A DNA stretch of 28,518 nt, taken from positions 1 to 28,518 of the IMG/VR virus record IMGVR_UViG_3300014492_000711; one strand, 5' to 3'. Below the pieces are notes generated by a model. The model did not search any database and had not been told where the DNA came from. It saw only the letters and a program-made list of their open reading frames with translations. The translations under genes and the position numbers were made by a program. The stretch comes from a virus. This document shows positions 1 to 28,518 of this stretch, piece by piece (position 1 is the stretch's first letter; each line of letters begins with the position of its first letter).

Positions 1-1137
1 ATGACGGTCATTCTGGATTCCGATCCAGAAGTGTATCGGCTCGGTTTCGGCGATGAGGCCGCTCTGGGGACGATTCGCGCTGCAAGTGCGAAGAATTTGT
101 TCGACCTTCGGGAGCAATCCGGTGTGCGGATTGGTGTTGTCATTTCGGATGACACGACGATGGTCTATTCCCCGGTGTCGAAGAATATTGAGGCGGGTTC
201 GACCTCGGTGGAGAAGCCCAATGCCGTTGTGCTCTCGGGCAGTGCGGCTGACCGTATCGCCGCTGCCGCTGGTTCGGATACACGCGAAGACGCCCCCCGC
301 CCTGAAGTCGGGAGCAAGGCCCTTGAGCCGGCCAAAGTTCAGCAGATGCAGGCTGACCTGAAAACCAACCCGCCAAAGCCGTTCGATATCACACGGAAGA
401 TGAATGTCTTTACGTCCAAGGTTCAGTATGTCGAATTCTCCGCATTGAACTACCGGCTCACGACGCGGCAGATACCGTTGCCACCGGAACTCGTCGATGT
501 GGCCGACGACGATCTTAGAAATCGCATTAGCAGTCGAATCCGGGCGCCCTTGGACGGCATCGGCAAGCTAGAGGTTACGGTCGACAACAACGGGAAACCG
601 GAGTCGATCAAGTTCGATGACGGCTGGCTCAATAAAGAAAGAAAGCGGATCGAGGACGAGTTTACATTTCAGATCAACAATTTTGGGCGGGTGATCCTGT
701 ATAGCGACCGGGGTGCGTTCGATAAGGCGACATCCAGGTTCAAAACGATTGTTGAGAAGTATCAGGACGCGCTGCGCGATACGCTGGTCACGAAACAGTC
801 GGAGTTCGAGAAGCGCATCGTTGATGAATTCTCGCGGAGGTGGGAGCAGAACCCGCCGAAGCATTTTGCGCGATGGGGTATCGAGGCCACGCCTGAAAAA
901 ATCAGGGGCGAACTACAGCGACTGGCCCAGGAGCTTTTCAAAAGCGCCATCACGTTCGACGCGCCGGTCGTGAAGATTTTATACAAGAACGTGGCGCCGG
1001 AGAACATCCGCGACAACAGGTTTCTTGAGGCATTGAAAAGCATCATGCTCAAGAGGCGCGTTCCGCAAGCCATTATCGAGTCGCTTTTCGAGTCGGGACA
1101 GGCCGCGCCTGAGACCGGCGCTTTTCTGGGTCGATGA
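1..1137 (+). CDS. PLD-like domain protein, probably 5'-truncated by window edge
   Basis: The reading frame is open from the first base, so the ATG at base 1 may be the true start or an internal methionine. The first 85 residues (ILDSDPEVYRLGFGDEAAL, then GVRIGVVISDDTTMVYSP, then PNAVVLSG) recall the second half of a phospholipase D-like fold seen in uncharacterised bacterial proteins whose N-terminus carries the first catalytic half. That half would lie upstream of this window. No HxK motif is visible here, so enzymatic activity cannot be claimed. The middle and C-terminal parts (about residues 120-378) are charged and helical and I do not recognise them. Its TGA is immediately followed by the HNH gene, so the two are probably co-transcribed. 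The family assignment is from memory of similar proteins and is moderate to weak. Confidence 0.55.
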   Translation: MTVILDSDPEVYRLGFGDEAALGTIRAASAKNLFDLREQSGVRIGVVISDDTTMVYSPVSKNIEAGSTSVEKPNAVVLSGSAADRIAAAAGSDTREDAPRPEVGSKALEPAKVQQMQADLKTNPPKPFDITRKMNVFTSKVQYVEFSALNYRLTTRQIPLPPELVDVADDDLRNRISSRIRAPLDGIGKLEVTVDNNGKPESIKFDDGWLNKERKRIEDEFTFQINNFGRVILYSDRGAFDKATSRFKTIVEKYQDALRDTLVTKQSEFEKRIVDEFSRRWEQNPPKHFARWGIEATPEKIRGELQRLAQELFKSAITFDAPVVKILYKNVAPENIRDNRFLEALKSIMLKRRVPQAIIESLFESGQAAPETGAFLGR

Positions 1138-1905
1138 GTGATGATGGCCCCCGAAAATCCACCCGGCTTCGTCGTGCGCACTGAGGCGCAGAAGGCGGCG
1201 TCGGACAACGGCTATCGGCAGGAACGCGGCGTCGAGAGCGGGTGGCTGCACTACGCCTCGACCACAGCGCCGGGTTCGATCTGGATCGCCGGCGCTTCCG
1301 ACCATGGCCCCTGGCTGCTGTCACTCGACCATTCCGGTGTTGCTACGGAGATCGGCGCTCTCCCGGCGGCGCCCGTCCGCGGGCCAGGGCTGGCGACCTT
1401 CATGCTACCAAACGTTACGGAACTGCACGTTGCGCTTGACCGTGTCTACAAGCTTGCCATGAGCTTGCCGGAAGCGCCGCTCGATCGCTTCAAGGCCAAA
1501 ACGGCCAATCTTCCCCGGACGACCGAAGCCGAGCGGATGGTAATCCAGCGCATTGGCCAAGATGTATTCCGCGAAGCCCTGATGAACTACTGGGGCAGCC
1601 GTTGCCCGCTCACCGGTATCACCGAACCGGGCCTACTTCGCGCATCCCATATCGTGCCTTGGGCTGACTGCACCGACGCGCAGCGCCTAGATGTGCATAA
1701 CGGTCTTCTGCTTTCCGCGCTTTGGGACGCGGCCTTTGATCGGGGGCTTATCAGCGTCGCCGATGACGGCACAGTTCTCGTCAGTCCTCAACTTAGCGAG
1801 GCGGCACGTAAGACGCTGAACGTAGCCGCGGCGCCGCTGCTTACGGGCCTACATCATGCACACCGTGCAAACTTGGCACTTCACCGCGCTCGCAACGGCT
1901 TTTGA
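1138..1905 (+). CDS. HNH endonuclease (HNH_2-type)
   Basis: The 255-residue product ends in a clear HNH nuclease module at about residues 152-222. It has CPLTG (156-160), the ASHIVPW core with catalytic His171, DVHNGLLL with Asn188, and the FDRGLISVADDG strand, in the spacing of HNH_2 proteins (PF13391). Residues 35-110 form an N-terminal domain of beta-strand character (SIWIAGASDHGPWLLSL) that often precedes this module in alphaproteobacteria and may bind DNA. The start is GTG at 1138, directly after the stop of the preceding gene; ATG codons at 1141 and 1144 are in frame and equally plausible. No strong Shine-Dalgarno is visible, which fits translational coupling. The expected activity is DNA cleavage. 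The biological role (restriction or defence against host self-DNA versus invaders) is not shown by sequence. Confidence 0.85.
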   Translation: MMMAPENPPGFVVRTEAQKAASDNGYRQERGVESGWLHYASTTAPGSIWIAGASDHGPWLLSLDHSGVATEIGALPAAPVRGPGLATFMLPNVTELHVALDRVYKLAMSLPEAPLDRFKAKTANLPRTTEAERMVIQRIGQDVFREALMNYWGSRCPLTGITEPGLLRASHIVPWADCTDAQRLDVHNGLLLSALWDAAFDRGLISVADDGTVLVSPQLSEAARKTLNVAAAPLLTGLHHAHRANLALHRARNGF

Positions 1906-2361
1906 TGGCTCTGGCTGGACGTTGCATGCTGGAAGTCATGGCACGAGTTTTTGTATATCTCCACCTCAGCACTGCGGCGTTTCCGATTTAGATTGATTGG
2001 AATTAGGTCGATCGAAGCAGGGAAAAAGGCTTCAAAGACGAATTCAAGGCGGACCCGTGTCAATGAGTGCCGATGGCATCTATGCCGACAGTCAATGCCC
2101 TACCCGACGAGCTTTGGACTAAGATCAGCATCTAGTTTTACAAGTACGCGGCCGATGCAGTTTTCAAGGCCCTAGTTGAATGGCGCGCCAACCATCGCAC
2201 AAAAGTACGATCGCCAAAGAGGATCGAAAGGGCGCGTTAGCACTCTGTCCGTGACGCCCAAAATATTTCACAATAATCGCAATAACTTAACCTATTGGGT
2301 TGAATTTCTTCGCCGACTCACCGTATATTGGCAAAGCAAATTTAAGCGCAGGAGGCGCGCC
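1906..2361. other. gene-poor spacer upstream of the HTH/ImmA gene
   Basis: These 456 bases are visibly AT-richer than the flanks and hold no convincing intact gene. A plus-strand frame from the ATG at 2082 to the TAG at 2238-2240 reads like coding sequence (MPTVNALPDELWTKISI, then FYKYAADAVFKALVEW) but is broken by a TAG at 2133-2135, so it may be a decayed gene fragment. The 3' end contains the putative promoter described separately. No tRNA, insertion-sequence end or long repeat was seen. Confidence 0.4.
2300..2329 (+). promoter_or_regulatory. putative sigma-70-type promoter for the HTH/ImmA gene
   Basis: TTGAAT at 2300-2305 and TATATT at 2324-2329 are separated by 18 bases. The -10 box lies 32 bases before the ATG at 2362. 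The preceding stretch (2260-2300) is AT-rich, unlike most of the window. The assignment is by inspection of consensus resemblance only. Confidence 0.4.
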
Positions 2362-3291
2362 ATGTTGACCCCGTTTGGGATTGCAGTGCGAAAACTACGG
2401 CTCGACAAGGGTATGAGACTCTTGGATCTTGCCCGCCTCACGGCCCGCAGCGCCGCCTTCATCTCCGCCATCGAAACGGGCAAGAAGTCGATCCCCGACG
2501 CTTATGTTGCGTTGATTGCCCGGGCGATGAAGCTTTCGGCAGCTGAAATCAAGGAATTACGCCGCGCCGCAGATCGTACGCGGAAAGAAGTGCAGGTGGC
2601 GAAGCTGCCAGAAGACCAACGTGAACTTGTGGCGGCATTCGCCCGCAAGCTCGATGAGCTTCCAAGCGCAATGATGGCAGACTTGAAAAAGATTGTCCTG
2701 AAATCGTCATCCAGCGACATCCCATTTCATCGGAAACGGCGTGGGATATTTGTACCGCCGATGTCTACCGATGTGATCCGCGATTTCGCCGACAAGGTAC
2801 GGTCCGCGTTCGTTGAAGATTCGCAGATTGATTTTCCAATCATGGATGTCTTGGAGTTTCGAATGGCTAACTTGATTGACGGATTTTATGTCGATGTCCA
2901 GGACAAAGAGACGATGGGCCCCGATGAAGGACGAGTTGTTGCGGGCGAAAATGTCATTGCTTTGCGAGAAGACGTGTACGCAGGCGCCTGGGAAGGCAAT
3001 GGCCGTGATAGGTTCACTGCGTGTCACGAGCTTGCGCATTTTCTATTGCACAGAACGGTGACTATGGCTCGAATGAGAGACGATGCAGACAAGATTTATT
3101 GTGATGCCGAATGGCAAGCAGACACGTTTGCCGGGACGCTATTGATGTCTCCTCGGCATCTGCATCAGTTCAAGGATGCTGACGAGGCAGCCGCGGCTTG
3201 CAAAATGAGTCCTCCGGCGGCACAGGTCATGTGGAAAAAATACACTGGAGAGGGACGCTTCAAAAGTTCGTCACCTCAACCAGCTTTGTAA
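2362..3291 (+). CDS. XRE-family HTH regulator fused to ImmA/IrrE-type metallopeptidase
   Basis: The frame is open from a TTG at 2176, but the ATG at 2362 is chosen because it has a strong Shine-Dalgarno (AGGAGG, 2350-2355) and the HTH starts right after it. The result is 309 residues. Residues 5-60 are a Cro/C1-type helix-turn-helix (VRKLRLDKGMRLLDLARL, then AAFISAIETGKKSIP). Residues about 160-290 are an ImmA/IrrE domain with the zinc motif HELAH (222-226) and the downstream AEWQADTFAGTLLMSP segment, where Glu250 is the likely third ligand. Known relatives are prophage regulators in which the peptidase cleaves or relieves a repressor (ImmA/ImmR, IrrE/DdrO). Here both functions sit on one chain, as in many XRE-COG2856 proteins. 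It may control lysogeny or a stress-linked switch. That it controls this prophage is inference, since no cognate operator or lysogeny neighbour is present. Confidence 0.88.
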   Translation: MLTPFGIAVRKLRLDKGMRLLDLARLTARSAAFISAIETGKKSIPDAYVALIARAMKLSAAEIKELRRAADRTRKEVQVAKLPEDQRELVAAFARKLDELPSAMMADLKKIVLKSSSSDIPFHRKRRGIFVPPMSTDVIRDFADKVRSAFVEDSQIDFPIMDVLEFRMANLIDGFYVDVQDKETMGPDEGRVVAGENVIALREDVYAGAWEGNGRDRFTACHELAHFLLHRTVTMARMRDDADKIYCDAEWQADTFAGTLLMSPRHLHQFKDADEAAAACKMSPPAAQVMWKKYTGEGRFKSSSPQPAL

Positions 3292-3310
3292 GGGAGGCAG
3301 TTGGATAAAA

Positions 3311-3340
3311 AGCCGCCGGGTGCTTGAACACCCGGCGGCT
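3311..3340 (-). terminator. Rho-independent terminator-like hairpin, minus orientation
   Basis: A perfect 12-bp stem (AGCCGCCGGGTG at 3311-3322 with CACCCGGCGGCT at 3329-3340) closes a six-base loop. The AAAAA on its left reads as TTTTT on the minus strand, so the canonical U-tract is on that strand. On the plus strand no T-run follows. It lies 19 bases after the stop of the HTH/ImmA gene. It could end that transcript imperfectly or terminate a minus-strand transcript coming from the leader region to its right. Confidence 0.6.
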
Positions 3341-3362
3341 CCGGATACCGCCCCGCGCGGAT

Positions 3363-3441
3363 GAGAGCCGACGTGGGACAGGCCTTGCTAGGCGAGTTGA
3401 TTTTGAATCAACTCGTTGCCCGCGGTCAATGGCTGGCTCTC
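3363..3441 (+). other. structured leader with nested inverted repeats before the GIY-YIG-like gene
   Basis: GAGAGCC (3363-3369) can pair with GGCTCTC (3435-3441). Inside lies a perfect 9-bp hairpin, GAGTTGATT (3394-3402) with AATCAACTC (3406-3414). GCC and GGC triplets flank a possible small arm at about 3383-3393. The outline resembles a tRNA: a 7-bp closing stem, and a central arm whose 7-base loop could display TTG on the plus strand or CAA on the minus strand. The T-arm consensus is missing on both strands, so it is not called a tRNA. It ends 23 bases before the ATG at 3465 and may be a regulatory 5' leader or a small RNA. Confidence 0.4.
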
Positions 3442-3464
3442 GCATGCCTGATAGGAGAGCCATA

Positions 3465-3815
3465 ATGGCAAATCAGGAAACATGTACCTGGGTAGGTAAA
3501 TCCGGCACCAGGTACACCTACTACGTCTACCCGCGCCACCCCAACCTCAATGAGGGGCAGGACGGGAATTACATCTACGCTAAGAAGAATAGTGATGGCC
3601 GATGGGTGCCTGTGTACATGGGAGAGGGAGACCTCGCAAAGAGAGCGACGTCCGATCACCATCGCATTAGGTGCATCGACTCCAAAGGTGCAACTCATGT
3701 TCACCTGCACCTGAACGCCAAGAAAGAAGACAGGCGCGCAGAGGAGCAAGACCTTCTGGCAAACTACGTAAACGCGTTATCGCCGGAAGGATGCAACGTT
3801 AGCCCAACTGGGTGA
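3465..3815 (+). CDS. small GIY-YIG-like protein
   Basis: The product has 116 residues. The start at ATG 3465 is supported by GGAGAG eight to twelve bases upstream; longer in-frame extensions run through the structured leader and have no better signal. The motif order is that of a GIY-YIG nuclease: YIYAKK (36-41), then YMGEGDLAKR (51-60) with the conserved arginine, a HVHLHLN strand (79-84), an acidic helix with EEQDLL (93-98), and a final CN (110-111). The usual first GIY is degenerate, so catalytic competence is uncertain. Small stand-alone proteins of this kind are usually annotated hypothetical. The gene is isolated: a hairpin lies before it and a terminator directly behind it, which suggests an independent unit. 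Confidence 0.6.
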   Translation: MANQETCTWVGKSGTRYTYYVYPRHPNLNEGQDGNYIYAKKNSDGRWVPVYMGEGDLAKRATSDHHRIRCIDSKGATHVHLHLNAKKEDRRAEEQDLLANYVNALSPEGCNVSPTG

Positions 3816-3823
3816 CGACAAAA

Positions 3824-3847
3824 GAGCCCAGCCCATCGGCTGGGCTC
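3824..3847. terminator. bidirectional Rho-independent terminator between convergent genes
   Basis: GAGCCCAGCC (3824-3833) and GGCTGGGCTC (3838-3847) form a perfect 10-bp stem with a CATC loop. ATTTT follows on the plus strand, and AAAA precedes it, giving TTTT on the minus strand. It sits between the GIY-YIG-like gene and the left end of the phage late operon, so it can end both transcripts. The spacing, eight bases after the TGA at 3813-3815, is typical. Confidence 0.8.
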
Positions 3848-3888
3848 ATTTTGCGCTTGATCGCGACTGGCCGACACTCACCTTTGTC

Positions 3889-4176
3889 CTATTGGCGGTG
3901 AACATTTGAGGCTTGTTCGATTCGATCGAGCCGCCGTTCAATCGCGATGAGCTTCTCGTCCTGGCGCGCCGCCAGAACGACCACCTTTGCGAGCTGCTGG
4001 AGTGTGTTTTCGATTTTTGCTACGCGCTGATCGACATTCTGTAGCTCGACCCGCATTCCGTAAAAGGCGCCTGCACCTGCGATAATGAAACTGACGGCGG
4101 TCAGGACGTGGCCGTAGTTTATCGTTGGATCAAAGCGTGGCTTGGGCTGCCGGTTTGCGCTGATCTCATCGCTCAT
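3889..4176 (-). CDS. small membrane protein with C-terminal coiled coil, lysis region
   Basis: The product has 95 residues. A hydrophilic N-terminus of about 20 residues is followed by one transmembrane helix (about 21-41) and then a long heptad-like helix with VDQRVAKIENTLQQL and AIERRLDRIEQ. The ATG at 4176 has AGCGAGGT as Shine-Dalgarno. It is the last gene of the minus-strand phage operon, directly after two holin-like genes. A single TM plus coiled coil next to an endolysin suggests a lysis accessory (holin, antiholin or spanin-like role). That is inferred from position only, since I do not recognise a named family. Confidence 0.7.
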   Translation of the reverse strand: MSDEISANRQPKPRFDPTINYGHVLTAVSFIIAGAGAFYGMRVELQNVDQRVAKIENTLQQLAKVVVLAARQDEKLIAIERRLDRIEQASNVHRQ

Positions 4177-4200
4177 CGATACCTCGCTGCAAACAACGAC

Positions 4201-4590
4201 CTATCGCCGGAATATCCGCGCGACCTTCTCGATCGACCGGCCGCCCACATATGCGGTGACAATCATGCCGGTCCAATCGGCGACCATGCCGGTGATAGGA
4301 TCGGTGGCGCCGAGGCCGAACACCTTGTCCCACACGATTACTTTCCAGAGATAGATGATCACAGGCGCAGCCAGCAGCGGCCGGATGATGGCGGTGTACC
4401 AGCGGCCTTGCTCGGCAATGATGACGGCGGTGGCCTCTTTCCGCGCCTCGATCTCCGCTTCGATTTCCTTGACTGCGAGGTCGGCCGCGATCCGATCCTT
4501 CGTGTTTGCCGCATCGAGCTTCGCCTTGTAGGCATTGATCAACCCGGCAATTACCGGCCCACCGAGGAAACTTGCTAGCCACGTCCACAT
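4201..4590 (-). CDS. three-TM holin-like phage protein
   Basis: The frame is open further upstream, but the ATG at 4590 is chosen because it overlaps the TGA of the preceding gene by one base (TGATG). This gives 129 residues. Hydrophobic segments lie at about 3-20, 64-88 and 100-115. They are separated by a charged helix (residues 22-56, rich in Lys/Glu/Asp) containing IAADLAVKEIEAEIEARKE. The WYTAIIRPLLAAPVIIYLWK segment is typical of 3-TM phage holin-like proteins of alphaproteobacterial prophages. The probable role is membrane permeabilisation or timing of lysis together with the endolysin upstream. Two adjacent holin-like genes suggest a holin/antiholin pair, which is unproven. Confidence 0.75.
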   Translation of the reverse strand: MWTWLASFLGGPVIAGLINAYKAKLDAANTKDRIAADLAVKEIEAEIEARKEATAVIIAEQGRWYTAIIRPLLAAPVIIYLWKVIVWDKVFGLGATDPITGMVADWTGMIVTAYVGGRSIEKVARIFRR

Positions 4591-4871
4591 CAGCGCTCGT
4601 CCCTTTTGAGCGTGCGCCGGCGCGCAAGCTCTGTAATGAGCGCGATCGCGATCATGTAGTAAGGCACATAATGCGGATCGAGGAGGACTTGGATGTTCTC
4701 CTTCACGCCAGGAAAATCGAACACTTCGGCGACGGTGCCGAGTGCCGCGAATAGCACTCCGCCCAACGCCACGATGCGCGCCCATAGGATCGTGGCCGAG
4801 TGCTTGAACCAGCTTTTGGTCTTTTCCCACCCGGCACGAGGATTGATCACGGTAGTGATAAGCCAAGGCAT
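4590..4871 (-). CDS. two-TM holin-like phage protein
   Basis: The product has 93 residues with a short amphipathic N-terminus, hydrophobic helices at about 27-50 and 68-84, and a strongly basic C-terminal tail (ELARRRTLKRDER), the usual charge pattern of small phage holins. The ATG at 4871 is preceded by AGGAG at a good distance. It lies between the hydrolase gene and the 3-TM protein gene with minimal gaps, so it is part of the lysis operon. The assignment to a holin rests on size, topology and neighbourhood, not on a recognised family signature. Confidence 0.7.
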   Translation of the reverse strand: MPWLITTVINPRAGWEKTKSWFKHSATILWARIVALGGVLFAALGTVAEVFDFPGVKENIQVLLDPHYVPYYMIAIALITELARRRTLKRDER

Positions 4872-4880
4872 ATTCTTCTC

Positions 4881-5408
4881 CTAGGATGCGAGTGCCGTAA
4901 CAGCGGAGACGATTTTCCGGTGAATGATGGGATCGTCATCGATGAGGACGTGCGGCTGATCGCGGCGTTCGGTTATGGCGCGCGCGTTCCAGTGCTGGTC
5001 CATCTCGCCGTCGGAGCGCTCGACGACGCCGCGGCCGACTGGATCGATTTTCTGATAGGGGTTGTAGATGCGCTTGACGTTGAGCGGGACGCGAAGCGCG
5101 AATTGCGCAGCTGGATCGATCGCAGCAAGATAATCCACCGCGATGTTCAGCGTCGCGAGACGGCCCGCAATCATGATGGCCGCGTTGGCGCCGAACGAGT
5201 GGCCATGCAGCGCGATCAGCCGCCCCGAACGACGAGCGGCGACACAGGCATTGGTGAGATTCGCGACATATTCGAATCCGAAAATGCCGTGGTCGTCGGT
5301 CGTGGCGCTGACGCCGGCGATTTGGTTCAGGAGGCCAGTCAGCGTGACCATGCCGTTCGACGGAAATCGGCCGAGGCCACGAATATTAAAGGCGCGGACA
5401 TTGTTCAT
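4881..5408 (-). CDS. alpha/beta hydrolase (lipase/esterase-like) in the lysis cassette
   Basis: The product has 175 residues. The nucleophile elbow GHSFG (69-73, Ser71) is followed by AAIDPA with Asp98 and a late His163 (DDPIIHRKI), in the order of an alpha/beta hydrolase catalytic triad. The fold is compact, as in class-3-lipase-like or lysin-B-like proteins. No signal peptide is seen, so export would need the holin or lysis itself. The gene begins nine bases after the stop of the endolysin and is followed by holin-like genes. This placement suggests a role in envelope disruption, perhaps ester cleavage in outer-membrane lipids. Mycobacteriophage LysB is an analogy, and homology cannot be judged here. 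Confidence 0.72.
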   Translation of the reverse strand: MNNVRAFNIRGLGRFPSNGMVTLTGLLNQIAGVSATTDDHGIFGFEYVANLTNACVAARRSGRLIALHGHSFGANAAIMIAGRLATLNIAVDYLAAIDPAAQFALRVPLNVKRIYNPYQKIDPVGRGVVERSDGEMDQHWNARAITERRDQPHVLIDDDPIIHRKIVSAVTALAS

Positions 5409-5417
5409 GGTCGCGCC

Positions 5418-6224
5418 CTAGACGACCGGCACCGGCACGAGGCCCGGTGTTGGCGCGTGCTGCGCCCGCTGCTGCCAATAGTGGAAGGCGATCCAACCGA
5501 CGCCGGAGACCAGGACGAGACCGCCGACCACGGCAACAATCGTCCAAGGGTCATGACTGGAGTCGTGCAGCGTCTTGGCGACGGCACCGCCGGCGGCGAC
5601 CGGTGTCGCGGTCGCCACTTTCTGCAACGTCTTCGGAACGGGTACGACGCCCTTCGCGGGCGCCGCTTGGTTCGGCACCGGTAGTTTCGCGGTGGCTGCA
5701 ATCGGGTGAGCAGCAAGATTGAGCGAGAACGCCTTGACCTCGGCGACGCGGCGAGCCCAGCCATTGCCGAACACCGGCCAGGTTTTGAGCGCCATCAAGA
5801 ACCGGAGGCGCTCGTCGTTGATCGCCACGATGATCGCCTTGGCATCGCGCTTGGCGACGGCGTTGAGAACCTGGTCGGTGACAACGCTGGTATCGTCCGG
5901 CAAACCAACGACGCGGCGCAGAACTCTGCCGCTGCGCCCGATCCCCGAATTCACGCCATAGTCGAAGATGCTGTAGTCGACGCCAGCGGGCAGCTCATCG
6001 CAGCGCTGGGCGGCCCAGTATTTCGTGCGGTAGATCGACTTGGCCTCGTCGAGCCTCATTGCCCGAACGTCGGCCGCCGTGGCATTCGGCTTCACGTACT
6101 TGCGGTAGTCGTAAATGGTGATGCCGAAATTGGTCGGCCCGCCGGGATCTGAAGGCTGGTTGGTGTATCCGCCCTCATGAGCGAGCAGGCGCCGCAGCGC
6201 CTCGTCGTAGGTCGAAGCCGCCAT
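5418..6224 (-). CDS. phage endolysin, GH108 N-acetylmuramidase with C-terminal TM helix
   Basis: The product has 268 residues. The N-terminus carries the GH108 signature LLAHEGGYTNQPSDPGGPTN, with Glu17 in EGGY as the expected catalytic acid, and YWAAQRCDELPAGVDYSIFDYGVNSG follows the family pattern. Residues about 90-170 match the associated PG_binding_3-type domain. A proline/alanine-rich linker (about 172-225) leads to one membrane helix (227-249) and a short tail. It degrades peptidoglycan at host lysis. The ATG at 6224 has GGAGGAG three bases upstream of ACA-ATG spacing. The C-terminal helix is unusual against soluble lambda-type endolysins and may tether the enzyme before lysis. It opens the lysis cassette. 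Confidence 0.9.
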   Translation of the reverse strand: MAASTYDEALRRLLAHEGGYTNQPSDPGGPTNFGITIYDYRKYVKPNATAADVRAMRLDEAKSIYRTKYWAAQRCDELPAGVDYSIFDYGVNSGIGRSGRVLRRVVGLPDDTSVVTDQVLNAVAKRDAKAIIVAINDERLRFLMALKTWPVFGNGWARRVAEVKAFSLNLAAHPIAATAKLPVPNQAAPAKGVVPVPKTLQKVATATPVAAGGAVAKTLHDSSHDPWTIVAVVGGLVLVSGVGWIAFHYWQQRAQHAPTPGLVPVPVV

Positions 6225-6246
6225 TGTCTCCTCCGCAAATAAAAAT

Positions 6247-6264
6247 GGCCGCCCGCGGGCGGCC
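6247..6264 (-). terminator. terminator-like palindrome before the lysis cassette
   Basis: An 18-base perfect palindrome, GGCCGCCCGCGGGCGGCC, is followed on the minus strand by ATTTTTATTT. It lies between the stop of the upstream phage gene (6303) and the endolysin ATG (6224). It has the hairpin-plus-U-tract form of a Rho-independent terminator, so it would end or attenuate tail-gene transcription ahead of lysis genes unless antitermination operates. Confidence 0.65.
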
Positions 6265-6302
6265 CTTGGCGTGATGACTGTCGTGGTACTGGTGACGCGA
6301 GG

Positions 6303-6923
6303 TTACTGAGTGAGGCACGCCGCCAATTCGGCGCGCGGCCACCAATCGATGCGAGTGATCGGGCTCGTGTTGATCACGTCGATGCCAAGTTGGCGCAGCG
6401 GCTCCACGGCGAGCCGCAGCTGAGCCATCTGGATGTCCCAGGTCTGATTGCCCGGCTTGTTCGGCCGCGGATGGGGCAAATGATGATGCGAGCGGCCGTC
6501 GTCGGCGCGCCGCATGTCGGCGCCGAGAAGCACGATGCGCTTCACGCCGAGATGGACGGCGAAATTGATCGCGCCTTGCAGGCTCGTGCGCTCACTGACA
6601 GCGCAGGAACGATCGAGACTGAGCCCGGGCGGCGGCACTTGACGCCGCAATCGAAGAAGACGCAGCCCTGCAGCCCGAACCGATACCGTGACGATGCGCC
6701 CAGCAAAGGCTGCGAGGGCCTGACGCCGGCAATGGGTCTCCCACCAACTGGCGTCACCAAAAAACAGGAAATCAGCGAACGGCGCGGCTTCGTAACTGGA
6801 ATTGACCACGATCACCCGCCGGCCGCGCAGGAGCGAGAGGTCCTGATCGAGCACGCTGGTGCCGCCGGCAATAATAAAAGCGGTCTCGCCCGCCCACTCC
6901 GGCGCGACGTGCCACCAATGCAT
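6303..6923 (-). CDS. phage protein with MptE/DUF115-like nucleotide-binding fold
   Basis: The product has 206 residues. The start AFIIAGGTSVLDQDLSLL is a glycine-rich phosphate-binding-like loop. RVIVVNSSYEAAPFADFLFFGDASWW and later VKRIVLLGADMR follow the pattern of DUF115/MptE-like or glycosyltransferase-like proteins that occur beside tail fibre genes in many prophages. Its substrate is unknown, though modification of a surface or fibre glycan is a possibility. The ATG at 6923 begins 12 bases after the stop of the large repeat tail protein, so the two are co-transcribed. The Shine-Dalgarno is weak. The terminator-like palindrome at 6247-6264 follows it. Confidence 0.6.
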   Translation of the reverse strand: MHWWHVAPEWAGETAFIIAGGTSVLDQDLSLLRGRRVIVVNSSYEAAPFADFLFFGDASWWETHCRRQALAAFAGRIVTVSVRAAGLRLLRLRRQVPPPGLSLDRSCAVSERTSLQGAINFAVHLGVKRIVLLGADMRRADDGRSHHHLPHPRPNKPGNQTWDIQMAQLRLAVEPLRQLGIDVINTSPITRIDWWPRAELAACLTQ

Positions 6924-6935
6924 GATGCCCGACCG

Positions 6936-9263
6936 TCAGACGCCGATCGAGACGACGGTCAATTGCACCGGAGGCGGCAACGTCGGACCTTCCGATGTGG
7001 GTTCGCTCTCGGGCTCGGATTGAGGTTCAGAGCCGGACTCCGATGTCGGTTCGGAAGACGGCTCTGATGGATCTTCCGATCCGCCTTCGCTTGGCGGCTC
7101 GCTCTCGGATTCGCTGTCGTCCAAGCCCGCGCTTTGGTCCGCGGCAACGATGGCGTCGCCGAAGATCGCCCAACTGGTGAACCGACCGCCCTCCTGCACC
7201 ATGGTGGTGTGAGTATCGTGTTGGCGCGCTTCTACAATCTTACAAGCGGCTCCAAGAAACGATCCGTAGGAATGGGCTCCAGCGTTTGGCTGGGCTTGTG
7301 TTGCAATAGTCGTCCAGCCGCTAGCGCCATCGCTAGACACAACTGCGCCATCGTTTGTGCCCAGCAGGGCAAGCAGCATCGTGACCTTGGCGGTCGTGCT
7401 GATGCCGATGTCGTTCGGTTGCGCGTTGCCAGAACTGTGCGCCGGCAACGCAGCATGCGGGTCCCAGATGCGCGACAGATCGGCGCCACTTATGCCGAAG
7501 ACGATGAGAGTAGTGCTATCCGCGTCGCCCTCGAACGCCACCCGGATCGTGTCATTGATCAGCGGGCGCTGCGCGATTGCATACCAGACTTCAAAGTCGT
7601 TGTTGGTGTCCGGCTCTTTGATAGACGCGCGCTTTTTCCATTCGAGCCCCGCATCATCAACGATGGAGGCAACGGCCTGACCGTGACTCCAATAGCCGCC
7701 GTTGTGAACGACGGCGACGATCACGTCGTTGCCGAACGCGGTTGACAGCTTCGCGCTGACGCCGTTTTGAACCGTATAGTCAGCGGACTTGCCGCTGGCG
7801 TGACCGTCGATGCCGAACGGGCCACCACTTGTGCCGTATTCGCCGATTAGGCGCAGCGCGTCGACAACAATGCCAGTTGCGCCGGCCGCGCCGAAGGCGG
7901 TGGCTGTGACGCTCTCTCCGGAGATTGGATCGTCATCACCCCATTCCGCGTAGACACTCATCGATGGGGCATAGCCCCAATATGTTACGTGAGACAGGTA
8001 CAGAACCGGAAAAATCGTGGCTTGCCCAACTAAGAAGAAAGGCGTTTCGACCCTCGAGTAGGCGGCCAAGCCTGGTCCCAATCCAAGCAAGAGAACTTTG
8101 CTTGCCTCGGTCGAGACCGTAACCGAGTGAGTGCCAGCCGCGCCCTGCGAAACCGCAGGCAAAGCTGCGCTGGTGTCCCATGGCGACGAAGGATCAACGC
8201 CTTGAACCGCGAAAGCAATCGCCGCCACGCCCTTGCCGGTCAGGGTTGGGCCGCTTGCCATAGCAACGGTTATGACATCGTCGGTCAGAGTATCTGGCGC
8301 CACCGCGTACCAGACGGCGTAGCCGCCGGACGCCAGGCCTAAGCCGCTGCCGTTCCCGCTGATGCCTCCGGCCGTTCGTTGCGCCCAGGTCAGGCCCGCC
8401 GAGTCAGTGATGCCAGTAACGGAATTCGAACCCTCCCAGGTGAGCGCTACTATAATGACATCTTCGGTTGCGCTCGTGCTCAAGCGCAGGGTAACCGTCG
8501 ACCCGCCGGCGGCGGCGTTGATGGCTATGCCGTCGAAATAGGCATAAACGACCGGGGGTTCGCTCTCAGGCTCGCTCTCCGATTCTCCGTCACCTGAGCC
8601 AGCCGCAACGATGGCGTCGCCGATCATGCCCCAGGCATTGCTTATAGAACTGTACGTGAGCGACAGGTTTGATTGCGGCGACGATGTAATCACGTAGGCC
8701 GCGAGGCCTGACGCTGACTCCTGCGCCGCGGCCGTACTTGAAGGTGCCGTTACGGCTGTTAGTGGCGGTTGGGGGCTCGATATAGAGAAGTAATTCCATG
8801 AAGCCGCAAAAGAAAACACGAACGCTTTTTGGGCGGCCGTCGACACTTCAACGCTTTGCGTCCAGCCCGACCCATCGTTGCTCGCCGGCAGCGCGTCGTT
8901 TGAATCCCATGGCGCCGACGTATCAGCGCCGGAGACTGCAAAGGCCATGCACGACCAGTCGTCCGTCGTGCTCGCGAAAGTAAAAGTAATAGTGTCGTCC
9001 GAAAGTTTTGCCGATGCGATCGCGTACCAGACCTCGATCGCGCCCTTGCCGAATGTCTTACTTGAGCGCCGGGCCCACGAGAGCCCGGCCGTGTCGCTCA
9101 CGTCAGAAATCGCAATTGGGGTGTTGCTGTTGTGACCCCCCGACTCATTGAAGACACACAGCACGACAACGACGTCTGGCTTCGAAGTCGACAGTGTTAC
9201 GCTGCCGGTAACAGCATTGCCGCCGCCGGAATTGGCAGCGGACGCATCGAGGGCGAGCGCCAT
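6936..9263 (-). CDS. large three-repeat tail fibre/tail surface protein with SEP-rich linkers
   Basis: The product has 775 residues and no recognised enzyme motif. It consists of three diverged copies of a beta-rich module of about 230-250 residues. Matching landmarks are DTAGLSWARR/DSAGLTWAQR/DDAGLEWKKR (57, 287, 536), WYAIASAKLSDDTITF and its relatives (79, 318, 560), and SGADTSAPWDSNDALPA and its relatives (111, 354, 592). Copies 1 and 3 end in IGDAIVAA/FGDAIVAA and run into Ser-Glu-Pro-rich linkers (226-237 and 716-762). A short tail (TLPPPVQLTVVSIGV) closes the protein. Position after the tail-tip genes and the modular beta-structure suggest a fibre or an exposed adhesin on the virion. 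The ATG at 9263 is three bases from the preceding stop. The function is inferred. Confidence 0.75.
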   Translation of the reverse strand: MALALDASAANSGGGNAVTGSVTLSTSKPDVVVVLCVFNESGGHNSNTPIAISDVSDTAGLSWARRSSKTFGKGAIEVWYAIASAKLSDDTITFTFASTTDDWSCMAFAVSGADTSAPWDSNDALPASNDGSGWTQSVEVSTAAQKAFVFSFAASWNYFSISSPQPPLTAVTAPSSTAAAQESASGLAAYVITSSPQSNLSLTYSSISNAWGMIGDAIVAAGSGDGESESEPESEPPVVYAYFDGIAINAAAGGSTVTLRLSTSATEDVIIVALTWEGSNSVTGITDSAGLTWAQRTAGGISGNGSGLGLASGGYAVWYAVAPDTLTDDVITVAMASGPTLTGKGVAAIAFAVQGVDPSSPWDTSAALPAVSQGAAGTHSVTVSTEASKVLLLGLGPGLAAYSRVETPFFLVGQATIFPVLYLSHVTYWGYAPSMSVYAEWGDDDPISGESVTATAFGAAGATGIVVDALRLIGEYGTSGGPFGIDGHASGKSADYTVQNGVSAKLSTAFGNDVIVAVVHNGGYWSHGQAVASIVDDAGLEWKKRASIKEPDTNNDFEVWYAIAQRPLINDTIRVAFEGDADSTTLIVFGISGADLSRIWDPHAALPAHSSGNAQPNDIGISTTAKVTMLLALLGTNDGAVVSSDGASGWTTIATQAQPNAGAHSYGSFLGAACKIVEARQHDTHTTMVQEGGRFTSWAIFGDAIVAADQSAGLDDSESESEPPSEGGSEDPSEPSSEPTSESGSEPQSEPESEPTSEGPTLPPPVQLTVVSIGV
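6978..7118 (-). repeat. Ser-Glu-Pro low-complexity coding repeat
   Basis: Residues 716-762 of the fibre-like protein are an irregular array of SESE, SEP, PESE and TSE units. A short copy of the same linker type (residues 226-237, bases 8553-8588) separates the first two beta-modules. The DNA is correspondingly repetitive in TCGGA/GGCTC-type words. Such acidic linkers are expected to be extended and flexible, and replication slippage could vary their length. Confidence 0.8.
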
Positions 9264-9266
9264 TGT

Positions 9267-10040
9267 TCAGTCCCCGATGCTGCCTTTTCGCGCGGCGAAG
9301 TTCACGCTGAAGTCCTTCGCGGTCGCATCCAGTCCCGGGGGCCGCAGTATCCGCATGCGGTCGCCGGCCTCGAATTGCACGGCAGCGCCAAGCGCGAACG
9401 TTGCCACCGTGGCACCCGCCGCGATCGAGATCGTCCCGATCTCCGTTGCATTCTTGCGCACGGATAATGTGAGCGCTCCGGTAGTTGCTGTTTGCAGGCT
9501 TGCCGCCGATCCGATCAAACCTTCCGGCAGATAGAATCTGCGGTTGGCGATCAATGTGAACATCGCCGCGCCGGCATCGATGCCGACGCCGGGCGTCCCC
9601 GGAAAGAAAAAGCCGATGTCGTAGAGGTTCGGGAAGGGCAGGATGAATTGATAGAGCGCCTGTCCGGCAATTAGCCCGTCTGGATCGAATGCCGCGCCCG
9701 AGGTGTGCTCAAGCAGGGCCAGATAGAGGCCATCGTTGGCAGTGAAGAAATCAAAGACCGCGTAATCGTGGTTGCCTTCATAGCTTCCGGTGAAGCGAAA
9801 GGCCGCTTGCGGCAACGTAAATGGGCCGAACGAAGTCACTCCATCCGACAACATAATGGTCATGCGGTTGCCGCTGACCGTGATGTTGCCGATCTGCAGG
9901 GGCTGAGCTGGATTGTCCTCGACGGCTTGCAGTCGTTGCAGGAGATCCCAGAAATTCTCGTCGACCTCGACGGCGTTGAGGTTTGCGCCTTTGCCGGCGC
10001 CCCAACGCATATCGTCGCGTGTCCTGAATTTAAGCGACAC
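9267..10040 (-). CDS. phage tail fibre/tip-associated protein
   Basis: The product has 257 residues. The N-terminus (RTRDDMRWGAGKGANLNAVEVDENFW) resembles the attachment end of phage tail proteins. The rest is beta-rich, with GNITVSGNRMTIMLSDG and a glycine/alanine-rich second half. I do not recognise a named family. The start is GTG at 10040 with GAAGGGAAG upstream; an in-frame ATG at residue 11 is possible. It lies between two other tail genes on the same strand, with the next ATG only three bases past its stop, which supports a structural role in the distal tail. Confidence 0.65.
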   Translation of the reverse strand: MSLKFRTRDDMRWGAGKGANLNAVEVDENFWDLLQRLQAVEDNPAQPLQIGNITVSGNRMTIMLSDGVTSFGPFTLPQAAFRFTGSYEGNHDYAVFDFFTANDGLYLALLEHTSGAAFDPDGLIAGQALYQFILPFPNLYDIGFFFPGTPGVGIDAGAAMFTLIANRRFYLPEGLIGSAASLQTATTGALTLSVRKNATEIGTISIAAGATVATFALGAAVQFEAGDRMRILRPPGLDATAKDFSVNFAARKGSIGD

Positions 10041-10070
10041 CGTAAAGTCTTCCCTTCTAAAAGTCTGAGT

Positions 10071-10601
10071 TCAGCCGTAAGGCTTGAGGTACGTGGGTTG
10101 GGAGGCCTTGGTCAGATAGGGAAACGTCTGGATCGTGCTTCCGCCGCCAAAACCGTTGGAGCTGTCGCCGCCGGTCGATGAAAGTCCAACGCCCGCCACG
10201 TAGGCGTTGGCGGGATCACCCCACGGCGGCTCCTCAATCTCGATCGCCGGATATCTGCCGAGGCCGTTATAGGCAGCAAACCACCCATTCATTGTGCTGA
10301 GAATGAGATCCGCCATCCCTTCCGTGAACGGCCCGCTGGCGTCGTTGTGACGGATCGCGTCGACAAGCGTGGCGAAGCCGAAGGTTCTCGTGGAAAAGAC
10401 CGCCCATTGGTGCAGGTCGGCGCGCCAAATGTAGGTCGTCAACGTCTGCACCGGGTTGTAGACCCACCATCCGGTGTATTCGGATTCGACCTCGCTTTCG
10501 GGCTCGCCGTGATCTGTCGGCCAATGGATTTTCGTGATGCGCTGAAACGTATCGAGCCGCACCAAATCGGGCGCGCGGCCAGTCGTCTTGATGATGGCCA
10601 T
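10071..10601 (-). CDS. phage tail-region protein of unknown function
   Basis: The product has 176 residues. It begins AIIKTTGRAPDLVRLDTFQRITKIHWP and contains a short acidic EPESEVESE stretch (about 33-41) that echoes the linkers of the downstream fibre-like protein. Aromatic residues are frequent (WWVYNPVQTLTTYIWRADLHQW), and the C-terminus is glycine/serine rich (GGDSSNGFGGGS). I recognise no family. The ATG at 10601 is nine bases after the preceding stop, so it belongs to the tail operon. The SEP echo suggests a partner of, or shared origin with, the fibre module, which is speculation. Confidence 0.6.
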   Translation of the reverse strand: MAIIKTTGRAPDLVRLDTFQRITKIHWPTDHGEPESEVESEYTGWWVYNPVQTLTTYIWRADLHQWAVFSTRTFGFATLVDAIRHNDASGPFTEGMADLILSTMNGWFAAYNGLGRYPAIEIEEPPWGDPANAYVAGVGLSSTGGDSSNGFGGGSTIQTFPYLTKASQPTYLKPYG

Positions 10602-10609
10602 GTGGAGCT

Positions 10610-10948
10610 TTAAGAAAAGTCCGGCTTTATCGCGATTTCTTCGCCGGTCGCCGCGTTCTTAAAAACCATCTGCTTGATGCGCTCGACATCGATGTATTGT
10701 CGTTCGTCGTCCGGGTTGGTGATGCGCACGGTCTCGGTTTTGCGCCGCGACTTATCCTCGTCCCAATTGATCTTGACTTCGAACCTCACGATATCCGGCG
10801 CCGGCGCCACCTTGTTGTCGGCCTCGCCCTGCCAGGCGATCTCGGCATTGTCGGCGTTCGGGGGCACCGCCGGCTGAACGGGCGCTAGCACGCGGGCGGT
10901 GAAGACATCGTCGCGTTGAAACGGCCGGACGACGCGTTCCAGGCTCAT
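10610..10948 (-). CDS. small phage tail-region protein of unknown function
   Basis: The product has 112 residues. The sequence is hydrophilic, with a proline-rich first half (APVQPAVPPNADNAEI) and a second half IVRFEVKINWDEDKSRRKTE, then YIDVERIKQMVFKN, suggesting a small beta/alpha domain. The ATG at 10948 overlaps the TGA of the large tail gene by four bases (ATGA), a strong sign of translational coupling and of a real gene. No family is recognised. It is probably a minor virion or assembly protein, from position only. Confidence 0.65.
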   Translation of the reverse strand: MSLERVVRPFQRDDVFTARVLAPVQPAVPPNADNAEIAWQGEADNKVAPAPDIVRFEVKINWDEDKSRRKTETVRITNPDDERQYIDVERIKQMVFKNAATGEEIAIKPDFS

Positions 10949-12873
10949 GCAGTTGATCCCGCCTCAAGGTCGATCGTGCGCGGAATCTTCAGGTCAGAAA
11001 CCGCAACGTCGTAATCGGTTTCGAACGGACCTCCGCTCACCGGCACCATGCGAATATCGAATTTGTCGGCTGCGGTATTGAGCAGCGTGAAGACATCGTC
11101 AGTGCTTTTGGCGACCAGCGCCGTGTTGAAGCCGGGCAGGCCGTGGGCGCCGCCGGCAGCAATTTCCTTCAGCCCATTCAGGGCGGACTGTTGCGCGCCA
11201 ACGCCGCCGGTCCATGACAACGAGCGGACGCAGCGCTGGCGGGTCATGCGGAAGAAGTCGACACCGTCGTCGTTCGGCGGCAGCCCTTCCTGGCTCGCAT
11301 AGTTTACTTCGCCGGGGATCGGCATGACGTACTGGTTGTCGCGGCGTTGGTAGCCGTCGGTAACGTACCCATCCGCTACGTAGGTCGGGTCGCCCGCGAC
11401 TTCATCAACCCTGCCGCCTTTGCCGACGCTGCAGCCGATCGTGATGGTGCCGACGAACGCGCCGGAATCGCCGTCCATGCTGATCTGGTAGGATTTTATC
11501 TTGCCGGCCGCTTCGCCACCGGGAAGGCGGCGATCGACGAGAACAAGGCTCTTGCGGCAGGAAAGTTCGAGGTCAACCGCCAGCGCGCCCGAGATCTCGA
11601 ATTCGACGTTAACGGCGCGCGCTCGCGACAAGAGCTGCGCCCGCGCCACGCAGATCAGGTACTCGATACTCTGCTGCCCGCGCTCCAGGGCGAAATAGAT
11701 CGACCGCCGCACATCGCCGATTGGCAGCGCTCCTTCCGGGTCGATCGGGGAGACGATCTCCGAAGACTTCATGTTAAGCGCGATCGCGTCATCTCCATCC
11801 GGCTCGGTAACGATGGATTGCACATCTGCTTCGAGCATGAAGGTGAGCACCTCGGTCCGGCTCCGCGAGGCCGAATACGAAAGTTGCAAGTCGCACGACA
11901 GCGTCCACAGCGGGACCTGCAGAATTTCGTTGAAGGCATTTGGATAGGGCGCCGGCGAACGCGGGATCGGCGTGCCTGACCACCACATGTAGATCGGCGA
12001 CGGGTCGGAGATAAAGATATACGCGTCGCCGGGCATCTTCGTCGAAAACGTGTCGCCCGAATACTTGCCGCTAAAGGGCCAGGTGGCGTAGGTGAACCAA
12101 CCGAGCGCGGGCGTACGTACGTCGCCGCGGCGGGTCGCGGACCCGGCGAGCACCTTCCAACCACCGCCCACATCATGCCCGCTCTTGGGCCAGTTCTTTT
12201 CCAAGCCCGCACCGGTAAAGGACTGGATCGTCGGCGGCACGATGTTGGGGAGCGCACCGGCCGCATTCTGCGTCCAGGTCACTGTCGCGGTCATCGTAGC
12301 GCTGCGGACGGGCGCCTGGTCATAGTTGATCCGCAGCGAGTCGTAGAACGCTTGGTCTTCCTCGATCGATAACGTGCCGTCTTCGCCGACCAAGATATTG
12401 GAGGTCGAGACTTGCAGCGATGTTCGATCGATGTGCCACAGCTCCGGCCGCGATTCCAAAACATTGTCCGGATCGTCGGCGGTATCGGGCGAAAACCAGA
12501 TCGGGTCCCAGTAAGGTCCGACCTTCAAGGTCTCGGCAACGGCGGCCTTCTGCTCTTCGAAATCCTCTGGCCTTGCCACGAAGGCAAGCTTGACCAGTTC
12601 CTGGTCGAGGTCTTCGGGAACGCCGACGAGGCGCCCGAAGAACAGTGGCACGACATCGGCGCCGGGCTTTTGATAGGAGAGCCACGCCCAGACCTTGCGG
12701 CCGGGTGCGAGCAGGCCGACGCGGGGGTTGATGATAGTGATATCGAGGGAGGGAAAATCACCTTCGTGGTGCAAGATCGTAAACGACAGAATTTCTTCGT
12801 CGTCGCGAACATGTGCTGGACCGAAGCTCAGCTCGCCGGCGTCCGCCCACGCAAAGAAAAATGGACCGGCCAC
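10945..12873 (-). CDS. large phage tail protein, probable tail hub/tip component
   Basis: The frame is open to a TTG at 12888, but the GTG at 12873 is preferred because GAAGAGG lies at good spacing and the preceding gene then ends two bases before it. This gives 642 residues; the TTG start would add five residues and overlap by 14 bases. The protein starts AGPFFFAWADAGELSFGP and continues with ITIINPRVGLLAPGRKVWAW and LFFGRLVGVPEDLDQELVKL, the style of hub or baseplate proteins that form a beta-barrel ring at the tail tip. There are no enzyme motifs. It lies downstream of the tape measure, in the place of lambda L/K/I/J-type tip genes. The exact role is inferred. Confidence 0.7.
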   Translation of the reverse strand: MAGPFFFAWADAGELSFGPAHVRDDEEILSFTILHHEGDFPSLDITIINPRVGLLAPGRKVWAWLSYQKPGADVVPLFFGRLVGVPEDLDQELVKLAFVARPEDFEEQKAAVAETLKVGPYWDPIWFSPDTADDPDNVLESRPELWHIDRTSLQVSTSNILVGEDGTLSIEEDQAFYDSLRINYDQAPVRSATMTATVTWTQNAAGALPNIVPPTIQSFTGAGLEKNWPKSGHDVGGGWKVLAGSATRRGDVRTPALGWFTYATWPFSGKYSGDTFSTKMPGDAYIFISDPSPIYMWWSGTPIPRSPAPYPNAFNEILQVPLWTLSCDLQLSYSASRSRTEVLTFMLEADVQSIVTEPDGDDAIALNMKSSEIVSPIDPEGALPIGDVRRSIYFALERGQQSIEYLICVARAQLLSRARAVNVEFEISGALAVDLELSCRKSLVLVDRRLPGGEAAGKIKSYQISMDGDSGAFVGTITIGCSVGKGGRVDEVAGDPTYVADGYVTDGYQRRDNQYVMPIPGEVNYASQEGLPPNDDGVDFFRMTRQRCVRSLSWTGGVGAQQSALNGLKEIAAGGAHGLPGFNTALVAKSTDDVFTLLNTAADKFDIRMVPVSGGPFETDYDVAVSDLKIPRTIDLEAGSTA

Positions 12874-12874
12874 C

Positions 12875-13306
12875 TTATGCCTCTTCAAGATCGAGGGACC
12901 AGCTGATCGCTGCGCCGTATTCGTCCTCCTGCACGGCGAAATTCATCACGATCATCGTCAGCCGTGGCCGATAGATCGTGAAGGCGCCTTCCACATAGGA
13001 CGAGCCTGGCACGACCGGCCGTGATGGCGAGCCGCCAACGGTCTTGTAGGAAAGCGTCGCCACGCAATCGACAGTCACTTGCTCGCCCGGCCAGATCCCA
13101 TCAAGCGCCGGCGTATTCTGGTCGGTGCAGGAGATCGTGCTGCGGAATTTCCGGAATTGCGCCGCCGAAATGTCGATTAAGCTGCCGTTGACAGTGCGGC
13201 GCGTGTTCTGGGCGGCCTGGATCGGCGTCAGCGTCTGCGACAGCCCGCGCGCCGAATAGGGCGAGACCCCGGGCCCCGATATGACCAACAGCGTCTCGTT
13301 CGCCAA
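12875..13306 (-). CDS. phage distal-tail protein of unknown family
   Basis: The product has 143 residues. The only usable in-frame start is TTG at 13306, with AGGG upstream, because the TAA of the tape-measure gene lies in this frame just before it. The product is beta-rich: LLVISGPGVSPYSARGLSQTL, an ISCTDQNTPALDGIWPG stretch, and FTIYRPRLTMIVMNF. It directly follows the tape measure, where many siphoviruses encode a distal tail or tip attachment protein, and it precedes the putative hub. The function is inferred from order. Confidence 0.65.
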   Translation of the reverse strand: MANETLLVISGPGVSPYSARGLSQTLTPIQAAQNTRRTVNGSLIDISAAQFRKFRSTISCTDQNTPALDGIWPGEQVTVDCVATLSYKTVGGSPSRPVVPGSSYVEGAFTIYRPRLTMIVMNFAVQEDEYGAAISWSLDLEEA

Positions 13307-13312
13307 GATACA

Positions 13313-16072
13313 TTATCCCTGGAACCAATTCGGTTTGCGTCCGGCGGAACGGACCTGTTTGGCCGAGGCAAAGCGTTGAAGCCGATCGACCACATCGCCC
13401 GCGGCAGTCATGGCAAAGGCTTCGCCGGCAATGTTGATGGTGACCGGCCGCAGGCTGCTGCCTACCGACACGGCAGAAACCGCCGCCAAGCCGCCGTCAG
13501 CGAAGTGCATTGGTAGCGGCACCAATGCTTGCAACGACCGCACGAGCCCGCCTTCGGCAAACCGCGCGAATGCTTTCGGATTGATCTGCATCCCGTTGAG
13601 CGCATCGAACAGCGAGAGCCCGTATTTGCGCACGGCTGCGGCGCGGACCACGAACTCGCCGTTCGACAGCCACGCCGGGATCGAATCGCTGGTCGCAGAG
13701 CCGGGCCCGAACACCGCGCCGCCGCGGGCGTAACCATTGCCTCCGCTCGCCGCCTGCTGCTGGGCGCTGAACGCCTGCCGCGCCGCCTCCGCGATGGCGT
13801 TCCAGACGCCGAGAGCGAAGTCCCGCAGCGACGCGAGAAAGCCGATGACCCTGTCGATGCCGGCGCTCCAAAGCGACGCGATGCTGTCCCAGGCGCCGAC
13901 GACGCCATCAATGATCGCCTGCCAAGCCGATTGCGCGGCGGTGGTCAGTGTTTCCCAGAGGGCGTCCACCGAATCGACCCCCGCCTGCCAGGCAGCTTGC
14001 AGGGCAGCCCATAGCGCGGCGGCGCCGGATAGAATCTCGTCGGCCATCGATTGCGCCGCATCGAGGACCTCGCGCCAAGTCGCGCTCAGAAGCTGCATAC
14101 CGCTCTGCCAGCGCGCCGCCAGGCTGGTCCAGAACGCAGCAGCACTGGCAACCACAGCTAGGAAGGCGGCATTGGCCGTGGCGACGATTTGTTGCCACAC
14201 AACGCCAGCCGCCTGCACGAACGCCTCAAATTGCGCCGCGAGTCCGGTCGCAAGATTGGTCACAAACGACAACACCGCATCGAGTGCCGCTTGCGCGCGC
14301 TGCGCAAAGGTCGACCAGTCCACCGCGCGTACAAGCGTGACCGCAAGAAAGCCGATGGCCGCTCCGATGGCGGCGATCGCAACCGGAACGATGCCGATGG
14401 CGGCGATGAGGCCGACCACGGCAACGCGCAGAACGCCGAAGAGGCCGCCCAGTGCCTCGAATGCCACAAGCATGAGCTGTCCGACGGCGGTCACGGCGAC
14501 GAAAGATGCACGCAGCACCCCGAAGGCGCCGACAACGAGCTTGATGACGTTGGCAAGTAGTGTGAAGGCACCCACCATCCTGGCAAGGAGAAGCACGACG
14601 CCGACATCGGCGGCAGTCAGCTGCGTGCCGAAAATGCGGTTGATCGATTCGGCAATGGTCTGAAGGAGCGCAAGGAATTCCTTGAACGCCGGGACGATGA
14701 TGTTCTGGGTGACCTTTGCCACGGCCGCGCCGAGGTCGATGATCATTTGGCGCGCCGACTTGATCCAGCCCGTCTCGATTGCATCGGTGTCCCCGGTCAG
14801 CGCCCGGACCAGGTCAAGGAGCACCGGGCGAACGCGCGTCGCCAACTCGCTCGCCCATAGAAGAATATCGGTGCGAACACGGCCGATCGCATCAATGAGG
14901 AGCTCGGCAGCGTCGGTGATCGCCGGGGCAAAGATGATCCCAACGGAATTCTTGGTCGCGGCAACGCTACGCCGAAGGAGTGCCAAGGTTTCGCTCAGGC
15001 TCTTGCCAACCTCGAGCTCAGTGTCGCTCATGATCAGGCCGAGCCGTTCGGCGCGATTGCCGATCTGGTCGATCGCCTGCCGGCCGCCGCTCAACAGCTC
15101 GACCATCTGCGGGCCAAGCCGTCGGCCGAAGATCTCGACCACGCGTGAGGCCCGTTCGGCCGGTGTCGGCAGTGCGCTGATCTGGTCGGCGAGCGCCTTC
15201 AGCCGTTCGATCGCATCCTGATTGCTGGGCCCAAGTCCCTTGAGCGCCTGGTCGACATGAATGATGGATTCGCCTCCCTGCCGGACGCTTGGCCCGAACA
15301 GCTCCATTTCGCGGCGGAGCTTGTCATAATCCTGGGCGGCTTGCCGACCCGCGAAGCCGCCTTGCAGGGTGGCCTGGCGCAACTCGAGGAGACGCTGCTG
15401 ATTGCCGTTGAAATTATCAGACTGTTCCTGGACCTTTTCGTTGATCAGCGAGAGCGCTGACACCAACTTGTCTTCGCTGCCGCCGAGTTGCTCGGCGGCG
15501 ACGGCAAGTCTCTGATATTCCCGCGGCGAGGTGCCGGCTGCGATCGCGGCATCCTTGATCTGCTCCGCCGCGTTGGCTGCGGAGACTGAGATCGCAAGGA
15601 ACGACGCCGGCACAGCCGATAAGACTGCGACGGATCGGAGCACGGTACCGCTGATCGACTCGAATGCGCCCGTCACGCCATCGCGAAACTCGCGCACGCG
15701 ACCAAAAGCGCCCGAGAAAGCCGTGCCGACCGCCTGGACCGCAAGCCCGACCCGCGCGCCGATATTGACGGCCTCGACCAGCCGTTGCTGTGTCGCCTGG
15801 ACGGCGCCGCCGAACTGCGAAAAGCCCGAGCCGCTCTGTGCAGCAGTACTTCCGGTCGCAGCGATGCGCTGGCGAAGCTCATCAACGGTCGTACTCGCGC
15901 GCTTGGTCGCAGCTTCGATTGCCGAGGCGGGACCGCTGAGGTTGACCTTTTCGCCGGCCTTTTGCAGCTGCGCGAAGGCGTCCTCACCGGCTTTGCCGAG
16001 ATCGGCAAGCGCGCGCTTGACCTGATCGGAGCCTTCAAGCGCAATGCGTTGCGAGATCGTCGGGCGCGCCAT
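13313..16072 (-). CDS. tape measure protein
   Basis: The product has 919 residues and is the longest gene in the block. Residues 1-100 are helical and coiled-coil-like. Residues 100-480 are alanine-rich helices (lambda-type loop segments such as AGTSPREYQRLAVAAEQLGGSEDKL). Residues 488-585 are a long hydrophobic region. Residues about 590-790 repeat a tryptophan-rich helical motif (WQAGVDSVDALWETLTTA, then AWQAIIDGVVGAWDSI). This is the standard anatomy of a siphovirus tape measure, which sets tail length and enters the host at DNA injection. By the usual rule of about 0.15 nm per residue the tail would be roughly 140 nm. The ATG at 16072 lies one base past the preceding stop. The upstream chaperone gene is separated from it by cargo. 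Confidence 0.93.
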   Translation of the reverse strand: MARPTISQRIALEGSDQVKRALADLGKAGEDAFAQLQKAGEKVNLSGPASAIEAATKRASTTVDELRQRIAATGSTAAQSGSGFSQFGGAVQATQQRLVEAVNIGARVGLAVQAVGTAFSGAFGRVREFRDGVTGAFESISGTVLRSVAVLSAVPASFLAISVSAANAAEQIKDAAIAAGTSPREYQRLAVAAEQLGGSEDKLVSALSLINEKVQEQSDNFNGNQQRLLELRQATLQGGFAGRQAAQDYDKLRREMELFGPSVRQGGESIIHVDQALKGLGPSNQDAIERLKALADQISALPTPAERASRVVEIFGRRLGPQMVELLSGGRQAIDQIGNRAERLGLIMSDTELEVGKSLSETLALLRRSVAATKNSVGIIFAPAITDAAELLIDAIGRVRTDILLWASELATRVRPVLLDLVRALTGDTDAIETGWIKSARQMIIDLGAAVAKVTQNIIVPAFKEFLALLQTIAESINRIFGTQLTAADVGVVLLLARMVGAFTLLANVIKLVVGAFGVLRASFVAVTAVGQLMLVAFEALGGLFGVLRVAVVGLIAAIGIVPVAIAAIGAAIGFLAVTLVRAVDWSTFAQRAQAALDAVLSFVTNLATGLAAQFEAFVQAAGVVWQQIVATANAAFLAVVASAAAFWTSLAARWQSGMQLLSATWREVLDAAQSMADEILSGAAALWAALQAAWQAGVDSVDALWETLTTAAQSAWQAIIDGVVGAWDSIASLWSAGIDRVIGFLASLRDFALGVWNAIAEAARQAFSAQQQAASGGNGYARGGAVFGPGSATSDSIPAWLSNGEFVVRAAAVRKYGLSLFDALNGMQINPKAFARFAEGGLVRSLQALVPLPMHFADGGLAAVSAVSVGSSLRPVTINIAGEAFAMTAAGDVVDRLQRFASAKQVRSAGRKPNWFQG

Positions 16073-16073
16073 A

Positions 16074-16721
16074 TCAATCCGTGAAGTGCTTCAGATAGAG
16101 GTCGGGCAGCTTGGCTGCGGCGCGCCGGATCGCGTCGATGATTGCAAAGCGTTTACTGATGCTCGCAACATCGACGCCGACATAGAGCGGTACGAGTCTC
16201 ACCGTTCCCTTGCCACTCGGATTGCGGCCACGACGGAGAAGCGCCAGCGAGATCGGCTTGCCGGCGCGCACGTCGGTCGTCCGCACGTTGGCGCCGAGCA
16301 TCGCTGGCTTGCCCGGACGTCGAATAGTGTACAGCGGCATCCCGACTTGCTGCTGAAACTTTGCCGGCGGGATGCGCCGGCCGCCGGCACCGAACGGCGC
16401 ATTGGGCAATGGCAGCCACAACAGCGGCTTGCCGTGGATTACGGCGCCCTCTTCGAACACCTGCGCGTAGGGCACCTTGTGATAGATCAGCGCCGCCGCC
16501 CGCATGCTGTCACGGCCCGGCGGGTAGACCTTCGTGCGCAACGCATTCTGCCATTTACGGCTGAAGCCGGCGGCCGCGATGCTGGCGCGACCGCCCGCCT
16601 TGGCGAGCTCAGCAGCTTCGCGCACTGCGGCGGTGGCGGCCTTCGCGATCGGTCGCTCGCCTTCTGTGATTGCCTTAAAGAAGCCGCCCGCCACCGCTGA
16701 AAGCGTTAGGCGCAACGGCAT
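16074..16721 (-). CDS. DUF6441-like phage tail protein
   Basis: The product has 215 residues. Residues 50-100 (FSRKWQNALRTKVYP, then AALIYHKVPYAQVFEEGAVIHGKPLLWLPLP) are typical of the DUF6441 family found beside tape-measure genes in alphaproteobacterial prophages. The family assignment is from memory. The ATG at 16721 is preceded by GGACGGA. It is the first minus-strand gene downstream of the SOUL cargo unit and runs directly into the tape measure. Its likely role is a tail completion or assembly factor. Expression requires either readthrough across the antisense SOUL gene or a local minus-strand promoter, which I could not identify. Confidence 0.72.
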   Translation of the reverse strand: MPLRLTLSAVAGGFFKAITEGERPIAKAATAAVREAAELAKAGGRASIAAAGFSRKWQNALRTKVYPPGRDSMRAAALIYHKVPYAQVFEEGAVIHGKPLLWLPLPNAPFGAGGRRIPPAKFQQQVGMPLYTIRRPGKPAMLGANVRTTDVRAGKPISLALLRRGRNPSGKGTVRLVPLYVGVDVASISKRFAIIDAIRRAAAKLPDLYLKHFTD

Positions 16722-16742
16722 TTGTTCCGTCCATCATTAAGT

Positions 16743-16764
16743 CATCAATCGGCACTGATTGATG
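16743..16764. repeat. short inverted repeat in the spacer upstream of the SOUL gene
   Basis: CATCAATC (16743-16750) and GATTGATG (16757-16764) form a perfect 8-bp inverted repeat around a six-base loop. There is no T-run on either side, so it is not a standard terminator. It lies between the divergently read DUF6441-like gene and SOUL gene and could be an operator. The evidence is weak. Confidence 0.35.
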
Positions 16765-16863
16765 CGCAGTCGGTCATTCGAGTGGATGGGCAAAAAGTCG
16801 ACGGCCGTGCTCTCGAACGGAAAGCGAGCCGAGAGACGGAATATCCCTGCCCTATGTAGGTCC

Positions 16864-16892
16864 TTGCGACGGTTCTATCGGTTGCATAGCTA
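16864..16892 (+). promoter_or_regulatory. possible promoter for the SOUL gene
   Basis: TTGCGA (16864-16869) and TAGCTA (16887-16892) are 17 bases apart, 58 bases before the SOUL ATG. The match to consensus is modest. An independent promoter is expected because the gene opposes the surrounding operon. Confidence 0.25.
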
Positions 16893-16950
16893 GATAAGAT
16901 CAACGTTGGTTTCGCCGTGACCGCCCGATCGAAATCAAGGCAATGACTGG

Positions 16951-17580
16951 ATGAGAAAGAAGAACACATTATGGATCGCTGTCGGAGTTATTTTACTCGG
17001 TGCCGCGGCATGGGGGCCGATTGTGAGTAACGTTGAGCAGCCCAAATATGAAACCGTCGAAACGGCCGATAAAATTGAAATTCGCGACTACGCGCCCATT
17101 ATCGTTGCCGAGACAGATGTGTCCGGAGAACGCCGAACGGCAATAGGCGAAGGCTTTCGCACCATAGCGGGCTACATCTTCGGCAATAATCTCTCTTCAC
17201 AGAAGGTGCCGATGACCGCTCCCGTCACCCAGCAGGCCAGTGAAAAAATAGCCATGACCGCACCGGTAACCCAGCAAGGTGATGGCGAGACTTGGCACGT
17301 CAGATTCGTCATGCCCGCTAACTACACTATGGACACGCTCCCGAAGCCGAAGAATCCTGCCGTCAAGATCAAGGAAATTGCGGCTAAACGGTTTGCGGTG
17401 ATCCGCTTCTCCGGATGGGCGGGTGAGGAAAGTCTGAAGCGTCGCACCGATGAATTGGACGCATTCATCAGTGCGAAAAATCTGCATCCCGTGTCGGCGC
17501 CCACCTATGCATATTACAACCCACCGTGGACGCTGCCATTTTTCCGCCGTAACGAGGTTATGATCGAAATTGCGCGTTAG
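16951..17580 (+). CDS. membrane-anchored SOUL-family haem-binding protein (prophage cargo)
   Basis: The product has 209 residues. An N-terminal basic stretch and hydrophobic helix (about 7-26) give a signal anchor or uncleaved signal peptide, so the domain is predicted to be periplasmic. Residues about 33-207 are a SOUL domain, with KYETVETADKIEIRDYAP at the start, KVPMTAPVTQ in the middle and PFFRRNEVMIEI at the end. The MTAPVTQQ unit occurs twice in tandem. SOUL proteins bind haem or related tetrapyrroles, but their bacterial role is not settled. The gene opposes all neighbouring phage genes, and its TAG overlaps the TAA of the tail-chaperone extension by three bases. It looks like a lysogenic-conversion (moron) gene and seems less GC-rich than its neighbours by eye. 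Confidence 0.9.
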   Translation: MRKKNTLWIAVGVILLGAAAWGPIVSNVEQPKYETVETADKIEIRDYAPIIVAETDVSGERRTAIGEGFRTIAGYIFGNNLSSQKVPMTAPVTQQASEKIAMTAPVTQQGDGETWHVRFVMPANYTMDTLPKPKNPAVKIKEIAAKRFAVIRFSGWAGEESLKRRTDELDAFISAKNLHPVSAPTYAYYNPPWTLPFFRRNEVMIEIAR

Positions 17581-18184
17581 TGACGCTGCAAATCTTCAAT
17601 CTGTTTCTTGAGTGCTCGTGGGTCACCACGGGCAGCGAGTGCGCCGAGCGCGAGTTGTTCAGCGGCCAACCGCTTTCTGCGTCGCTCGGCGAAATAGAGC
17701 GAGCCCGCGATTTCGCGCGGCGTCATCGCCCAGACTTCGGAACGCGGGTAATTGGTGGCGATCAGGGCGTCGATGGCTTCGGCGATTTCGAAGCCGGCGC
17801 CGTAACGGATGGAGCGGCGTCGAGGATGCCGCCGAGCGCCGTCAACTTCTCGACGAAAGGGCCGAGGCCCCCCGGCAGCGTGAGCCGAAGGATAGTGGCG
17901 AGGAGATTGGCCTGGGCATCAATAGCGAGCTTGCCGGCCACCTCCTCGGCTTTTGGGTCGCCCGGATAACCGCACCCGGCTGCGATGATGGCGGCCACTG
18001 CGTCGCCGCCCATCGTCATCAACTCCTCGGCCTCAACCTCCTGCCCGCTCATCAACTTGCGCAGCTCAGGAAAGCGGCCGAGCAGATGCGCTACACCCTT
18101 TGCTGAGATCCCGTGTACGGCGACGGCTACACCCTGCACCTCGACGGTCTCGACGTTGGGCGCGATATCGATCAGGCCTACCAT
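17577..18184 (-). CDS. tail assembly chaperone, -1 frameshift fusion product (GT-like)
   Basis: Reading the chaperone from ATG 18184 to codon GGC at 17869-17867 and then slipping -1 opens a frame without stops to the TAA at 17579-17577. The fusion is 202 residues: 106 from the first frame and 96 from the second. The added part contains GFEIAEAIDALIATNYPRSE and MTPREIAGSLYFAERRRKRL, which reads as real protein and resembles the second-frame product of alphaproteobacterial tail chaperones. In lambda, G and the frameshifted GT chaperone the tape measure during tail assembly. Here the frameshift is predicted from the heptamer and the open frame. The second frame alone could start at ATG 17726 (49 residues) but shows no strong ribosome site. 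Confidence 0.75.
17762..18184 (-). CDS. tail assembly chaperone, unshifted product (G-like)
   Basis: The product has 140 residues. The frame is open to a TTG at 18199, but the ATG at 18184 is preferred because TTGAGGTA lies at normal spacing. The domain begins LIDIAPNVETVEVQGVAVAVHGISAKG and continues with FPELRKLMSGQEV, a pattern of small acidic/helical tail assembly proteins. The C-terminal 30 residues after the slippery site (ending APASKSPKPSTP) are low-complexity, as expected if the unshifted tail matters little. A TATAAC element at 18207-18202 on the minus strand could be a -10 box, but no -35 box is evident. It sits between the tail tube gene and the tape measure, as gene G does in lambda, but with cargo on both sides. 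Confidence 0.78.
   Translation of the reverse strand: MVGLIDIAPNVETVEVQGVAVAVHGISAKGVAHLLGRFPELRKLMSGQEVEAEELMTMGGDAVAAIIAAGCGYPGDPKAEEVAGKLAIDAQANLLATILRLTLPGGLGPFVEKLTALGGILDAAPSVTAPASKSPKPSTP
17867..17873 (-). other. -1 programmed frameshift site, G GGG GGC
   Basis: On the minus strand the heptamer GGGGGGC lies in the frame of the chaperone as X XXY YYZ (CCG GGG GGC, with GGC as codon 106 from ATG 18184). After slippage both tRNAs re-pair with G-rich codons. The -1 frame is open for 96 codons. This is among the slippery forms used by phage G/GT genes. Confidence 0.78.
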
Positions 18185-18238
18185 TGGAAAGTACCTCAAT
18201 AGTTATAGGTTTTGAGCCATTTTCACGTGATCGACGGG

Positions 18239-18280
18239 TTGTACTTGGCAATTTGCCCCATATGTTGTAGGCAAGTTGCC
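18239..18280 (+). promoter_or_regulatory. promoter and double palindromic operator of the RES-Xre module
   Basis: Two copies of the perfect palindrome GGCAANTTGCC lie at 18247-18257 and 18270-18280, with centres 23 bases apart (about two helical turns). A likely promoter, TTGTAC (18239-18244) and TATGTT (18261-18266) with a 16-base spacer, is interleaved with them. Paired operators overlapping the promoter are the usual form of toxin-antitoxin autoregulation, so the antitoxin of the next gene is the expected ligand. The palindromes and spacing are seen directly, while binding is inferred. Confidence 0.6.
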
Positions 18281-18300
18281 GAAGTTCATAGGAGAGCCGA

Positions 18301-18750
18301 ATGTCCTCGCCAACCCCGCAGCCGGTGATCGAGAGAGTTTTTCGCAAGCTAGGCGGCCCTCAGGCCCTGGGCAGTGACGTGTCTTCGGAGGCCGATCTGG
18401 CTCGCATCGTTCATGGTCGCATTCGGCTGGCCGTTCTCGCCCACGTCTTGAAAGCAGGATTTTCAAAACAGGAGATCGAGCGCTTCGTTATTCCGTCGCG
18501 CACTTGGAGGCACCGTAAGACGAAGAGACAACCTCTTTCGATCGAGGAGTCCGACCGCGTTGTAAGGCTCGCTCGCATTCAAGCCTTGGCAGAGGATGTG
18601 TTCGGCGATGCTGAAAAGGCCAACCGATGGCTTCGCGAAGGGTTGGGAATTCTAAATGGAAGCTCGCCACTCGAAGTCGCACGGACCGACGCCGGTGTTC
18701 GTTTGATCGAGCAAATTCTTGCGAAGCTCGACTGGGGCGCCGCCGCCTAG
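18301..18750 (+). CDS. Xre/MbcA/ParS-type antitoxin (DUF2384)
   Basis: The product has 149 residues. The ATG at 18301 is preceded by AGGAGAG. Residues about 30-80 form a helix-turn-helix-like region (ARIVHGRIRLAVLAHVLKAG, then FVIPSRTWRHRK). Residues 93-149 are the toxin-binding DUF2384 module, with AEDVFGDAEKANRWLREG, SSPLEVARTDAGVRLIEQIL and a C-terminal LDWGA. It should bind and neutralise the RES toxin encoded immediately downstream (TAG directly followed by ATG) and repress its own promoter through the two palindromes upstream. Both genes oppose the phage tail operon, which marks the pair as an inserted cargo unit. Confidence 0.92.
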   Translation: MSSPTPQPVIERVFRKLGGPQALGSDVSSEADLARIVHGRIRLAVLAHVLKAGFSKQEIERFVIPSRTWRHRKTKRQPLSIEESDRVVRLARIQALAEDVFGDAEKANRWLREGLGILNGSSPLEVARTDAGVRLIEQILAKLDWGAAA

Positions 18751-19218
18751 ATGCGTCTTTGGCGGCTATCTAGTGAGCGGCGCGCCCGCGCCTTCGATGG
18801 CGGCTACGGGCTTGCCAATGACGGCCGCTGGAACACGCAGGGTCGCCCGGTAACATACTGTTCGACGGTGGTTTCGCTTACCGCGCTGGAAAAGCGCGTT
18901 CACGTGACCGATCCCGCTCTCTTGCCGGCACAGGTCCTTGTTACTTACGAGTTGCCAGATCGAGTTTCCATGCGAACGATCGGCATCAGCGAGCTTCCTT
19001 CAGACTGGACGGCACGCCAGACCCATACACAAAACATTGGCGATCAATGGCTCGATTCGGTATCTGAAGTATTGCTATTTGTTCCGTCTGTCATTGTGCC
19101 GATCGCAGACGTGCCAGATCGAAACGTGCTTATTAATCATCGCGTCGCGGACGCTGCTTTGATCAAGATCGCGGACGTTGCTCCGTTCTCACTCGATCCA
19201 CGACTCTTCAAGCCCTGA
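18751..19218 (+). CDS. RES-domain toxin (NAD-targeting family)
   Basis: The product has 155 residues and is nearly all RES domain. It has MRLWRL with Arg5, GRWNTQGRPVTYCSTVVSLTALE with Arg26, Tyr36 and Glu47 as the conserved active-site type residues, and a C-terminal VPDRNVLINHRVADAAL. Characterised RES toxins of RES-Xre pairs deplete NAD+ and arrest growth. The start abuts the stop of the antitoxin, so translation is coupled and toxin output depends on antitoxin synthesis. In a prophage the pair could stabilise the lysogen or act against superinfecting phages. Either is inference. No disruption of the reading frame is seen. Confidence 0.93.
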   Translation: MRLWRLSSERRARAFDGGYGLANDGRWNTQGRPVTYCSTVVSLTALEKRVHVTDPALLPAQVLVTYELPDRVSMRTIGISELPSDWTARQTHTQNIGDQWLDSVSEVLLFVPSVIVPIADVPDRNVLINHRVADAALIKIADVAPFSLDPRLFKP

Positions 19219-19270
19219 CGACACTTGCGGAGCTAGAGTTTACTGAATGTTCTGTTTTCTTTAGCTGTGA

Positions 19271-19795
19271 TCACGCGCTTGCCGCGCCCTCACGCACCGT
19301 CCAGGTGCCGAACTTTCCATCCTCGTTCGACAACGCCTCGCCTTCGATCTCGATGTTGCCCCACTCGTCGGAGATCGGGTTAAGGCTCTTGCCCGGCTTG
19401 AACACGACCCGAAATAGGCAAATGTCCATCTGCGCGCCAATCTCGTTGGTGCCTTCGTATTTCAGTTCGCCCTCGAACGAATTGCGCGAAAAGATATCGA
19501 TGACCTTGTTGCCGGCGCTATCGGTCTCGACATCGCCCAGGAGTGCCATTGCGAGGTTGTCGGCGGTCCACTCGTCCATGACCATAGTCACGGTCATCTT
19601 CTTCTCGGTGACCACTTCCTTATCCTTCTTTTTGACGCCCTCGCGCGAAGAGAAGTGCTCCAGCGTGGTGAGGTTCGGTGTGGTCTCAAGCGAGCTGACA
19701 TTGCCGAGATCTCGGTAGGTCAATTCGCCCACGGCCTTGAAGCTGAGCTTGCCTTTGCCGACGTAGTAATTGTCGGTTGAAGGAGAGACGGGCAT
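19271..19795 (-). CDS. major tail (tube) protein
   Basis: The product has 174 residues. The start PVSPSTDNYYVGKGKLSFKAVGELTYRDLGNV is typical of siphovirus tail-tube proteins, as are the charged loop KKKDKEVVTEKK and the C-terminal beta-hairpins (WGNIEIEGEALSNEDGKFGTWTV). The ATG at 19795 has GGAGG upstream. It follows the tail terminator-like gene and is followed by the RES-Xre cargo and then the tail assembly chaperone. In other lambda-like phages the chaperone follows the tube gene directly, so the cargo interrupts a conserved pair. Confidence 0.85.
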   Translation of the reverse strand: MPVSPSTDNYYVGKGKLSFKAVGELTYRDLGNVSSLETTPNLTTLEHFSSREGVKKKDKEVVTEKKMTVTMVMDEWTADNLAMALLGDVETDSAGNKVIDIFSRNSFEGELKYEGTNEIGAQMDICLFRVVFKPGKSLNPISDEWGNIEIEGEALSNEDGKFGTWTVREGAASA

Positions 19796-19821
19796 TGCGG
19801 GCCTCCAATCTGGATACGAGG

Positions 19822-20259
19822 TCAGAGCTGCTCTGGGCGCAGCACATAAGAGAACGAGAACTGCATGTTCATAGAGCCTTCCATCGAGCGACCGTGACCC
19901 AGATGCGTGCCGCAGCCGGCGTAACGCACGTGGCCGTTCGAGCCAGCGAGCGCGTTGAGCTGCTGATCGGCGAGGACGGCCTTGATGAGCTTGGCGCGCA
20001 GCGCATTGAGCGCGGTCCCGACCATTTCCGGCTTGGCACCAAGGAGAATCAGCAACTCGGGCGACATCTCAACGATGTTGGGCGCGCGCCCGGGATGTTC
20101 TCCGGCATGCTCGGCCGCGCTCTCGTCGGCATCGAAGATCGCGATGGCGGGGCGGGAGCGCTCGGAGATTTCATCCTGGTTGCGAACCGCGGTGGCGACG
20201 CCTTCAATCCCAGCGGCGATCTCGACAAGCCGCCGCAAGATCGCCTCACGCTTGTCCAT
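19822..20259 (-). CDS. minor tail protein, tail terminator/completion-like
   Basis: The product has 145 residues. It begins with a helix (KREAILRRLVEIAAGIEGVATAVRNQ), then SRPAIAIFDADESA and VEMSPELLILLGAKPEMVGTALNALRAKLIKAVL, and ends in a beta-rich MQFSFSYVLRPEQL. The small alpha/beta architecture and position before the tail tube match gpU/gpZ-type tail completion proteins. The ATG at 20259 overlaps the TAA of the preceding gene (TAATG). The precise lambda equivalent cannot be fixed by eye. Confidence 0.75.
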   Translation of the reverse strand: MDKREAILRRLVEIAAGIEGVATAVRNQDEISERSRPAIAIFDADESAAEHAGEHPGRAPNIVEMSPELLILLGAKPEMVGTALNALRAKLIKAVLADQQLNALAGSNGHVRYAGCGTHLGHGRSMEGSMNMQFSFSYVLRPEQL

Positions 20260-20585
20260 TAATCTTCCTGCATCAGGATAAGACGAAGCTCGCCGGCGTT
20301 CTCAGTGAAGCTCTTGATACGCCAGGCCACACCATCGAGCGCCAATTGACCATCGACGAGGTCGTCGAACTTGATGCCGTTCAAGAGGAGCATGCTGCGG
20401 CGAACGTCGACGGCCGGCCGGATGGTCTGCACACCAATGGCGCCGCCTTCCTCGACGGAGACACCCTTGGTGTTGTCGATCACCTCAATGTCGTAGCTTG
20501 CCGGCCCGATCGTGAGCACCGCCGGTTTGCCGAAAATGTCGTAGACCGGGCCGAGCACCGCGGCGTTGAAGTCGATCCTGCCCAC
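20259..20585 (-). CDS. head-tail joining protein, FII-like
   Basis: The product has 108 residues. The start is GTG at 20585, three bases after the stop of the capsid gene. The sequence (FGKPAVLTIGPASYDIEVID, VEEGGAIGVQTIRPAVDVRRSMLLLNG, LDGVAWRIKSFTENAGELRLILM) has the mixed beta layout of small connector proteins such as lambda gpFII. It should close the head-tail interface. The assignment rests on size, fold impression and gene order. Confidence 0.75.
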   Translation of the reverse strand: MGRIDFNAAVLGPVYDIFGKPAVLTIGPASYDIEVIDNTKGVSVEEGGAIGVQTIRPAVDVRRSMLLLNGIKFDDLVDGQLALDGVAWRIKSFTENAGELRLILMQED

Positions 20586-20588
20586 GGC

Positions 20589-21612
20589 TCAGTTGCTGGT
20601 CTGGATTTTGACCGCGAGGCGCGGCCGCTTATTGACCGGCAGCGGGGATGCCTCGGTCTTTACATCGATGGCGCTGCCATCCAGACGGGCGAGCTGTCGG
20701 GCATAGATCGGAAGACCCATGGTGTTCACGGTCTCGATCAAGTTCGCCGGCGCGCCGTAGGTCACGAAGGTGTCCATGGTGCCGAGCGGGAAGGCGATGC
20801 CTTCGTTTGCCGGGATCAGCGTCTCAGTCGCGCCGGTCGAGAGCGTGACGGTAGCGTTGTATTCCTCGAAGACGATGCCGGCGAACGGGAAGCGCCGGCG
20901 CGTATCTTCGCGCAACGGCTGCGCGCCGGTCGCCGTGAAATACTTGTACGCTTCCTCGACCTTGGAATGCCCGATCAGCTTGTCGAAGAAGCCGGGGCTC
21001 ACCAGCGCCAGAACCCCGGTCATGGTCTCGCCCTTGAGCTCGACCTCGATGTCGCGCAGGACTTCGCGGCATTTGGCCTGCACGTTGGTACCGGCGGTCC
21101 CCAGCACGAAGTCGACCGATTGCTGGGCAAGCCCGAATTCGTCGAAGTAGTCGTAGAGCGCGACGCCGGCGCCGTCCTTGACGATGCCGCGCAGCGCGTT
21201 GATCTCCATGTATTCCCGCGTCTGCGCGTGCTTGGCGCGCATGCGGGTAAGCTTGCGCTCCATCACGGTTGCGAGCGGGTCGGCGGCATCGGCCACGCCG
21301 AAGCCGCGAACGCCCTGAATATCCTGCGGCGTGATGACGTCGTCGTGGGGAATCCACGGCACCGTGAACGACCGCATCGATCGCGTATCGCGGTTGGCGA
21401 CGGTCGCCGGCCCCCCCAAGCGGCACCGTCGGCAAAAGGTTCAGCACGCCCTCCGCCTGCTCGATGATGACGCTGCGCTGGGTGACGCCCTCGAAGCGGA
21501 ACAGGCCGAGCTCGCCGAGCCGCGTGTAGATGTTCGGCAGGATATTGATGGCGGTGGTCATCTCGGCGAGCGTGTAACCGCCTGCGTCGAAGGGATTGAT
21601 CATCGGGGCCAT
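20589..21612 (-). CDS. major capsid protein (lambda gpE/Phage_cap_E family), reading frame split by one extra G
   Basis: The ATG at 21612 (GAGGAG upstream) starts APMINPFDAGGYTLAEMTTAINILPN and runs to LPTVPLGG. There the frame breaks at seven G (21411-21417). The continuation, PATVANRDTRSMRSFTVPWIPHD to the stop at 20589, is in the +1 frame. Removing one G gives a single 340-residue protein with the complete capsid E architecture. The region is 1024 bases, exactly one more than a multiple of three. Without repair, the first frame runs on through nonsense sequence and the second part has only a TTG at 21419. The cause may be a homopolymer error in the sequence, a real lesion that disables the phage, or less likely a +1 recoding event. 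The protein forms the icosahedral shell. Confidence 0.85.
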
Positions 21613-21633
21613 GGGGTCTCCTCAAAAAAATTT

Positions 21634-21656
21634 GGCCCCGACGAGTTGTCGAGGCC
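21634..21656 (-). terminator. terminator-like hairpin between decoration and capsid genes
   Basis: On the minus strand GGCCTCGAC pairs with GTCGGGGCC (one T-G wobble) around a five-base loop, followed by AAA and seven T. The T-run ends just before the GAGGAG of the capsid gene. Its form is a Rho-independent terminator. Its place inside a head operon suggests partial attenuation or an RNA processing/stability element. Confidence 0.6.
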
Positions 21657-21687
21657 CGGGTGAAGTGGACGGTCAGTCTCGTTGAGA

Positions 21688-22077
21688 TCAGGCGGTATCG
21701 CGCGGGACGAGACCGGCCGCAGCAAGCTGGGCGTGTTTGGCGGCCTTCTTGCCGGCGTCGTTGACCGAGGCGTCGAACGCCAGGATCGCCTTGGAAAGGA
21801 TCACGGGACCGCGTGCAACGGTGAGCCCCTTTTTGTCGACTGACGTGGCATCGACGGCCTCGATCAGGACGGCGACCGCTGACTCCGCGCCCTCATCGCC
21901 GGTGACTGCGGTCGCCGGGGACAAGCGGTATTTTCCAGAGGCGGTGATTCTGCCCAGCACGGACCCGATTGCGTAGTTCGTGCCGGATTTCAGCGTCACC
22001 GTCTCGCGGCAGTAGTCGCCATTGAGCTCATATTTGAGCAGGTCGCCGAGTGTCGGCGCCATCCTGAGTGTCGGCAT
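21688..22077 (-). CDS. head decoration protein, lambda gpD-like
   Basis: The product has 129 residues. It starts TLRMAPTLGDLLKYELNGDYCRETVTL, followed by GTNYAIGSVLGRI and VTGDEGAESAVAVLIEAVDA, and ends GPVILSKAILAF and AGLVPRDTA. This is the layout of HDPD/gpD capsid-stabilising proteins, which add to the expanded capsid as trimers. The ATG at 22077 has AGGAG upstream. It lies between the protease/scaffold gene and the capsid gene, as in lambda (C-Nu3-D-E). Confidence 0.9.
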   Translation of the reverse strand: MPTLRMAPTLGDLLKYELNGDYCRETVTLKSGTNYAIGSVLGRITASGKYRLSPATAVTGDEGAESAVAVLIEAVDATSVDKKGLTVARGPVILSKAILAFDASVNDAGKKAAKHAQLAAAGLVPRDTA

Positions 22078-22098
22078 GTTGGGTGCTCCTTTGAGGGA

Positions 22099-22524
22099 TC
22101 AGGTACGAGCTGAAGCGGCGCGCTCCTTTGCGCGTCGCACGATCGGGCTTTCGCCGGCAGCGGGCGCCGACGGGGCTGCCGCAATGACGCTCGTTGCCTC
22201 GGCGCGCGAGGCAAGCGTATCGAGGACCGAGCGGCGCAAGGCGTTAGCCGAAATCCCCTGGCGCATGGCGTCTGCGGCATCGATGGTGACGCCAAGCCGA
22301 GCGGCTTGTGCCGCGAGCGCAGCGACCTCTGCGAATTCAGCACGCAGCCTGTCTGCCGTATCGGACGCCGAAACCGGACCAGGTTCTCGCACGGGCGTGG
22401 GTTCGGGTGCCGGCGCAGGTTCGGGACTCGGCAGCGGCGTCTCGGCCACGTCAGGCGATGCAAGCGCCAGCTCGGGCTCCGTGCCGGTGGCTTCGGAAAC
22501 AGGTGCGTTTTTGGTCTTTGCCAT
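22099..22524 (-). CDS. nested capsid scaffold protein (Nu3-like) from an internal start
   Basis: The ATG at 22524 is in frame with the S49 protease gene (codon 295) and has a strong Shine-Dalgarno (AGAGGAG at 22538-22532, seven bases before the ATG), unusual inside a coding region. The 141-residue product is acidic and proline/alanine-rich (EPAPAPEPTPVREPG) and then helical (RLRAEFAEVAALAAQAARLG), as phage scaffolds are. Lambda makes Nu3 in the same way from within C. Independent translation is predicted, not proven. Confidence 0.68.
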   Translation of the reverse strand: MAKTKNAPVSEATGTEPELALASPDVAETPLPSPEPAPAPEPTPVREPGPVSASDTADRLRAEFAEVAALAAQAARLGVTIDAADAMRQGISANALRRSVLDTLASRAEATSVIAAAPSAPAAGESPIVRRAKERAASART

Positions 22525-23406
22525 GAATGGACTCCTCTTCGGATCTGTGACCGTGCGTGTTGCCGTGGCCTGCTGGTCGAGTTCGGCCGTCATGTCCGCG
22601 ATCGCGGCATCGAGCGTGCCGACCCGATCGGCAAGACCGGTGCGCACGGCAAGTTCGCCGCGATAAATCGCGGCTTGGGTGCCGCGAACCGCCTCCGGCG
22701 TAAGACTGCGGTTTTCGGAGACGAGGTTCGCGAACTGCTCGTAAAGACGGTCGATGTCGTCTTGAATCGCGCCCCGGGCCTGATCGGAAAGCGCCTGATG
22801 CGCATTGCCGTCGATCTTGTGGTCGCCGGCAAACACGAACGACCAAGCGAGGCCCGCCTTCGCATCGGCACCACTCTCATCGACGTGAGCCGCAACGACG
22901 CCGATCGAGCCGACCTCGCCGGTTTGAGTGACGTAAATCCGGTCCGCGGTGCTCGCGATCGCGTAGGCGGCGGACAGCGCGCTTTCGCTCGCCACCGCCC
23001 AGAGCGGTTTGTCAGTCGCGGCCTTGAGCGCAGCGATACTTTGAACCAAGTCGAACAATCCGCCGACCTCGCCTCCGGGCGAGTCGATTTCGAAAATGAT
23101 CCCGCGGACGCCAAAGTCCTCGAACGCGGACGTGATCGCGTCGCCAATCGCGCTGTAGGACGAAAGACCACTCGCCGCCGATAGGTAGCCGGAACGGCTC
23201 ACTAGCGTGCCGATGATCGGCACCACGGCGATTCCTTCGGCCGTGATCGAGGCTCCCGGCTCAGGAGCGGGATCGAGCTGGATGGCCTGGGCCACAGTGC
23301 CGGCAAGGCGCGGGGCGAGTGCGCCGAGGATCACCTCGAGCTTGGCGCGCGCGATCATGAGCGGCGTCCCGAATACCCGGGTCGCCACGAAGGGAAGATC
23401 GATCAT
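22099..23406 (-). CDS. S49 family head maturation protease with C-terminal scaffold domain (lambda C-like)
   Basis: The product has 435 residues. Residues 60-270 are an SppA/S49 serine peptidase: VVPIIGTLVSRS, FEIDSPGGEVGG (106-116), ESALSAAYAIAS with Ser145 as likely nucleophile, TGEVGSIGVV, and AGDHKIDGN with Lys197 as likely general base. Residues from about 295 on form a proline-rich linker and helical scaffold-like domain. The enzyme should act in prohead maturation and remove scaffold. The ATG at 23406 overlaps the portal stop by four bases. The architecture and position equal lambda C/Nu3. Confidence 0.9.
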   Translation of the reverse strand: MIDLPFVATRVFGTPLMIARAKLEVILGALAPRLAGTVAQAIQLDPAPEPGASITAEGIAVVPIIGTLVSRSGYLSAASGLSSYSAIGDAITSAFEDFGVRGIIFEIDSPGGEVGGLFDLVQSIAALKAATDKPLWAVASESALSAAYAIASTADRIYVTQTGEVGSIGVVAAHVDESGADAKAGLAWSFVFAGDHKIDGNAHQALSDQARGAIQDDIDRLYEQFANLVSENRSLTPEAVRGTQAAIYRGELAVRTGLADRVGTLDAAIADMTAELDQQATATRTVTDPKRSPFMAKTKNAPVSEATGTEPELALASPDVAETPLPSPEPAPAPEPTPVREPGPVSASDTADRLRAEFAEVAALAAQAARLGVTIDAADAMRQGISANALRRSVLDTLASRAEATSVIAAAPSAPAAGESPIVRRAKERAASART

Positions 23407-24884
23407 CTGGAATTGTCCGTAACGATGGCGTCCGACACGGCGCCGGGATCGCCCGAAAACTGCGTCGTATTCGGCGGTACCTCTGTCGCGAAACTCAGCC
23501 CCAGCCGCTTCTCGCGCTCGCGATCGCCCGCGATCTCGGCATCGACTTGTTCGGCATCAAAGCCTCGCTCGGCAAGCGCCTGTGTCCTGCTCTTGAGGCC
23601 CGCGCCGATCTGTTCGATCTCGGCGCGCGCGTCTTTCAGCGGATCGACCCAATCCCACTTCGGCGGCAGCCAATTGCAAGCGAGGTATTCGCGGCGGCGC
23701 TGTTGATAGTCCGGTATCTCGATCGCGCCTGCGAGCACCGCGGTGTCCATCCAGCGCGCCCAGACCTGGCGGCACATCTGCCAGACCATCACCGCGTGTT
23801 GGTAGGCCTCGATGCGTCGGCGAAATTCGAGCAGCGCAAGGCGAGAATTGGAATAGTTCGCCCGCAGCATGTCGTTCGACAGATAAGCGTAAGGCACGCC
23901 GAGAGCGGCCGAGACCTGCAACAGCGTGCGGTACTGGAACGGCTCATAGGTCTGGCCCGAATCGGCCGGGACTGAAGTCTGCACCTCTTCGCCCGGCTCA
24001 AGCATGGTGATCTGGCCAGGTTGCAGATCGATAGTCCGCTCGTCGGTCTCGTCGCGACCCTCGGCTGCATCGAGCGGTTCAGTCGGTGCCGGCGTCGTGA
24101 TGAACAGCGCGTGCATGGCCGCGACCTTCTTCCGATCGAGCTCGGCATCGTCGTACTGATCGAGCAGGAAGAGCTTCACGATGCTCGCGGCGAAGCGCGA
24201 GACGCCACGTAGCTGCCCGGCATCAACAGGATCGATAATGTGTACGATCTCGGACGCGGGAATGCGCACGATCTCACCGGCGAGGCCGGGGTCGGTCACG
24301 TCGCCCGGATGCCGGCGCAGGAAGTGGTAGGCTACGCGGCGGCCGATCGGATCGAATTCGATGCTTTGGCGAATGATGTTGCCGTTCGGCGCCTGCTCAT
24401 TGCGATAGAGCGGCAAAAGCTCCGACGGGATCATTTGCAGCTGCAGCGGTACGGTCAGTCCATCCTGTGGTCGCCGCGGGCGAAACCGAAAGAAAACCTC
24501 GCCGGCAATAAACACTTCCCGCGCTGCGCGCCGCTGCTGGCCATAAAAGTCGGTGAAGCCTTCGGCGTCGGCCTCGTCGGTCCAATCGAGCCACAGCTTC
24601 TGTACCTGCGCCTTCAGGTCGCCATCCGGGATTATAGAGGACGGCTTGATGCCGGCGCCGACCACATTGCCCGCCCAACTCTCAATCGCGTTAGCGGCGT
24701 AACCGTTGTTGCGCACGAGCCAGCGCGCTCGCGCGGTGATGTCGGGGCCGGCAACGGCGATCAGCGTGTTGAGATGCGCGCGGCTCGGTTGGAAGCCTTT
24801 CAGTCTGCGGTTTGAGAGCCCCGCGTCGAAGCCTCCGATGAAGGCGCCGGCACGGCGCCGCAATTGCCGCAGCGATCCGAGCAC
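23403..24884 (-). CDS. phage portal protein, lambda gpB family
   Basis: The product has 493 residues. It contains ITARARWLVRNNGYAANAIESWAGNVVGAGIKP near the start, RRAAREVFIAGEVFFRFRPRR, IGRRVAYHFLRRHPGD, a HIIDPVDAGQLRGVSRFA segment, and VSAALGVPYAYLSNDM with ANYSNSRLALLEFRR, all hallmarks of lambda-type portals. It forms the dodecameric DNA entry ring and binds terminase. The start is GTG at 24884 with AAAGGA about ten bases upstream. It is followed without gap by the protease gene. Confidence 0.93.
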   Translation of the reverse strand: MLGSLRQLRRRAGAFIGGFDAGLSNRRLKGFQPSRAHLNTLIAVAGPDITARARWLVRNNGYAANAIESWAGNVVGAGIKPSSIIPDGDLKAQVQKLWLDWTDEADAEGFTDFYGQQRRAAREVFIAGEVFFRFRPRRPQDGLTVPLQLQMIPSELLPLYRNEQAPNGNIIRQSIEFDPIGRRVAYHFLRRHPGDVTDPGLAGEIVRIPASEIVHIIDPVDAGQLRGVSRFAASIVKLFLLDQYDDAELDRKKVAAMHALFITTPAPTEPLDAAEGRDETDERTIDLQPGQITMLEPGEEVQTSVPADSGQTYEPFQYRTLLQVSAALGVPYAYLSNDMLRANYSNSRLALLEFRRRIEAYQHAVMVWQMCRQVWARWMDTAVLAGAIEIPDYQQRRREYLACNWLPPKWDWVDPLKDARAEIEQIGAGLKSRTQALAERGFDAEQVDAEIAGDREREKRLGLSFATEVPPNTTQFSGDPGAVSDAIVTDNSR

Positions 24885-24934
24885 AGCGTCAGAGTCCTTT
24901 CGAGGCGGATGTCAGGATGCGCCGGCGACGGCCA

Positions 24935-25099
24935 TCACTGCGCGAGCGCAATGCGGCGTTCCAGATCCGTGATTGCCGCCGCCATCTCGGCGTCGGTCGC
25001 ATAGGTGACGCGGCGGCCGTCGATCTCGACTGTGCGCAGGCCGCGATACCGAGCGGCGAGAAGCGCCTCAAGTTGCGCCGTCATCTCTTCGATCGTCAT
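24935..25099 (-). CDS. small head-tail joining protein, lambda gpW-like
   Basis: The product has only 54 residues: ATG at 25099, TGA at 24937-24935. The sequence starts MTIEEMTAQLEALLAARY, passes through a central RTVEIDGRRVTYA and ends in the helix DAEMAAAITDLERRIALAQ. The helix-hairpin-helix layout and the IDGRRVTYA motif match lambda gpW. Its place between terminase and portal is exactly the lambda A-W-B order. It is required for head completion before tail joining. It is short and easily missed. A weak AGG lies upstream of the ATG. Confidence 0.82.
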   Translation of the reverse strand: MTIEEMTAQLEALLAARYRGLRTVEIDGRRVTYATDAEMAAAITDLERRIALAQ

Positions 25100-25114
25100 G
25101 TACGGATTACCTGC

Positions 25115-27124
25115 TCAGCTCAGATAACTTGACCGGAACACCCGCCGGCCGCGGCGTGCAGGCGAGCGGCGCACGATGCCGGCGATACTCTCGGAAGCCA
25201 CGTCCAATTCCGTCGTGACGTCGTGATCCGGGTTTTCGGTCGCCCCGACCTGCTGTTCGAGATCGCGCCACATCGGCTCGGTCCATCGATCAGCGCCAGC
25301 GAGCCAGGCGGCGGCGCGGGCATAGACGCGGCAATCGAGCGCTTCGTTCCTTTCGCGCAGCTTCTGCCATTCGAGCCGGCTGAAGCCGCGCTTGGTTTTG
25401 ATCGTCACCAACTGCTCGGCGACGAGCTGCTTCACCCATTCGGCGTCAATGCCGCGCGGCAGATGGATATAGCCAACCGGAAACTTGCCGCCGGCCGCGA
25501 GTTCTTCGTCGGTCGGCCTTGCGAGACGCAGGAAGCGGTAGGTCTCGTTCTTGAAGGTCGCGACTGCGACCGTCCACAGCCGGGCCCCGCGCCGGAGCCG
25601 TTTTCCGCCTTCGGTGACATCGACGTGCGTCGGACCCGCGACCGGAGCCGGCCGATTGAACCCCTCGATTCCCTTGATGGCAACGACCTGGGCATGGCCG
25701 ACGGCTCGGGACCACGCATAAACCGCCGGCGCCTCGTAGCCGGTGTCGATTGCGAGCTTTGCGATTCCAAGTCGAGCGCCATTGGCGTGCGGCCAGGTAC
25801 GGTCGAGTAGCTCGCTCAGCGCCGACCAACTCTCTGCTTGCTCGGGCCCACCGTCGATCACGATGTGATCGACGAGCCAACTCTCCAAGCCGCGGCCCCA
25901 CGCCCAGACGTCGACCTCGATGCGATCTTTCTGGACATCGGCGCCCGCCGTCAGGAACAGAGCGCCGGATGGCACCGTGCCGAACTGCCGGTCGTCGCGC
26001 CGCTCATAAAGGCGCTGCCAGTCGGGCGCCTCGCCGCGTTCCTGCCAGGTCTCGCCAAGAAGCGTGTTCTTCGCGGCCTTGAGCGCCGCGTCGTTTCCCT
26101 GCGCTTGCTCCCATTCGCGCGCAATCGTCGCCCACGATAGCCAGCCGACCGGCGAATAGAGCCCGGAAATATGAAACCCGACAACGTGCGGATCGGAGCA
26201 TTCGTTCGTCGCGCGCCATTCGCCGTCCGCCAGTATCGCGGTCTTGTGGTGCTCGGCGATGCCGCGGTCACAAGACTCGCAAAGATACTCGGCGGTCTCG
26301 GGCCGCCCCTTCTCCCAGCGCAGTCGCTCGAAGCGAAGCCACTGCATTTGCCCGCAGTACGGGCAGGGCACGAAGTATCGCTGCCGGTCGCTCGCCTCGT
26401 ATTCACGCTCGATGCGCGAGAGGCCATGGATGGTCGGCGTCGACACCAGAAAAATCTTGGTCCGGTGGCCGAACGTTCGCGTCCGCGCCTCGGCAAGTGC
26501 GACAGGATCGCCTTCGCCTTCGACATCGCCGTCGTAGGCATCGACCTCGTCGAGAAACAACCAGCGCGCCGGCATCGAGCGTAAGCCAACTGCGCTGTTG
26601 GCGCCGGTGAGTACGAGCTGTCCGCCGGCGAAGCGCTTGGCGAGCACCGTGTTGCCGGAATCGCGCGAGCGCGCCGGCAAGATCAGCTCACGCAGCTCGG
26701 GACACTCCTCAACGAGTGGCTCGATGCGTTGTTGCGACAGCCGCTTGGCGAGATCAGTGGTCGGCTGCACCGCCAGGAACGGCCCGGGGGCCTGATGAAT
26801 GCAATAGCCAACCCAATTGTTGCCGGCCTCGGTCGCGCCAACCTGCGCGGCTTTCATAAACACGATCCGCCGTGCCGGATGCGACGGCGACAGCGCGTCC
26901 ATGACCGCGCGCAGATAGGGCGTGCGCGCGGTGCGATAACGGCCCGCCTCCGACGCCGCTCGCGACGAAAGAATGCGATAGCGGTCCGACCATTCCGAGA
27001 CGGTCAGCGTCGGATCTGGCGTGAGACCGCGCGACCAGGCGCGGATGAGGTCGGCTGCGCCGTCGTAAGTTTCACCGGAGCTCGACCCGAACGTCCGAGA
27101 GCTCGGCAAGATGCTGTCGGACAT
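25115..27124 (-). CDS. terminase large subunit (GpA family)
   Basis: The product has 669 residues. The ATPase domain has a Walker-A-like KAAQVGATEAG (91-101) and Walker B WLFLDEVD (188-195), with a coupling motif LVSTPT (226-231). A zinc-ribbon-like pair, CPYC (254-257) and CESC (282-285), follows. The nuclease domain begins about 388 with LTAGADVQKDRIEVD (Asp396) and has LAIDTGYEA and ALDCRVYARAAAWLAG as acidic active-site regions. It cuts and packages phage DNA, so packaging should be by the lambda-type (cos) family mechanism. The ATG at 27124 overlaps the small subunit by 53 bases. No better in-frame start was found downstream. Confidence 0.95.
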   Translation of the reverse strand: MSDSILPSSRTFGSSSGETYDGAADLIRAWSRGLTPDPTLTVSEWSDRYRILSSRAASEAGRYRTARTPYLRAVMDALSPSHPARRIVFMKAAQVGATEAGNNWVGYCIHQAPGPFLAVQPTTDLAKRLSQQRIEPLVEECPELRELILPARSRDSGNTVLAKRFAGGQLVLTGANSAVGLRSMPARWLFLDEVDAYDGDVEGEGDPVALAEARTRTFGHRTKIFLVSTPTIHGLSRIEREYEASDRQRYFVPCPYCGQMQWLRFERLRWEKGRPETAEYLCESCDRGIAEHHKTAILADGEWRATNECSDPHVVGFHISGLYSPVGWLSWATIAREWEQAQGNDAALKAAKNTLLGETWQERGEAPDWQRLYERRDDRQFGTVPSGALFLTAGADVQKDRIEVDVWAWGRGLESWLVDHIVIDGGPEQAESWSALSELLDRTWPHANGARLGIAKLAIDTGYEAPAVYAWSRAVGHAQVVAIKGIEGFNRPAPVAGPTHVDVTEGGKRLRRGARLWTVAVATFKNETYRFLRLARPTDEELAAGGKFPVGYIHLPRGIDAEWVKQLVAEQLVTIKTKRGFSRLEWQKLRERNEALDCRVYARAAAWLAGADRWTEPMWRDLEQQVGATENPDHDVTTELDVASESIAGIVRRSPARRGRRVFRSSYLS

Positions 27125-27674
27125 GCTTGTCGAGAACCGTTTCCATCAGGTGGGCGTCGACGCCGAGCTCGGCCGCGATCAATGCGGCGACGCGCGCCGG
27201 CCACTGCACCCATGAATCGCGTTCGCGCCGCGCCAGCGCGAAGACCGTCGCCGTCGCTTTCGCGCGGTCGATCAGTTCGCCCTTGAGCTTGCCGAGCCGC
27301 AACCGGCGCTCCTGCGCCTTGATGACCTCGTTCGCGGTGCGCGCGGTGACGTAATTCATGCCGCCGGCAGTCGGCGACTCGCCGGCTTCACGCAGCGTGT
27401 CGCGAACGGCTTCCACGGCTGCCGCCGGCACCGGCTTGATCGGGTCGAACGGCGATTGCGTCTCAGGAGCGCGGGCGCCTTCTGGCGAAGGCGGTGCGCT
27501 GCGCTGCGGGCGCTGCTGCGCTGGGTCGGTCCGACGCGTCCACGCCTGGTCGGCCTTCACAACGTCAATCGTGCCATCAGGTTCAAGCTCGATGCGGCCG
27601 GAAGCGATTGCCTTGCGGATCGCGTTCTCCGCAACACCGCGATGGCGGGCGTAGGCTCTACGGGAGAGACCCAT
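27072..27674 (-). CDS. terminase small subunit, Nu1-like
   Basis: The product has 200 residues. The N-terminal segment LSRRAYARHRGVAENAIRKAIASGRI with DVVKADQAW (3-45) is a winged-helix DNA-binding motif as in lambda Nu1. A disordered proline-rich linker (52-85) leads to a helical C-terminal part (KAQERRLRLGKLKGELIDRAKA, then LARRERDSWVQWPARVAALIAAEL) that should bind the large subunit. It recognises the packaging site, usually located just upstream of this gene. It is the first gene of the late minus-strand block, and its 3' end overlaps the large-subunit gene. Confidence 0.87.
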   Translation of the reverse strand: MGLSRRAYARHRGVAENAIRKAIASGRIELEPDGTIDVVKADQAWTRRTDPAQQRPQRSAPPSPEGARAPETQSPFDPIKPVPAAAVEAVRDTLREAGESPTAGGMNYVTARTANEVIKAQERRLRLGKLKGELIDRAKATATVFALARRERDSWVQWPARVAALIAAELGVDAHLMETVLDKHVRQHLAELSDVRVELR

Positions 27675-27730
27675 GCTGCTCTCGTTCTCCCGGCATGCTG
27701 ACAGAGCAGCGCACCTCCAGTTGCTCGCAC

Positions 27731-27760
27731 CGGGCGGTCGAGCCTGACTGCGCTCGCCCG
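27731..27760. other. hairpin in the divergent spacer upstream of terminase, possible control or packaging site
   Basis: CGGGCG (27731-27736) and CGCCCG (27755-27760) are inverted repeats, with an inner GAGC/GCTC pairing. The 106-base spacer between the small terminase gene and the divergent plus-strand gene must hold the start signals of both, and lambda-like phages keep cos near this place. I could not identify a defined cos or promoter here. Confidence 0.3.
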
Positions 27761-27780
27761 ATCAACCGGAGGAGCCGCCA

Positions 27781-28518
27781 ATGGCGCGAGTCTGCAAGCC
27801 GCATCCAGCCGATGTCGCGAACGCGAGGATCGTCGCCGCCACGGTTCGCTTCGACATTGCGCTGTTCCTCGGTGTTGGCCGCTACGCGACCGATGCCGCG
27901 GCAACGCTGGAGGAAGCGCGCGCCAAGGCCGCTCGCCTTGTCGCCATGCATCCGAACGGCAGGCGCCCGCTCATTTACGGCGTCACCGCCGACGGTCGAT
28001 CGGGTCTCGTCACCGAAACCAGCATGTCCATCAAGGAGGACCCGATGAGAACATACGCGAAGAAGTTCAACGCCAAGCGCGCCGCCGAGGCGGCTGGCCA
28101 CAGACCGGACGATGTTGAGATCGTCAAAACCAAGGACGGCTACACGTTTCGCGTCAAAGTCGGCACGTCGGCCGAGGGGAACGCCCAGGCGGCCAAGGCC
28201 GAAGCGGCGCCCAAAAAGGGCCGAAAGCGCGGCAAGGCCGCCGGCAAGCCCGAGTCGGCCGCGATGCGCCCGCTCGGTAAACGCGCCGCGATTGAAGCGG
28301 CGGCCCGCGACGGCAAGTTGCCCCTGCCGCCGGATTTTTCCGCTGAGACGCACAAGCGATTTCGTAACAAGCTGCAGAGCGTGGTCGACCTTGCCAAAGC
28401 CAGCGATCTCAAAGGTCTTCGCGCATTCGAGATCAATCCGGTTAGCTCAAGCCCCAAGGCGATCGCGCGGTATCGCGACCTCTGCGTCATCGCGCTTGAA
28501 GCACAAGCCGCCCGTTAG
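27781..28518 (+). CDS. uncharacterised two-part protein divergent from the terminase
   Basis: The product has 245 residues; the ATG at 27781 has GGAGGAG upstream. Residues about 25-80 form a small domain (FLGVGRYATDAAATLEEARAKA, then RPLIYGVTADGRSGLV) of a kind seen in many rhizobial plasmid and phage proteins of unknown function. Residues 89-120 (MRTYAKKFNAKRAAEAAGHR) precede a lysine/alanine-rich basic linker (about 136-165). The last 75 residues form a conserved-looking domain (GKLPLPPDFSAETHKRFRNK, FEINPVSSSPKAIARYRDLC). The basic linker suggests nucleic-acid binding, but no function can be assigned. An in-frame ATG at 28045 has its own strong AAGGAGGA, so a shorter 157-residue product is possible. 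It may open a plus-strand early or accessory operon continuing beyond the window. Confidence 0.75.
   Translation: MARVCKPHPADVANARIVAATVRFDIALFLGVGRYATDAAATLEEARAKAARLVAMHPNGRRPLIYGVTADGRSGLVTETSMSIKEDPMRTYAKKFNAKRAAEAAGHRPDDVEIVKTKDGYTFRVKVGTSAEGNAQAAKAEAAPKKGRKRGKAAGKPESAAMRPLGKRAAIEAAARDGKLPLPPDFSAETHKRFRNKLQSVVDLAKASDLKGLRAFEINPVSSSPKAIARYRDLCVIALEAQAAR

Follow-up and report, generated by a model that had tools for sequence, protein, structure and literature searches.

The gene at 6936..9263 (minus strand) of a 28,518-nucleotide viral DNA, IMG/VR record IMGVR_UViG_3300014492_000711, encodes three homologous modules in tandem. Its product is probably an accessory tail-tip adhesin of a soil-type tailed phage of the temperate type, and most likely serves as a receptor-binding protein. 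The best reading is that of a multivalent tail adhesin or receptor-binding protein made of interchangeable modules; its presence in the virion and the binding of a ligand we infer. Throughout, the window denotes the whole stretch of 28,518 nucleotides.

The three modules of the probable tail protein

The open reading frame codes for 775 amino acids, starts with ATG and contains no internal stop. Module 1 (8598..9263, minus strand; aa 1-222) is joined to module 2 (7830..8543, minus strand; aa 241-478), the most diverged copy, by a linker with Ser-Glu-Pro (SEP) tripeptides at aa 230 and 234 (8544..8597, minus strand; aa 223-240). Module 3 (7128..7829, minus strand; aa 479-712) directly abuts module 2 and is followed by an acidic tail with SEP at aa 721, 733, 737, 745, 749 and 753 (6939..7127, minus strand; aa 713-775). 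Modules 1 and 2 were delineated by homology and AlphaFold2 models, module 3 by homology. The original prediction held that three diverged copies of a module of roughly 240 residues are present. This was borne out in a single open reading frame, with a module size of about 230 residues. In Smith-Waterman alignments modules 1 and 2 scored 225 (identity 37.6% over 157 columns; best of 1000 shuffles 92), modules 1 and 3 also 225 (31.7% over 227 columns; best of 1000 shuffles 78) and modules 2 and 3 176 (33.6% over 143 columns; best of 1000 shuffles 72). The mean scores of the shuffles, 1000 for each pair, were around 40. A profile of 18 modules, these three copies included, recovered all of them at near full length. 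The predicted landmarks DxAGLxWxxR, WYAIAxxxLxDDxI and SGADxSxPWDxxxALPA were located as well; variants in module 2 include WYAVA and VQGVDPSSPWD.

Acidic SEP-rich stretches had been thought to connect and terminate all modules. They were confirmed at the junction of modules 1 and 2 and at the C-terminus; between modules 2 and 3 there is not a single SEP tripeptide. The two SEP stretches of the gene are no closer in DNA than expected by chance (267 of 2000 random synonymous recodings were as good), thus a duplicated linker is not supported. A small echo of the linker had also been reported in the neighbouring gene at 10071..10601. The corresponding peptide GEPESEVESE scores 36, a value that shuffling the protein reached 6 times in 1000, and in a comparison of the DNA random synonymous codons did as well in 749 of 2000 cases. 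By these tests the echo is indistinguishable from similar composition and was discarded. Single-strand folding of the DNA of the SEP tail gave no signal (z -1.2). A Pfam PARP match (E 0.0034) falls on the same tail and was rejected as compositional.

Using an alignment of 18 sequences, AlphaFold2 predicted module 1 as 12 strands without any helix (mean pLDDT 87.7, pTM 0.88). The model of module 2 (mean pLDDT 82.4, pTM 0.84) has a strand order which resembles that of module 1; the two alignments share members and the two predictions are not fully independent. The equivalence of the repeats is therefore backed by sequence for all three modules and by models for modules 1 and 2. Modules 1 and 2 are confidently predicted as all-beta, yet similarity to solved Ig-like or carbohydrate-binding folds was not distinctive. 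Foldseek reported 0 matches in the PDB at E <= 0.001, and the best VIA-align superpositions on solved structures had a Z of 5.2 for module 1 (rmsd 2.7, 87 residues aligned) and of 6.9 for module 2 (rmsd 3.5, 103 aligned). Matches to integrin, cohesin, adhesin and pilin domains of solved structures did not rise to the level at which common arrangements can be told apart, and we disregarded them.

Predicted viral proteins yielded 59 fold matches at E <= 0.001 for module 1 and 36 for module 2; 32 of these 36 recur among the best 50 listed for module 1. Among these 32 are annotated minor tail proteins from mycobacteriophages (Tweety, Zenon, Gaia and DroogsArmy). Minor tail proteins of Gordonia phage and models from uncultured Caudovirales (BFVD) were matched as well. 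The Tweety model A5YJY9 matched the model of module 1 with a Foldseek E of 2.3e-5 (TM 0.63 over the query) and that of module 2 with an E of 2.8e-4 (TM 0.54), predicted models on both sides in each case. Based on its length (296 aa in both) and annotation we identify A5YJY9 with Tweety gp21 (22143-23033; 296 aa), a minor tail protein of phrog_2106 / phrog_553. In hhalign the window and Tweety-type profiles are collinear across the strand landmarks but match weakly, at a probability of 2.9 and an E of 0.016. Tweety gp21 is similar to the window protein in its fold and in its gene position among the tail genes after the tape measure. It differs in having one such domain with short N-terminal repeats, whereas the window protein has three modules, an SEP linker and a tail. 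The models thus indicate a fold shared between the window module and Tweety-type minor tail proteins, and membership in phrog_2106 or phrog_553 is not claimed. The best-named rhizobial phage match by fold is A0A0F6SJ03 of Sinorhizobium phage phiN3 (BFVD; E 9.3e-9), a single domain of 244 aa. Unlike the window protein this uncharacterised protein has one module only, and identity is 15%.

No family-level match to the whole protein or its modules was found in Pfam, PHROGs or NCBIfam. With PHROGs the whole protein matched nothing at E <= 1, and 18 modules matched four families by one member each, none beyond chance (best E 0.019). As had been anticipated, no well-described fibre family was hit in Pfam, PHROG or NCBIfam. 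In these collections the module's domain bears no family name; modular tail adhesins as such are already well known. In tblastn searches the whole protein found nothing in 50,697 phage records or in 72,556 plasmid records. A scan of viral contigs with six peptides and tblastn with two single relatives detected no relatives either. Relatives surfaced only when the alignment of the three modules was the query. In the PDB the sequences of protein and modules matched nothing except 5hx0, at chance level (E 0.54, module profile). It aligns at the GLTW stretch and is, in our own judgement, an Asp-box mimic.

A conserved tail slot with variable heads

The minus-strand tail genes of the window are arranged in the order tape measure (13313..16072; several PHROG tape-measure families, best 7.1e-18), a conserved gene in the interval between tape measure and hub (12875..13306; 50-54% identity in the related loci L008 and L012), a large conserved gene read as the tail hub (10945..12888; 42-43% identity in L002-L004; 80 loci), a small conserved gene (10610..10948; 32-36% identical in L002-L004), the gene with the weak SEP-like stretch (10071..10601, from the ORF listing), a fibre-like gene (9267..10040), the module gene, a phrog_4603-like gene and a GH108 lysin. 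The assignment of 10945..12888 as hub is inferred from gene position. The C-terminal domain of the fibre-like gene matches PHROG tail-fibre families (phrog_7049, 3.5e-12), and L002-L004 have a homologue with 53-54% identity ahead of their module gene. In the window the module gene starts 3 bases after the fibre gene on the same strand.

Other genes of the window may be mentioned here. The gene between module gene and lysin (6303-6923, minus strand) resembles phrog_4603, 'alpha-2,3-sialyltransferase' (1.8e-33). The GH108-type lysin (5418-6224, minus strand) has, by eye, a hydrophobic stretch at its C-terminus and is 64% identical in the Pseudolabrys locus L015. On the opposite strand amid the tail genes lies a SOUL heme-binding protein gene (16951-17580, plus strand; Pfam 5.5e-50), an unusual phage cargo. 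It is adjoined by a pair of an Xre/MbcA/ParS-type antitoxin and a RES-domain toxin (18301-19218, plus strand), and together they form a cargo island within the structural operon. Phage-regulator-like is a gene with HTH and IrrE-type peptidase domains (2176-3291, plus strand), and an HNH_2 endonuclease gene is located at 1138-1905 (plus strand).

The position of the module gene was followed in relatives. Directly ahead of the module gene lies a fibre ORF that carries the 9267-type domain; this holds for the window, L002, L003, L004, L008, L010 and L011. In L002-L004 hub and fibre are followed by a protein of 1024 aa composed of propeller and discoidin-like domains and one module. L008 keeps this gene order, with a four-module protein of 1390 aa in last place. 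A collagen-like fibre with a 9267-type C-terminal domain precedes a single-module protein of 244 aa in L010 and L011, and L013 likewise has a single-module protein with a collagen-like fibre directly upstream. A propeller that L013 encodes in a separate gene is a relative of the N-terminal part of the L004 protein (blastp 4e-8). In L012 (6001-9360) the ORF directly after the 12875 homologue begins with one module and continues as the hub homologue, a fusion at the N-terminus of the latter. We place the module protein at the tail because the gene order is kept in relatives and because of this hub fusion; these are the strongest arguments.

The slot was surveyed around 25 relatives of the fibre gene and 80 of the hub. 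Of 72 loci in which a downstream ORF was examined, 6 had modules in ORFs that lie downstream of the hub, a lower bound as some stretches stop short of the slot; three of the six are the already known L002-L004. The majority of contigs with a hub lack the module, a point against the proposed role. The slot of L041 encodes SPRY-like and propeller heads with Ser-Pro-Glu linkers, and L135 has SPRY-like heads with TWASTE-type linker repeats, the domains being named by eye in both; in L135 the module is in an ORF later than the slot. L125 combines a module with TWASTE-type repeats like those of L006 and L008. We noted that in L006, L008, L125 and L135 repeats of about 20 residues, TWASTExxDxFxAxG, link quite different head domains. 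The tail slot is clearly a conserved locus with variable, swappable heads and module numbers.

The number of modules among relatives is 1, at least 3, or 4. The survey thus bears out variation in module number among homologues, and the notion that the protein evolves by module duplication is supported to this extent. A tree of 39 modules neither groups nor dates the window copies: they do not form one clade, the backbone is open with good support for 13 of the 36 inner branches, and the order of the copy splits is not resolved. Some copy numbers are inherited, since two module pairs are orthologous between L006 and L008. The swapping of whole head domains looks no less important than module duplication.

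Could the modules be a structural spacer that sets the length of a side arm and binds nothing? Module number varies, and the beta sandwich is generic with no clear solved relative, both as expected of a spacer. However, the stand-alone single-module proteins of L010 and L013 make a role in length unlikely, and the slot in relatives holds discoidin-like and propeller domains. Such domains usually bind ligands. We give hardly any credence to a pure spacer.

The last 14 residues of the window protein (6939..6980, minus strand) are Pro-rich, then hydrophobic, and some slot proteins have a similar end, a likeness which is statistically weak. A Pro/basic stretch and then a hydrophobic end at the stop codon were seen in the window, L002-L004, L006, L008, L013, L041, L121, L128, L134 and L135. 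A peptide rule, written after the examples, fits 6 of 55 slot ORFs and 4 of 311 other ORFs; after removal of the three examples used in writing it the ratio is 3 of 52 vs 4 of 311 (Fisher p 0.064). The shared end is possibly a C-terminal docking peptide, and with these weak statistics it is kept as a lead.

Relatives in archaeal and bacterial genomes

When 84,980 species genomes were scanned with the module alignment, using a pattern biased to the DTAGLTW motif, 15 loci were obtained: 12 in archaeal MAGs, two alphaproteobacterial, of which one is a broken copy of the L004-type protein, and one other bacterial. The archaeal carriers are Micrarchaeota, Bathyarchaeota, Nitrososphaerales and Gagatemarchaeum MAGs. 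Modules of the 12 archaeal loci scored 91-158 bits against a model built without archaeal modules, a 6.5-bit fragment (L017) being excluded. Genome groups around the carriers were then surveyed at E 1e-5 with a model that included archaeal modules. Matches were present in 11 of 196 genomes from the phylum of a Micrarchaeota MAG, in 20 of 201 from the class of a Bathyarchaeota MAG and in 15 of 46 from the family of the Gagatemarchaeum MAG, there with up to 11 copies per genome. Only the centre genome itself matched in the phylum of a Nitrososphaerales MAG (1 of 200), the family of the Acetobacteraceae MAG (1 of 200), and the phylum (1 of 299) and family (1 of 198; older model) of the Pseudolabrys MAG. 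MAG contamination is possible for single loci; it hardly accounts for a whole family.

Two archaeal ORFs, G670:C114 4771-7443 and one in G697:C36, have three tandem module matches and parallel the triple layout of the window. The Pseudolabrys chromosome carries a copy of the 1024-aa propeller-module protein (L015, 6360-9134) with its 5' part out of frame; neither a hub nor a fibre homologue was detected within the 16 kb of this locus. The archaeal surface-type proteins have clear sequence homology to the window module and, like the window protein, tandem copies in single ORFs. They differ from it in being cellular and in often having N-terminal hydrophobic segments. The occurrence of the module in archaeal proteins means that the domain need not be part of a phage.

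This bears on a further alternative, that the gene is a moron, i.e. that a lysogen makes a secreted or cell-surface protein which acts outside the virion. The archaeal relatives do look secreted or membrane-anchored, and the gene is situated between tail genes and lysin with the phrog_4603-like gene adjoining. However, a hydrophobic segment within the first 90 residues, with ORF starts set mechanically, was seen at 8 of the 15 genome loci but at none of the 12 viral ones, and the window protein has none at its N-terminus. The gene is on the same strand as the fibre gene and begins 3 bases after it, and the hub fusion in L012 also argues against a moron, which we consider very improbable.

Possibly, and we propose it tentatively, soil archaea and tailed bacteriophages have been trading the module with each other as a mobile domain for surface adhesion. 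In the phages, one to four copies would be plugged into a hub-linked tail slot with similar linkers and a similar C-terminal end, while the heads change. If true, archaeal cell surfaces and phage tails would share an adhesive vocabulary, in the form of an unsolved fold. A direct description of a named domain common to phage tails and archaeal surfaces was not found in the literature searched; it may still be published.

A putative gripping head at the tail tip

How might the window protein operate? It would sit at the tail tip as part of the virion, with three tandem beta-sandwich modules as a multivalent gripping head, flanked by the flexible acidic SEP linker and tail. The flexible C-terminal end is a likely tether to the tail, although the statistics of this putative anchor are weak. 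The modules may bind a cell-surface glycan or another ligand on the host surface. The single-module proteins of L010, L011 and L013 show that multivalency is not essential. The wider family would diversify by swapping and copying modules. The receptor-binding or virion-surface role proposed at the outset is supported in its tail-associated part by gene order and relatives, with receptor binding as a probable function.

According to PMC13033339, beta domains at the tail tip of mycobacteriophage Douge (BppU and central fibre; CBM-like) bind host glycans. The Douge baseplate proteins, with repeated beta domains at the tail tip, are in this respect an analogy for how the window protein works. We found no relation in fold or sequence to the window module; Douge chains are absent among the PDB matches listed, though a relation may exist. 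PMC13252515 describes baseplates whose core is conserved and whose accessory proteins vary, a similar analogy for the window slot.

The protein may also be a decoration of the virion surface which confers weak, non-specific stickiness to soil polymers or to mucus-like or biofilm glycans and does not determine the host. Several surface domains of Douge bind glycans (PMC13033339). Archaeal proteins with N-terminal hydrophobic segments carry modules of this family too; for them general adhesion is plausible, and host specificity could be carried by adjacent fibre-like genes such as 9267. On the other hand, the gene content of the slot varies strongly, as expected of host-range genes, and fusion of the module to the hub does occur. 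We regard mere decoration as rather unlikely and prefer a receptor-binding tail adhesin.

Naming the module would annotate many phage proteins which at present are unnamed. The family also offers a compact test case for the exchange of binding heads by phages on a tail core that stays constant, and for the sharing of surface-binding domains between phages and archaea.

Follow-up and report, generated by a model that had tools for sequence, protein, structure and literature searches.

A conserved CCCTTTN heptamer as the probable slip site of a -1 frameshift in the tail assembly chaperone gene of uncultured siphophages

Examination of the window, that is, the whole 28,518-nucleotide stretch of viral DNA analysed here (IMG/VR record IMGVR_UViG_3300014492_000711), revealed tail genes in the order major tail protein, G-like/T-like chaperone, DUF6441 protein and tape measure protein, with cargo genes interspersed (Table 1). 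The chaperone gene is found between those of the major tail protein and the tape measure protein, the usual location of a tail assembly chaperone gene.

Table 1. Positions of the tail genes, the second-frame extension and the two heptamers considered in the window.
Feature	Coordinates	Strand	Remarks
Major tail protein gene, upstream	19271..19795	(-)	phrog_807, 2.2e-33; relatives in 163 fetched loci
G-like pre-tape-measure/tail assembly chaperone gene	17762..18184	(-)	140 aa; PF23789, phrog_5260, fold match
G GGG GGC heptamer of the preliminary description	17867..17873	(-)	Present, not conserved; rejected as main slip site
C CCT TTC heptamer, proposed as the actual slip site	17855..17861	(-)	In-phase X XXY YYZ; Pro109-Phe110 codons
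-1 frame extension, T-like domain	17577..17861	(-)	94 codons from heptamer plus TAA; fusion of ~202 aa
DUF6441 gene, between chaperone and tape measure genes	16074..16721	(-)	PF20039, 72 bits; similar in 75 fetched loci
Tape measure protein gene, downstream	13313..16072	(-)	919 aa; phrog_3547 and many other tape-measure PHROGs

The zero-frame ORF of the chaperone gene comprises 140 codons on the minus strand, from an ATG at position 18184 to a TGA at position 17762. Its product scored 53 bits against the Pfam family PF23789 (Pre_tape_measure), above the curated cut-off of 27, and matched phrog_5260 (tail protein; 2.6e-6). When the structure predicted for this protein (pLDDT 82) was compared with viral models, the top fold match (E 1.2e-5) came from Xylella phage Sano, a protein named "Pre-tape measure frameshift protein G"; sequence and fold searches of the PDB returned no credible match. 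Likewise, tblastn searches of isolate phages with three G proteins yielded no match at E 0.01.

Relatives were identified by scanning IMG/VR, where 12 were found with the window protein, 80 with a profile and 67 with a second profile. A genome scan revealed seven relatives, six of them in alphaproteobacterial records, with those alphaproteobacterial records containing relatives being assigned to Hyphomicrobiales, Mesorhizobium, Hyphomonas, Aurantimonas, Niveispirillum and Sphingomonadales. The nearest relative, L094, is 96% identical and comes from a Hyphomicrobiales MAG from a bog. A search for PF23789 in 397 genomes of one order gave seven matches, which served for side checks only. The chaperone family is one of essentially uncultured phages, alphaproteobacterial where hosts are known.

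In the preliminary description of this locus, a programmed -1 frameshift of the G/GT kind was proposed to give the tail assembly chaperone a second-frame domain, a proposal that is strongly supported. Between the slip site assigned below and the zero-frame stop, no -1 frame stops were found in 65 relatives, as compared to 54.3 +/- 6.8 in synonymous shuffles. In a stretch of equal length upstream of the site, 57 -1 frame stops were counted, as compared to 71 in shuffles, and the +1 frame showed no depletion of stops. Because the relatives share ancestry, the probability obtained from the shuffles is too small and the independence of the loci overstated; the size of the effect is nonetheless clear. 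Nothing apart from the frame change itself would speak for gene decay or an error in sequencing; the same architecture, with both frames conserved, is seen in more than 100 metagenome and genome contigs, such that this explanation is already refuted and its probability negligible.

The -1 frame encodes a conserved motif, GYEIA.A.E.LIA.GH...VW.YTPRQ...LAARGDP. AlphaFold modelled the T domain confidently as helices (pLDDT of ~95 across T residues 31-70), following a basic linker of low model confidence. In 39 of 46 members, the T domain matched PHROG 13355, a group of unknown function. In nine of the 46, PF09550 (Phage_TAC_6; best 0.0043) weakly matched the domain at W.(M/Y)TPR, with the window protein missing the cut-off for this family (15.5 bits vs. 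23.4), such that this likeness, being below the Pfam cut-off, does not establish membership. PF09550 is presumably the family of RcGTA g10.1. When isolate phages were searched by tblastn with one T domain, no match was obtained at E 1; another T domain gave weak matches only, the best being to Paracoccus phage Pthi1 (E 0.1).

Start codons were examined to see whether the second frame might instead be an overlapping gene in its own right, with translation beginning at a start codon within that frame or reinitiating past the zero-frame stop. In the window and its closest relatives, an in-frame ATG is indeed found at the MTPREI motif. However, 25 codons of the conserved domain precede this ATG, which most relatives lack. 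In most loci, the -1 frame contains no ATG, GTG or TTG from the site up to the GxGYE motif of the T domain. Across the family, both frames and the XXXYYYZ site are conserved and a second-frame start codon is not; as no conserved start precedes the T motif, a frameshift is needed for this domain to be translated. A separate gene would, moreover, leave the conserved heptamer described below unexplained, and predicts that neither GAGFEIAEAIDALIA nor the junction would be represented among peptides. Independent translation of the second frame is, as such, deemed extremely unlikely.

In the preliminary description, the frameshift was assigned to the G GGG GGC heptamer. This sequence is present and in phase, in the context CCG GGG GGC, fits the X XXY YYZ pattern, and is followed by a -1 frame that is open, as had been stated, up to the TAA at 17577-17579. 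However, GGGGGGC was missing from every relative examined except for the 96%-identical copy in the MAG mentioned above. Relatives L002-L005, in which the protein is 81-82% identical, contain GGTGGGC, GCAGGGT or the like at this position, and the residue encoded there is variable in the family. Moreover, three copies of GGGGGGC occur across the whole window, as compared to 5.0 expected by chance, such that the motif by itself carries no weight. The unshifted tail had also been described as being of low complexity, which proved correct for approximately the last 18 residues of the zero-frame product, to which low complexity is confined, but not for GLGPFVEKLTALGGILDA, zero-frame residues found 3' of GGGGGGC that are conserved among relatives. 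The zero-frame stretch LGPFVEKLTALG, likewise past GGGGGGC, is also kept in relatives, as expected where the unshifted protein is also made. Hence, when homologues were compared for conservation of the heptamer and the second frame, as the preliminary description had suggested, the second frame was conserved, containing no stops, whereas the heptamer was not. GGGGGGC as a conserved slip site was ruled out by its absence in relatives and by the conserved zero-frame protein beyond it. It is thus considered very unlikely that the frameshift occurs at this G run; some secondary slippage there, besides that at CCCTTTC, may take place.

The heptamer C CCT TTC is found 12 nt downstream of GGGGGGC, within GGC CCT TTC. 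In 56 of 65 distinct first-round relatives, CCCTTTN appears at the exact same alignment position. When strict in-phase XXXYYYZ heptamers of any composition were counted, 57 loci contained one at this position, as compared to at most eight at every other position. CCCTTTN was also present in all 37 distinct relatives of a second set, fetched once the CCCTTTN hypothesis had already been formed, and is carried by 67 of 78 clusters of relatives. Codon usage at the site was considered as well. Among the first-round relatives, the Pro aligned at the site is encoded by CCT in 56 of 60 cases and by CCC in four, a count that is free of circularity due to selection for CCCTTT, with CCT representing ~7% elsewhere. 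The genes of the relatives are GC-rich. Within the gene, synonymous constraint is by far strongest at this Pro codon, reaching 2.25 per codon as compared to at most 0.65 elsewhere before the dense overlap. The initial C is supplied by a preceding codon for Gly, Ala, Asp, Ser, Val, Asn, Pro or Arg. Where Leu follows the Pro, TTA or TTG is used in 23 of 23 clusters, as compared to a background of 17.6%, although the cluster counts are partly circular, since the clusters were picked for having CCCTTT. Conservation at the site, as read from these alignments, acts on DNA, beyond the protein alone, and the true slip site is almost certainly CCCTTTC rather than the G run.

Nine of the 11 clusters lacking CCCTTTN contain another in-phase XXXYYYZ heptamer nearby, namely CCCAAAN two to five codons upstream of the site in seven, and AAATTTT or GGGTTTC, in one cluster each, at the same place as CCCTTTN. 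A strict in-phase XXXYYYZ heptamer at the site or at most five codons away was, in this manner, found in 76 of the 78 clusters, with no such heptamer being found in the other two (L053 and L088). Across the exceptions, the XXXYYYZ pattern and its phase are seen to persist while the letters change. L053 and L088, which count against the proposed site, retain the T-like domain in the -1 frame, and GAG GAT TTC is read at the site by L053/L099.

A frameshift of the lambda G/GT type, in which tandem slippage on C CCU UUC in the G-like chaperone gene would generate a GT-like fusion, is considered highly probable. In a minority of ribosomes, tRNA-Pro on CCU and tRNA-Phe on UUC would slip back together by one base and re-pair with CCC and UUU, after which -1 frame reading would add a flexible, Arg-rich linker and then the helical T-like domain, ending at position 17577. 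The GT-like product of ~202 aa, with the junction LGPF-RREVD, would be made beside the 140-aa G protein. By analogy to lambda, the tape measure protein would be coated by numerous G copies and a small number of GT copies, with the T part recruiting the major tail protein. We infer the tandem slippage, its efficiency and the chaperone roles of the products. Slippage at CCCTTTC predicts the fusion peptide LPGGLGPF-RREVD, as opposed to LPGGPRPFRREVD for slippage at G GGG GGC.

Possible stimulators of slippage were also considered. In terms of RNA structure downstream of the heptamer, 60-nt windows following this sequence were no more stable (mean z -0.54) than those upstream (-0.70 to 0.01), which counts against the proposed mechanism. 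The energy of duplex formation with the anti-SD sequence was lowest directly 5' of the heptamer (mean -4.0 kcal/mol), a weak signal that at least partly reflects the conserved Gly GGN codon. Another point against the proposed slippage is that TTA or TTG, the tRNA for which re-pairs imperfectly with TTT, occupies the A site in 23 of 67 clusters; a comparable situation is found in phage P2, which uses T TTT TTG.

The lambda slippery heptamer is G GGA AAG, while that considered here is CCCTTTN, with the zero frame running ~30 codons beyond the site, and no sequence similarity to the lambda proteins was detectable. The window gene nonetheless resembles lambda G/GT in lying just ahead of the tape measure region, in having predicted short and C-terminally extended products, and in presenting a T-like second domain without a start of its own. 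In PMC5009743, which cites Levin 1993 and Xu 2004, the -1 programmed frameshift generating lambda gpG and gpGT is described, with counterparts conserved widely among tailed phages. According to the lambda model reviewed there, the tape measure protein is covered by G, and the tail tube protein is brought in by the T part. The Xylella phage Sano protein, the best viral fold match, is likewise named as a frameshift protein, with an identity of ~22%; the window protein is, as noted, above the PF23789 cut-off. Among alphaproteobacterial siphophages, the Caulobacter phiCbK group (gp93/gp94) also relies on a -1 shift in a pre-tape-measure chaperone, with slippery AAAAAAC or GGGAAAC sequences (PMC3556154), rather than CCCTTTN. 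In Paracoccus phage vB_PthS_Pthi1 (MK291444; L179, 2214-2836), p36 and p37 are annotated separately and are joined by an in-phase G GGA AAC and the -1 frame. Judged by this arrangement, the two are probably an unannotated G/GT frameshift of the same layout as the window gene, albeit very distant and with GGGAAAC in place of CCCTTTN. Among the papers listed in a literature search, which covered those open without subscription, none ties CCCTTT to a tail chaperone.

The frameshift mechanism itself has been known since lambda; the analysis corrects the slip site, the location of which decides the reporter or peptide to be sought. The predicted -1 frame product is one that routine ORF calling misses across more than 100 mostly unannotated phages, and these chaperone genes can be annotated by means of the CCCTTTN signature and the substitutes found for it at conserved positions. 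It is, moreover, moderately likely that a large, essentially uncultured siphophage family, alphaproteobacterial where hosts are known, uses CCCUUUN tandem slippage without a recognisable RNA stimulator and tolerates UUA or UUG Leu codons in the A site, with lineages that lost CCCUUUN having switched to CCCAAAN or another XXXYYYZ sequence at most five codons away. If so, this family would offer a natural series for studying slip-site movement in evolution.

In the course of examining the region, cargo genes were noted at two spots. Between the major tail protein and chaperone genes, and on the strand opposite to the surrounding tail operon, ORFs encoding an Xre/MbcA/ParS-type antitoxin (18301-18750, plus strand) and a RES-domain toxin (18751-19218, plus strand) were found. 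At the same spot, L002 contains an opposite-strand gene encoding a 495-aa protein with a SEC-C-like motif at its end (1367-2854, minus strand) and L004 contains an opposite-strand gene for what was judged by eye to be a ChaC-like gamma-glutamylcyclotransferase (2393-2932, minus strand), while L018 carries no cargo there. This spot looks like a hotspot for cargo insertion. Between the chaperone and DUF6441 genes, in reverse orientation, lies a gene (16951-17580, plus strand), the end of which overlaps the -1 frame stop by four bases and which, among the fetched loci, recurs in L094 only. Its predicted product is a SOUL heme-binding protein (PF04832, 170 bits) with an N-terminal hydrophobic segment.
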